51,342 bases of DNA from contig JAGWYG010000018.1 in assembly GCA_018969485.1 (NCBI GenBank), positions 1 through 51,342 of the forward strand. The letters are read 5' to 3'. Both the position numbers and the translations under genes were made by a program. Under the pieces are notes generated by a model. That model ran no database searches. It saw only the letters and a list, made by a program, of their open reading frames with translations, and had not been told where the DNA came from. Positions 1 to 51,342 of the stretch are shown in pieces. Every line of letters begins with the position of its first letter. The first letter of the stretch is position 1. The DNA is from Chloroflexota bacterium. Lineage in GTDB: Bacteria > Chloroflexota > Chloroflexia > Chloroflexales > Roseiflexaceae.

Positions 1-52
1 GCGGGTGTCACACGAAGGCACGAAGGCACGAACGGGCGGGTGTCACACGAAG
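1..52. repeat. CACGAAG-type intergenic repeat, first cluster
   Basis: A 17-bp sequence (GCGGGTGTCACACGAAG) occurs at 1-17 and again, identical, at 36-52. Between them the octamer GGCACGAA is repeated in tandem. The same CACGAAG core recurs at 7302-7390 and, inverted, at 7554-7591, so this is a dispersed intergenic family in this genome. The window begins inside it, so its left boundary is unknown. No coding function is apparent. Confidence 0.85.
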
Positions 53-69
53 AGCCGGAAATAGCGATC

Positions 70-97
70 TCTCTCCTCTCTCCTCTCTCCTCTCTCC
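70..97. repeat. Heptanucleotide tandem repeat (TCTCTCC)x4
   Basis: Four perfect copies of TCTCTCC lie at 70-76, 77-83, 84-90 and 91-97. They form a pure pyrimidine strand just upstream of the serine hydrolase promoter. Period-7 tracts like this are prone to slippage, so copy number may vary between strains. Confidence 0.9.
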
Positions 98-100
98 TCG

Positions 101-109
101 TGGTAGGAT
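101..109 (+). promoter_or_regulatory. Extended -10 promoter for the serine hydrolase
   Basis: TGGTAGGAT at 101-109 matches an extended -10 (TGN plus TAnnAT). It lies four bases after the heptamer repeat and 30 bases before the chosen ATG. No clear -35 is present because the pyrimidine repeat occupies that position. Confidence 0.5.
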
Positions 110-138
110 ACCGCCAGTCACCGACACTGGAGCGCATC

Positions 139-1095
139 ATGCATGAAGCCATCGCGGCATTCGCCGCACCACACCAGCCGGGCATCGCCGCGCTGCGCCT
201 CCACCGCGGCGCAGCACCCGAGATCACCGTCGCCGGCTGTGCCGACGTCGCAGGCGGCGCGCCGGTGACTGCCGACAGCGCGTTCAGGCTGGCATCGCTC
301 AGCAAGCAATTCACCGCATTCGCCGCGCTGGCGCTGGCGCGACGGGGAGTGCTCGCGCTCGACGCGCCGATCAGCCGCTGGTTCGACGCCGCCCCGCCGT
401 CGTGGCGGGCGATCACGCCCCGGCACCTGATCGGCCACCGTGCGGGACTGGCCGATTACGAGGACCATCTGCCGCCGCCGCCACACCTGCAACTGCGCGA
501 CGCCGACATCCCGCGCCTGATCGCCGACCGCGCGCCGTGGTTCGATGCCGGCAGCGCGTGGCGCTACAGCAACACCGGCTACTGCCTGCTCGCGCTCATC
601 CTCGAGCGCGCCGCCGGCCGCCCCTTCGCCACAGTGCTCGCCGACGAGCTCTTCGTGCCGCTGGGCATGGCGGCGCGCATCTGGCGCGAGGGCGATCCGC
701 CGCTGCCGCGGCGCGCCCGCGGCCACCGGCGCCATCACGGTCAGTACGTGTGCGACGACCAGAACCTGACCAGCGGCACGGCGGGCGATGGCGGCATCTA
801 TGCCTCGGCCGACGATCTGGCGCGCTGGCTCGGCGAGCTGATGGCGCCGCGCGTTCTGCCCGCCGACCTGATCCGGCAGGCACTGGCGCCGGTGGGGCCG
901 GCCGATGGCCAGGCGGCCTATGCGGCCGGCTGGTTTCGTAGCGCCGACGGCGCGCTGGCCTACCACACCGGCGAGACGATCGGCTTTCGCAACGCGGTGG
1001 TGTGGCAGGTGGCCGCGGGCCGTGCCGCTGTGGTGCTCACCAACCGCGACGACGCCGAGCCGCTGCCGCTGGCCCACGCCATGCTCGCCGGCTGA
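139..1095 (+). CDS. Serine hydrolase, class C beta-lactamase / DD-peptidase family
   Basis: This 318-residue protein has the three signatures of the beta-lactamase class C / penicillin-binding-protein-like serine hydrolases. These are S-L-S-K at residues 53-56 (nucleophile and general base), Y-S-N at 143-145, and H-T-G at 276-278 in place of KTG. The family includes esterases and peptidases as well as beta-lactamases, so the substrate is unknown. No signal peptide is visible, suggesting a cytoplasmic enzyme. ATG 139 is chosen because GGAG lies 6 bases upstream and an extended -10 is at 101-109. The in-frame start 99 bases earlier falls inside the repeats. The gene converges on the oxidoreductase on the minus strand. 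Confidence 0.88.
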   Translation: MHEAIAAFAAPHQPGIAALRLHRGAAPEITVAGCADVAGGAPVTADSAFRLASLSKQFTAFAALALARRGVLALDAPISRWFDAAPPSWRAITPRHLIGHRAGLADYEDHLPPPPHLQLRDADIPRLIADRAPWFDAGSAWRYSNTGYCLLALILERAAGRPFATVLADELFVPLGMAARIWREGDPPLPRRARGHRRHHGQYVCDDQNLTSGTAGDGGIYASADDLARWLGELMAPRVLPADLIRQALAPVGPADGQAAYAAGWFRSADGALAYHTGETIGFRNAVVWQVAAGRAAVVLTNRDDAEPLPLAHAMLAG

Positions 1096-1115
1096 CGCCG
1101 AGGCGCGCGATACCA

Positions 1116-2438
1116 TCACACCAGCGCCTCGGCGACCGCGCGGAACGCATCGAGCGACACGACTGTGCCGCTGAGCCGCGCGTGTTCGGCGGCGAACCCC
1201 AGGATATGGCTCTCGAGTGCGGTGCGCGCCGCGCTGCGCGCATCCTCGCTGCCGCGCAGCACCCGCACGAACGACCGCATCAGGCCAGCGTCGCCGCCGC
1301 CATGGCCCGTCCCCGCACCGTCGAGCGGCACATGTTCCACCGCGCCAGTCCGGTGGTCGTGGATGCTGAGCGCCGAGTGGGCGCCGAACCGCCCGTGCAA
1401 TGTCGCGCGGGTGCCGTCGTAGCGCATCGAGCGGTGCTCCTCGTCGGAGTGACCGTGCATCGTCAGCACCACCGAGACGCCGCCGGCGAACTCCATCGAG
1501 ACCACCTGGTGATCCACCACGTCGTTGTCGCAGCGATAGACGCAGCGGCCGTATGGGCCATCGCGCAGTGCGGCCAGCCGCCCGGCATAGCTCGGATCGC
1601 GCGTCAGCGCGGTGAACGGGAACTGTGGCGGCGCGACGGGAAGCGGCGGCTGCGCCTGGGGATCGCGGTCGGCGAGCCAGGGCATCGGCAGCCCGTCGAG
1701 ATAGATCGCCGTCGCCGAGAACGGGCACTGCGCCTCGGCCGGACAGCCGTCGGTGCAGCGCGCCGGCGCGCCGGGCGGCGCGTGCTCCGGGCGGAAGTGC
1801 AGCAGCGAGCCGAAGGAGCTCAGCCGCAGGCATGGCCGCGCCAGGTTCCACACCAGGATGTCGAGGTCATGGCAGCACTTGGCCAGGATCATCGGGTTGG
1901 AATCGGCGGCGCGCCGCCAGTTGCCGCGCACGTAGCTGTGCGCCATGTGATAGGCAGCGACGTTCTCGCGGTGCTCGACCGTCACCAGATCGCCGAGCCG
2001 GCCCTGCTGCAGGATCGCGTGCAGCGCCGTGAAGAACCCGGTGTAGCGCAGCACGTGGCAGATCTGCAGCACCCGGCCGTGGCGCTCGGCCGCCCGCACC
2101 AGGCCGACACATTCGGCCAGCGTCGGCGCAATCGGCTTCTCGAGCAGCACGTCGTAGCCCGCCACCAGCGCCGCCAGCGCCGGGCCGGTGTGCTCGTGAT
2201 CCTGCGTCGTGATCACCGCGCCGGCGCCGAGCTGGGGCCGGCTCAGCAGTTCGCGCCAGTCGGCATAGCAGTGCTCGGCCGCGATGCCGTGCAGCTCGGC
2301 GAAGGCGGCCCGCCGCGCCGCATCCGGCTCGGCCACTGCCACAAACCGGACATCGTCGGGGTGGGCCAGCGCGTATGGGCCGTACGCGTACATGCCGCGG
2401 CCGCCGGCACCGGCCAGGACCAACTCCACAGGTGCCAT
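1116..2438 (-). CDS. Gfo/Idh/MocA family oxidoreductase
   Basis: This 440-residue protein starts with a Rossmann motif (residues 7-15, GAGGRGMYA) and a following strand ending in an acidic residue, which is the NAD(P)-binding half of the family. The EKP motif, where the Lys helps catalysis, is at about residue 96. Its C-terminal half is the usual alpha/beta domain for sugar or cyclitol substrates. Cys-rich stretches near the middle (CTDGCPAEAQCPF) are shared with a subgroup whose substrates are uncharacterised. A GGGAGA motif lies about 8 bases before the ATG. It is the first of three members of this family in the window. The substrate cannot be assigned. Confidence 0.88.
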   Translation of the reverse strand: MAPVELVLAGAGGRGMYAYGPYALAHPDDVRFVAVAEPDAARRAAFAELHGIAAEHCYADWRELLSRPQLGAGAVITTQDHEHTGPALAALVAGYDVLLEKPIAPTLAECVGLVRAAERHGRVLQICHVLRYTGFFTALHAILQQGRLGDLVTVEHRENVAAYHMAHSYVRGNWRRAADSNPMILAKCCHDLDILVWNLARPCLRLSSFGSLLHFRPEHAPPGAPARCTDGCPAEAQCPFSATAIYLDGLPMPWLADRDPQAQPPLPVAPPQFPFTALTRDPSYAGRLAALRDGPYGRCVYRCDNDVVDHQVVSMEFAGGVSVVLTMHGHSDEEHRSMRYDGTRATLHGRFGAHSALSIHDHRTGAVEHVPLDGAGTGHGGGDAGLMRSFVRVLRGSEDARSAARTALESHILGFAAEHARLSGTVVSLDAFRAVAEALV

Positions 2439-2483
2439 CGCATATCTCCCATGCGCCGCGCACCGTCACGCCGCGCGACACCC

Positions 2484-2489
2484 AGTATA
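2484..2489 (-). promoter_or_regulatory. Probable -10 for the Gfo/Idh oxidoreductase
   Basis: On the minus strand this reads TATACT, preceded by GTG. It would start transcription about 40 bases before the ATG at 2438. No -35 is evident. Confidence 0.4.
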
Positions 2490-2640
2490 CACACGCACGC
2501 TGCCATGCGGTGGCGGGGTTGCCCGCACCACGGCGCAGAGGAGAGACGGGCCCGCGCCAGGGGCGCGAAGGATCGGCCGCATCCTGCCGCCCGCAGCCCG
2601 GCGGCGTCGTCTTCACGCGCATCGCGCAGGAGAGAGGCGG

Positions 2641-2667
2641 GGGCGCCACGGTCGCCGCGTGGCGCCC
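2641..2667. repeat. Perfect inverted repeat, 9-bp arms
   Basis: GGGCGCCAC at 2641-2649 pairs with GTGGCGCCC at 2659-2667 around a 9-base loop. It lies about 150 bases downstream of lpdA on the minus strand. It has no T-run, so it is only a weak candidate for a terminator or an RNA 3' end. Confidence 0.5.
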
Positions 2668-2818
2668 GTCTGCCACATAGCCCTCGCGCAGCACAATCCG
2701 GCGTCTGCATGGACCGTGGCATCTGCAGCGCAGGGCGGGGGCAGGGGCGCCGCAGCGCCGCATCAGCCCCGCTTCCCATGGCACCCCGCCGCGGAACGCG
2801 CAGGCAGCACGCCCCGGC

Positions 2819-4234
<1,416 letters not shown>

Positions 4235-4293
4235 CTGCGGGGCTCGCTTTCATTCACTCGGCAGCCGCCGCACGCCGTGCGGTCGTGCTGCAC

Positions 4294-6195
4294 TCATCGC
4301 TGCGGCGGCTCTTCCATCAGGGCCAGTTGCCGTGCGACTTCCTCGACGGCAATGCGTTGTTTGCGGTACAGGTCCGACTCGCTCATCGCCAGGCGGTCGG
4401 CGGTGTCGCGGATGCGCCGCCCCTGCAGGAAGCGCAGCTCGAGGATATTGTAGAGCAGCCACTCCTGTGCCGATGGGTCCAGCTGCGCCTCGGGCCGCAG
4501 GTTCTCGATGGCCCGGCGCAGCACCGCCTGCAATGCCCTGGTCGGGTTGCCATCGTGTGCCGTGATCGTGCGGCGCACGCTGCGCAGCTCCAGCAGCGGG
4601 CTATCCGAGAGCTTGGGCCCACCCCAGTAGTGGGTCAATGCCTCCTTGACCCATTGCGAGAACTCGGGCAGCAAGGCGATGTCCGGGTCGAGGCGCTCGA
4701 GCGATGCCGGCGTGGCCTGTTCGAGGCGCGTGTTGAGCTCGCGCAGCGACTGCATCTCGGGCGCCATGGTGCGCAGCGTGCCGAACAGCTGCCGCTGCAT
4801 CGAGACGGTATCGAGCGCGAGCTCCATGCGGTGCGCCAGCGCGCCGATCAGCTGCCGCGCCTCGGCGCCGAGCGCCGCCTCGGGCAAGGCGACGCCCAGC
4901 GCGCCGAGCACCGCGCCATCCGGCGCGCGCAGCGGGAACAGCACGAACTCGTCGACCGGCCGGAAGCTCTCGGCCGGCGGCACGGCGCCCGGCTCGTAGG
5001 CCGGCGTGGCGGCGAGGTGCTCGACCACATCGGTGAGCAGGCGCTGTTTGAGGAACTGCCGCACCGCCCGGCGCGAGCCGACGCTGCTCTTGATCGTGTA
5101 GCCACCCCGCTCGTCGGGAGCGGCGACGAAGCCACTGCTGGCGTGCAGCGCACCGCAGATCACCACCAGCGTGTTCTCCAGCAGGCTGCGCAGGTCGGCC
5201 TGGGTGAAGGTGCTGCGCGGCAGCCCGCGCAGGTAGTCGATCTCGGCATGATCCTGGGTGTAGACCAGCGTGTCGATGTACGGGCGCACGCGGCTGACCA
5301 GCATCGGCATCACGACGGTCATGATCATGATGCCGAAGGTGAGCAGCGTGTCGCGGGGCAGCGCCAGGGCTGCGGCGATCAGCGGCACGACCCGCACGAA
5401 CAGGATGATGCTGACGCCGATGAACGGGCCGTACAGGCTCCAGCGGACAAAATCCTGCTTGATCAGGCGGTCGGGGACCGGCATGCCCTGGAATGCGATG
5501 CTGTAGACCATCACGGTGGTGAGCGCCAGGGCGATGAGATTGCCGAGGGCGGCGAACAGCAGCAGCAGGGCGGGATCGATCGGCAGCACGACGGGCGGCA
5601 GCGACAGGTAGGGATAGACGGCGAGCGCCGGGCCGAGAAAGGTGGCGGCCAGGTAGCCGAGGCGCCGCCGCAAGGTGGGCGTGAGCGCCGCACGCCGCAC
5701 ATGCACCACGGCGGCGAGCCCGCCCAGGGTGGCCAGGGCGAAGTACAGCGAGAAACCCCAGAACAGCGGCCCGGGCGCCAGCCGCGCCAGCGGTGCGCCT
5801 GATCCGTCCAGCAGCAGCCAGTCGGTGCTGGCCACCAGCCCGAACCAGATCGCGCTGGCGAGATAGGCGGCGAGCAGCACCCAGTGCGGTCGCGAGGCGT
5901 CGCGGCCGCTGGCCCGCAGCAGGGCGTCGGTCAGGTGAATGTAGCCGGCGGGCACCAGCACGACGCCGAGCCACTGGACCCGCAGCAGCACCTGCACCGT
6001 CACATCGCGCTGCGCGACGCCGATCAGGACGTCGCCGCCGAACACGATCACGATGCCACCGAGCAGCACACACAGCGCCTGCACGATCGCCGAGCGCCAG
6101 TTCTGGAGCGCGATGTACGCGAGCAGCGAGAACGCGACGATCAGGACCGCGGCCAGGAGCAGATCGTTGAGCGTGGTGAGAATCTGGTGAAGCAG
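4294..6195 (-). CDS. Membrane sensor: multi-TM region, GAF-like domain, C-terminal HTH-like segment
   Basis: This protein has no recognisable enzyme domain. Counting from the proposed start (633 residues), eight or so hydrophobic helices fill roughly residues 1-315, resembling the 7TM sensor region of some histidine kinases. A GAF-like domain follows (about 335-470). A helical C-terminus ends in a segment resembling an HTH (IRDTADRLAMSESDLYRK). No H, N or G boxes are seen, so it is not a histidine kinase. The first ATG/GTG would be GTG 6084, but the frame continues upstream through a clear transmembrane helix. A perfect AGGAGG lies 5 bases before CTG at 6193-6195, so I start there. A good extended -10 lies at 6243-6251. 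It could be a membrane-tethered regulator; the signal is unknown. Confidence 0.7.
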   Translation of the reverse strand: MLHQILTTLNDLLLAAVLIVAFSLLAYIALQNWRSAIVQALCVLLGGIVIVFGGDVLIGVAQRDVTVQVLLRVQWLGVVLVPAGYIHLTDALLRASGRDASRPHWVLLAAYLASAIWFGLVASTDWLLLDGSGAPLARLAPGPLFWGFSLYFALATLGGLAAVVHVRRAALTPTLRRRLGYLAATFLGPALAVYPYLSLPPVVLPIDPALLLLFAALGNLIALALTTVMVYSIAFQGMPVPDRLIKQDFVRWSLYGPFIGVSIILFVRVVPLIAAALALPRDTLLTFGIMIMTVVMPMLVSRVRPYIDTLVYTQDHAEIDYLRGLPRSTFTQADLRSLLENTLVVICGALHASSGFVAAPDERGGYTIKSSVGSRRAVRQFLKQRLLTDVVEHLAATPAYEPGAVPPAESFRPVDEFVLFPLRAPDGAVLGALGVALPEAALGAEARQLIGALAHRMELALDTVSMQRQLFGTLRTMAPEMQSLRELNTRLEQATPASLERLDPDIALLPEFSQWVKEALTHYWGGPKLSDSPLLELRSVRRTITAHDGNPTRALQAVLRRAIENLRPEAQLDPSAQEWLLYNILELRFLQGRRIRDTADRLAMSESDLYRKQRIAVEEVARQLALMEEPPQR

Positions 6196-6206
6196 GGCCG
6201 CCTCCT
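6196..6206 (-). promoter_or_regulatory. Shine-Dalgarno site that fixes a CTG start
   Basis: On the minus strand AGGAGG (6206-6201) is followed by CGGCC and then CTG. No ATG, GTG or TTG lies in frame between this site and GTG 6084. The 37 codons in between encode a hydrophobic helix that fits the membrane domain. Confidence 0.6.
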
Positions 6207-6242
6207 GTCGCCCGGGCCGCGCGGCGCGGGCCCCGGGCCCCG

Positions 6243-6251
6243 ATTATAGCA
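6243..6251 (-). promoter_or_regulatory. Extended -10 promoter for the membrane sensor
   Basis: On the minus strand this reads TGCTATAAT, a full consensus extended -10. The predicted transcript starts about 40 bases before the CTG start. The leader between them is extremely GC-rich and can fold into a hairpin next to the AGGAGG site. Confidence 0.65.
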
Positions 6252-6292
6252 CAGCGCCGTGTGGCCGCCGGTCGCCCGTGGTGCGGCGCGTG

Positions 6293-6301
6293 TGCTAGAA
6301 T
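6293..6301 (+). promoter_or_regulatory. Extended -10 promoter for the APH-fold kinase
   Basis: TGCTAGAAT at 6293-6301 lies 32 bases before the ATG at 6334. It is divergent from the sensor promoter about 45 bases away, and the two share the TGCTA-AAT pattern. Confidence 0.6.
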
Positions 6302-6333
6302 GCGGCCGGGCGCGTGCCTGACGGAGGGGGACG

Positions 6334-7275
6334 ATGGATCATCAGGCTACAATCGACACGCTCGACGCGGCGGCGATCACCACGGCGCTCCAGCAGCGCT
6401 TCGACCCACGCGTGCGCGATGTGGCGCTGATCGGCGCGGGGGCATGGTCGCGCTGCTTCGGCTTCACGCGCGGCGACGAGGCCCTGGTCGTGCGCGTCGG
6501 CCGGCACGGCGATGATTTTGCGCGGGACGCCCATGCGGCGCGGTATGCGGGCCCGGCGTTGCCGGTGCCGGCAGTGCTGGCGCTGGGCGAACTGGCCGAT
6601 GGCTCCTATGTGGTGAGCACCCGAGCCTGGGGCGTGCCGCTCGAGCAACTCGACGCCGCGGCATGGTCGGCTGCGCTGCCGGCCACGGTGGCGCTGCTCG
6701 CGGCACTGCGGCGGCTCGCCGCGCCCGCCGGTGCCGGCTGGGGCACCTGGGACGCCACCGGTCGCGGTACCAGCGCGTCGTGGTCGGCCTACCTGCTCGA
6801 CGTCCTCGTCGACGCACCCGAGTCGCGGACGCATGGCTGGTGGCAGCGGCTCGGCGAGATCGACGATGGGCCTGCGGAGTTCGCCTGGGGTGCGACGCTG
6901 CTGCGGCAGGTCGTCGACGATGCGGTGCCGCATGGCGTCATCCACGGCGATCTGATGAACCGCAACGTGCTGGTCGACGGCCCACGCATCGGCGGGGTCT
7001 TTGATTGGGGCTGTGCGGCGTACGGTGATCCGCTGTACGACCTGGCCTGGTTTCAGTTCTGGGCACCGTGGCACCCCGCGCTCGATGTCGCCGCGCTGAC
7101 GGCCGGCCTGCGGGACTACGACGCTGGCCCGCCGCAGGCGCTGGAGCGCCGCATGCTGGCGTGCGTGCTGCACATCGGCCTGGCCCATCTGGCCTACAAC
7201 GCCTGGCTGCGCGACTGGCCGATGCTCCGCGCGACGGCTGACCGCATGCGCGAGCTGGTGCGCACGACGATGTGA
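6334..7275 (+). CDS. Phosphotransferase, aminoglycoside phosphotransferase (APH) fold
   Basis: This 313-residue kinase-fold protein carries the APH catalytic loop H204-G-D206-L-M-N-R-N211 and the metal-binding D224 in FDWG. These support ATP-dependent phosphorylation of a small molecule. The APH/choline-kinase family acts on many alcohols and amino-sugars, and nothing here identifies the substrate or proves drug resistance. ATG 6334 is preceded by GGAGGGGG about 6 bases away. It stands alone between the divergent sensor promoter and the repeat-rich stretch at 7276-7602. Confidence 0.85.
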   Translation: MDHQATIDTLDAAAITTALQQRFDPRVRDVALIGAGAWSRCFGFTRGDEALVVRVGRHGDDFARDAHAARYAGPALPVPAVLALGELADGSYVVSTRAWGVPLEQLDAAAWSAALPATVALLAALRRLAAPAGAGWGTWDATGRGTSASWSAYLLDVLVDAPESRTHGWWQRLGEIDDGPAEFAWGATLLRQVVDDAVPHGVIHGDLMNRNVLVDGPRIGGVFDWGCAAYGDPLYDLAWFQFWAPWHPALDVAALTAGLRDYDAGPPQALERRMLACVLHIGLAHLAYNAWLRDWPMLRATADRMRELVRTTM

Positions 7276-7301
7276 TGCGCGCCTGCCGCGCGGAGGCTGG
7301 C

Positions 7302-7390
7302 TCACACGAAGACACGAAGGCACGAAGGGCCGGGAGGCGGGGGACGGGGGCAGGGGGACGGGAGTCACACGAAGACACGAAGGCACGAAG
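7302..7390. repeat. Pair of 26-bp direct repeats flanking a G-run tract
   Basis: Identical 26-bp copies lie at 7302-7327 and 7365-7390, each made of CACGAAG-type units. Between them, 7327-7362 holds six runs of three to five G (7327-7329, 7332-7334, 7339-7343, 7346-7350, 7353-7357, 7360-7362). This is enough for a G-quadruplex on the plus strand. Confidence 0.85.
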
Positions 7391-7470
7391 AGATTGAGGG
7401 AAGGTCATGTTCTGCTTCTCTCTCTTCTCGCCTCACAGAAATACACGAAGAGGCTCACTGCGGATTCATA

Positions 7471-7496
7471 CGAAACGTAGGCAATCGCGAAACGTA
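7471..7496. repeat. Two 9-bp direct repeats CGAAACGTA
   Basis: CGAAACGTA occurs at 7471-7479 and 7488-7496, 17 bases start to start, in an AT-richer segment upstream of the glycosyltransferase. The spacing is about one and a half helical turns. A regulator site is possible but unproven. Confidence 0.5.
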
Positions 7497-7553
7497 TTGG
7501 TTCACTTCAGGTGAGGGAGGCAACAGCAGCATAGCACCTTACTCCTGGCCCAC

Positions 7554-7591
7554 CGTGTCTTCGTGTGGCACACGTCTCTTCGTGTCTTCGT
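7554..7591. repeat. Inverted copies of the CACGAAG repeat
   Basis: CGTGTCTTCGTGTG (7554-7567) and CTTCGTGTCTTCGT (7578-7591) are reverse complements of the repeat core at 7302-7390. A transcript crossing the region could pair the two orientations over at least 14 bases. The second copy ends 11 bases before the proposed start of the glycosyltransferase. Confidence 0.8.
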
Positions 7592-7602
7592 ATGGATGGT
7601 GC

Positions 7603-8571
7603 ATGATGACATCACCCGACTCCAGCGAACCTGTCGGATCGTCATCACGTGAGATCATCGTCGACGCCGTGGTCGATGGCGGCATGATCCGGCCGCGCAC
7701 GCGCCTGCCGCTCGCCGACGGCACCACGATGCAGATCCGGCTGCGCATCGACGCGAGCCTGCGGATCCTCGATGCGCCGGCCGAGCCGACGCACGAGCCA
7801 CGGGCCGCCCTCACGCCCGCCGCGCCCGCCCCCGCGGCACCGCGTCCATCAGCGCATCCCAGGCGGGTCTGGCAGGCCCTGCGCAGCCAGTGGTCGGCGC
7901 GCATGGCGCCACTCATGGCCGCGGCCGCAGCGCTGCCGCTCAGTCAGCGGCTCGGCCTGACCGTGCTGGCGCTCGGCATGGTGTTTGGTGGCCAACTGAT
8001 GATGCATGCCGAAACCGCCGTGAGCGCCATGACCCTGACGCTCGCCCTCGCCGGTGCCGCATGCGTCGCCTGGGCCACCAGCGACCTGCCGCTATGGCAG
8101 CGGGAGCGCATCGGCCCGGCGATGGTGCCGATCTGGTCGCCGGCGCGCATCGGCCTGCTCGTGCTGGCAGTCGCCGGCATGCTCGGCGTCCTCGGTGTCC
8201 GGCGCGGCACATCGGGTATCAGTGTCGGGCCGTGGGTGCTGGCCGCCTGGGGCGCGATCATCGGCGCGTATGCCGCGGCCACGACGCCGTGGCAGTGGCC
8301 GCGCTGGCGCCGGCCGCGCCGGTCGCTCTGGATCATCGCGGGGATCGGGCTGCTGGCGGCGGTGGCGCGTGACTGGCAGGCCGGCGCGTTGCCGGCCACG
8401 CTCGCCGGCGACGAGACACGGTTCGGCCGCGAGACGCGCGCCGTGCTCAGCGGCGGCATCAGCGATCCGTTCGCCACCGGCTGGCTGAGCGTGCCGACGA
8501 TGACGTTCTTCTTCAATGCGCCGAGCGTGGCATGGGTGAGCGATCCGGTGCTGGGGCTGCGCCTGCCGTGA
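7603..8571 (+). CDS. Family-39-like membrane glycosyltransferase, N-terminal part, ends at an in-frame TGA
   Basis: This is the first 322 codons of an interrupted gene. Residues about 14-47 (EIIVDAVVDGGMIRPRTRL and following) resemble the small beta-domain of the DUF104/AF2212-like family. Several transmembrane helices come next. A lumenal-type loop carries GDET (about residues 268-271), corresponding to the acidic motif of PMT/GT39 enzymes that use lipid-linked sugars. The frame stops at TGA 8569-8571, exactly where related proteins continue as LRLP-S-x-L. The frame after the stop encodes the missing remainder. ATG 7603 or 7606 is chosen because the longer GTG-initiated frame starts in the repeat. 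Function is presumably lost unless the stop is read through or is a sequencing error. Confidence 0.65.
   Translation: MMTSPDSSEPVGSSSREIIVDAVVDGGMIRPRTRLPLADGTTMQIRLRIDASLRILDAPAEPTHEPRAALTPAAPAPAAPRPSAHPRRVWQALRSQWSARMAPLMAAAAALPLSQRLGLTVLALGMVFGGQLMMHAETAVSAMTLTLALAGAACVAWATSDLPLWQRERIGPAMVPIWSPARIGLLVLAVAGMLGVLGVRRGTSGISVGPWVLAAWGAIIGAYAAATTPWQWPRWRRPRRSLWIIAGIGLLAAVARDWQAGALPATLAGDETRFGRETRAVLSGGISDPFATGWLSVPTMTFFFNAPSVAWVSDPVLGLRLP
8569..8571 (+). other. In-frame TGA interrupting the glycosyltransferase
   Basis: The codons before (GLRLP) and after (LLPGVLNVV) are in the same frame and form one continuous membrane-protein motif. A one-base change from TCA (Ser) would produce this TGA. 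No frameshift is needed. Confidence 0.85.
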
Positions 8572-8592
8572 CTGCTGCCCGGCGTCCTCAAC

Positions 8593-9894
8593 GTGGTCAT
8601 CGCGGCGCGGCTGGCGGCGCGCCTGCAGGGGCCGGTCGTCGGCATCATCACCGGGTGTGCCCTGGCGGTGTACCACTACCACATCCACTACTCACGGATC
8701 GGCATCAACAACATCGCCGACCCGTTCTTCATGACGCTGGCGCTGCTTCTGCTGCTGCGCGCCTACGACCGGCGCAGCATCGCCGACTGGGTGCTGTGCG
8801 GGATCGCGATCGGCGTCGCCCAGCATTTCTACTTCGGCGCACGGCTGATCGCCGTCATCGTGGCGCTGAGCATCGTGATGATGGCCCGGGCGAACTGGCG
8901 GCAGTTCTGGCGCGATCATGGCGTCGGCGTGCGGCGGCTGGCCGGCGCGGCGCTCATCACGGCCGCGCCGATGATCCAGTACGGCTGGCGATTTCCCGAC
9001 GAATACAATGCCAGGATCAACCAGACCGGCATCATCCAGAGCGGCTGGCTCGCCAACGAACTGGCCATGGGCGGCAACCTCATCGACATTCTGGCATCGC
9101 AATTCTGGCGCGCCATGCTGGCATTCAACGTCTACCCCGATCGCACGGTATGGTATGGGCTGCGCGAGCCGCTGCTCGACCCGATCACCGGCGCAGTGTT
9201 GCTGGTCGGCGTCGCCATCGGCCTTGCGCGCCTCACCAACCCGCGCCTGTTCCCGATGCTCGCCTGGTGGGGGAGCGCACTGGTGCTCGGCGGCGCCCTG
9301 ACCGAGAGCCCGCCATCGAGCCAGCGCCTGATCACCGCCGCAGTGCCGACGATCTTCTTCGCCGCGCTGGCGCTGGTCGTGCTGGTGCGCCAGCTGCGGC
9401 GCTGGCATGCGCTCCAGCCGCACAGCACACGGCTGGCGCCGGCATTGCTGGGCGCGGCCGTCGCCGCATTCGGCGCCGTCAGTCTCAAGACCTACTTCGT
9501 CGACTACGCGCCGCAGCGCATCTACGGCGGGCACCACGGCATCATCGCGACCGAGCTCGGCATCATCGCGCGACGCGAGTTCGGTTCCGGCTGGCGCATC
9601 TACTTCATGGGCCTGCCCGAGATGTCGCTGACATTCGGCTCGACGCGGTATCTCGCCCCCGACACGCCGGGCATCGATCTGCCGCCATCCGACGGCGACC
9701 CGGCGCGGTTGCTGCTCGCTACACCCGATGCCGCGGCGGCCTTTGTGGCGCTCCCGGCGCGGGCACACGAACTTGAGCCGATCCAGGCCGCCTACCCTGG
9801 TGGCACGCTGCGCGCGGTGGAGTCGCCCGTCGGCAGCGAGCCGCTGTTCTGGCTCTACCTGGTGCCGCGCGAGCGGCTGCCCGCGCCGCCGTGA
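8593..9894 (+). CDS. Family-39-like membrane glycosyltransferase, C-terminal part
   Basis: These 433 residues continue the same frame as the preceding fragment (8593 minus 7603 is a multiple of 3). The HYHIHYSRIGINN segment near residues 27-39 and the following DPFF are typical of the second transmembrane block of PMT/GT39-like enzymes. Several more membrane helices and a soluble C-terminal domain (about residues 300-433) follow. GTG 8593 is only the first possible start after the stop. No Shine-Dalgarno is convincing, so independent translation is doubtful. The fragment lacks the acidic GDET loop and should not be active alone. It converges on the isomerase-like gene with a 15-base gap. Confidence 0.65.
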   Translation: MVIAARLAARLQGPVVGIITGCALAVYHYHIHYSRIGINNIADPFFMTLALLLLLRAYDRRSIADWVLCGIAIGVAQHFYFGARLIAVIVALSIVMMARANWRQFWRDHGVGVRRLAGAALITAAPMIQYGWRFPDEYNARINQTGIIQSGWLANELAMGGNLIDILASQFWRAMLAFNVYPDRTVWYGLREPLLDPITGAVLLVGVAIGLARLTNPRLFPMLAWWGSALVLGGALTESPPSSQRLITAAVPTIFFAALALVVLVRQLRRWHALQPHSTRLAPALLGAAVAAFGAVSLKTYFVDYAPQRIYGGHHGIIATELGIIARREFGSGWRIYFMGLPEMSLTFGSTRYLAPDTPGIDLPPSDGDPARLLLATPDAAAAFVALPARAHELEPIQAAYPGGTLRAVESPVGSEPLFWLYLVPRERLPAPP

Positions 9895-9909
9895 CGCCCG
9901 ACGCCCCCG

Positions 9910-11340
9910 TCACACCACCACACACTCGAGGCCGAGCAGGCGCGCCACGCGCTCGATGGCGCCGCGCTGGTGGCCGACGCCCAGCGCCACGTGGTGGGTC
10001 GGGCCATGTGCGCACCATGCGTCCATGAACGCCGCCGGCGGCTGGGCGAAGCGCACCCGCGAGTTGGTATTGCCGATCTGCATCGTCGGCCCGGCGATGA
10101 CCTCGCCCTCGGCCAGCAGCAGGCGCAGGCGCCCGGTCTCGGTCTGGGTCATGCCCAGGATGGTCACCGGCCCATGGCGCACGGCGAACTCGACCGACAG
10201 GCCGCCGCCGCGCTTGCCGTGGAACAGGCCGAGGCCGCGCAGCGTGGGGCGCTGATCCGAGATCGCGATGTGACCCGGGCCATCGTGCCCCATCAGCAGG
10301 AAGCCATCGACGAAGTCCATCGCATAGAACTCGGTGAATGAACCACCGGCGCCGAGGCGATCGAGGATGAGCATCGCCAGGCAGGTCTTGAGGTCACCTT
10401 CGCCGCTGCATGGCACACCAGCCGCGGTGAGCAGCGAGTTGCCGACGATCATGCTGGCGCTGAGCTGCTCGAAGGCATTGCCGTCGAGGCCACGGTAGTA
10501 GTATGCCAGGCCGTCGAGCTGGAAATCCTGCACCAGCCGATGCAGGCCACCCGCCACCCGCGCCGCCTCGGCCAGCGCCGCCGGCGACACCTCGCGCGCG
10601 ATGCGATCGGAACCGGGCGCAGCGACGGCGAAGGTGTCACGGATCACCGCGAGCTGTGCCGCCAGGGCAGCATCGTCGACGCGCGCCACGCGACTGGCCA
10701 GGTCCTCCATCTCGAGCACCTCGACGTGTGTCCCGAGCTGACCGTGGATGCCGGTGACATCGCTGGAGAGGTCGAGCATGCCGGGGTAGGTGTGGCCGAG
10801 GAAGCCGATGCGCGCGTTCGCCAGGCCGCGGGCCACCGCCGCCGCCCGCACCCAGTCGCCGATCGCCTGCCAGGCCGTCGGGTCGTCGAACAGCTGGCCC
10901 GAGACGACCTGAAACGCGATGCGGGCGCGGGCGAAGGCGTTGCTGATCTCGGGAACGCAGCAGGCGCAGCAATTCGCCAGCCATTCGGCGGTGTCCACGG
11001 TGGCGTAGTCGAGCCGGGCGCACGGCTGGAGGTTGAGCACCAGCACCGGCCGGCGGGCGCGCTGCACCGTCGGCAGCACCTGCGATGAAGTGGCGTAGGT
11101 TGCGACATAGCAGACCACCAGATCGACCTGTTCGCGGGCGAAGCGATCGCCGGCGGCGACGGCGGCAAATGGGGTGTCGACGAGTCCGGCGGCGCAGATG
11201 TCGGCGCCGAGGGCCGCAAGCCGGCGCTCGACGTGGCCGAGGTAGCCGGCGAGGCGGTGCTGCAGGCCAGGGAACTGCGGCCAGTAGGCGGCCAGGCCGA
11301 TGCCGAAGACTCCGATGCGCGGTGCGTGGCGGGTGGGCAT
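9910..11340 (-). CDS. L-fucose/L-arabinose isomerase family protein
   Basis: This 476-residue protein resembles bacterial aldose-ketose isomerases of the fucose/arabinose type. It has an N-terminal Rossmann-like domain (GVFGIGLAAYWPQF), then GHTYPGMLDL. The metal-site region includes GEGDLK near residue 305 and FTEFYAMDFVDG...GHDGPGH with candidate Glu, Asp and His ligands. The family interconverts sugars such as L-fucose/L-fuculose. This branch is often annotated only as a family member, so the sugar is unknown. ATG 11340 is chosen because AGGAGA lies about 9 bases upstream. A longer frame would overlap the neighbouring coding sequence. It is the last gene of a minus-strand run. Confidence 0.78.
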   Translation of the reverse strand: MPTRHAPRIGVFGIGLAAYWPQFPGLQHRLAGYLGHVERRLAALGADICAAGLVDTPFAAVAAGDRFAREQVDLVVCYVATYATSSQVLPTVQRARRPVLVLNLQPCARLDYATVDTAEWLANCCACCVPEISNAFARARIAFQVVSGQLFDDPTAWQAIGDWVRAAAVARGLANARIGFLGHTYPGMLDLSSDVTGIHGQLGTHVEVLEMEDLASRVARVDDAALAAQLAVIRDTFAVAAPGSDRIAREVSPAALAEAARVAGGLHRLVQDFQLDGLAYYYRGLDGNAFEQLSASMIVGNSLLTAAGVPCSGEGDLKTCLAMLILDRLGAGGSFTEFYAMDFVDGFLLMGHDGPGHIAISDQRPTLRGLGLFHGKRGGGLSVEFAVRHGPVTILGMTQTETGRLRLLLAEGEVIAGPTMQIGNTNSRVRFAQPPAAFMDAWCAHGPTHHVALGVGHQRGAIERVARLLGLECVVV

Positions 11341-11377
11341 GGGTGTGTCTCCTGTGTCGCTGGCGCCGCCGGCAGGA

Positions 11378-12253
11378 TCACGGCTGGCTCGTGGCGCGCT
11401 CCCAGGCGGCGCGTTGCTGCCGGACGTACTGCCACACCCGGGTGGCATCGTCGTGGGGGTACGCGAACCCGGTGCGCTGCGCCACATCGCGCGCCAGTGC
11501 GTCGAATGCCGCCATCAACGTCTCGAGCGCCTGCCACAGCGCGGCGCCGTCGGCGGATGCATAGCTCGCACACACCGCGTGCCACAGCGGTGCGGGCAGC
11601 CAGCGGCCCAGATCGCGGCCATGCTTGCCCGCCGCACGGGCGCCGGCACTGGTCAGGACCAGCCACCAGTCGCACAGCTGCAGCAGCTGATCGCGCACGA
11701 TCGCGAGGTGGGTCTGCGCATAGGTTGGCTGGTCGCGCCACACCGCCTTGACGACGTACGGCGCGACCCACCAGAACTCGTTGCAGCAGTCGCGATAGGC
11801 TGCCTCGGTGGGCGGTTGCGCGTACGGGCTGGCCGGCGGAGCCGGCGGCACCAGCCCGTCGGGGTCCAGCATCACCTGCTCGTGTGGTTCGCGCGGCAGC
11901 AGCGCCAGCGCGTCGCACGTCACCAGCGTCAGGTCGATGCGGTGCCCGTCGCGGAACAGCATCAGCCAGGCGAACTGCTGTGGGTGCGGCGCATCGGCCA
12001 GCGCGCCCATCGCGTCGGGGAGCTGCATGATCAGGCGCTCACCGAAGCAGTCGATCCAGTGCGGATCGGCGAGATAGGGCTCGAGCGAATCGACCACATA
12101 CACCACGTCCCAGTCCTGGAACGCGTCTGGCGCGGCGTGTGGATTGGCGCGCGATCCATTGAGGATGACGGCGCGGACGCCCGGCGCGGCGCGGGCGACC
12201 GACAGCAGCAGCGCGCGGAGCGCCTCGTCGCTGCGACGCAGCACGGCGCTCAC
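11378..12253 (-). CDS. Aminoglycoside 6-adenylyltransferase-like nucleotidyltransferase (ANT(6)/AadE family)
   Basis: This 291-residue protein matches ANT(6) enzymes in length and layout. The nucleotidyltransferase signature NGSRANP is followed by DAFQDWDVVYVV, which supplies the paired metal-binding acidic residues. WIDCFGERLIMQLPD follows, as in the streptomycin adenylyltransferases. A helical C-terminal domain includes the EFWWVAPYV segment. In pathogens such enzymes adenylate streptomycin at the 6-OH. In environmental bacteria the substrate is often untested, so resistance is only a possibility. The GTG start at 12253 overlaps the GNAT stop (GTGA), indicating translational coupling. The longer frame upstream is a shadow of the GNAT gene. 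Confidence 0.85.
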   Translation of the reverse strand: MSAVLRRSDEALRALLLSVARAAPGVRAVILNGSRANPHAAPDAFQDWDVVYVVDSLEPYLADPHWIDCFGERLIMQLPDAMGALADAPHPQQFAWLMLFRDGHRIDLTLVTCDALALLPREPHEQVMLDPDGLVPPAPPASPYAQPPTEAAYRDCCNEFWWVAPYVVKAVWRDQPTYAQTHLAIVRDQLLQLCDWWLVLTSAGARAAGKHGRDLGRWLPAPLWHAVCASYASADGAALWQALETLMAAFDALARDVAQRTGFAYPHDDATRVWQYVRQQRAAWERATSQP

Positions 12254-12705
12254 AGCGGCCGCTCGAAATAGACGCTGAACGGATCCTCGCGGTAGGGGCC
12301 GAACGGGCCGATGCGGCTGAACCCGGCGCGCTCGTAGAGCGCGATGGCCTCGGGCTGCCAGATGCCGGTCTCGAGGCGCAGCCGGGGGAGCGCCGCAGCG
12401 CGCGCCTGCGCCGCGAGTTCGCCGAGCAGTGCCTGTGCCACGCCACGGCGGCGGAAGGCCGGGCGCACGTACATGCGCTTCACCTCGCCGTAGTCGGCGG
12501 CGCGCGCCAGCCCGGCACATCCGGCCGGAGCGCCATCACACCAGGCCACGAAGAATGCGACCCGTTCGGCCACCAGCCGTGCCACGCTGTAGCCGTGGCG
12601 GCTGGCGACCGGCTGCCGTGGGTCATCGAGCGCGGCAGACAGCTCGGCGATGAGGTCCTCCGCCACCGGATCATCGGGCGGAGTCGGGCGAATCTCACAG
12701 ATCAT
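12250..12705 (-). CDS. GNAT family N-acetyltransferase
   Basis: This 151-residue protein is a complete single-domain GNAT enzyme. The acetyl-CoA pyrophosphate loop is the RxxGxA-type motif in MYVRPAFRRRGVAQALL (about residues 77-93). It is followed by LRLETGIWQPEAIALYERAGF, the usual final helix-strand block. It would transfer acetyl from acetyl-CoA to an amine; the acceptor is unknown. GGAG lies 8 bases before ATG 12705 and an extended -10 is at 12743-12751. It overlaps the ANT(6)-like gene by four bases, so the two modifying enzymes are probably made together. Confidence 0.88.
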   Translation of the reverse strand: MICEIRPTPPDDPVAEDLIAELSAALDDPRQPVASRHGYSVARLVAERVAFFVAWCDGAPAGCAGLARAADYGEVKRMYVRPAFRRRGVAQALLGELAAQARAAALPRLRLETGIWQPEAIALYERAGFSRIGPFGPYREDPFSVYFERPL

Positions 12706-12742
12706 GCGGGTGCTCCGAAACTCCCTGGCTGGCCGTCACGCG

Positions 12743-12751
12743 ATGCTAGCA
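12743..12751 (-). promoter_or_regulatory. Extended -10 promoter for the GNAT/ANT(6) pair
   Basis: On the minus strand this reads TGCTAGCAT. It predicts a transcript start about 30 bases before the GNAT ATG at 12705. It lies just beyond the stop of the large helical-repeat gene. Confidence 0.5.
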
Positions 12752-12794
12752 CAGCGTCGCTGGCGCGGCAAGCCGGCACCCGCGCGCGGCAGAC

Positions 12795-15473
12795 TCAGGC
12801 GCCTGCCGCCTCGGACTGCAGCCGGCGGATGTCGCGCAGGGCCTGTCGCACCTGTGCCAGCGCGCGCCGGTCGGCCGCGATCTGCCGAAGCGCGCAGACG
12901 CTGCGCCACAGCCGCAGACTGGCCTGGCCCGCGGTGCGCGCCGGCCCAAACTGGCGGCGCGTCAGGTGAAACTGGCATACCTCGTGCCAGAGCTCTGCCA
13001 GCATCACCACGTCCGGCAGCGACTGGTCGGTGTACGACTCGAGCATCTGGCGGCACTCGCCGAAGCACGCCAGCGCGGTGGCGTCGTCGTCGATCGCCGC
13101 GGCGCAGGTACCGCAGTGGCGCAGCGCCAGTGCGATGATCATCGGAAAGCTGACCAGCAGGCGGCCGGTCGAGAGCGAGCGCCAGGCGATGATGCTCTGG
13201 CGATAGCCATGCAAGGCATCGCCGAACTGCCGCACGCTGCGCTGGACGTCGGCCAGCTGGAACCAGGCGCGGCCGAGCTCGTAGCGGCTGCCGTGGCTAT
13301 GGTGCGCCAGGTCGTGCTGCTGGCACCAGGCCAGCGCCTGGTGGGCGGCCTGCAGCGCGCCGGCCGTATCGTGCGGCTGCAGCGCCTGCACCGTCATGCG
13401 CAGCAGGTTCAGCACATCGATGGCCGCGTCCGCGTCGACGCACTGGCGCAGCGCCGCCAGCGCCGCATCGAGCACCGCCACGATCCGGGCGTGATCATCC
13501 TGTGCCGCCGTCAGTGCCGCAGCCACCGCATCGAGCAGCACCCTGCGATCGATCGGCCGCCCGCGCAGCCGCACCACCTGGCACAGCGCCGCGAGGCGCT
13601 CGTCGTCGTGCTGCCGCGCCTGCGCGTGATCGCCACACTCGCGGGCGATCGACCGGGCGTGCGCCAGGGCGATGCCCAGCGCGTAGTGATCACCGGGCGT
13701 ACCGCGCTCGCGCGCCAGCAGGCGCAGGGTCGCCAGCGACTCCGTCAGCAGTGCCGGGACATCCGCGGCGCTGCCCCAGCGCTGCTGGTGCCGTGCCGCC
13801 TCGGCCAGCGCCACGCCCAGCGCCTGGCGCGCACGTGCATCGCCGCCGGCCGCCTGTGTGCGGCGGATGGCGATGCGCTCGGCGTGCGCCGCGTGGGCCG
13901 CCGCCCGGTTCCTGCCGGCCAGCAGCGGCGTCGCCTGCTCCAGCAGGCGCGCCACCAGCGCATCGTAGTCATCGGGCGCGCCCCGTTCGGCGACCGCCAT
14001 GCGCAGCAGGGTGATGCTCTCGTCGAGCGAATCCTGCAGCCCCCGCCGGTCATCTGCGTCCTGGCGCCGGTTGCGCCGGCGCAGCTGCAGCTCCTCGAGC
14101 CGATGATCGTACAGGATCTCCGTGGCCGGATCGGCATCATCGCCCGCCTCGTCATCCAGATCGGCCGCCGATTCGGCGCTGATGTGCGCGGAGACCATCC
14201 GCTTGATCCGCTGGCGCCGCACGAGGTCGAGCGCCCTGGCCAGCCGGCGGTATGCTGACGGGGTGACCGCTGGCTGCCGCCGGTACAGCGCCACAATCTC
14301 GTCGAGGTAGTTGTTCGCAGCCTCGTGATCGTTGCGCCCCGCCTCGTCGAGCGACGCGTCGACCAGCAGGCGTGTGAGCAGCCAGACATCCTCGCCGGTG
14401 CCCCGGCGCGCAACCAGCTGGCGCGCCAGCTCCAGCGCCTCACTCAGGCTGGTGGTCGCGTCGGCCGCCGAGGCGGCCAGGTCGTTCCCCTCCAGCCCTG
14501 GCACACGGTAGAGCGCGACGGCGCCGCGCACGCGCAGCAGGCGGATGCGTAGCTCGAGCAGCTGCACCCACTCGTCATCGAATCGGTCGTACTCTTCCTG
14601 TTCTTCCTGCATGCGCTCCAGCATGGCGTTGATCGACGCGCTCGCCTGGGCGGCATCGGTCAGCGGCCAGATCGCCTGGTCGTCGACGACGGCCGGCAGG
14701 CGCAGCTGGTCGATTCCGGCGGCCGTCCGGTGCGCGTAGAGCAGCGTGGTGCGCCGCAGGTGATTCAGGCGTGCCAGATAGTACTCGGACGTGCAGACCA
14801 TCGAGCGCATCAGGTGCATCAACGGCGATTGGCGGGATGCGACGGCAGAGATCGCCGATCTCGATTGTCTCAGCAGCGCGATCGCGTGTTCGGCGACATT
14901 CCATGATCGCAGGACAATTCCTTGCTCGAAGAGTCGCCAGATGACGTGATTTGCGCGTGATCGAACATATACCCGGATATACATGTCTCTCTGCATGTAT
15001 ATCGAATAGTCGTCGGGTTCTCTTGACAGCATGGCTTCATCAAAATCGGAAAACGTCATTTCATGAAGGCATTCCTGGTACACCGAAAATGATTGCTGAA
15101 TGCGCTGACAAACGTCATCAGATCGATCATCCCAACCATAATTGATGATGTGTTGAAGCTGATGCCGATGGTCATCCACATCATTCAAGTACTCCGAGAC
15201 CTCACCGAGTGCTGCGGCGAGGTCAGCCAGCGCATCGATCAGATGTCTGGGATTGACGGTGCGCCTGGCCGGCGCATGTCGGGCGGCGTTGCGCAGCAGC
15301 GCGATGCGTTCGCGGGCATTCGCGACGCGGTCGGCGCGGTCACCCTGCGCGTGATAGCGGGTCATCTGGCGTTCGAGCGCCTCAACCAGGCGCACGCGGG
15401 TCCGATCGCCGGGGCGACGCGCGAAGGCTGCGCGTAATCGCTGAATGGCGCGATCGTCATCGTCATTATGCAT
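12795..15473 (-). CDS. Large helical-repeat (TPR-like) protein of unknown function
   Basis: This 892-residue protein is almost entirely alpha-helical. From about residue 330 onward it shows TPR/SEL1-like repeats of roughly 35-45 residues, for example LTESLATLRLLARERGTP and LDAALAALRQC. No NTPase, protease or DNA-binding motif is visible. ATG 15473 (MHNDDDDR) is chosen because GAGG lies about 8 bases upstream and a -10-like TATGAT is at 15558-15563. The longer frame upstream is low-complexity and runs through that promoter. Codons for about residues 90-205 (14,860-15,200) are much AT-richer than the rest, suggesting that this portion has a separate origin. It may be a scaffold or signalling protein. 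Confidence 0.7.
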   Translation of the reverse strand: MHNDDDDRAIQRLRAAFARRPGDRTRVRLVEALERQMTRYHAQGDRADRVANARERIALLRNAARHAPARRTVNPRHLIDALADLAAALGEVSEYLNDVDDHRHQLQHIINYGWDDRSDDVCQRIQQSFSVYQECLHEMTFSDFDEAMLSREPDDYSIYMQRDMYIRVYVRSRANHVIWRLFEQGIVLRSWNVAEHAIALLRQSRSAISAVASRQSPLMHLMRSMVCTSEYYLARLNHLRRTTLLYAHRTAAGIDQLRLPAVVDDQAIWPLTDAAQASASINAMLERMQEEQEEYDRFDDEWVQLLELRIRLLRVRGAVALYRVPGLEGNDLAASAADATTSLSEALELARQLVARRGTGEDVWLLTRLLVDASLDEAGRNDHEAANNYLDEIVALYRRQPAVTPSAYRRLARALDLVRRQRIKRMVSAHISAESAADLDDEAGDDADPATEILYDHRLEELQLRRRNRRQDADDRRGLQDSLDESITLLRMAVAERGAPDDYDALVARLLEQATPLLAGRNRAAAHAAHAERIAIRRTQAAGGDARARQALGVALAEAARHQQRWGSAADVPALLTESLATLRLLARERGTPGDHYALGIALAHARSIARECGDHAQARQHDDERLAALCQVVRLRGRPIDRRVLLDAVAAALTAAQDDHARIVAVLDAALAALRQCVDADAAIDVLNLLRMTVQALQPHDTAGALQAAHQALAWCQQHDLAHHSHGSRYELGRAWFQLADVQRSVRQFGDALHGYRQSIIAWRSLSTGRLLVSFPMIIALALRHCGTCAAAIDDDATALACFGECRQMLESYTDQSLPDVVMLAELWHEVCQFHLTRRQFGPARTAGQASLRLWRSVCALRQIAADRRALAQVRQALRDIRRLQSEAAGA

Positions 15474-15557
15474 GGCATGCCTCGGTGGTGTCGTGATGAT
15501 GGCGGCAGGGCGTCGGCGGTCAGGCCGACGTCGCCGGCAGAGGTGATGTCTTGCGTC

Positions 15558-15563
15558 ATCATA
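15558..15563 (-). promoter_or_regulatory. Possible -10 for the helical-repeat gene
   Basis: The minus strand reads TATGAT preceded by GTG, the same GTG-TAT context as the elements at 2484 and 48014. It is about 85 bases before the ATG. Confidence 0.35.
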
Positions 15564-15730
15564 CACGGAAACCGCACGACATGGACAGATCAGGGCACCA
15601 GCACACCGCGTGGAGCAGCATGCCAGGGAGCGGGCGTGATCAGCGGGCGAGCACAGCGGCGCCGCAGATACCCGCGATGCCCACGGCCGCAGCACCAGTC
15701 GCGCTGCGAACCCGTAGCGCGGCGGCGGCA

Positions 15731-15759
15731 CAGAATCCGCGTCAGGTCCGTGGATTCTG
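15731..15759. repeat. Inverted repeat, possible operator, upstream of the t6A cluster
   Basis: CAGAATCC (15731-15738) and GGATTCTG (15752-15759) are perfect reverse complements around a 13-base spacer. Arm centres are 21 bases apart, two helical turns. The site ends 45 bases before the extended -10 at 15804. Confidence 0.45.
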
Positions 15760-15803
15760 CCCTGGCGGCAGCCCCCGACGCATCCGGGCAGCCGGCCGCG
15801 CTG

Positions 15804-15812
15804 TGTTATACT
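15804..15812 (+). promoter_or_regulatory. Extended -10 promoter for the Mrr-like/tsaE/tsaB operon
   Basis: TGTTATACT at 15804-15812 is a good extended -10. The transcript would start near 15820, about 50 bases before GTG 15872. Confidence 0.6.
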
Positions 15813-15871
15813 TTGTGCAGCGGTGTCGGTACTGGCGACGCCACACAGCACCGTTGAAGAGAGGCGTCCGG

Positions 15872-16240
15872 GTGTCCCAACTATCGGCACGCGAACTCAG
15901 CGCCCTTGCCCAGCAGGCAGGGTATCAGGTCGTGTCAGTCGAGCAATTACGTGCGAATCGCTGGCTGGTCAGTCTCCTCACTCCACAGAACGAGCTCATC
16001 GTGGCGCTCTACCAGGCTCGTCCGCTCGTCGGCGCCTCGGATGTGCTGGACATGGCCGAGCTCGTGCGGCTGCGTCGTGCGCGGCGCGCATATCTGATCG
16101 CCTATGGTGGTGCCTTCAGCCCGGCCGCCTTTCGCACGCTGAACGAACTGCGCGGCATCGCCATCGAGCTGGTCGAGAGTCTGCCGGCGGCATCGACGCC
16201 GACGCCAACCGAGCCCGAGCGCGGGCCGGCGGGTGGGTGA
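15872..16240 (+). CDS. Small restriction-endonuclease-like (Mrr-type) protein
   Basis: This 122-residue protein resembles the C-terminal nuclease-like domain of Mrr proteins. The pattern is a hydrophobic strand, then LVRLRRARRAYLIAYGG, then AFSPAAFRTLNELRGIAIELV, which parallels the Mrr strand-helix arrangement ending in the VTxxxFTxxA-type turn. The canonical D-x(n)-ExK catalytic residues are not clear, so it may be a non-catalytic relative. GTG 15872 is chosen because GAGG lies 7 bases upstream and the promoter is at 15804-15812. The earlier ATG at 15551 lies upstream of that promoter. It is the first gene before tsaE, four bases away, and likely cotranscribed. Confidence 0.6.
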   Translation: MSQLSARELSALAQQAGYQVVSVEQLRANRWLVSLLTPQNELIVALYQARPLVGASDVLDMAELVRLRRARRAYLIAYGGAFSPAAFRTLNELRGIAIELVESLPAASTPTPTEPERGPAGG

Positions 16241-16244
16241 CGCC

Positions 16245-16715
16245 ATGGCGTCGCTGACCATTGTGTGTGGTTCGCCGGCGGCGACGCTGGCATTCGGCGC
16301 GCGGCTCGGCGGGCTGCTGGCGCGTGGCGATGTCGTCGCGCTGCACGGCGAGCTCGGCGCCGGCAAGACGCAGTTGGTCGCGGGCATCGCCGCCGGGCTC
16401 GGCGCGCCCGATGCCGTCACCAGCCCGACGTTCGTGGTGATCCAGCACTACCAGGGGCGGCTGCCGATCCATCACGCCGATCTGTATCGCCTCGACGGGC
16501 CGGCCGACCTGGACGGGATCGGGCTGGAGGAACTGCTCGACGGCGATGGCGTCTGCCTGATCGAGTGGCCCGAGCGTGCCGGCGACCGGCTGCCGGCGGA
16601 GCATCTCGTCATCGCGTGCGCCTGGCTGGGGCCGACGGAGCGATCGTTCACGCTGCGCGGCGCCGGGCAGCGCGTGGAGCGGCTCATCACCGCGCTGCGC
16701 GCCGTGGAGCGCTGA
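16245..16715 (+). CDS. tsaE: tRNA threonylcarbamoyladenosine biosynthesis ATPase TsaE
   Basis: This 156-residue protein is the small P-loop ATPase that works with TsaB and TsaD to make N6-threonylcarbamoyladenosine at position 37 of ANN-decoding tRNAs. The Walker A GELGAGKT is at residues 33-40, followed by SPTFVVIQHYQG and HHADLYRLD, all typical of TsaE. ATG 16245 starts four bases after the preceding stop. The next gene, tsaB, begins one base after this stop. TsaD is not in the window. Confidence 0.94.
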   Translation: MASLTIVCGSPAATLAFGARLGGLLARGDVVALHGELGAGKTQLVAGIAAGLGAPDAVTSPTFVVIQHYQGRLPIHHADLYRLDGPADLDGIGLEELLDGDGVCLIEWPERAGDRLPAEHLVIACAWLGPTERSFTLRGAGQRVERLITALRAVER

Positions 16716-16716
16716 C

Positions 16717-17346
16717 ATGCTGCTGGCGATCGACACGGCTACCTCGATGGGTGGCCTGGCGCTGTTCGACGGCGCCGTCCGCGCCGAAGCCGTCTGGGAT
16801 GCCGGCCGCGACCATGGCGCGCAGCTGCTGCCGCAGCTGACGCTGCTGTGCGAGCACCTGCGCTGTCGGCCAGCCGACCTCACCGCCATCGCCGTCACGC
16901 TCGGCCCGGGCAGCTGGAGCGGCCTGCGCGTAGGCCTGGCGACCGCCAAGGGCCTGGCGCTGGCGCTGGATCTGCCGCTGCTGGGGGTGCCGACGCTGGC
17001 GGCACTGCGGCATCCGTGGCGCGAGCATGGCGCGACGCTGGCGCTGGTGCGCCTCGGCCGCGATCGGTACGGCGTCGCCGACGACGACGACCCGCCGCGG
17101 AACGTGACCCTCGCCGACCTGGGCCTCGGCCGCAGCGGCGCGCTGTGGGTGCTGGGCGATTGCGACGACGCGGTGCGGGCGGTGCTGGCGGCGCGGCCCG
17201 GGTTGCAGCCACGCTACCCCGGTGCGCTGGGGCAGGTGCGCCGCCCTGCGGCGACCGCCGAGCTGGCATGGGCGCGGCACCAGCGCGGCGAGGCCGATGA
17301 CTGTGCGACGCTGGAGCCGATCTACCTCGGCGACGCGGTGCGCTGA
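16717..17346 (+). CDS. tsaB: tRNA threonylcarbamoyladenosine biosynthesis protein TsaB
   Basis: This 209-residue protein has the ASKHA-fold opening MLLAIDTATSMGGLALFDG, the conserved VTLGPGSWSGLRVGLATAKGLA loop region, and the short C-terminal domain of TsaB. TsaB has no catalytic activity of its own. It pairs with TsaD and recruits TsaE in the t6A synthase. ATG 16717 starts one base after the tsaE stop, a tight coupling. The longer frame upstream is a shadow of tsaE. Confidence 0.93.
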   Translation: MLLAIDTATSMGGLALFDGAVRAEAVWDAGRDHGAQLLPQLTLLCEHLRCRPADLTAIAVTLGPGSWSGLRVGLATAKGLALALDLPLLGVPTLAALRHPWREHGATLALVRLGRDRYGVADDDDPPRNVTLADLGLGRSGALWVLGDCDDAVRAVLAARPGLQPRYPGALGQVRRPAATAELAWARHQRGEADDCATLEPIYLGDAVR

Positions 17347-17370
17347 GCCGTGCCGGGCGTGCGTGGCGCG

Positions 17371-18315
17371 TCAGCGCCCGAGCAGCTCGCCGATCACCTC
17401 GGGATGGTGCGTCGGGTACTGGTAGCCGGCGTAGCGGTCGCCGGCAGCGACCGTGATCAGGCCGGCGGCGTGCGGCGTGGCGCGCTCGAGCTCGACGACC
17501 GCCCGATGATCGCCCCAGGGGTCGCGGTCGCCCTGGATGTAGCGCACGCGGGCGTGGCGGATCTGGCGCACCAGCGGCAGCAGCCGGATCTGCCCGAGCG
17601 CCGGGCCGCCGAGCATGCGCGGCAGCATGCCGGCGATGTGTGCCAGCACCACGCCGACTGCGCCGTATTGCTCGCGGCCGTAGCGCTGCAGGAACACTGC
17701 CGGCTCGACCGGCTGGACCGCCACGACGGCGTGGATCTGCTCGCCGGCCGCGGCGGCATACAGCGCCGCGTTGGCGCCCATCGAGTAGCCGAGCACGCCG
17801 ATCCGCTGCGCATCGACGCCCGGCTGCTGCGCCAGCCAGCCGACGGCCGCCAGCACGTCGCGCGATTCGCGCAGGCCGAAGGTCACCGGGGGCGCGGCAT
17901 CGCTGGTGCCATGATTGCGCAGGTCGATCAGCAGGACGTGCAGGCCGCGCCGCTGCAGCGCCGCCGCCGGCGCCAGCAGATCGACATCGGCGTCGGGCAG
18001 CGTCAGTTCGCCGGCACGATTGCCGCCGCGATGCCACGGCCAGCCGTGCACGATCAGCACCGCCGGCGCATGGTCGGCGGTGGCGGCGATGAACCAGCCA
18101 CGCACCGTCACGCCATCCTCGCCGCGCAGCACGACATCGCTGGCGGCGAGGTCGAGGTCGGCGGGCGTGCGGTGCACCCGGCGCCGCGCGCCCAGCAGCA
18201 TCAGCCGGGTCTCGTAGGTCACGCGCCCGAGCAGCGCCCCGAGCCAGATGCCGGCGGCGAGGCCGGCGGCGAAGAGCACACCGCGGACCGTGCGGCGCAA
18301 TCCATCGAGCATCAT
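17371..18315 (-). CDS. Membrane-anchored alpha/beta hydrolase
   Basis: This 314-residue protein begins with a hydrophobic anchor (about residues 9-35). An alpha/beta-hydrolase domain follows, with an oxyanion-loop HGWPWH and the nucleophile elbow G-Y-S-M-G near residue 176. A late Asp (GDRDPWGD) and a C-terminal His (THHPEVI) complete the likely catalytic triad. These are features of serine esterases, peptidases and dienelactone-type hydrolases; the substrate is unknown. Two adjacent ATGs (18315, 18312) are possible; GGGAG spacing favours the second slightly. The extended -10 TGGTATGAT lies at 18348-18356. It is divergent from chrA. Confidence 0.85.
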   Translation of the reverse strand: MMLDGLRRTVRGVLFAAGLAAGIWLGALLGRVTYETRLMLLGARRRVHRTPADLDLAASDVVLRGEDGVTVRGWFIAATADHAPAVLIVHGWPWHRGGNRAGELTLPDADVDLLAPAAALQRRGLHVLLIDLRNHGTSDAAPPVTFGLRESRDVLAAVGWLAQQPGVDAQRIGVLGYSMGANAALYAAAAGEQIHAVVAVQPVEPAVFLQRYGREQYGAVGVVLAHIAGMLPRMLGGPALGQIRLLPLVRQIRHARVRYIQGDRDPWGDHRAVVELERATPHAAGLITVAAGDRYAGYQYPTHHPEVIGELLGR

Positions 18316-18347
18316 GCACTCCCGTCGCTCAATCCACGTCCCGGGCC

Positions 18348-18356
18348 ATCATACCA
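18348..18356 (-). promoter_or_regulatory. Extended -10 promoter for the alpha/beta hydrolase
   Basis: The minus strand reads TGGTATGAT. The transcript would start about 25 bases before the ATG. It lies in the short gap shared with the divergent chrA. Confidence 0.5.
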
Positions 18357-18381
18357 GAAGCGTCACGACAGGAGCAATCCG

Positions 18382-19581
18382 ATGCCGACCGAAGCCGATC
18401 CCGCGACGCCATGGCGCGTCTTCGTCACGTTCCTGCGCCTCGGCCTGACATCGTTCGGCGGGCCGACCGCGCACCTGGGCTACTTCCGCGACGAACTGGT
18501 GCGCCGCCGCGGCTGGGTCGATGATGCGACGTATGCCGATCTGCTGGCGCTGTGTCAGGCGCTGCCCGGGCCGGCGAGCAGCCAGCTGGGCATCGCGCTG
18601 GGGACGCTGCGCGCCGGGCGGGCGGGCGGGCTGGCCGCCTGGCTGGGCTTCACGCTGCCGTCGGCGGCGCTGATGGCGCTGGCGGCGCTGGGGCTGGCGG
18701 CGCTGCCGGCCGATGCCAGCCGGATGCTCCACGGCCTGGAGATTGTGGCGCTGGTGGTGGTGACGTCGGCGGTGTGGGGCATGGCGCGCAGCCTGACGCC
18801 CGATGTGCCGCGCGGCTCGCTGGCAGTGCTCAGCGCTGCGGCGCTGCTGCTCTGGCCCGGCCCATGGACCCAGTTGGTGGTGCTGGGGCTGGCGGCGGCG
18901 CTGGGGCGCTGGCTGCCGGGCGATGCCGTGCCCGACGCCGGGCCGGCGCTGGTGCCGGGGGACCGCCGCCAGGGGCTGGCGCTGCTGGTGCTGGCCGGGC
19001 TGCTGCTGCTCGCGGCGCTGGCGGCGCCGCTCCTCTGGCCCGCCGGGTCGCTGCCCGCGATCGGCGCGGCGACGGTCCGGGCGGGTGCGCTGGTGTTCGG
19101 CGGCGGGCACGTCGTGCTGCCGCTGCTGCAGGAATCGTTCGTCGCGCCGGGGATGCTCGACCGCGCCACGTTCGTGGCGGGGTACGGGCTGGCGCAGGCG
19201 CTGCCCGGCCCGCTGTTCAGCCTCGCCGCCTACCTGGGCGCGGCGGCGCTGCCGGGGCCGCTGGCCGGCTGGGGCGCGCTCGTGGCGCTGTGCGGCATCT
19301 TCGCGCCGGGCTATCTGCTGGTGACCGGCGCACTGCCCTTCTGGCAGCAGCTGCGCCGCCACGCTGCCACCCGGGCCGCGCTGCGCGGCGTCAACGCCGC
19401 GGTCGTCGGCCTGCTGCTGGCCACCTGGTATCAGCCGGTCTGGCTCGGCGCCATCCGCGGGCCGGGCGATCTGGCGCTGGCGCTGATCGGCCTGGCCGCG
19501 CTGTCGTGGTGGCGCGTGCCGGCCTGGGCGCTGGTGCTGGCCGCCATCGCTGCGGGCGTCGTCGCCGGTCTGGCCGGCTGA
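18382..19581 (+). CDS. chrA: Chromate transporter family protein, two-domain type
   Basis: This 399-residue membrane protein has two homologous CHR domains. The first has the signature RLGLTSFGGPTAHLGYFRDE at about residues 20-39. The second has ALVFGGGHVVLPLLQ near 240-254. Each is followed by LCQALPGPASS or GLAQALPGPLFS. Long-type ChrA proteins export chromate with proton exchange, and some members act on other oxyanions, so resistance is a family-based guess. About ten transmembrane helices are present. ATG 18382 has AGGAG 7 bases upstream. Its stop codon abuts the nth stop codon on the other strand. Confidence 0.9.
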   Translation: MPTEADPATPWRVFVTFLRLGLTSFGGPTAHLGYFRDELVRRRGWVDDATYADLLALCQALPGPASSQLGIALGTLRAGRAGGLAAWLGFTLPSAALMALAALGLAALPADASRMLHGLEIVALVVVTSAVWGMARSLTPDVPRGSLAVLSAAALLLWPGPWTQLVVLGLAAALGRWLPGDAVPDAGPALVPGDRRQGLALLVLAGLLLLAALAAPLLWPAGSLPAIGAATVRAGALVFGGGHVVLPLLQESFVAPGMLDRATFVAGYGLAQALPGPLFSLAAYLGAAALPGPLAGWGALVALCGIFAPGYLLVTGALPFWQQLRRHAATRAALRGVNAAVVGLLLATWYQPVWLGAIRGPGDLALALIGLAALSWWRVPAWALVLAAIAAGVVAGLAG

Positions 19582-19586
19582 TCAGC
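19577..19586. repeat. Palindrome joining two convergent stop codons
   Basis: GCTGATCAGC is a perfect 10-bp palindrome in which the chrA TGA (19579-19581) and the nth TGA (complement of 19582-19584) lie directly back to back. No bases separate the two genes. Confidence 0.7.
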
Positions 19587-20259
19587 GGCGTTCGCGTGGC
19601 GCGACGCCACGGCGCGCGCACCATTCCGCCACCGGGCAGCGCTCGCAGTGCGGCCGGCGCGGCCCGCACAGGTTCTGGCCGAACGCCACCAGCAGGCGGT
19701 TGATCTCGGCCCAGTGGCGCTCCGGCAGGATGCGCCGCAGCACCAACTCGGTCGCATCCGGGTCGCTCGTCGCGACATATCCCCAGCGGTTGCAGATGCG
19801 GTGGACATGCACATCGACGCAGATGCCCGGCAGCCCGAACCCGGCCGTCAGCGTCAGGTTGGCCGTCTTGCGCCCGACGCCCGGCAATGCCAGCAGCCCG
19901 TCGAGGCTGGCAGGCACGGCGCCGCCGTGCTGCTCGAGCAGGATGTGGCAGATCGCGTGGATCTGCCGCGCCTTGGTGCGATAGAACCCGACCGGGCGGA
20001 TGAGCGCCGCCAGCTCATCCGCGCCGCAGGCCAGCAGCGCGGCGGGCGTATCGGCGCGGGCGAACAGCCGCGCGGCCACCGGCGCGGTGACGGTGTCGCG
20101 GGTCCGCAGGCTCAGCAGTGTCGCGATCAGCACACGGAACGGCGTCGCACCGGGCAGCGCATCGATCGCCGGCGCCGGCCACGCCTCGCACGCCTGCGCG
20201 ATGCGCTGCAGCATCAGCGAGACCGGCAGCCCGCCCGGCTCACTCGACGGCAGCATCAT
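19582..20259 (-). CDS. nth: Endonuclease III (DNA glycosylase/AP lyase)
   Basis: This protein of about 225 residues removes oxidised pyrimidines and cleaves at the abasic site by beta-elimination. The helix-hairpin-helix LPGVGRKTA contains the catalytic Lys. The essential Asp is in VDVHVHRICNRWG. Four Cys (C-x6-C-x2-C-x5-C near the C-terminus) bind a [4Fe-4S] cluster. The start is uncertain: ATG 20259, 20256 or 20214 are possible and none has a strong Shine-Dalgarno. The first two overlap the end of the upstream gene, suggesting translational coupling. The N-terminus is slightly divergent but all catalytic residues are present. Confidence 0.92.
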   Translation of the reverse strand: MMLPSSEPGGLPVSLMLQRIAQACEAWPAPAIDALPGATPFRVLIATLLSLRTRDTVTAPVAARLFARADTPAALLACGADELAALIRPVGFYRTKARQIHAICHILLEQHGGAVPASLDGLLALPGVGRKTANLTLTAGFGLPGICVDVHVHRICNRWGYVATSDPDATELVLRRILPERHWAEINRLLVAFGQNLCGPRRPHCERCPVAEWCARRGVAPRERR

Positions 20260-21586
20260 CGCGCAGCACAAAGTCGTCGAAGCGTACCCGCGTCATGCCC
20301 GCATCGCCGGCGCTCACGATCACCCCGACGCGCCCGACCACCGTCGTCCCCAGATCGACCTCGCCGATCTGGCTGTGGTTGATCGTCAGCGTCAGGATGC
20401 TGCCGGCCACGCTCACGCGCAGCTCATTGGTCGCGCCGGCCTCGGTGAGAATCTCGGGCAGCGCGGTGCGCGGCACCAGCACCTCGGTGCCGGTGGTCGG
20501 CGACGAGCGGATCACGGCGACCTCGCCTTCGGGGAACAGCAGCAGGCTGTAGAAGTCGAAGTTGCCGCCATCGCCGAACACCAGGCCATAGGCCGCGCCG
20601 GCGCCATCGGCCTGCAGCAGCGTGGCGCTGACGTCGGCGGTGAACGCGGCGACGCGCGACGAATCCACCGGCATCGGTTGCTGCCACGTCTGGACGCCCG
20701 CACCGATGATGATCTCGTAGCCGCCGCTGCTCAGCGTCGCGCCGCCGACGCTCCAGCGCACCGCCGCCGGGCCGTCGAACGAGTCGTCGAGCGTGAGCGC
20801 GCCGACCGTGCCGCTGACCGCCTCAAACGCCACCGTCGCGCCGCCCGCGTCGGAGGTCTGCACGCCGAGCGTCAGCTGACCGCCCACATCGATCGCATCA
20901 TCGGCGGTGATCAGCGGCACGTCATTCACCGACGCCACCAGACTGGCCCCCTGGGCCACCAGCCGCAGCCGGTTGGCCGCACCCACGCCGCGCCGGATGG
21001 CGCCATACTGCCGCCACGGCACCAGCGCCAGGTGCTCGCCGGCGCGCACCCGCACCAGCCGGGCGAAGCCGTCGCTGCTGATGGCGAACATCAGATAATC
21101 CTCCGGCCCGGTCTGGCGGAAGCGAATGCCATACGCGGCGCGCGCGTCACCCTCGGTCTGGCGCACGTCCACCGACAGATCGAAGTCATCGACCGCGCCG
21201 GCATCGAACGTCTCGGCCGCCGGATCGTCGGCGGGCGGCCCGAGGTACAGCGTGTAGCTGTCGAACGACCGATTGGCGACATTCATCACCAGCGCGCCGT
21301 CGCGCACCATCACCAGCGACTGATCCCAGCGCGGCGCGGGCGCGGCAAACCGCTCCTCGATGAGCAGCGGGCCAGCGCGCGGCGCCAGCGCCAGCTCGGC
21401 CGGCGCGTCCGGCGGCGGCGTGCCGCGCACCAGCCCCACGGCGATCGCCAGCTGATCGAGCGCACCCGACCGCGACGCCAGCACGCCGAGCACCACGAGG
21501 CACTGGCAGGCGACCAGGACGCCGAGCGTGGCGATGAGCCCGACCAGCCAGCGCGGCCGGCGTGGTGCATCGTGTGATCCGGTCAT
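20240..21586 (-). CDS. Membrane-anchored protein with two beta-sandwich domains
   Basis: This 448-residue protein has one N-terminal transmembrane helix (about residues 14-38) followed by two repeats of a beta-sandwich. The repeats open with LLIEERFAAPAPRWDQ and LTLDDSFDGPAAVRWSV. Each contains strands of the form AYGIRFRQTGPEDYLMFAI or AYGLVFGDGGNFDFYSLLL, as in concanavalin-like DUF1080 (3-keto-disaccharide hydrolase) domains. It is probably extracytoplasmic, binding or acting on sugars; no catalytic residues can be assigned. ATG 21586 is chosen because GGGGGGAG lies about 8 bases upstream. The frame extends 51 bases further but without a ribosome site. It overlaps nth. Confidence 0.7.
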   Translation of the reverse strand: MTGSHDAPRRPRWLVGLIATLGVLVACQCLVVLGVLASRSGALDQLAIAVGLVRGTPPPDAPAELALAPRAGPLLIEERFAAPAPRWDQSLVMVRDGALVMNVANRSFDSYTLYLGPPADDPAAETFDAGAVDDFDLSVDVRQTEGDARAAYGIRFRQTGPEDYLMFAISSDGFARLVRVRAGEHLALVPWRQYGAIRRGVGAANRLRLVAQGASLVASVNDVPLITADDAIDVGGQLTLGVQTSDAGGATVAFEAVSGTVGALTLDDSFDGPAAVRWSVGGATLSSGGYEIIIGAGVQTWQQPMPVDSSRVAAFTADVSATLLQADGAGAAYGLVFGDGGNFDFYSLLLFPEGEVAVIRSSPTTGTEVLVPRTALPEILTEAGATNELRVSVAGSILTLTINHSQIGEVDLGTTVVGRVGVIVSAGDAGMTRVRFDDFVLRDDAAVE

Positions 21587-21652
21587 GGCATGCTCCCCCC
21601 GTCGTGCGCCGCCAGCGGGCGACGCACGCTTCCCCATCGGCCAGCGCGCGGC

Positions 21653-23269
21653 TCAGTCGACCAGCAGCGCCATGCCGCCGCCGCCGGCATCCGAGCCACC
21701 GGCGAGCGCGCCGCTGACCGGATCGATCGTGATCGCCTGCACCAGGCTGATCGCGCCGTGGCTCTGCGGCAGGCGCACCACCGCATGACGCCGGCGCACC
21801 GCCTCGCACACATACTCCGGAATGCGATGCTGGACCACGATCCGATCGCCCTGACAATCGAAGCGCGGCGCCACCACCGCCTCGACCGCACTCATGCCGA
21901 ACACCAGGCGGTTCAGGATCACCTGCAGCACCCCGGTGATGATGCGGCTCGCGCCGGGCGCCCCGACCACCATCACCGGGCGGTCGCCCTGATACACCAC
22001 CGTCGGCGCCATGCCGGTCGTGCGGCCCTTCCCCGGCGCGATCGAGTTGCGCCCACCCGGCACCGGATCGAAATTGATCATCGAGTTGTTGTACATGAAG
22101 CCGAGCCCCGGCGTGATCACGCCCGACGACATGCCGAGCGAGTGGGTCAGCGACACGCACCGCCCGCTGCCATCGACGACGCTGACGTGCGTGGTGCTCG
22201 GCGGACCATGCGGCAGGTCGGCCACGCGGATGGCGGCGCCGGCATCAATCTGGCGGCGCCACTCGGCGGCGCGCTCCTGCGAGCACATCCAGTCGAGCGG
22301 CACCACAACGCTGTTGGGATCGCCCATCCAGGCGTTGCGGTCGGCGAAGGCCGCCTTCATCGCCATCGCGACCAGCCAGATGTAGTCGGGCGTGTTGTGC
22401 CCGAGCGCCGCCAGATCGTAGCCGGCGAGGATGTTGAGGATGGCGATCAGCGTCGGGCCGCCGTGCGGCGCCTGCGATGATGCGATGGTGTAGCCGTGGA
22501 AGCCGCCGTACGTCGGCGCCTCGTCGCGCACGCGGTAGCCCGCCAGATCCTCACGGGTCACCCAGGCATCGTTCGCGGCCAGATCGGCCAGCATCCGCTC
22601 GGCCAGCGCGCCGGTGTAGAAGTCATCGGGGCCCGCCGCGGCCAGGTGGCGCAGCGTGGCGGCGTAATCGGGGTTGCGCAACTGCATGCCCTCGTCGTAC
22701 GGCTGGCCGGCGCCGTCCAGATAGATGCGGCGCGCCTCGGCGTTCGTCTCGATGTACTCGAGCAGCGAACACGCCTCGGGGTACGCCGCGCGGGTCTTCC
22801 AGCGCGCTGCAAGCTGCGAATCGACCATGAAGCCGTGCTCGGCGATGGCGATCGCCGGCGCGAGCGCCTGCGCCCAGCCGAAGGTGCCCCAGCGCTGCAG
22901 CAGCGTCGCCAGGCCGCGCACCGTGCCCGGCGTGCAGATCGCCTGATACCCGCGATCGTTCACCTTGTCGCGCAGGAAGTAGCCCCAGCCGTCGGGGTTG
23001 GCGCGGATCACCGCGTCGGTCCACATCGCCGGCGTCACACGGCTGCCGGCCAGCGCCGGCGCGTCGAGCAGCAGCGTCTGTGCTGCGGCGGCGCCCGGCT
23101 GATGGATGGTGGCCAGCGCATACCCGCCCAGGCCACACATCTGCGGATTGACGATCATCTGGGCGAAGGCACAGACGACCGCAGCATCGACAGCATTGCC
23201 GCCCTGCTGCAGAGCGCGCGCCCCCGCCTCGACGGCGACGGGCTCGGCGGCGACGATCATCGCTGGCAT
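21653..23269 (-). CDS. ggt: Gamma-glutamyltransferase (glutathione hydrolase family)
   Basis: This 538-residue protein is an Ntn-hydrolase that self-cleaves and then transfers or hydrolyses gamma-glutamyl groups. The cleavage/nucleophile site is STTHVSVVD, with Thr359 as the predicted new N-terminus. GVITPGLGFMYNNSM and GMAPTVVYQGDRPVMVVGAPGASR are conserved small-subunit motifs. No signal peptide is visible. ATG 23269 is chosen because AGGAGA lies 9 bases upstream. The longer frame starts in the promoter palindrome at 23311. It is divergent from the LarA-like gene, sharing the -10 region, and followed closely by the beta-sandwich protein. Confidence 0.92.
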   Translation of the reverse strand: MPAMIVAAEPVAVEAGARALQQGGNAVDAAVVCAFAQMIVNPQMCGLGGYALATIHQPGAAAAQTLLLDAPALAGSRVTPAMWTDAVIRANPDGWGYFLRDKVNDRGYQAICTPGTVRGLATLLQRWGTFGWAQALAPAIAIAEHGFMVDSQLAARWKTRAAYPEACSLLEYIETNAEARRIYLDGAGQPYDEGMQLRNPDYAATLRHLAAAGPDDFYTGALAERMLADLAANDAWVTREDLAGYRVRDEAPTYGGFHGYTIASSQAPHGGPTLIAILNILAGYDLAALGHNTPDYIWLVAMAMKAAFADRNAWMGDPNSVVVPLDWMCSQERAAEWRRQIDAGAAIRVADLPHGPPSTTHVSVVDGSGRCVSLTHSLGMSSGVITPGLGFMYNNSMINFDPVPGGRNSIAPGKGRTTGMAPTVVYQGDRPVMVVGAPGASRIITGVLQVILNRLVFGMSAVEAVVAPRFDCQGDRIVVQHRIPEYVCEAVRRRHAVVRLPQSHGAISLVQAITIDPVSGALAGGSDAGGGGMALLVD

Positions 23270-23308
23270 CAGCGTGCTTCTCCTGCTCGATAGGCTATTC
23301 TGTCGTGC

Positions 23309-23320
23309 CATTATATAATG
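23309..23320. promoter_or_regulatory. Palindromic shared -10 for divergent ggt and larA-like genes
   Basis: CATTATATAATG is a perfect 12-bp palindrome. It contains TATAAT on the plus strand (23314-23319) and TATAAT on the minus strand (23310-23315), overlapping by two bases. The predicted starts are near 23326 (plus) and 23303 (minus). The two polymerase complexes would be mutually exclusive. No -35 is evident in either direction. Confidence 0.65.
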
Positions 23321-23350
23321 CCACGGTGACCATACTACCGCGAGGACGTC

Positions 23351-24613
23351 ATGTCAGTCGACCAGTTGCGTCTCGTTCCGGTTCGCCAGACGCTCATCCG
23401 CCGCCCGCTCGCCGACCTCGCCGCCGCGGTGGCCACGACGCTGCGCCAGAGCGGGGTGCTCGACCAGATCGCCGCGGGGGCGCGGATCGCCGTCGGCGCC
23501 GGCAGCCGCGGCATCAGTCGCTACGCCGAGGTCGTCGCGGTGGTGGTGGCTACGCTCCGCGAGGCCGGCGCCCATCCGTTCATCGTGCCGGCGATGGGCA
23601 GCCACGGCGGCGCTACCGCCGCCGGACAGTTGGCAGTGCTGCGGGACTGGGGGATCGACGAGGCGGCGATGGGCTGCCCGGTGATCAGTTCGATGCACGT
23701 GGTGGCGCTCGGCCAGACCCCCGCGGGCGTGCCGGTGTTCTGCGATGCGGCGGCCTACGCCAGCGATGGCATCATCGTGGTGAACCGCGTCAAGCCCCAC
23801 ACGGATTTCCACTCCACGACGGAGAGCGGCCTGACGAAGATGCTGGCGATCGGCCTGGGCAAGCGCGAGGGCGCCGAGGCCATCCATCGGCGCGGCGCGG
23901 CTGGGCTGCGCGAGGACCTCCCGGCGGTCGCGGCGGCGCAGGTGCGTCGCGCGCCGGTGCTCGGCGGTGTGGCGATCATCGAGGATGGCGTGCATGCCGT
24001 GAGCGAGGTGGTCGCGCTGCCTGCCACTGCCATCGCCAGGCGCGAGCCGGCGCTGCTGGATCGCGCCCGCGCGATGGCGCCGGCGCTGCCGTTCGCCGCT
24101 GCCGATGTGCTGGTGGTCGATTGGATGGGCAAGGACATCAGCGGCACCGGCATGGATACGACCGTGATCGGCCGGCGGGCCATCGATGGCGAGCCCGAGC
24201 CGGCGTCGCCCCGCATCGGCACGATCGCGGCGCTGCGGCTGACGCCGGCGAGCCATGGCAATGCGACGGGCATCGGCCTGGCCGATGTCGTCAGCCAGAC
24301 GCTCGTCGCGGCGATGGACGCGGCGGCGACCGCGGTGAATGTCGCGACGAGTGGCTTTCCGCGCCGCGGCGTGGTGCCTGCGGTGGCCGACGATGACCGC
24401 CGCACGCTCATGGCGGCGCTGCAGCGCGCCGGGTGCGCGCCGGAGTCTGTGCGCCTGGCGCGCATCGGCGACACCCTGTCGCTCGAGCACCTGCTTGTGA
24501 GCGCGGCGCTGCTCGATGAGGTGTGTGCGCGACCGGGCGTGGTGCGATGCGGCGAGGCGTGCGCGCCGCTGTTCGATGCCGCGGGCCAGTTGATGGATCT
24601 GACGGCCCGCTGA
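23351..24613 (+). CDS. LarA-like (DUF2088) nickel-pincer-family protein
   Basis: This 420-residue protein belongs to the lactate racemase LarA superfamily. In characterised LarA the NPN nickel cofactor is attached to a Lys and a His while two other His act in proton transfer. Here H85 (GSHGG), H150 (VKPHTDF), K163 (LTKML) and H179 (EAIHRRG) fall at spacings close to those of LarA, so the cofactor site may be intact. LarA homologues racemise or epimerise various 2-hydroxyacids, so lactate should not be assumed. GAGGA lies about 5 bases before ATG 23351. No larB, larC or larE is in the window. Confidence 0.82.
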   Translation: MSVDQLRLVPVRQTLIRRPLADLAAAVATTLRQSGVLDQIAAGARIAVGAGSRGISRYAEVVAVVVATLREAGAHPFIVPAMGSHGGATAAGQLAVLRDWGIDEAAMGCPVISSMHVVALGQTPAGVPVFCDAAAYASDGIIVVNRVKPHTDFHSTTESGLTKMLAIGLGKREGAEAIHRRGAAGLREDLPAVAAAQVRRAPVLGGVAIIEDGVHAVSEVVALPATAIARREPALLDRARAMAPALPFAAADVLVVDWMGKDISGTGMDTTVIGRRAIDGEPEPASPRIGTIAALRLTPASHGNATGIGLADVVSQTLVAAMDAAATAVNVATSGFPRRGVVPAVADDDRRTLMAALQRAGCAPESVRLARIGDTLSLEHLLVSAALLDEVCARPGVVRCGEACAPLFDAAGQLMDLTAR

Positions 24614-24619
24614 GCGGCG

Positions 24620-25705
24620 TCACGTGGTCGGCGGCGCTGGTGCGGCGATCAGGCCGGCAGCCCGCAGCCCCTGCGTCAGCGCGCCGGCGTCGCCGTATGT
24701 CACCACCGCGCCGGCGCGGGCGGCCCGTTCGAGCGCCACGGCGACACGCGCGGCGCGCGCTGGCTGACGCGACACCTGACGGATGCCGACGAATGTCACC
24801 CGGCGCGGGTACGCATCGACGATGCCGGCATAGATCTCCGGATCGTGCTGGGCATCATCGCCCAGCAGCACGATCAGGTGCTGCGGGTAGCACTGCATGA
24901 TCGCGGCGATCGCACCATGCTTGTGCTCGTGGTGCTGGGTCGGCAGCAGTTCATCCGCCGACAGGCCCCAGTCGCGCAGCACCAGCGGCCCGCGCGGGAT
25001 GCCCAGCAGCGCGAACGCCTTGGTCAGGACGTCGACCATGTTCCAGGGGCTGCTCGAGACATAGAAGAACGCCCGGTCGTCGCTGCCGGCCGCGCCGCGC
25101 CGCAGCGCCTGGTAGAGCGCCGGCGCCCCGGGCATCGCCCCGCGGCCGAACGCGTTGGTGAACAGCCAGGTGTGCGCCAGCCGCAGCGGGTTCAGCGTGC
25201 CGGTTCGCAGCACGGTGTCGTCGATGTCGCTGATGACCGCCACGCCCCCCGGCGCCGGCACGCGCACTGCCGCAACCGTGGTGACCAGCACGCCCGGGCC
25301 GGGCGCCAGCAGCGAGCAGGCCGCCTCGCGCCAGCCCGCCGTCGCCGGCCCCACCGCGCCGTCGAGCCGGGCGACGAAATACCCCTCCTCGTCCGTCATG
25401 ACCGTCTGCTGCACGGCGCCGTCGCGGACCGTCACGTCGATGCCGGGGACCTCGTCGGTGCTGAAGCGGCGCCAGGTCGCCAGCGCACGGCGCAGCCAGC
25501 CGTCGGTGCGCCGCATCGGCAGCACCGGGCGATGGCGCAGCACCCGGCCGCGCACCAGCGACGTCGTCGCGGTGCCGTAGCCATCGTAGACCACCAGATC
25601 GAGCTCGCCGCGGCTGATGCGCCGCCGCCGCCAGGCGTCGATGCGCTGCTCGATGGTATGCAGCAGCCGGATCACCGGGGCGAGCAGGCGGGCACGTCGG
25701 CGCAT
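24620..25705 (-). CDS. App1-type phosphatase (DUF2183) domain protein
   Basis: This 361-residue protein contains the HAD-like catalytic segment VISDIDDTVLRTG (D-x-D-x-T, about residues 184-189) and downstream FFYVSSSPWN and VLLGDDAQHDPEIY. These are the core motifs of App1 phosphatidate phosphatases. An N-terminal beta-rich region (about 40-150) precedes it, as in many bacterial members. The natural substrate in bacteria is not established; a phospho-lipid or small phosphate ester is possible. Its ATG 25705 immediately follows the stop of the upstream winged-helix gene (TGAATG), so it is translationally coupled to that regulator. Confidence 0.87.
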   Translation of the reverse strand: MRRRARLLAPVIRLLHTIEQRIDAWRRRRISRGELDLVVYDGYGTATTSLVRGRVLRHRPVLPMRRTDGWLRRALATWRRFSTDEVPGIDVTVRDGAVQQTVMTDEEGYFVARLDGAVGPATAGWREAACSLLAPGPGVLVTTVAAVRVPAPGGVAVISDIDDTVLRTGTLNPLRLAHTWLFTNAFGRGAMPGAPALYQALRRGAAGSDDRAFFYVSSSPWNMVDVLTKAFALLGIPRGPLVLRDWGLSADELLPTQHHEHKHGAIAAIMQCYPQHLIVLLGDDAQHDPEIYAGIVDAYPRRVTFVGIRQVSRQPARAARVAVALERAARAGAVVTYGDAGALTQGLRAAGLIAAPAPPTT

Positions 25706-25978
25706 TCATTCCCCCAGGATCAGCAGCAGGTCGCGCACCGCCCGGCCACGCTGCGCCGGGTGCCGCATCGGGCGCTCGGCATGGACCGCATAGACATTCC
25801 GGCGACCGTCGCGGCGGCGCGTGATGTAGCCATCGGTCTCGAGATCGGCCAGGATGCGCTGTACGGCGCGCTCGGTGATGCCGACCAGCGTCGCCACCTC
25901 GCGTGCGGTGCAGTGTGGGTTGTGAACGAGACACAGCAGCACCTGGGCGTGGTTGGTCAGGAATGTCCAGTGCGACAT
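25706..25978 (-). CDS. Winged-helix transcriptional regulator (small MarR/ArsR-like)
   Basis: This 90-residue protein is essentially one winged helix. TAREVATLVGITERAVQRILADLETDGYITRRRDGRRNVYAV shows the helix-turn-helix, recognition helix and wing. It has no ligand domain. GGAGG lies 5 bases before ATG 25978. The promoter at 26014-26022 and the inverted repeat at 26001-26013 lie directly upstream, which would suit autoregulation. It is the first gene of a two-gene unit with the App1-type phosphatase. Confidence 0.85.
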   Translation of the reverse strand: MSHWTFLTNHAQVLLCLVHNPHCTAREVATLVGITERAVQRILADLETDGYITRRRDGRRNVYAVHAERPMRHPAQRGRAVRDLLLILGE

Positions 25979-26000
25979 CAGGCCTCCTCGCCGTCGTGTC

Positions 26001-26013
26001 GGACGCTACGTCC
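26001..26013. promoter_or_regulatory. Possible operator GGACG-CTA-CGTCC
   Basis: A perfect 5-bp inverted repeat with a 3-base centre lies immediately downstream of the minus-strand -10, over the predicted transcription start. This is a good position for repression by the encoded winged-helix protein. Confidence 0.4.
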
Positions 26014-26022
26014 AGTATACCA
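26014..26022 (-). promoter_or_regulatory. Extended -10 promoter for wHTH/App1 operon
   Basis: The minus strand reads TGGTATACT. The transcript would start near 26007, inside the inverted repeat, about 30 bases before the ATG. Confidence 0.6.
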
Positions 26023-26393
26023 CGCGACGGTTTGCGCCTGCCGCGCGCCGGCTGGCGCTGCAGACGGCGCGGCGCGGCGCCGCCGTGTGGCCCGGAACGA
26101 CGCCAGGGCCGCGAATGCGGGGGCAGCGGTGACCGATGCGCCAGTCGCACGCATCGCGTCGGTGACCGCCGTCCAGCCATTCTGGCGCCACAGGGCCAGC
26201 GTGCCATTGCGCGCCCGCGGTGGCGCCCACGATGGCACCCACGGGCGCGCCAGGTGTGGCAACGATGCAGGCGGCCGGTTCATCAGGCGCCTCCGGCGCA
26301 TGCGGCGATCACGCGGGCTGTACCCGATGGGCCGTCGGCGTTGACGGCGCCCCAGAGCATGACGCAGGCCAGATGACGGCGGATGGTATCGCG

Positions 26394-26402
26394 TGATATG
26401 CT
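26394..26402 (+). promoter_or_regulatory. Extended -10 promoter for the Rossmann protein
   Basis: TGATATGCT at 26394-26402 lies 32 bases before ATG 26435. The hexamer is a weak match (TATGCT) but has the TGN extension seen at other promoters here. Confidence 0.4.
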
Positions 26403-26434
26403 GGTGCGGTGACTGTGGCGCGCAGGGGGATACG

Positions 26435-26917
26435 ATGGGGCGGCATCGGTTTCACGGCGATCCGGAGCGATTCGAGGTGCTGGCGGCGTTCATCGCCGAG
26501 TGCGACTGGCCCGACGTGCGGCACATCGCCGACGTCGCCGGCGGCCAGGGCATGCTGGCGCGGGTGCTGAGCCGCCGATGGGGCTATGCGGCCGAGGTCA
26601 TCGACCCGCGCGGCCACACGCTGCGCGGCATCGCCGGGCGCGCCGAGCCATTCGCGCCGGCGATGGCAGCATACTACGACCTGATCGTCGGCCTGCACCC
26701 CGACGAGGCGACGCGGGCAGTGGCCGAGGCGGCGTGCGTCCGGCGCGCCATCCTGATCCCCTGCTGCAACTTCTGGTCCGAGGCGAAGCTCGGCCAGGAG
26801 GCGCTGCTGCAGGCCATCGAGGCATTCTATCGGGAGCGGCGCGTGACGTGGACACGGGTGGTGCTGCCATTCAAGGGGCCGAAGAACATCGCGCTGGTCT
26901 CGACGCCACCCGGCTGA
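26435..26917 (+). CDS. Small Rossmann-fold, methyltransferase-like protein
   Basis: This 160-residue protein has a class I SAM-methyltransferase-like start. IADVAGGQGMLARVL (about residues 30-44) resembles motif I, and VIDPRG (about 53-58) ends the second strand in an acidic residue. YYDLIVGLHPDEATRAV and RRAILIPCCNFWS follow. The HPDEAT and IPCCNF segments resemble methyltransferase-like proteins that act on RNA, but the protein is short and the activity is unproven. ATG 26435 is chosen because a G-rich ribosome site is just upstream and the promoter is at 26394-26402. An upstream ATG at 26393 lies in the promoter itself. Confidence 0.65.
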   Translation: MGRHRFHGDPERFEVLAAFIAECDWPDVRHIADVAGGQGMLARVLSRRWGYAAEVIDPRGHTLRGIAGRAEPFAPAMAAYYDLIVGLHPDEATRAVAEAACVRRAILIPCCNFWSEAKLGQEALLQAIEAFYRERRVTWTRVVLPFKGPKNIALVSTPPG

Positions 26918-26930
26918 GCCCGGGCTCAGC
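26913..26930. repeat. 18-bp perfect palindrome spanning two convergent stop codons
   Basis: GCTGAGCCCGGGCTCAGC contains the TGA of the Rossmann gene (26915-26917) and, on the other strand, the TGA of the enolase-like gene (26928-26926). It could act as a bidirectional transcript end, although there is no T-run on either side. Confidence 0.75.
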
Positions 26931-28191
26931 GCATCAGGCACAGGCCATCGAACGCCTCGAGCTCGAGCAGGCGGTTGTACTTCGCCAGCCGTTCCGACTG
27001 CGTCACCGAGCCGACCTTGATCTGGTCGCCGGCCCAGCCCACCGCCAGATCCGCCAGCCAGTCGTCTTCGGTCTCGCCGCTGCGCGCGCTGATCACGAGT
27101 TGCCAGCCGGCCCCGGCGGCCATCTGGCGGGCATGCAGCGCCTGGCTGAGGGTGCCGATCTGATTGACTTTCAGCAGCAGGCCATTGGCGGCGCGGGCAT
27201 CGCGGGCGCGGGCGATGCGGCCGGGATTGGTACACAGCAGGTCATCGCCGATGACCACCAGCCGGTCGCCAAGCTGCGTACAGAGCGCCGGCCAGTGCTC
27301 CCAGTCATCCTCGGCCAGGCCGTCCTCGATGCTGGCCAGCGCGTAGTCGGCGGCCCAGCGGGCCAGTTGGTCGATCAACTGCCGGCTGGTGAGCGGCGCG
27401 TCGCGCAGCACGTAGCCGTCGGCGGTGGCGAAATGGCTGGCGGCGACATCGATGGCCAGCCGCACATCGCGGCCGGGCCGCAGGCCGGCGCGCACGATCG
27501 CCTCGCCGGCATCGTCGAACATCGCCTCGAGCGCGGGAAACGGCGGCGCCAGGCCGCCTTCGTCGGCGGTGAGCAGGCGCATGCCGTAGCGCGTGGCGCA
27601 GCGTTCGGCGGCGCAGTGGAACACGGCGGTGGCCTGCTCGAGGATCGCCGCCATGCTGTCGGCCTGCGGCACGATCAGCAGATCCTGGATGGGCACCTGT
27701 CCGCCGGCGTGCTTGCCGCCGCTGAACAGATTGATCATCGGCCGCGGCAGCCGTGGCGTGTGCGGTGCGGCGACGAGCCCGGCCGCGTAGGCGTAGAGCG
27801 GCTGGCGCGCGGCTGCGGCTGCGGCGCGCGCGAACGCCAGCGAGGCGGCCAGGGTGGCATTCGCGCCGAGATACGTCAGGCTGCTGCTGCCGTCGAGCGC
27901 GAGCAGCGCGGCATCGAATGCCGCCTGGCCGGCGAATGCGCGCCCCACGACGGCGTCGGCGATGGTGGTGCCGACGTGCGCGGCGGCGCGCTGGCACCCG
28001 AGGCCACGGTGCCGCCGCGGATCGCCGTCGCGCAGCTCGTGGGCCTCGGCGGCGCCACGCGACGCGCCCGACGGCACCGAGGCGCGCCCGCTGGCGCCCG
28101 ACGCCAGCACGCAGCGCGCCAGCACCGTCGGCCGGCCGCGGCTGTCAAGAATCTCGAGGCCGCGCAGCTCACGGACGACCAGCTCAGTCAT
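26926..28191 (-). CDS. Divergent enolase-family protein
   Basis: This 421-residue protein aligns with enolase throughout, from EILDSRGRPTV at the N-terminus to QIKVGSVTQSERLAKYN at the C-terminus. The metal ligands are kept (Asp in AIDVAAS, Glu in ASIEDG, Asp in IGDDLL), as are the catalytic Lys341 and the Lys of QIKVGS. His161 and the Glu of ADEGG also remain. Two residues near-invariant in enolases differ: Asp170 replaces the Glu168 of yeast enolase (IQD for LQE), and Ala369 replaces His373 (ISARSGETED for ISHRSGETED). It may therefore act on a different phosphorylated substrate or be a weak enolase. It overlaps the upstream kinase gene by 8 bases. Confidence 0.85.
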   Translation of the reverse strand: MTELVVRELRGLEILDSRGRPTVLARCVLASGASGRASVPSGASRGAAEAHELRDGDPRRHRGLGCQRAAAHVGTTIADAVVGRAFAGQAAFDAALLALDGSSSLTYLGANATLAASLAFARAAAAAARQPLYAYAAGLVAAPHTPRLPRPMINLFSGGKHAGGQVPIQDLLIVPQADSMAAILEQATAVFHCAAERCATRYGMRLLTADEGGLAPPFPALEAMFDDAGEAIVRAGLRPGRDVRLAIDVAASHFATADGYVLRDAPLTSRQLIDQLARWAADYALASIEDGLAEDDWEHWPALCTQLGDRLVVIGDDLLCTNPGRIARARDARAANGLLLKVNQIGTLSQALHARQMAAGAGWQLVISARSGETEDDWLADLAVGWAGDQIKVGSVTQSERLAKYNRLLELEAFDGLCLMR

Positions 28192-29206
28192 GCTCCAGCT
28201 CCTCGATGACGCAGGTGATGGCATCGGCGACGCGGGCCGGCGGGCGCGCGAGCAGCCGCAGCGCCGCACGGCGCTGCCGGGCGCGGGCGGCCGGCCCGAG
28301 GTACTCGAGGGGCGACCGGCCGTCGACGCGCGCCAGCAGGCAGGCCGCCAGATGGCGCACCACCCGTGCCTCCAGCGTGACGCCGAAGCGCGTATCGACG
28401 ACCGCCGCGTAGCACGCCCAGGCGCGCTGCGCCGCCGCTGCAAACGCCGCGCGCTGCGCCGCCAGGTGATTCGCCTTGCCCAGCAGATGCGTCAGCGCGA
28501 AGCCGACATCGAACGCCGGATCGCCCCAGTGGATCACCTCGTGGTCGAGCAGCACCACGCGGCCGGCATGGATCAGCACATTCTTCGGGCTGTAGTCGCC
28601 GTGCACCAGCGCCAGCCCGCTGCGGCGCGTCTCCTCGATGAGCGCGCCCAGCGCCGCCGCCGCCGCAGGAGCCTGCGTGGCGGCGTAGCCGTAGTACGGC
28701 TCAAGCCGCAGCGACTCGAAGAAGCTCCGGTCGGCGAGTGGCGCGGCATACTGCGCCGCCTGCGCATGCGATGCGGCGTGAATCTGGCCGAGCAGCGTCG
28801 CCCACTGCGCCACAAGCACCTCATCAAGCTGCCCGGCGAGCAGCAACTGCTTCCAGTTCGCATGCGGCTCGGCGACGGCGCGCATCGCCAGCAGGTGGTG
28901 GGCGGCGTCGACGAACACCAGCCCGGGCACGACGCCGGGCGGCGTCAGCGCCGCCAGGATCTGCAGCCCCAGCGCCTCGCGCAGGATGCGCCGCGGGTCG
29001 CTGCGCCACTCCACCGCGACGCGCAGCCGCTCGAGCGCCTGCTTGAGCACCAGGCGCGCATCAGGGGTCTCCACCAGCACCGTCCGGTTCGAGACGCCGC
29101 CGGCCAGGACGCAGGTCCGCGGCGTGACATCGGCCGGCACGCGGCCGGTGCGCCACAGATAGGCACACAGGGCATCGTGATCCTCGATGTCGAGCGGCGG
29201 TTGCAT
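28184..29206 (-). CDS. APH-fold small-molecule kinase, coupled to the enolase-like gene
   Basis: This 340-residue protein has the APH/MTR-kinase layout. An N-terminal lobe carries AGGVSNRTVLVE and LVLKQALERLRVAVEW, where the Lys would bind ATP. The catalytic loop is H-G-D-Y-S-P-K-N (about residues 200-207) and the metal-binding segment is LLDHEVIHWGDPAFDVGF. The LVLKQ and DVGF segments recall methylthioribose kinase, but the substrate is not determined. ATG 29206 is chosen because AGGGGG lies about 6 bases upstream; GTG 29212 is the alternative. Its last 8 bases overlap the start of the enolase-like gene, strongly suggesting consecutive steps. Confidence 0.82.
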   Translation of the reverse strand: MQPPLDIEDHDALCAYLWRTGRVPADVTPRTCVLAGGVSNRTVLVETPDARLVLKQALERLRVAVEWRSDPRRILREALGLQILAALTPPGVVPGLVFVDAAHHLLAMRAVAEPHANWKQLLLAGQLDEVLVAQWATLLGQIHAASHAQAAQYAAPLADRSFFESLRLEPYYGYAATQAPAAAAALGALIEETRRSGLALVHGDYSPKNVLIHAGRVVLLDHEVIHWGDPAFDVGFALTHLLGKANHLAAQRAAFAAAAQRAWACYAAVVDTRFGVTLEARVVRHLAACLLARVDGRSPLEYLGPAARARQRRAALRLLARPPARVADAITCVIEELEHD

Positions 29207-29258
29207 CAGCACCCCCTGTCTGGCCTGCGCCGCGCAGCCGGCGCGCTGCCGGAGCAGC

Positions 29259-31787
29259 TCAGTCGTCGTGCGCGGGCCGATCGCGCAGCAGCACCTCGCG
29301 CGAGCGCCCCTCGCCCGCCGGCCCGACGATCCCCTGCGCCTCGAGCAGCTCGATCAGCTGCGCCGCCTTGCTGTAGCCGATGCGCAGGCGACGCTGCAGC
29401 AGCGACGCCGACGCGCGCGGATGCTGCCTGACCAGCGCGATCGCGTCGGGCAGCAGCGCATCGCGCTCCTCGGCGCCGAGGAACTCGGCCGGCCCGGCCG
29501 GTTCGGCTGGGCGGGGCGGCGCTGCCGCTGCGCCGGGCTCAGGCGCCACCGCCGTCGCGGGCGGCGGCGTGCGGCGCCAGAACGCCACGATCCGCTCCAC
29601 CTCGCCCTCGCTCACCCAGGTTCCCTGGATGCGCTGCGGCCGCGACGAATCGGCGCCGAGGTACAGCATGTCGCCGCGGCCGAGCAGTTGCTCGGCACCA
29701 TTCATGTCGAGAATCACCCGCGAGTCGGTCTGCGACGTCACGGCAAAGGCGACGCGCGACGGGAAGTTGGCCTTGATCAGGCCGGTGACGACATCGACCG
29801 ACGGGCGCTGGGTGGCGATGATCAGGTGCATGCCGGTGGCACGGGCCATCTGTGCCAGCCGGCAGATCTGCGTCTCGACCTCGTCGGGCGCCATCATCAT
29901 CAGATCGGCGAGCTCGTCGATGATGATCACAATGTACGGCAATGGCTCGAACTCGGGGTGCTGCGCGATCGCGGCGCGATAGCTGTCGATGTTGCGGAAG
30001 CCATGCCGCGCGAAGATCTTGTAGCGCCGCTCCATCTCGCGCGTCGCCCACTTGAGCGTCGGCACCACCCGCTCGAGCTCGGTGATCACCGGCGCGAGCA
30101 TGTGCGGAATGCCGTTGTAGACGATGAGCTCGACCATCTTGGGATCGACCATGATGAAGCGCAGCGTGTCGGGCGTGTGGCGCAGCAGCAATGCGCAGAT
30201 GATCGCGTTGATCCCCGCGCTCTTGCCGCTTCCGGTGGCCCCCGCCATCAGCAGGTGCGGCATGCGCTCGAGGCCGGCCACGATCGGCAGGCCCGAGACG
30301 TCCTCGCCGAGCGGGAACTTGAGCCGGCCGCGCGCCTGCTCGAACTGCGGGCTCTCGACCACCGCCCGCATCGTGACGGTGGTGGTGCTCGAGTTGGGGA
30401 TCTCGATGCCGACCACCGCCTTGCCGGGGATGGGCGCCTCGATGCGGATCGACGACGCCGCCAGCGCCAGCGCCAGATCGCGCTCGAGCGTCGTGATCTT
30501 GCTGACCTTGACGCCGACGGCGGGCTGTAGCTCGAACTGCGTGATCGCCGGCCCGACATTGACGCCGACGATCTGCGCCTCGACCTTGAAGCTCGCCAGC
30601 GTCTCCTCGATCAGCCGCGCCTTGATGCGCCGGTCGTCGTCGCTGGCAACCACCACGACGCCGGCGTCGAGCAGGTCGCTGCCGGGAAGTTGCCACGCGC
30701 CGGACGCGCCGGGCGCGTCGGCCGCGCCGGCGGTGATCGGCGGCTCGTCGAGGTCGAGCGTGTGCTGGACCGGGACGTCCAGGGTGGCTGGGCTGGCGAG
30801 GGCGCTCTTGCTGAGGAGCTCGCCGAGCAGTTGTTGTGCAGCCGGCGCGGGCTTCGCGGGCGCCGCGACGGCTGGCGGCTGGGCGCCGGCGGCCGCGGCC
30901 TCCGGCCGGCGGAACAGGCTGGCCGGCGCGATGCGCTCGGCGATCGGCGTGGCGATCAGGTCGGCGTCCTGGGTGGCCGGCGGGGTGGTGGCAGGAGCGG
31001 GTGCGGCAGCAGCGGGAGCCGACGCGACGTCGGCGGCGCGGCGTGCGGCGGGTTCACGCCGCCGTGCCGGCGTCAGCGTCACCGGCTGCGGCGTGTCGTC
31101 GCGGTCGTCGGCGTCGTCATCGTCATCGGCGGTGCGTGGCGCGCGCCAGCCCGGCAGCACGCTGCGCAGCGCGGCCAGCACCTCGCGCAGCGAGATGTCG
31201 AAGGTGAGCATCAGCCCGGTGATGCCGACGGCGATCGCCACGAACAGGCTCGCCGGGCGCCCGATCGCGCGGCTGCCGATCTCCAGCAGCGTCGCGCCGA
31301 TCACGCCGCCGCCATCGGGCTCGCCGACGCCGATCAGTTGATCCTGCACCGGAAACTCCAGGATGGTCAGCAGCGCCAGCAGCGCCAGCAGCGTGCCGAC
31401 GATCGTCGCGCCGCCGAGCCGCAGATCCTCGTGGCGCTCGTGCCACAGGATCGCGCCGCCGAGCACGCCGAGCGCCAGCGGCACGATCAGGGCACCCCAG
31501 CCGAGCAGCCACTGACTGCCGGCGACCCACCCGCCGCCGAGCACGCCGCTGGCGCCGGTCAGCCAGAAGACGACCGTCACGATGGCGATGGTGATCAGCA
31601 CCAGCGCGATGATGTCGCGCCGCTGGCCACGGCGTGGCGCCGCCCGCCCCACGACGCGCCGCGCCGCCGGCACCTGCACCGCCGTCTTGCCCGTCACCCG
31701 CGCGCGCGTCGCCGCCTTGCGCGGCGCCGGCTGCTCGCGCGGCACCGACTTGCGCGTCGCCCGCGCCGGGGCCTTTGCTCCTGCCAT
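29259..31787 (-). CDS. ftsK: DNA translocase FtsK/SpoIIIE family
   Basis: This 842-residue protein pumps double-stranded DNA at the division septum to clear the chromosome terminus. Four transmembrane helices lie in the first 190 or so residues. A Pro/Ala-rich linker follows, then the motor domain with Walker A GATGSGKS (Lys522), Walker B VIIIDELADLMM and the late segment TQRPSVDVVTGLIKANFPSRVAF. The final 70 residues (LRIGYSKAAQLIELLEAQGIVG) form the winged-helix gamma domain that reads KOPS-type orientation sequences. AGGTG lies about 6 bases before ATG 31787. It is complete and of the usual length for SpoIIIE-type proteins. Confidence 0.95.
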   Translation of the reverse strand: MAGAKAPARATRKSVPREQPAPRKAATRARVTGKTAVQVPAARRVVGRAAPRRGQRRDIIALVLITIAIVTVVFWLTGASGVLGGGWVAGSQWLLGWGALIVPLALGVLGGAILWHERHEDLRLGGATIVGTLLALLALLTILEFPVQDQLIGVGEPDGGGVIGATLLEIGSRAIGRPASLFVAIAVGITGLMLTFDISLREVLAALRSVLPGWRAPRTADDDDDADDRDDTPQPVTLTPARRREPAARRAADVASAPAAAAPAPATTPPATQDADLIATPIAERIAPASLFRRPEAAAAGAQPPAVAAPAKPAPAAQQLLGELLSKSALASPATLDVPVQHTLDLDEPPITAGAADAPGASGAWQLPGSDLLDAGVVVVASDDDRRIKARLIEETLASFKVEAQIVGVNVGPAITQFELQPAVGVKVSKITTLERDLALALAASSIRIEAPIPGKAVVGIEIPNSSTTTVTMRAVVESPQFEQARGRLKFPLGEDVSGLPIVAGLERMPHLLMAGATGSGKSAGINAIICALLLRHTPDTLRFIMVDPKMVELIVYNGIPHMLAPVITELERVVPTLKWATREMERRYKIFARHGFRNIDSYRAAIAQHPEFEPLPYIVIIIDELADLMMMAPDEVETQICRLAQMARATGMHLIIATQRPSVDVVTGLIKANFPSRVAFAVTSQTDSRVILDMNGAEQLLGRGDMLYLGADSSRPQRIQGTWVSEGEVERIVAFWRRTPPPATAVAPEPGAAAAPPRPAEPAGPAEFLGAEERDALLPDAIALVRQHPRASASLLQRRLRIGYSKAAQLIELLEAQGIVGPAGEGRSREVLLRDRPAHDD

Positions 31788-32204
31788 CGGTTCACCTGTC
31801 GCTCACCAGGTCGCCTCGAGTCTGCTACACCCTATCATAGGTCGCCGGGCAGTGCAACCGCCGCCCCCCTGGCGCAGCGCGCTGGCTGCCGTCCGGCCGG
31901 GGACGCATGGGGCCGCCCGGCTGGTAGCGCGTCACGCGGACCGCACGTGTGATGCCGCGCCGCATCTCGGCGCGATGACCGGCTCATGGCGCTGGAGTGC
32001 TGTGATAGACTATGGGTGAACATCAATCATGACGCCGATGTGCCAGCCGTCGCCGTCAGACGTTGTGCGGCGCACCAGTACTGCGGAACCGGGCTGATCG
32101 CTGCTGCGCTGGCAATCTGGTACGCTCGGCCGCGCTCGGCCCTGTGAACCGGTGAATGCCGACGTAGCATGCGGTATGATCGTCTGGAGAGGTGGTGTAT
32201 CACG
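31788..32204. other. Divergent intergenic region upstream of ftsK and the orphan gene
   Basis: About 417 bases with no supported gene. It contains a TATGAT-like hexamer for ftsK (31834-31839, minus) and a short inverted repeat (GCGCCG 31957-31962, CGGCGC 31968-31973). It also has an extended -10-like TGATAGACT at 32003-32011 and a TATGAT at 32175-32180 in front of the orphan gene. GC content falls toward the orphan gene. Confidence 0.5.
32003..32011 (+). promoter_or_regulatory. Possible extended -10 upstream of the orphan membrane gene
   Basis: TGATAGACT fits the TGN-TAnnnT pattern but lies about 190 bases before the gene. A nearer TATGAT at 32175-32180 lacks the TG extension. Which one is used is not decided by the sequence. 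Confidence 0.3.
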
Positions 32205-33206
32205 ATGGATGCGTCGACGATGTCATGGACCAGGGTCATCAATGCGTTGATCCAGGAACACGGGCCGCTGATTGTCGGCATGCTCGGCATTCTCGCGACG
32301 GTCGCAGTCGCACAGGTTCAGGCGCGCAATCAGATCGCAATTCTGCGCGCCAGTCAACAGCGCGAAGATGCCGAGCGACTACGCCGCCATCAGGAGGCAG
32401 ATCATGCTGACCGACTTCTGGTGCTTGAGTACATCGATCTTCTGTTGCCGCGCCTCAACGATATTACATCGATACGATATCTGTTCGGGCAGACAAATCA
32501 AAACACCGAGGAGCGTGAAACATTTCTGCGCCTTCGACGATATCTCAATGCGGAAGATATCGATCCGGCACATCCTGAGCGAAATCTGGGCATCCGCCTG
32601 GCATTTTTACTGTTTCAGCTGCTGGCAGCGATGCGCTCAGCGCTCAATGCACGTTGGACCAGAACAATCTCCGAACAGCAGAGGCTATTTCTTTCCCGGT
32701 ATGAGCAATATCTCGAGCCGGTTCTCTGCTCAACACGCTACCCTGGTGATGCATTCTTATACCGGGAACAGATCGAAATCATTGCTGATGAAATGCTGGT
32801 CGCCAAACAGCATGGCGTGTTCCGTCCGCTCAACTGGAAAGAGTTCACTGGTTACTACAGAACTGACGCAGTGCTGACTGAACTGACTAATATCGTCACA
32901 AAAAAGCTTCAATTCATTTTTGACGACTCAAATCCGGCCAATTATCCACGTCGCCGAGCAAATCAGGCGCGTCTCGCGATACTATCGCTCTATCTGATAC
33001 AAATCAGCGAAGATGCCGGAAATCGTGCGTGGAGCGGGCGCCGTGAAGCGCTGCAGCGGACGCTCAGCGAATGGTTTGTGTGGGAAGCGGGCAAACAGAA
33101 CCACCCGCCGCAGTGGTACGTGTTCTCGCCAGGAGATGTCGAGACCTGGGGCAAGCCCAGGCAGCCCCGGCGCTGGTTCATGTTTGGCACGAAGAAGCAG
33201 GCGTGA
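32205..33206 (+). CDS. Orphan protein: one N-terminal TM helix, coiled coil and helical domain
   Basis: This 333-residue protein is not recognised. It has one transmembrane helix (about residues 20-40, LIVGMLGILATVAVAQVQA), then a charged coiled coil (about 41-75), then a mostly helical cytoplasmic-looking domain and a basic C-terminus. Its GC content (40-50% over much of its length) and codons such as AAA, ATA and TTA contrast with the neighbouring genes, suggesting transfer. ATG 32205 is preceded by GGAGAGG and GGTGG, the latter about 9 bases away. It sits alone between ftsK and a cluster of three inverted repeats. Membrane-tethered sensor or defence roles are possible but unsupported. Confidence 0.7.
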   Translation: MDASTMSWTRVINALIQEHGPLIVGMLGILATVAVAQVQARNQIAILRASQQREDAERLRRHQEADHADRLLVLEYIDLLLPRLNDITSIRYLFGQTNQNTEERETFLRLRRYLNAEDIDPAHPERNLGIRLAFLLFQLLAAMRSALNARWTRTISEQQRLFLSRYEQYLEPVLCSTRYPGDAFLYREQIEIIADEMLVAKQHGVFRPLNWKEFTGYYRTDAVLTELTNIVTKKLQFIFDDSNPANYPRRRANQARLAILSLYLIQISEDAGNRAWSGRREALQRTLSEWFVWEAGKQNHPPQWYVFSPGDVETWGKPRQPRRWFMFGTKKQA

Positions 33207-33217
33207 TGCCCTGAGCC

Positions 33218-33241
33218 GCTGCGGGTCCGCGGGCCCGCAGC
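33218..33241. terminator. Hairpin just downstream of the orphan gene
   Basis: GCTGCGGG (33218-33225) pairs with CCCGCAGC (33234-33241) around an 8-base loop, 12 bases after the stop codon. It has no T-run, so intrinsic termination is uncertain. It is the first of three inverted repeats in 90 bases. Confidence 0.4.
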
Positions 33242-33255
33242 CGACACAGGCGAGA

Positions 33256-33267
33256 GCATGCGCATGC
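33256..33267. repeat. 12-bp palindrome GCATGCGCATGC
   Basis: A perfect palindrome built of two GCATGC half-sites. It lies between two hairpins in the gap downstream of the orphan gene. Confidence 0.6.
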
Positions 33268-33277
33268 CCACGGGTTC

Positions 33278-33304
33278 CGCGCTCCCGCGCGGCGCGGGAG
33301 CGCG
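33278..33304. terminator. Strong hairpin with 12-bp perfect arms
   Basis: CGCGCTCCCGCG (33278-33289) and CGCGGGAGCGCG (33293-33304) are perfect complements around a CGG loop. This is the most stable hairpin noticed outside coding sequence here. It lacks a T-run, so it may be a factor-dependent or bidirectional transcript end, or a structural element. Confidence 0.45.
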
Positions 33305-33380
33305 CCTGGGAGGGGGCTGCCCCAGCGCCGCGTCGCGTCCTGCGCTCCTCACACTTCCCCGCTCACCCCCATGACAGACC

Positions 33381-33389
33381 TGCTACAAT
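33381..33389 (+). promoter_or_regulatory. Extended -10 promoter for the second Gfo/Idh gene
   Basis: TGCTACAAT at 33381-33389 lies 50 bases before ATG 33440. An in-frame ATG at 33371 lies upstream of this promoter and is therefore rejected as the start. Confidence 0.6.
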
Positions 33390-33439
33390 GGGCGGGCGGC
33401 GCCGGCGGCGGAGGCCGGGGGCAATCACGAGGGGATGCG

Positions 33440-34603
33440 ATGACTGAACTGCGGATCGGTGTCATCGGGTCGGGCGGTCGGGGGCGCCTGGCGCGTCATG
33501 CACACCAGCCCGGCGCGGGCGCGCGGATTGTGGCGTGCTGCGACCGCTCGGCGGCGACGCTCGAGCAGAACCGGGCATGGTACGGCGACGGCATCTTCAC
33601 CACCGACGACCATCGCGCCCTGCTGGCGCAACCGCTCGACGCCGTCTTCGTCTGCACCCCCGACTACCTGCACGAGGAGCACGCGCTCGCCGCGCTCGGC
33701 GCCGTCCGGGCGGTGTACCTCGAGAAGCCGATGGCGATCACCATCGCCGGCTGCGACCGCATCCTGCGGGCCGCGGCCGACGCCGGCGCGCGGCTGTATC
33801 TGGGCCACAACATGCGCCACATGGCGTTCGTGCGCCAGATGAAGCACCTGATCGACCACGGCGCCATCGGCACCGTCAAGGCCGCCTGGTGCCGCCACTT
33901 CGTCGGCCACGGCGGCGATTATTACTTCAAGGACTGGCACGCCGACCGGCGGCTGACCACCGGGCTGCTGCTGCAGAAGGCCGTCCACGACATCGACGTA
34001 CTGCACTGGCTGTGCGGTGGCTACACCCGGCGCGTCAACGCGCTCGGTGGCCTGACGCTGTACGACCAGATCGCCGACCGGCACGCGCCCGACGAGCGCG
34101 GCGATCCCGCCGCCAGCCTGGCGCACTGGCCGCCGCTGTCGCAGCGCGGCATGAATCCGCGGATCGACGTCGAGGACCTGAGCATGATGCAGATGCAACT
34201 GGATCACGGCGTATTCGCCAGCTACCAGCAATGCCACTACACACCCGACTACTGGCGCAACTACACCATCATCGGCACCGAAGGCCGCATGGAGAACATC
34301 GGCAACGTCGCCGCCGGAACCGTGATCAAGGTCTGGACGACGCGCCGTCAGGAGTTCGGCGATGCCGACCACAGCTACCCCATCGAGGTTGACAGCGGCG
34401 CACACGGTGGCGCCGATGCGCGGATCGTCGCCGAGTTCCTGCGCTTCGCCCGCGACGGCGGCGCGGTGAGCACATCGCCGATCGCCGCGCGCCACGCGGT
34501 GGCGGCCGGCTGTCTGGCGACCGAGTCGTTGCGCGATGGCGGCACCCCCCGCGAGGTGCCGCCGATCGATCCGGCGGTGCTGGCATACTTCGCGCAGCCG
34601 TGA
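33440..34603 (+). CDS. Gfo/Idh/MocA family oxidoreductase
   Basis: This 387-residue enzyme begins with ELRIGVIGSGGRGRLARHAH, the NAD(P)-binding Rossmann motif. EKP is near residues 93-95, and later come HDIDVLHWLCGGY (a family-typical HDxD helix) and RIDVEDLSMMQMQLDHG. It belongs to a group of predicted dehydrogenases acting on sugars or sugar-like compounds; the substrate is unknown. GAGGGG lies about 6 bases before ATG 33440. The next gene, a YtcJ-like amidohydrolase, begins 44 bases downstream and may be cotranscribed. Confidence 0.88.
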   Translation: MTELRIGVIGSGGRGRLARHAHQPGAGARIVACCDRSAATLEQNRAWYGDGIFTTDDHRALLAQPLDAVFVCTPDYLHEEHALAALGAVRAVYLEKPMAITIAGCDRILRAAADAGARLYLGHNMRHMAFVRQMKHLIDHGAIGTVKAAWCRHFVGHGGDYYFKDWHADRRLTTGLLLQKAVHDIDVLHWLCGGYTRRVNALGGLTLYDQIADRHAPDERGDPAASLAHWPPLSQRGMNPRIDVEDLSMMQMQLDHGVFASYQQCHYTPDYWRNYTIIGTEGRMENIGNVAAGTVIKVWTTRRQEFGDADHSYPIEVDSGAHGGADARIVAEFLRFARDGGAVSTSPIAARHAVAAGCLATESLRDGGTPREVPPIDPAVLAYFAQP

Positions 34604-34647
34604 GCGGCCCGGCGGCGCCGCCGGCCGGCACGACAGGGAGGACCCAC

Positions 34648-36252
34648 ATGCATCAGGAATGTGTGCTGCTGAACGGCACCATCGTCACCTTCGACGCGGC
34701 GCAGCCACGGGTGGCGGCGCTGGCGATCCGCGACGGGCGCGTCGTCGCGCTCGGCAGCGCCGCCGAGGCGCGAGGCGCGCTGGGGCCGCGCGCCGCCGTG
34801 CTGGATCTCGGCGGGCGCACCGCCATCCCGGCGCTCACCGACGCACACGTCCATCTGGTCTCGCACGCGCTGGCGCGCACCCGCGTGCAGCTCGACGACG
34901 TGCGCGACTTCGACGAGGTGCTACGCCGGATCGCGGCCTACGCCGCCAGCGCGCCCGCCGACGCCTGGCTGCGCGGCGGCGGCTGGGACCACACCCTGTG
35001 GGGTGGGCGCTGGCCGACCGCCGCCGAGCTCGATGCGGTGACCGGCGGCCGGCCGGCGCTGCTGTCGCGCAAGGACGGCCACAGCGCCTGGGTCAACAGC
35101 CGGGCGCTGGCGCTCGCCGGGATCGACGGCGACACCGCCGATCCGCCGGGCGGGGCGATCCAGCGCGAAGGCGGCGCGCCGAGCGGCATCGTCTTCGAGA
35201 TGGCCATCGACCTGATCCGGCGGCACATCCCGGCGCCCGGCGACGCCGAGATCCTCGCCGCCGTCGAGGACGCGATCGTCGAAGCGCACGGCTACGGCAT
35301 GGTCGGCATGCATGTGCCCACCAGCATGACGCCGGGCGACGGCGCGCTGACGCTCGGCACAGTCCAGCGGTTGCGCGAACGCGGCCGGCTGGCGCTGCGC
35401 TGCCTGATGTACCTCGGGCTCGACGGCCTCGAGCCGGCGCTGACCACCGGGCTGCGCAGCGGGCTCGGCGACCGCTGGATACGGCTGGGCGGGCTGAAGT
35501 TCTTCGCCGACGGCACGCTCGGCTCGCAGACCGCCGAGATGCTCGAGCCGTACGAGGGCGGCGGCGGGCGGGGCCTGCCGGTGATCGAGCGCGCGCTGAT
35601 GGATGCGGTAGTGGAGCGCGCCATCGCCGGCGGGCTGGCGGTGTCGGTGCACGCCATCGGCGACGCCGCCAACCGGGCGGTGCTCGACGCCATCGAGCGT
35701 GGCACCGCCGCCGCCGGTGGGCGCCGGCCGGCCCTGCCGCACCGCATCGAGCATTGCCAGCTGCTGACCGCCGCCGACATCCCGCGGTTCGCCCGGCTCG
35801 GCGTCGTCGCCTCGATGCAGCCGATCCACTGCACCCAGGACCTGCCCGTCGCGCAGCAGCTATGGGGCGAGCGCTGCGCCGGCGCCTACGCCTGGCGCTC
35901 GCTGCGCGACAGCGGCGCCGTGCTGGCATTCGGCTCCGACGCCCCGGTCGAATCGCTCGACCCCTGGCTCAGCGTGCACGCCGCCGTGACGCGCGAGCGC
36001 CGCGACAGCGGCCCGGCCGGCGGCTGGTACCCCGAGCAGCGGCTCAGCGTCGCCGAAGCGCTCGCCGGATTCACCGGCGGTGCCGCCGCCGCCGCCGGCG
36101 CCGCCCACGAGCAGGGGCGCCTGAGCCCCGGCTTCCTCGCCGACATCGCCGTGCTCGACGCCGATCCGTTCGCCGTCGAGCCGGCGCAGCTCGCCGGCAT
36201 CCGTGCCGACATCACCATCCTCGAGGGCCAGATCGTCTGGCAGCGCAGCTGA
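34648..36252 (+). CDS. Amidohydrolase, YtcJ-like (amidohydrolase family 3)
   Basis: This 534-residue metal-dependent hydrolase has the amidohydrolase features in order. TDAHVHLV (HxH) is near residue 69, GGLKFFADGTLGS in the middle, then HAIGDAANR and HRIEHCQ supplying further His ligands, and FGSDAPVE with the catalytic Asp. The final 60 residues complete the small beta-domain. YtcJ-like enzymes hydrolyse C-N bonds of varied substrates, so the specific reaction is unknown. ATG 34648 has GGGAGG 6 bases upstream. It lies between a Gfo/Idh gene and aroC, with 21 bases to aroC. Confidence 0.9.
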   Translation: MHQECVLLNGTIVTFDAAQPRVAALAIRDGRVVALGSAAEARGALGPRAAVLDLGGRTAIPALTDAHVHLVSHALARTRVQLDDVRDFDEVLRRIAAYAASAPADAWLRGGGWDHTLWGGRWPTAAELDAVTGGRPALLSRKDGHSAWVNSRALALAGIDGDTADPPGGAIQREGGAPSGIVFEMAIDLIRRHIPAPGDAEILAAVEDAIVEAHGYGMVGMHVPTSMTPGDGALTLGTVQRLRERGRLALRCLMYLGLDGLEPALTTGLRSGLGDRWIRLGGLKFFADGTLGSQTAEMLEPYEGGGGRGLPVIERALMDAVVERAIAGGLAVSVHAIGDAANRAVLDAIERGTAAAGGRRPALPHRIEHCQLLTAADIPRFARLGVVASMQPIHCTQDLPVAQQLWGERCAGAYAWRSLRDSGAVLAFGSDAPVESLDPWLSVHAAVTRERRDSGPAGGWYPEQRLSVAEALAGFTGGAAAAAGAAHEQGRLSPGFLADIAVLDADPFAVEPAQLAGIRADITILEGQIVWQRS

Positions 36253-36273
36253 ACGCGACGGAGGCGGCCGCAG

Positions 36274-37350
36274 ATGGCAGGCAATAGTTTCGGCACGGTC
36301 TTCCGGCTCAGCACCTGGGGCGAATCGCACGGCCTCGCCGTGGGCTGCGTGGTCGACGGCTGCCCCGCGGGCATCGCGCTCGGCGAAGCCGACATCCAGC
36401 GCGAGCTCGACCGGCGCCGCGTCGGCCAGAGTCGCGTCACGTCACAGCGCCGCGAGCCGGACCTGGTCCAGATCTTCTCGGGGGTCTTCGAGGGGCGCAC
36501 CACCGGCACGCCGATCGCGATGCAGGTGATCAATGCCGACGCAAAATCGGGCCACTACGAGAACATCCGCACGCTCTACCGCCCGGGGCACGCCGACTAC
36601 ACCTGGGATGCCAAATATGGCTTTCGCGACCATCGGGGCGGCGGGCGCTCGAGCGCCCGCGAGACGATCGGGCGCGTGGCGGGCGGCGCGATCGCGCGCG
36701 CGCTGCTGGCACACGCCGGCGTCCGGGTGATCGGCTGGACGCAGCAGCTGGCCGATCTGCGCGCCGAGGCCCACGACGAGGCCGAGATCGAGCGCAACAT
36801 CATGCGCTGCCCGGACGCCCGCGTGGCGGCGCTGATGGTCGAGCGGGTGGATGCGGCGCGCCGCAGCCTGGACTCGCTGGGCGGCATCGTCGAACTGCGC
36901 GCCCGCGGCGTGCCGGCGGGCCTGGGCGAGCCGGTGTTCGACAAGCTGCAGGCCGATATCGGCAAGGCGATGTTCAGCATCCCGGCGATCAAGGGCGTCG
37001 AGTTCGGCGAGGGATTCGGTGCGGCGCTGATGCGTGGCTCCGAGCACAACGATCCGTTCGTGCCGCGCGCCGACGGCAGCATCGGCACGGCCGGCAATCA
37101 TCACGGCGGCATCCTCGGCGGGATCAGCACCGGCGAGGAGATCGTGCTGCGCCTCGCCGCCAAGCCGCCGGCGTCGATCGCGCAGCCGCAGCAGACCGTC
37201 GACCGACAGGGCCAGCCGGCGACGATCGAGATCCACGGGCGCCACGATCCGACGGTGCTGCCGCGCCTGGTTCCGGTGGCCGAGGCGATGCTGGCGCTGG
37301 TGCTGGCGGATCATCTGCTGCGCCAGCGGCTGGCCCGACTGGAGCCATGA
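36274..37350 (+). CDS. aroC: Chorismate synthase
   Basis: This 358-residue enzyme makes chorismate from 5-enolpyruvylshikimate 3-phosphate using reduced FMN, the last shared step to aromatic amino acids and folate. Family signatures include [18 protein letters not shown] at the N-terminus, [20 protein letters not shown], and [18 protein letters not shown], with DxxxGG-type glycine loops ([10 protein letters not shown]) later. Length is typical. GGAGG is upstream of ATG 36274. The stop codon is followed within two bases by the Fpg start, so aroC and fpg form one unit. Confidence 0.97.
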
Positions 37351-37352
37351 CG

Positions 37353-38183
37353 ATGCCCGAGCTCCCCGAGGTGCAGCGCGCGGCCGATTCGCTGGCCGCG
37401 CAGGTGTGCGGCGCGACGATCGCCGGGCTGCACGCGCTGGACTGGCCGCGCGCCCTCGATGGCGCCGCGCCCGACTGGTTCGCCAGGCATGTCGGCGACC
37501 GCACGGTTCAGGCCGTCGGCCGGCGCGCCAAGTGGATCGTGGTGACGCTGGACGGCGGATGGTGGCTGGCCATCCATCTGCGCATGTCCGGGCGCGTCAG
37601 CGTGGTGCCGGCGGCGACGGTGGCCGGCCGGCATACGCGCTGGCAGCTGCGCCTCGCGGACGGCCGCCTGATCCAGTTCGATGATCCGCGCAAGTTCGGC
37701 CGGCTGCGCCTGCTCGATGCGGCCGGGCTGGCGGCGCTGGATGCGGCGCATGGCGTCGAGCCGCTGACGCCGGCGTTCACCGCCGCGGCGCTGCGCGACA
37801 TCCTCGCGGCGCGCTCGCGCGCCATCAAGCCATTGCTGCTCGACCAGCAGTTGATCGCCGGGGTGGGCAACATCTATGCCGACGAGGCGCTGTGGCGCGC
37901 GGCGATCCACCCGCAGCAGCGTGCCGACCGGCTGGACGCACCGGCGTGGCCCCGGCTGCACGAAGCGCTGGTGGCGGTGCTGCGCGCCGGCATCGCCCAC
38001 GGCGGGAGTACGCTGCGCGACTACCGCGACGCCTACGGGCAGCCGGGCGCGCACCAGCATGAGTTTCGGGCCTACGGCCGCGCCGGCGCGCCATGCGGGC
38101 GCTGCGCCACGCCGATCGTGCGGATCGTCGTCGCACAGCGCGGCACCCATCTCTGCCCACGGTGCCAGCCATGCCCCGCCTGA
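37353..38183 (+). CDS. mutM: Formamidopyrimidine-DNA glycosylase (Fpg/MutM)
   Basis: This 276-residue enzyme excises 8-oxoguanine and formamidopyrimidines and nicks the strand. Pro2 is the nucleophile, and Glu3 the proton donor, in MPELPEV. This fixes the start at ATG 37353, not at ATG 37347, which would bury the proline. GRRAKW holds the conserved Lys. GVGNIYADEALW is the helix-two-turn-helix. The C-terminal zinc finger has four Cys (PCGRC and LCPRC) with the lesion-binding Arg in AQRGTHL. The start follows the aroC stop. The DsbA-like lipoprotein gene overlaps its end by 13 bases. Confidence 0.96.
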   Translation: MPELPEVQRAADSLAAQVCGATIAGLHALDWPRALDGAAPDWFARHVGDRTVQAVGRRAKWIVVTLDGGWWLAIHLRMSGRVSVVPAATVAGRHTRWQLRLADGRLIQFDDPRKFGRLRLLDAAGLAALDAAHGVEPLTPAFTAAALRDILAARSRAIKPLLLDQQLIAGVGNIYADEALWRAAIHPQQRADRLDAPAWPRLHEALVAVLRAGIAHGGSTLRDYRDAYGQPGAHQHEFRAYGRAGAPCGRCATPIVRIVVAQRGTHLCPRCQPCPA

Positions 38184-38992
38184 GCGGCGCGCTGCCGGCG
38201 CTGCTGGTGCTGCTGGCCGCCGCCTGTGCCACGCCGGCGCCGCCCGCCGCCGCGCCCGCCGCACCACCGCCGGGGCTGACGGTCATCCCGGCCACGCCGC
38301 TGCGCCCCAGCGCCACCAGCACCCGCGCCGGCGTGGTGGTGCCGACCACGCCGCCGACGCTGGCCGCGCCCACGGTGACGCCGCCGCCGAGCGCCACGCC
38401 CACGGTGATGATCGGCGCCGATGGCGTGCGCACCTGGAGCATGCAGCGCCTCGGCATCGCCGCCGAGGCGATCGCCATCCTGGGCAATCCGGCCGCGCCC
38501 ATCACCATCGTCGAGTACTTCGACTTCGGCTGTGCCGCCTGCCGCCGCTTCCATGAGCAGGCATTTCCGGCACTGCGCCGCGAGTTCATCGAGACCGGCA
38601 TCGTGTTCTACGTCGCCAGACAGCTGCCGATCACCAGCCGCCACGGCGTGCTGGCGGCACAGGCCGCCGTCTGCGCCACCACGCCAGACGGCTACTGGGC
38701 GCTGCACGCGGCGCTGTTCCGCGAGCCAGACGCCTGGAACACCGATGCCGCCGCCGCCCGCGCGCGCATTCGTTCCGCCGCCGCCGAGGCCGGCGCCGCT
38801 GTCGATGCGATCGACCGCTGCGTCGCCGACGAGCAGCGCTTCGCCGCCGTCGAGGCCAGCACCCGCGAGGCCGCGGCGCTCGGCGTGGCCGGCACGCCGA
38901 CGTTCTTCATCAACGGCCGCGCGCTGCTCGGCAGCCACCCGATCGAAACCTGGCGCGACCTGATCGCCGCGCTGCAGGACCCCGGCGAATGA
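38171..38992 (+). CDS. DsbA/thioredoxin-like lipoprotein
   Basis: This 273-residue protein starts with a lipoprotein signal peptide: LLVLLAAAC with the lipidated Cys19. A Pro/Thr/Ala-rich linker follows to about residue 85. The thioredoxin-like domain then has the active-site C121-A-A-C124 in FDFGCAACRRFHEQ and the cis-Pro loop GVAGTPTFFINGR. It resembles DsbA and thiol oxidoreductases of the DSBA-like family and would act on exported thiols outside the membrane. ATG 38171 overlaps fpg by 13 bases, so it is coupled to aroC-fpg. Whether it oxidises or isomerises disulfides is not known. Confidence 0.88.
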   Translation: MPRLSGALPALLVLLAAACATPAPPAAAPAAPPPGLTVIPATPLRPSATSTRAGVVVPTTPPTLAAPTVTPPPSATPTVMIGADGVRTWSMQRLGIAAEAIAILGNPAAPITIVEYFDFGCAACRRFHEQAFPALRREFIETGIVFYVARQLPITSRHGVLAAQAAVCATTPDGYWALHAALFREPDAWNTDAAAARARIRSAAAEAGAAVDAIDRCVADEQRFAAVEASTREAAALGVAGTPTFFINGRALLGSHPIETWRDLIAALQDPGE

Positions 38993-39073
38993 TCCGATGC
39001 CCGCCCTACGACAACCGGTCGTGGATGCAGTATGATGGGGGCAGCAACATGCACGGGGATGCAGGAGAGCGCG

Positions 39074-39553
39074 ATGGACCGCGACGAATGGATCCTGGCG
39101 CAGGCCTATGCGGTGCGTCACCGCGCGATCGCCCTCGAGCGGCGCAGCCGGACGCATCATCCGGGCCGGCCATGGGCGACGGTGCGCGCCGGCGAGGCCG
39201 AGGCCCAGGCGCGCTACAGCGCCGGCGAGGCACGGGCGGCACGCACCGTCGGCGAAGCCGTGCTGCGGCACGTCCAGGCATCGCCGCGGCTGCGCCGCAG
39301 CACCGAGACCGACGTCCGTCACGCGCTGGAGCACATCGACGCCACGCAACAGGCGGCCGCGGCCTGCAGCGAAGCCTGGCTCGGCGAGGCGCGCGCCGGC
39401 GCGCCGCGGGCAGTGCATCCGCTGCTGCTCAGCCAGGTGCTGGCCGCGCAGTCCGCGGCGCATGCCTGGCACCTCACCGAGCACGCCTGGCGCGGCACCA
39501 GCCAGCTGTGGCGCCAGGTCGCCCAGGAGATCGCGTCGCACGTGCGGTGCTGA
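39074..39553 (+). CDS. Small helical protein of unknown function
   Basis: This 159-residue protein is predicted to be almost all alpha-helix, rich in Ala, Arg, Glu and His, and has no recognisable domain. ATG 39074 (MDRDEWILAQAYAVRH) is chosen because AGGAGAG lies about 6 bases upstream. A TATGAT at 39031-39036 may be its -10. It lies 34 bases before the Lon-like protease gene on the same strand, so an adaptor or substrate role for that protease is conceivable but speculative. The reading frame is clean and GC3 fits the neighbours, which favours a real gene. Confidence 0.65.
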   Translation: MDRDEWILAQAYAVRHRAIALERRSRTHHPGRPWATVRAGEAEAQARYSAGEARAARTVGEAVLRHVQASPRLRRSTETDVRHALEHIDATQQAAAACSEAWLGEARAGAPRAVHPLLLSQVLAAQSAAHAWHLTEHAWRGTSQLWRQVAQEIASHVRC

Positions 39554-39587
39554 CGGTCCAGCGTACGGAACGGACTGAGAGGGAGTG

Positions 39588-41927
39588 ATGAGCGAACTGA
39601 CCACCGAACAGCTGCGCCGTGTCTGCGATCCGGCGCGCGACGAGCTGCGCGGCACCGCCGACCTGGCGCCCATCGACGGGATCGTCGGGCAGCCGCGTGC
39701 GGCGCTGGCGCTACAGCTCGGCCTCGGCGTGCCCGACGGCGGCTTCAACATCTACGTCGCCGGCCCGTCGGGCGTCGGCAAGATGAGCGCGATCCGGGCC
39801 TCGCTGGCCAGCGAGGCGGTGCGCCACGCCACCCCGCCCGACCTGGTGTGCGTCAATCACGTCGCCGATCCCACCCGGCCGCTGATCCTCGAGCTGCCGC
39901 CGGGGCGCGGCCGCGCGCTGCAGCGCGACGTCGCCACCCTCGTCGCGCATCTGCGACGCGACGTGCCGCGGGCGTTCGAGAGCGACGACTACACCGGCCG
40001 GCGCGAGGCGCTGATCGGCGAGGTCACGCGGCGGCGCGACGCGGCGCTCACCGCGCTCGACGCCCGCGCCAACGCCGTCGGCTATGGGCTGCAGGTCACC
40101 GCCACCGGCATCGCGCTCATCCCGACGATCGGCGGTCGCCCGCTGAACGAGGCCGAGTATCAGTCGCTGCCCGCCAGCGCCCGCGACGACATGCTACGGC
40201 GCCGCGAGGCGCTCGAGGCCGAGCTGAAGGCCACGCTCAAGCAGATCCGCGCCGATGAGCGCGCCACCACCGAGCGCCTCACCGCGCTCGACCGCCAGGT
40301 GGCGGCGGCGGTGGTCGATGGCGCGGTCGACGATGTGCGCGACGACTACGCCGATCTGCCGGCGGTCGTCGCATTTCTCGCCGCGCTGCACCACGATGTC
40401 CTCGAGCGCCTCGCGCTGTTCCGTGGCGAGGCGCCACCGCCCGACGCCGGGCCTGCCGCCGGGCTGCTGCTCGAGCGCGCCTTCCGCAGCTATCAGGTCA
40501 ATCTGCTGGTCGACAACAGCGCGGCGGTCGGCGCGCCGGTGATCGTCGAGCATCACCCGACGTACGCCAATCTGTTCGGCCGCATCGAGAAGGAGAGCGT
40601 GATGGGCGCGCTCTCCACCGATTTCACCATGATCACGGCCGGCGCGTTGCAGCGCGCCAACGGCGGCTATCTGGTGCTGCCCGTCGAGGAACTGCTGCGC
40701 AATCCGTTCAGCTGGGAGAGCCTGAAGCGCGCGCTGCGCAGCCGCCAGCTCCAGATCGAGGAGCCGGCCGAGGCCGCCGGCATGCCGAGCATCCGGACGC
40801 TGCGCCCCCAGCCGATCGCGGCGCAGGTCAAGGTCGTGCTGGTCGGCTCGCCTGCGCTGTATCAGCTGCTGTACGCCGCCGACGACAGCTTCGCCGAGCT
40901 GTTCAAGGTCAAGGCCGAGTTCGAGACGACCATGCCGTGGAGCGCCGAGCACTGCGCGGTGTTCCAGCGCGTGCTGGCGACGCTCTGCCGCGATGGCGGC
41001 GTGCGTCAGCTGGACGCCGACGCGGTGGCGCGCCTGCTCGAGGTGGCAGTGCGCGAGGCTGGTGATCGCGAGCAGATCAGCACGCGCTTCGGCGCGCTGG
41101 GCGACGTGCTGCGCGAGGCGGATTACTGGGCGGCCAGCGCCGGCGCGGCACAGATCCGCGGCGCCGATGTGCTGCAGGCGCTGCAGCAACGCGTGGTGCG
41201 CAATGGTATGGCGCGGGCCCGGCTCGCCGATGCGCTGCACGACGGTCGCCTGCACATCGCGACCGATGGCGCGGTGGTCGGCCAGGTGAACGGCCTGGCG
41301 GTGCTCAGCACCGGCGCCGACACCTTCGGCCAGCCCAGCCGCATCAGCGTCAGCGTCGCGCCGGGGCGCGACGGCCTGATCGACATCGAGCGCGAGGCAG
41401 AGACCGGCGGCCCGAGCCATACCCGCGGCGTGCTGATCCTCGGTGGCGCACTGGCGCGCCGCTACGGCGCCGCCGGCCCGGTCACGATGAGCGCCCGGCT
41501 GGTGTTCGAGCAGAGCTACGGCGGCGTCGACGGCGACAGCGCCTCGGCCGCCGAGCTGTGCGCCCTGCTCTCGGCACTCGCCGACCTACCATTACGTCAA
41601 TCCGTCGCGCTCACCGGGTCAGTCGACCAGCTGGGCCGCATCCAGGCGATCGGCGGCGTCAACGAGAAGATCGAAGGGTTCTTCGCGCTCTGTCAGGTGC
41701 GCGGCCTCGACGGCCACCATGGCGCGATCATTCCGCAGGCCAATGTCCGCCAACTGATGCTCGACCCGGCGGTCGTCGCCGCCGTCGCCGCCGGACAGTT
41801 CCACGTCTGGGCGGCCAGCACCATCGACGACGTGCTGGCCGTGCTGGTCGACGGCGATGTGACGACGCTCGATGAGCGCGTGCGGCAGCGGCTGGCGCAC
41901 TACCGCAGCCTGGTAGCCGAGCGCTGA
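39588..41927 (+). CDS. Lon-like ATP-dependent protease (LonB/AAA_32 type)
   Basis: This 779-residue protein has an N-terminal P-loop region (GPSGVGKM, Lys65), a long coiled-coil insertion (about 120-260), an AAA core with RIEKESVMGALSTDFTMITAGALQRANGGYLVL, and a C-terminal Lon protease domain. The Ser-Lys dyad is S651 (DGDSAS) and K694 (GVNEKIEGFF), 43 residues apart as in Lon. The Walker A ends GK-M rather than GK-S/T; the following Ser67 may or may not compensate. Related proteins degrade misfolded or regulatory proteins. ATG 39588 is preferred over GTG 39585 because of spacing from the G-rich ribosome site. It is a complete gene. Confidence 0.88.
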   Translation: MSELTTEQLRRVCDPARDELRGTADLAPIDGIVGQPRAALALQLGLGVPDGGFNIYVAGPSGVGKMSAIRASLASEAVRHATPPDLVCVNHVADPTRPLILELPPGRGRALQRDVATLVAHLRRDVPRAFESDDYTGRREALIGEVTRRRDAALTALDARANAVGYGLQVTATGIALIPTIGGRPLNEAEYQSLPASARDDMLRRREALEAELKATLKQIRADERATTERLTALDRQVAAAVVDGAVDDVRDDYADLPAVVAFLAALHHDVLERLALFRGEAPPPDAGPAAGLLLERAFRSYQVNLLVDNSAAVGAPVIVEHHPTYANLFGRIEKESVMGALSTDFTMITAGALQRANGGYLVLPVEELLRNPFSWESLKRALRSRQLQIEEPAEAAGMPSIRTLRPQPIAAQVKVVLVGSPALYQLLYAADDSFAELFKVKAEFETTMPWSAEHCAVFQRVLATLCRDGGVRQLDADAVARLLEVAVREAGDREQISTRFGALGDVLREADYWAASAGAAQIRGADVLQALQQRVVRNGMARARLADALHDGRLHIATDGAVVGQVNGLAVLSTGADTFGQPSRISVSVAPGRDGLIDIEREAETGGPSHTRGVLILGGALARRYGAAGPVTMSARLVFEQSYGGVDGDSASAAELCALLSALADLPLRQSVALTGSVDQLGRIQAIGGVNEKIEGFFALCQVRGLDGHHGAIIPQANVRQLMLDPAVVAAVAAGQFHVWAASTIDDVLAVLVDGDVTTLDERVRQRLAHYRSLVAER

Positions 41928-41967
41928 TGGTGGAGCGTGGCGTGGCAGCGCCACCCTGGGAGCAGTG

Positions 41968-44763
41968 ATGGAGCGGATCCTGATCGCCCTCGACGTCGAG
42001 ACCACCGGTCTCGAGGCGGGCGTCGATGAACTGATCGAGGTCGCGGCGGTAAAGTTTCGCGGCGCCGAGATCCTCGAGACCTTCAGCCAGCTCGTACGGC
42101 CGCGGCAGTCGGTGCCGCTGAAGATCAGCCGGCTGACCGGCATCAGCGTGGCGATGTTGGCCGACGCGCCGCGCTTTCCCGACGTCGCGCCGGAGCTGGC
42201 CCGGTTCCTCGGCAGCCATCCGATCGTGGGCCACTCGATCGGCTTCGACGTGCGCATGCTGCAGGCCCAGGGGATGCGCCTGCCCCAGCCGCTCTACGAT
42301 ACGCACGAGCTGGCGGCGATGCTGCTGCCGGGACTGCCGGCCTACAGCCTGGTGGCGCTGGTGCAGCACCTCGGCGTGCCGCTGGCCCAGGCGCACCGCG
42401 CGCTCGACGACGCCGACGCCACGCGGCAGCTGTTCCTGCGGCTGGTCGAGCGCATCGCCGCCATCGAACTGCGCGAGCTCGGCGAGCTCAACCGGGCGCT
42501 GCAGCGCACCGAATGGCCCATCCGCGAGGTCTTCGCCGATGTCGAGCGCCAGCGCATGCGCGATGCGTTCGGCGAGACGCCGCCGGCGCCGGCGGTGACG
42601 CTCCCGGCCATCGGCTCGCCGCTCAAGCCGACCGGCGACACCACGCCGATCGATCCGGAGCAGGTCCGGCAGTTCTTCGCCCACGACGGCGCGATGGGCC
42701 TGCACTTCGATGCGTACGAGCAGCGCGCCGAGCAGGCCACGATGGCGGCCGCAGTCGCCCGGACGCTCGCCGATGGTGGCGCGCTGCTGGTCGAGGCGGG
42801 CACCGGCACCGGCAAGGGCATGGCCTACCTGGTGCCGGCGATGCTGCATGCGCTGCGCCGCGGCGAGCGGGTGGTCGTCTCGACCAACACCATCAACCTG
42901 CAGGATCAGCTGTTCTTCAAGGACATCCCGGCGCTGCAGCGCATCAGCGGCGAGCGGTTCGACGCCGCGCTGCTCAAGGGGCGCGGCAACTATCTGTGCC
43001 TGCATCGCTACCGCCAGCTGCGCCGCGACAGCCGCGTCGATCCCGACACGCTGCGCATGCTGCTCAAGGTCCAGCTGTGGCTGCCGCAGACGACGCGCGG
43101 CGACCGTGCCGAGCTGTCGCTGCACGACCGCGAGGCCGGCGCGTGGCAGCAGGTGAGCGCGGCGTTCGACATGTGCGCCGGCCCGCGCTGTGCCGATTTC
43201 GACCAGTGCTGGTTCTTCCGCGCGCGGCGCCAGGCCGAGGCGGCCCATCTGGTGGTGGTCAATCACGCGCTGATGCTGGCCGACGCCCAGACCGAGAGCG
43301 AGGTCATCCCGGCGTACGATCATCTGGTCATCGACGAGGCGCACAACCTCGAGGACGTCGCCACCGATCAGTTTGGCTTCACCATCGATCGCGAACGGCT
43401 GACGGCATTCCTCGACGATCTGTACGTCGAGGGCGGCAGCCGCGTCGTGGCCGGCTTGCTGAGCGAACTGCCGCGGCAGTTGCGCGAGAGCGATGCCGAT
43501 CGGGCGACGATCGAGCGCATCGAGCAGATCGCCGAGCGCATCCGTCCGGCGCTGGCGCCGGCGCACACGGCGGTGTTCGACTGCTTCAACCAGCTGCGCG
43601 CCTACCTCGACGAACGCCAGGCGCAGGGCGCCCACGACCCGCGGCTGCGGCTCACCGACGCGCTGCGCCGCGAGCATGCCTGGGCCGGCGTGCTGCAGGC
43701 CTGGGACAACCTCACGGTCCTGCTCGGCGTGATCCATGACGCGCTCGGCCGCCTCGCGACCCAACTCGGCGAGCTCAAGCGCGCCGAAATCCTCGAGTAC
43801 GAGCAGCTCGTGCTGCGCGTCGCGGCGCTGCAGCGCTTCACCCTCGAGGCGCGCGTCAAGATCGGCCACATCATCATGGGCGGCGACGAGGCGCTGATCA
43901 CCTGGCTGAGCCACGACCGCCTGCGCGACACCCTGGTGCTGGCGGCCGCGCCGCTCGCGGTCGGCCCGCTGCTCCACGCCACCCTGTTCACCCGCCGCAG
44001 CACCGTCGTGCTCACATCGGCGACGCTCACCATCGGCGGATCGTTCAGCTACGTCGCCGACCGGCTGCAGGTGCCCGAGCCGGCCACGCTCATGCTCGAA
44101 TCGCCGTTCGACTACGCCCGCCAGGCGCTGGTCTATCTGCCCAGCGACATGCCCGAGCCGAACCATCCCGGCTACCAGCGCGCGCTCGAGAGCACGATCA
44201 TCGAGGTGGCGCGCGCCAGCGGCGGGCGCATGCTGGTGCTGTTCACCAGCAACCACGCACTACGCCAGACCTACCAGGCGGTCCAGGCGCCGCTCGAGGC
44301 CAGCACGATCACGGTGCTGGGCCAGGGCATCGATGGCTCGCGCCGCTCGGTGCTCGACCGGTTCAAGACGCAGCCACGTACCGTGCTCTTCGGTACCACC
44401 AGCTTCTGGGAAGGCGTCGACGTGGTGGGCGACGCGCTCTCGGTGCTGGTGATCGCCCGGCTGCCGTTCAGCGTGCCGAGCGATCCGGTGGTCGCCGCAC
44501 GCGCCGAAGGCTTCGCCGATGCGTTCAACGACTACCAGGTGCCGCAGTCGATCCTGCGCTTCAAGCAGGGCTTCGGCCGGCTGGTGCGCTCGCGCGGCGA
44601 TCGCGGCGTGGTGCTGGTGCTCGATCGGCGCATTCTCTCGAAGCGCTACGGTCAGCTGTTTCTCGATTCCCTGCCGCCGACCAACGTGCGCAGCGGCGCG
44701 CTGCGCCAGGCGGCGGCGCTCAGCGCACGGTTTCTCGCCAGTGAAGGGCTTCCGACCGGATGA
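41968..44763 (+). CDS. dinG: DinG-family helicase fused to a 3'-5' exonuclease domain
   Basis: This 931-residue protein has an N-terminal DEDDh exonuclease of the DnaQ/epsilon type. It has D9-V-E11-T-T-G, HSIGFDVRML, and H143-RAL-D147. A DinG/XPD-like superfamily 2 helicase follows, with Walker A EAGTGTGKG (Lys283), DEAH at 456-459 and C-terminal motifs ending FKQGFGRLVRSRGDRG. Cys344, 403, 408 and 414 fit the iron-sulfur cluster of DinG/XPD helicases. It would unwind and trim DNA during repair or replication stress. ATG 41968 follows GGGAG by about 6 bases. The intact exonuclease residues suggest both activities are live. Confidence 0.93.
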   Translation: MERILIALDVETTGLEAGVDELIEVAAVKFRGAEILETFSQLVRPRQSVPLKISRLTGISVAMLADAPRFPDVAPELARFLGSHPIVGHSIGFDVRMLQAQGMRLPQPLYDTHELAAMLLPGLPAYSLVALVQHLGVPLAQAHRALDDADATRQLFLRLVERIAAIELRELGELNRALQRTEWPIREVFADVERQRMRDAFGETPPAPAVTLPAIGSPLKPTGDTTPIDPEQVRQFFAHDGAMGLHFDAYEQRAEQATMAAAVARTLADGGALLVEAGTGTGKGMAYLVPAMLHALRRGERVVVSTNTINLQDQLFFKDIPALQRISGERFDAALLKGRGNYLCLHRYRQLRRDSRVDPDTLRMLLKVQLWLPQTTRGDRAELSLHDREAGAWQQVSAAFDMCAGPRCADFDQCWFFRARRQAEAAHLVVVNHALMLADAQTESEVIPAYDHLVIDEAHNLEDVATDQFGFTIDRERLTAFLDDLYVEGGSRVVAGLLSELPRQLRESDADRATIERIEQIAERIRPALAPAHTAVFDCFNQLRAYLDERQAQGAHDPRLRLTDALRREHAWAGVLQAWDNLTVLLGVIHDALGRLATQLGELKRAEILEYEQLVLRVAALQRFTLEARVKIGHIIMGGDEALITWLSHDRLRDTLVLAAAPLAVGPLLHATLFTRRSTVVLTSATLTIGGSFSYVADRLQVPEPATLMLESPFDYARQALVYLPSDMPEPNHPGYQRALESTIIEVARASGGRMLVLFTSNHALRQTYQAVQAPLEASTITVLGQGIDGSRRSVLDRFKTQPRTVLFGTTSFWEGVDVVGDALSVLVIARLPFSVPSDPVVAARAEGFADAFNDYQVPQSILRFKQGFGRLVRSRGDRGVVLVLDRRILSKRYGQLFLDSLPPTNVRSGALRQAAALSARFLASEGLPTG

Positions 44764-44782
44764 ACCGTCAGGAGATCATGTG

Positions 44783-45721
44783 ATGCAGTATCGACAACTC
44801 GGCACCGCCGGCGTGCGCGTCTCGGCAATCGGCATCGGCACCAACCAGTTCGGCGGCAAGGTCGACCAGGCCGGCGTCGATGCGATCGTCGGCGCCGCGC
44901 TGGAGCTGGGCATCAACCTGCTTGACACCGCCGACATCTACACCGACGGCCGCTCGGAGGAGACGCTCGGCGTGGCGCTGCGGGGCCGGCGCCACCAGGT
45001 CGTGCTGGCGACGAAGGTCGTCATGCCGACGGGCTCCGGCACGAACGACCGCGGCGCGTCGCGCTATCACATCTGCCAGGGCATCGACGCCAGCCTGCGC
45101 CGCCTGCAGACCGACCACATCGATCTGTACCAGCTGCACAGCTTCGATGCGACGACGCCGCTCGATGAGACGATGCGGGCGCTCGATGACCTGGTGCGCG
45201 CCGGCAAGGTGCGCTATGTCGGCGCATCGAACTTCGCCGCCTGGCAGCTGGCCACCGCCAACACCAGCGCCGCGCTGCGCGGCTGGTCGCCGTTCGTCAC
45301 CGTGCAGAACCACTACCACATGGTCGAGCGCGAGCTCGAGCGCGAGGTGCTGGGCTACTGCGATGCGAGTGGCGTCGGCATCCTGCCCTACTTCCCGCTG
45401 GCCGGCGGGTTTCTCACCGGCAAGTACCGCCGCGGCGAGCCGGCGCCGGCCGGCACCCGCGGCGCGACCAGCACGTATGTCCAGCGCTACATGACCGACG
45501 CCAACTTCGACATGCTCGACCGGCTGACCGGCTGGGCGGCCGAGCGCGGCCACACCATGGGCGATCTGGCGCACGCCTGGCTGCTGGCGCGGCCGCGCGT
45601 CGCGTCGGTGATCTCGGGCGTCACGTCGGTCGCGCAATTGCGCCTGAATGCCGCCGCGGCCGACTGGGCGCTGGGCGGCGAACTGGCCGACGTCGAGCAG
45701 ATCCTGCGCGGCACACCGTGA
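44783..45721 (+). CDS. Aldo/keto reductase
   Basis: This 312-residue NAD(P)H-dependent reductase has the AKR tetrad. D and Y are in [17 protein letters not shown], the Lys in VLATKV and the His in LYQLHSFD. The [10 protein letters not shown] and [14 protein letters not shown] segments bind the nucleotide. It reduces aldehydes or ketones of sugars or other small molecules; the substrate is unknown. ATG 44783 has AGGAG about 8 bases upstream. It lies 27 bases upstream of a Gfo/Idh gene, so the two oxidoreductases may act in one sugar pathway. Confidence 0.92.
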
Positions 45722-45747
45722 CCGCGCCGACAGCGCGAGGCAGCACC

Positions 45748-46920
45748 ATGAGCCAGACGATCGGCATCGGCATCATCGGCATGGGCTGGATGGGCGAGAC
45801 CCACAGCCGGGCGTACCGTGCCATTCCCGACCGCTTCCATGATCGCGGCATCGCGCCGCGGCTGGTGATCTGCAGCGACGCCGTCGCGGCGCGCGCCCAG
45901 GCGGCCCGGCAGCGCTTCGGCTTCGAGCAGGCGACCACCGACTGGCGCGACGTTGTGGCGCATCCGGCGGTGCAGGCGATCAACATCACCGCGCCCAACG
46001 GCATGCACCTCGAACTGGTGCGCGCGGCGGCAGCCGCGGGCAAGCACATCCTGTGCGAGAAGCCGGTCGGCCGCGGCCCGGACGAGACGCTGCTGGCGTG
46101 GCAGGCGGCGCGCGCCGCCGGCGTGCAGACGCTGGTCGGCTACAACTATCGCTGGGCGCCCCTGGTGCAGTACGCCCGCAGCCTGCTGGCGGCGGGGCGG
46201 CTCGGCCGCATCACGCGCTACCACGGGCGCTTTCTCAATGGTTACGCCGGCGATCCGCTCGGGCTGCTGTCGTGGCGCTTCGACGGCGCCGAAGGGCTCG
46301 GCACGCTGGGCGACCTGATGTCGCACGTCATCGACATGGCGCTGTGGCTGGCCGGCCCGATCAGCGCGCTGGTCGCCGATCGCGAGACGTACATCCGGCA
46401 GCGACCGCTGCCGACGCCCGGGCAGGGCACGCACTACGATCGTGGCCGTGCAGACGACCCGCACGGCCCGGTGACCAACGAGGATCACGTGATCATCCTG
46501 ACGCGGTTCGCCAGTGGCGCGCGCGGAACGCTCGAGGCGTGTCGCGTGGTCAGCGGCGCCCGGTGCGACATGGGCTTCGAGATCCATGGAACCGAGGGCG
46601 CGATGCGCTGGACGATGGAGCGCATGAACGAACTGCAGCTACAGCTGCGCGGCGCCGACGCGGCCCAGGACGGCTACACCACGCTGCTCAGCGGGCCGGC
46701 GCATCCCGATCACCGCCAGTTCAATCCGGCCTGGGGCCTCAACCTGGGGTACGACGACCTGAAGGTGATCGAGGCCGAGCGCTTCCTCAGCGCGATCGTC
46801 AGCGGCGTGCCACCATCGCCCGGCCTCGCCGACGCCGCCGCGGTGGCGGCGGTCCAGCAGGCGGTGATCGCGTCGTGGCAGCACGGCCGGTGGCACGAGG
46901 TCACGGCGGTACCACAGTGA
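45748..46920 (+). CDS. Gfo/Idh/MocA family oxidoreductase
   Basis: This 390-residue enzyme opens with [20 protein letters not shown] (Rossmann motif). CEKPVGR places the catalytic Lys near residue 107, and [17 protein letters not shown] provides the family HxxD region. It is related to inositol 2-dehydrogenases and other sugar dehydrogenases but cannot be assigned further. ATG 45748 has GAGG 7 bases upstream. It follows the aldo/keto reductase, suggesting a short carbohydrate or polyol catabolism unit. Confidence 0.89.
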
Positions 46921-46986
46921 GGTGGTGGCGGTCGCGATGTGCAGCGGCCCGCCACACCACGCCCGTGCCGCGGGCGGCGGCGCGGC

Positions 46987-47958
46987 TCAGCACACCAGCG
47001 GCGCCAGCGCCAGCACCTCCGCGCGATACGCATCTGCCTGCGCCGCCAGCTCGGCGCTGGGCGCCTCGGCGAGGCGCTGCCGCTTCTGGGCCAGGTCGGC
47101 GCATGCCCCGAAGAAGCGGCGCGCCGCCTTGCCGCGCAGCCGCGCGCGCGTCTGCCCCCAGAAGCTGCACGCCAGCGCATAGTGCGCCGGCGTGATCACG
47201 CCCGCCTCGAGCTCGGGGCGCAGGTGCTCGCGCAGCCAGCGCTGCTCGCGGCGCACTTCCCACAACACGGCCAGCAGCGCCAGCCCCCAGCCCATCCAGT
47301 CGGTCAGGAACATCAGCACGATCGCGGCGGTCGCCTCGCTCAGCGCGGCCAGCGTCGCCAGGCCGTTATGCAGCGCGTGCAATCCCATGCCAGTCAGCCA
47401 GCCCAGCGTCGGCCACGCCAGGCGCGGCAGCCAGTGCCGGCTGCGCACCGCCGCGGCGATGCCCACGCCGATGCACGCCGTGTACACCGCATGGCCCCAG
47501 CCGCCGAGGATCACGCGCAGGCCGAACAGCGCCAGCATCGCGTCGTAGCCACCCTCGAGGTACTCGGAGAACAGATACAGGGCATTCTCGGTCGCGGCGA
47601 ACCCCAGGCCGACGATGGCGCCATACACCAGCCCGTCGAGCAGCGTGTCGAACTCATGGGGCCGCACCAGCGCCAGCAGCGCCAGCGCCGCACCCTTGAG
47701 CGACTCCTCGACCAGCGGCGCGATCAGCACCGTGCCAGTCACATCGGCGACGTCCTCGCCGACGAACAGCGCCAGGCTCCACTGCAGCGCCAGGCCCCAC
47801 ACCAGCGCGCCGAACGTCGCGACGACCGCCCCCCAGGCGAACGCCCCGACCAGCAGGCGCAGCGGCTCCTTCTCGAACCGGTCGAGCCAGTACACGATGC
47901 TGGCATAGGCGAACGCCGGGCCAATGCTCAGCGCGCACACCAGGGCAAACGCGACCAT
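46987..47958 (-). CDS. PrsW-family intramembrane metalloprotease
   Basis: This 323-residue multi-TM protein has the PrsW signatures. LVEESLKG contains the EExxK glutamates. ATENALYLF supplies a second conserved Glu, and GWGHAVYTACIGVGIA and GMGLHALHNGLA supply the His residues predicted to bind zinc. PrsW cleaves the anti-sigma factor RsiW in Bacillus; here the substrate is unknown. A charged C-terminal tail of about 80 residues follows. ATG 47958 is chosen because GGGAGG lies about 6 bases upstream. The longer frame upstream is low-complexity. It is divergent from the methyltransferase gene. Confidence 0.85.
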   Translation of the reverse strand: MVAFALVCALSIGPAFAYASIVYWLDRFEKEPLRLLVGAFAWGAVVATFGALVWGLALQWSLALFVGEDVADVTGTVLIAPLVEESLKGAALALLALVRPHEFDTLLDGLVYGAIVGLGFAATENALYLFSEYLEGGYDAMLALFGLRVILGGWGHAVYTACIGVGIAAAVRSRHWLPRLAWPTLGWLTGMGLHALHNGLATLAALSEATAAIVLMFLTDWMGWGLALLAVLWEVRREQRWLREHLRPELEAGVITPAHYALACSFWGQTRARLRGKAARRFFGACADLAQKRQRLAEAPSAELAAQADAYRAEVLALAPLVC

Positions 47959-48013
47959 CTGATTCCTCCCGCGGTGCAGCGTCGTGGCGCGGTGCAGCCT
48001 GCGCCCGCCTGAG

Positions 48014-48019
48014 ATCATA
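48014..48019 (-). promoter_or_regulatory. Possible -10 for the PrsW-like gene
   Basis: The minus strand reads TATGAT preceded by GTG, about 55 bases before the ATG. It lacks a correctly placed TGN extension and a -35. Confidence 0.3.
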
Positions 48020-48062
48020 CACGATCGCCGCGCGGCAGCACGCGCGGGCGGCGGCGCGGTAG

Positions 48063-48071
48063 TGTTACAAT
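48063..48071 (+). promoter_or_regulatory. Extended -10 promoter for the methyltransferase gene
   Basis: TGTTACAAT at 48063-48071 predicts a start near 48078, about 37 bases before ATG 48115. An earlier in-frame ATG at 48070 overlaps this element and is rejected. Confidence 0.6.
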
Positions 48072-48114
48072 GCGGGTGCGCGGCGCACATGGCGCGCGGC
48101 AGAGCGAGAGGATC

Positions 48115-49161
48115 ATGGTTCCCAACGAACTGTACCGTCTGTTACGTTGCCCATCGTGTTACAGCCGGAACCTGGTGGTGAACGAGGCGGCGGTCTCCTG
48201 TGGCGGCTGCGGCGTCGACTATCCGCGGCATGCGGGATATCTCGATCTGATGCCGCGCGGCGTGGCATACGACTACACCTCGAAGTACGTCGCCGAGGAA
48301 GCACAGCTCGCCGAGGAGCTCGACTACCGCGAGATCGCGCCGCCGCTGCTGGCCGCCGGCGTGCGCAACCGCGCGCTGGTGCGGCTGCTGGCGCTCGGCG
48401 CCGGCGACGTGGTGCTCGACAATGGCTGTGGCAACGGGCGCTTCGCCGTCTGGAACCGCGAGCGCGTGGCGCTGATGGTCGGCAACGACCCGGCGACGAT
48501 GTTTGCCGACGAGGCGCTGGCACAGATTGCGCTGACCCAGGCCGATTCACGGCGGCTGCCGTTCGCCGACGGCGCGTTCGACAAATCGTTCTCGATCGAC
48601 GTCCTGGAGCACTTTCCGCGCGAGGTGATCGACGCATATCTCGCCGAGACCGCGCGCGTGCTGCGGCCGGGCGGGCGCTTCCTGGCGTTCTCCAACACCA
48701 GCGAGCCGTCATCGCTGCAGCCGCTGACGAACCTCAGCCGCCGCATCGGCCGGCTGTTCGTCCGCGCCGGCATCTACGACTTCGAGCGCGAGGCGCGCCG
48801 CAAGTCCGATCACATCAAGGCGCTGCGCACCTTCGAGGATGTGCTGGCGGCGATGCGGCAGGCGGGCCTGCGTCCGGTGCGGATCGTGTTCTGGAACAGC
48901 GTCTTCACCAGCTTCGTCGAGCACGTTGTGATGAAGCTGGGCGAGGCGTGGCTGGCGCGGCGGCGCGCACCCGCCGCGACGGGGCCGGTCGGCGCCGGCA
49001 CCAGCCGGGAGCTGCAGGCGCGGCAGGCAGTGCGTGGCCGGCTGCAGCAGCGCGGCGGCCTGCGGCTGGCGCTCGAGCTGATCACCCGCATGATGGAGCT
49101 CGACCTGTGGCTGTTCGGCCGGCTGCGCTCCGGCAGCTACTTCATCGTGGTGGAGAAATAG
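48115..49161 (+). CDS. Zinc-ribbon class I methyltransferase
   Basis: This 348-residue protein starts with a zinc ribbon (C12-x2-C15, C29-x2-C32) like those before methyltransferase domains in Trm112-type or sugar-modifying enzymes. The SAM-binding motif I is VLDNGCGNGRFAVWN, with IDVLEHFPR as a later motif (DxxEH) and LRPGGRFLAFSN as the post-II motif. A C-terminal helical extension of about 110 residues is of unknown role. ATG 48115 has GAGAGGA just upstream. It is followed after 6 bases by a glycosyltransferase, suggesting modification of a cell-surface glycan or lipid. Confidence 0.85.
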   Translation: MVPNELYRLLRCPSCYSRNLVVNEAAVSCGGCGVDYPRHAGYLDLMPRGVAYDYTSKYVAEEAQLAEELDYREIAPPLLAAGVRNRALVRLLALGAGDVVLDNGCGNGRFAVWNRERVALMVGNDPATMFADEALAQIALTQADSRRLPFADGAFDKSFSIDVLEHFPREVIDAYLAETARVLRPGGRFLAFSNTSEPSSLQPLTNLSRRIGRLFVRAGIYDFEREARRKSDHIKALRTFEDVLAAMRQAGLRPVRIVFWNSVFTSFVEHVVMKLGEAWLARRRAPAATGPVGAGTSRELQARQAVRGRLQQRGGLRLALELITRMMELDLWLFGRLRSGSYFIVVEK

Positions 49162-49167
49162 CCGGCG

Positions 49168-50229
49168 ATGCAGGACGCGACACCCATCCGGCCGCTGTAC
49201 CTCTCGCCGACCGGCCGCGGTGGGGTGGATTTCGGCATCCAGAACATCGTGCGGGCGGTGCGCCAGCACGGCGCACCCGACGCCGAGCTGCGCCCGCTGG
49301 CGGAGCGCTTCAACTTCGCGCCGTTCCTGATCCCGGGCGCGCTGCCGGCCGGCTGGTGGCGGCCGTTCGACGTCATCCAGGGGCGGTCGCGCGTCGCGTT
49401 CGCGCTGCGCGCGCCGGGTCGCCCGCTGGTGACGACGGTTCATCATCTGACGACGGACCCGGCGTTGCAGCCATACAGCACGCCGGCGCAGCGCCTGTTC
49501 TACCGGCTGGTCGAGCGCCGCTACGATGGCTGGTCGATCCGCGACGCCGACGCGGTGGTATGCGTGTCGGCGTATACCCGGCGCCAGGTGGCCGAGACGT
49601 ACGGCCGGCAGGATACCGAGCTGATCTATGATGGCATCGATACCGACGTGTTTGTGCCGCCGCCAGACGGCCGGCGCCGCGATGCGCTGCCCGAGCTGCG
49701 CGGCCAGGTGCGCCTGCTGTTCGTCGGCAATCGCACGCGGCGCAAGGGGTTCGATCTGCTGCCGGCGATCATGGATGCGCTGCCCGCGGAGTATGTGCTG
49801 TATTACACCAGCGGCTTCCAGGGGCGCAGCCCGGCACAGCCGCCGCACCGCCGCATGATCCCGCTCGGCGCGCCGGATCGCGCCGGGCTGGTGGCGGCGT
49901 ACCAGTCGTGCGATATCCTGCTGTTCCCCTCGCGGCTCGAAGGATTTGGCATTGCCCCCGCCGAGGCGCTGGCGTGTGGCCTGCCGGTCGTCACCACACA
50001 CGCCGGCGCGCTGCCCGAGGTGGTCGACGATGGCACGAGCGGCTTCCTGTGCCCGCGCGATGACGTCGCGGCGTATGCGGCGCGGGTGCGCGAGCTCGGC
50101 GAGGATGCCGCGCTGCGCCGGCGGTTTGGCGCCTTCGGCCGCGAGAAGGTTGTCGCGACGTTTGGCTATGCGCCGCTGGGCCGCAGTTTCGTGGCGCTGT
50201 ACCGGCGGCTGCGCGGGCGCATGCGATGA
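49168..50229 (+). CDS. Glycosyltransferase, GT4-like (GT-B fold)
   Basis: This 353-residue protein has a GT-B layout. The N-terminal domain opens with LYLSPTGRGGVDFGIQN, where the GG loop takes the place of the usual GGxE-type opening. The C-terminal domain has LLFVGNRTRRKGFD, FPSRLEGFGIAPAEALACGLPVV (E-x7-E, which binds the nucleotide-sugar) and the following AGALPEVV. It would transfer a sugar from a nucleotide donor; the acceptor is unknown. The ribosome site is weak, and the gene lies 6 bases after the methyltransferase. Its stop overlaps the mutL start (ATGA). Confidence 0.9.
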   Translation: MQDATPIRPLYLSPTGRGGVDFGIQNIVRAVRQHGAPDAELRPLAERFNFAPFLIPGALPAGWWRPFDVIQGRSRVAFALRAPGRPLVTTVHHLTTDPALQPYSTPAQRLFYRLVERRYDGWSIRDADAVVCVSAYTRRQVAETYGRQDTELIYDGIDTDVFVPPPDGRRRDALPELRGQVRLLFVGNRTRRKGFDLLPAIMDALPAEYVLYYTSGFQGRSPAQPPHRRMIPLGAPDRAGLVAAYQSCDILLFPSRLEGFGIAPAEALACGLPVVTTHAGALPEVVDDGTSGFLCPRDDVAAYAARVRELGEDAALRRRFGAFGREKVVATFGYAPLGRSFVALYRRLRGRMR

Positions 50230-51342
50230 TCCGCGTGCTGGACCCGCTGGTCGCGGCGCAGATCGCCGCCGGCGAGGTGGTCGAGCGACCGGCGTCGGTG
50301 GTCAAGGAGTTGCTCGAGAACGCCCTCGACGCCGGCGCACGCCGGATCCGGCTGGTGGTGCGCGGTGGCGGCATCGGCGAGATCAGCATCCAGGACGACG
50401 GCGCCGGCATTCCGGCGGCCGAGGTCGAGACGGCCTTCCTGCGCCACGCGACCAGTAAGCTGGCCGATGCCGGGGACCTGTGGGCGATCGCGACGCTGGG
50501 GTTTCGCGGCGAGGCGCTCCCCTCGATCGCGGCGGTGGCGCAGGTGATCTGCACGACGCGCTGTGCCGCCGAGGCGCTGGGCGTCGAACTGCGCGTCGCC
50601 GGCGGCGAAGTGCAGTCGCGGCAGGACGTCGGGGCGCCGGTGGGCACCACGATGGTGGTGCGCAACCTGTTCTACAACATGCCGGTGCGTCGCGAGTTTT
50701 TGCGCTCGACGGCGGCGGAGCATGCGGCGATCACGGCGGTGGTGACGCAGTACGCGCTGGCATATCCGGCGGTACGCCTCAGCCTGGTCATCGATGAGCG
50801 CCTGCGCTTCGAGACGACCGGCGCTGGTCACCTGCCCGGCGTGATGCTGGCGGTCTATGGCCTCGAGGTCGCGCAGCAGCTGATCCCGGTGACGCATGAC
50901 ACCGGCGGGGATGTCAGCCGTATCGCGCTCGACGGGCTGGTGGCGCCGGCCGAGCTGTCGCGCGGCTCGCGCGAGGCGCTGCATGTGAGCGTGAATGGCC
51001 GCATGGTGGCGCCGCGCGGGGTGATCGCCGCGATCTTCGAGGAGGCGTACCACGGCCTGCTGATGAAGGGGCGCTTCCCGCTGGCGGTGCTGGCGCTGCG
51101 CGTCCATCCCTCGATGGTGGATGTCAATGTGCACCCCGCCAAGATCGAGGTCAAGTTCCGCACGCCGGAACGGGTGTGCCAGACGGCGGCCCAGGCGATC
51201 CAGGCGGCGCTGCTGCGCACGGCGGCGCCGCCGCGGCTGCTGCGCGAGGCGCCCGCCACAGCCCCGCTGCCTGCGCCGCCCGAACCACCCGCCGCACCGC
51301 CCGGACCGACGACGATGCCACGCGACGTGCCACCGCCGCGGC
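50226..51342 (+). CDS. mutL: DNA mismatch repair protein MutL, N-terminal part (gene continues beyond the window)
   Basis: The gene opens at ATG 50226, overlapping the glycosyltransferase stop by four bases, and remains open to the end (372 codons visible). The GHKL ATPase motifs are present: ELLENALDAGA (Glu/Asn metal site), IQDDGAGI and TLGFRGEALPSIAAVAQV. It also has NLFYNMPVRREFL and, toward the end of the domain, DVNVHPAKIEVKF. A Pro/Ala-rich linker begins near residue 335. MutL couples mismatch recognition by MutS to strand incision. The C-terminal dimerisation domain, and whether it carries an endonuclease site, lie outside the window. The coupling to a glycosyltransferase is unusual for mutL, which more often follows mutS. 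Confidence 0.95.
   Translation, partial: MIRVLDPLVAAQIAAGEVVERPASVVKELLENALDAGARRIRLVVRGGGIGEISIQDDGAGIPAAEVETAFLRHATSKLADAGDLWAIATLGFRGEALPSIAAVAQVICTTRCAAEALGVELRVAGGEVQSRQDVGAPVGTTMVVRNLFYNMPVRREFLRSTAAEHAAITAVVTQYALAYPAVRLSLVIDERLRFETTGAGHLPGVMLAVYGLEVAQQLIPVTHDTGGDVSRIALDGLVAPAELSRGSREALHVSVNGRMVAPRGVIAAIFEEAYHGLLMKGRFPLAVLALRVHPSMVDVNVHPAKIEVKFRTPERVCQTAAQAIQAALLRTAAPPRLLREAPATAPLPAPPEPPAAPPGPTTMPRDVPPPR

Follow-up and report, generated by a model that had tools for sequence, protein, structure and literature searches.

We identify the perfect 12-bp palindrome CATTATATAATG at 23309-23320 as very probably a bidirectional promoter of the housekeeping sigma type, of the class with starts 23 bp apart, serving both the gamma-glutamyltranspeptidase gene ggt and the divergently oriented LarA-like gene. 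Positions refer to the window, the whole stretch of DNA that was analyzed (51,342 nt), and are collected in Table 1. The palindrome lies inside the 81-bp gap between the two genes, with 40 bp between its core and the start of ggt and 31 bp between its core and that of the LarA-like gene. TATAAT is present on both strands with a two-base overlap, just as the preliminary description had read it; the central TA (23314-23315) is common to both hexamers, the minus-strand copy running from 23315 to 23310. RNA polymerase would bind in either orientation at these two perfect and opposite hexamers that share a TA step, ggt mRNA beginning near 23303 and LarA-like mRNA near 23326, i.e. 23 bp apart. We infer that both strands are transcribed, and the exact starts are predicted from the positions of the -10 elements.

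Table 1 Coordinates of the ggt/LarA-like divergent gap and its flanking genes (positions in the window).
Feature	Position	Strand	Basis and remarks
ggt, gamma-glutamyltranspeptidase family	21653..23269	-	PF01019 1.2e-113
Shine-Dalgarno AGGAG of ggt	23280..23284	-	Sequence; kept in relative
Predicted transcription start (+1 A), ggt	23303	-	Inferred from -10 position; leader ~34 nt
12-bp palindrome CATTATATAATG	23309..23320	both	Functional core ATTATATAAT at 23310-23319, kept in same-genus relative
-10 element TATAAT, ggt	23310..23315	-	Sequence; 23314-23315 common with + element
-10 element TATAAT, LarA-like gene	23314..23319	+	Sequence; TATAAT/TAnnnT peak 30-75 nt upstream of host starts
Predicted transcription start (+1 G), LarA-like gene	23326	+	Inferred from -10 position; leader ~25 nt
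Shine-Dalgarno GAGG of LarA-like gene	23342..23345	+	Sequence; within 10-base run identical in relative
LarA-like gene, nickel-pincer-cofactor isomerase group 22	23351..24613	+	NF052515

The identities that the preliminary description had given to the flanking genes were borne out by family searches: ggt by its match to PF01019 (its product scoring slightly under the cut-off of TIGR00066), and the LarA-like gene by NCBIfam NF052515 (474 bits; cut-off 400). The 2024 survey of the LarA superfamily makes no mention of group 22; larC (PF01969), a cofactor-synthesis gene, was found elsewhere in the same genome. The likely start of ggt is that at 23269, with AGGAG ahead of it, which is preferred over an ATG at 23311 inside the palindrome. 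Close downstream of ggt and on the same strand follow a 465-aa gene (20240-21637, minus strand, directly 3' of ggt), for which no match was obtained in Pfam or NCBIfam, and nth, coding for endonuclease III (19582-20271).

The palindrome is not a chance word. It is unique in the window even when two mismatches are tolerated (0.06 matches expected), and the 4.02-Mb genome holds two copies of CATTATATAATG and three of its core ATTATATAAT, with none of the reversed control; a first-order Markov model built on sampled intergenic DNA puts the number of core copies to be expected across the genome's intergenic DNA at about 0.003. Two of the three core copies are in GC-rich contigs, and both sit between divergent genes, one between ggt and the LarA-like gene, the other (C84:21141-21150; positions 1501-1510 of stretch L114) between a YedY/MsrP-like and an alcohol dehydrogenase-like gene, names given from the translated open reading frames without a family search. 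The stretch that holds the third copy (C123 around 39075; L115) has a GC content of 47%, against about 70% for the genome; its contig may have a foreign origin or have entered the bin as a contaminant.

Conservation was compared between two species, the genome of the window and a same-genus relative (G001; contig CAIQIY010000691.1, Chloroflexi metagenome assembly). The relative has the same ggt/LarA-like pair, the LarA-like proteins being 82% identical; its gap measures 79 bp (vs 81 bp), and there ATTATATAAT is separated from ggt by 36 bp and from the start of the LarA-like gene by 33 bp. Conservation of the palindrome in relatives had been put forward as a check in the preliminary description; in G001, the 10-bp core is kept and the outer G is not, the outer bases being C and A (CATTATATAATA) and the 12-bp palindrome shrunk to 10 bp. 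A gapped alignment of the gap in the two species has 53 identical columns out of 83, the longest identical runs being 11 bases (CATTATATAAT) and 10 bases (the ribosome-binding stretch of the LarA-like gene); ungapped, the flanks are identical at 12/36 and 10/31 positions. Exactly two copies of ATTATATAAT occur in G001, at places orthologous to the two GC-rich copies of the window's genome; at the YedY/MsrP-like/alcohol dehydrogenase-like locus (L142 in the relative) the core is kept along with the longer stretch CACTGGTATTATATAATCAGCG.

Other overlapping pairs fared differently from one another in the relative. The element TATGATAGCATA, a bidirectional -10 of the 18-bp class in a 96-bp divergent gap of the window's own genome (C30; L166 about 6270-6285), is fully kept though parts of its flank differ. 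At two further loci (L163 and L121) the overlapping -10 pair has only one -10 intact in G001, so overlap alone is no proof of two-way use and retention of both halves is not automatic. Such pairs lend some credit to a one-way promoter at ggt/LarA, in which polymerase uses a single TATAAT and the second arises simply because a -10 sequence is nearly symmetric; this is nevertheless distinctly improbable, given that G001 has both halves intact amid diverging flanks, that both genes start 31-40 bp off with ribosome-binding sites, and that an 81-bp gap leaves scant room for a second promoter. The retention of both TATAAT halves argues that both are used.

Background statistics were taken from 370 kb of the genome (26 stretches, 287 genes called with a simple codon model of our own). 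In this sample TAnnnT, TATAAT, TATGAT, and TATACT have their maximum 30-75 nt ahead of gene starts, the last three ranking among the most enriched hexamers; TTGAC sits further upstream than these -10 words, and many host -10s carry a TGn extension. The peaks of the -10 words, together with the more distant TTGAC, indicate that the host uses sigma-70-type promoters, and the -10 at the palindrome is of this housekeeping type. Divergent gaps of 30-500 bp were then surveyed for opposite -10s with at least 5/6 matches and predicted starts 7-25 bp apart. Overlapping pairs were present in 8/30 gaps, against 0.53 in dinucleotide shuffles (sd 0.78, maximum 4); two of the eight (those of the window and of the C84 stretch) had been sampled because of the palindrome, and leaving them out gives 6/28. 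The spacings were 23 bp (four pairs), 18 bp (three), 15 bp (one), and 9 bp (one). An overlapping reverse -10 accompanied good -10s in 13/39 cases for divergent genes and in 2/20 for other genes, the latter two at one gene.

The core could also be the site of a dimeric regulator that targets the ggt/LarA-like and MsrP-like/alcohol dehydrogenase pairs and reads as TATAAT by coincidence. Its exact symmetry and the presence of two, and only two, conserved copies in each genome of this genus would suit such an operator, which we regard as highly improbable all the same: the two loci have no obvious likeness beyond 10 bp, short for an operator, and their flanks share no symmetric pattern beyond the -10 core; the sequence consists of precisely two consensus -10s, suitably spaced from both genes; and degenerate -10 pairs with the same 18- and 23-bp spacings occur at other divergent gaps. 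A bidirectional promoter is retained as the preferred explanation, and ggt and the LarA-like gene probably share it. That one palindromic -10 serves both genes, as had been proposed, agrees with its position, with genome-wide enrichment between divergent genes, and with both halves being kept in the relative.

The remaining promoter elements were sought around the palindrome. Hexamers at -35 (spacing 16-18 bp, both sides, both species) reached at most 3/6 matches, no -35 or -18T common to both species was detected in the ggt/LarA gap, and no TGn extension is recognizable in either direction, the -10 of each promoter filling the TGn position of its partner. The sequence gives no reason to predict high occupancy, since neither a -35 nor a TGn is recognizable either way. 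Because the TGn sites are occupied by the opposite -10 and no -35 is seen, it may be the two full-consensus hexamers that sustain activity in both directions. A sigma-70 scan of the region 20-28 kb missed the palindrome, as the scan demands a -35; its sole nearby match was a minus-strand site, CTGACA-17-TATGGT (23357-23329, 9/12 match), which overlaps the LarA-like start and is non-consensus, the palindrome being preferred to it. No start map for this GC-rich Chloroflexota host species was found in the papers searched, and none of them brought TATAAT together with start sites in Chloroflexus.

That two RNA polymerases are excluded from the site at once, as the preliminary description held, follows from the geometry of the overlapping -10s, and opposing polymerases at a bidirectional promoter are unable to bind together (PMC12825309). 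Expression need not be competitive merely because the site can hold one polymerase at a time. Five bidirectional promoters of E. coli, whose starts are separated by 10-23 bp, were all too weakly transcribed at the basal level for the two directions to compete; the other direction gained nothing when one was weakened, and mutual repression was seen only upon strong activation of one direction (PMC12825309). The further claim that ggt and the LarA-like gene are expressed in competition is therefore not upheld, considering these five promoters and the lack of a recognizable -35 or TGn; nor is that of a switch between the two genes, for which no activator site, high strength, or common pathway was found. 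A switch in which the two polymerases vie for the shared -10 and the genes are expressed alternately could appeal to the steric impossibility of simultaneous occupancy (PMC12825309) and to both hexamers being full consensus, which could raise occupancy. We consider it unlikely, possible yet unsupported, in view of the five out of five tested E. coli promoters without basal competition (PMC12825309), of the -35, TGn extension, and activator site all unrecognized in this gap, and of two genes without functional link, which adjoin each other, among all fetched LarA-like loci, only in the two species of this genus. A more specific form, in which a double-consensus promoter devoid of a -35 is used at two loci of the genus and is strong enough both ways for basal polymerase exclusion to give true alternation of the two genes, is likewise improbable. 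For the bidirectional promoter preferred here, ggt and the LarA-like gene would each have their own basal expression, unaffected by the partner, and would interfere only upon strong activation of one direction.

The rule for bidirectional promoters (here starts 18 or 23 bp apart) is extended, by sequence alone, to a GC-rich Chloroflexota genus, in which such promoters are easy to spot because AT-rich words are rare; about a quarter of the sampled divergent gaps have a bidirectional -10 pair. Whether polymerases compete at the basal level could be tested cleanly on a perfect palindrome whose two -10s both match the consensus. For ggt and the LarA-like gene themselves the meaning is limited to a probably shared promoter.

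The arrangement is already known and common in bacteria, and the palindrome of the ggt/LarA gap is probably an ordinary bidirectional promoter and a newly added example. By the criterion of Warman and Grainger, divergent starts are 7-25 bp apart, with 10, 18, or 23 bp favored; 18 bp is the commonest distance, and 10 and 23 bp are also common (Warman et al. 2026, PMC12825309), and all three are frequent in E. coli (PMC12825309). Their definition, opposite -10s overlapping on the two strands, describes 23309-23320, and the predicted distance between 23303 and 23326 falls in a favored class, as in other bacterial bidirectional promoters with a shared -10 (Warman, Grainger, and colleagues 2026; Middlemiss 2023). 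Known cases usually lie between divergent genes on chromosomes (PMC12825309, PMC10268837), as does this one, and the E. coli examples likewise have divergent protein genes that share -10 sequence, with starts 10-23 bp apart (PMC12825309). Several of these pair a regulator with its target, or two genes of one pathway, and have known regulators, whereas neither a regulator nor a shared pathway is evident for ggt/LarA. The ggt/LarA element further differs from known bidirectional promoters in having no recognizable -35 or -18T in either direction, in belonging to a GC-rich Chloroflexota host, and in having -10s that are both perfect consensus and palindromic.
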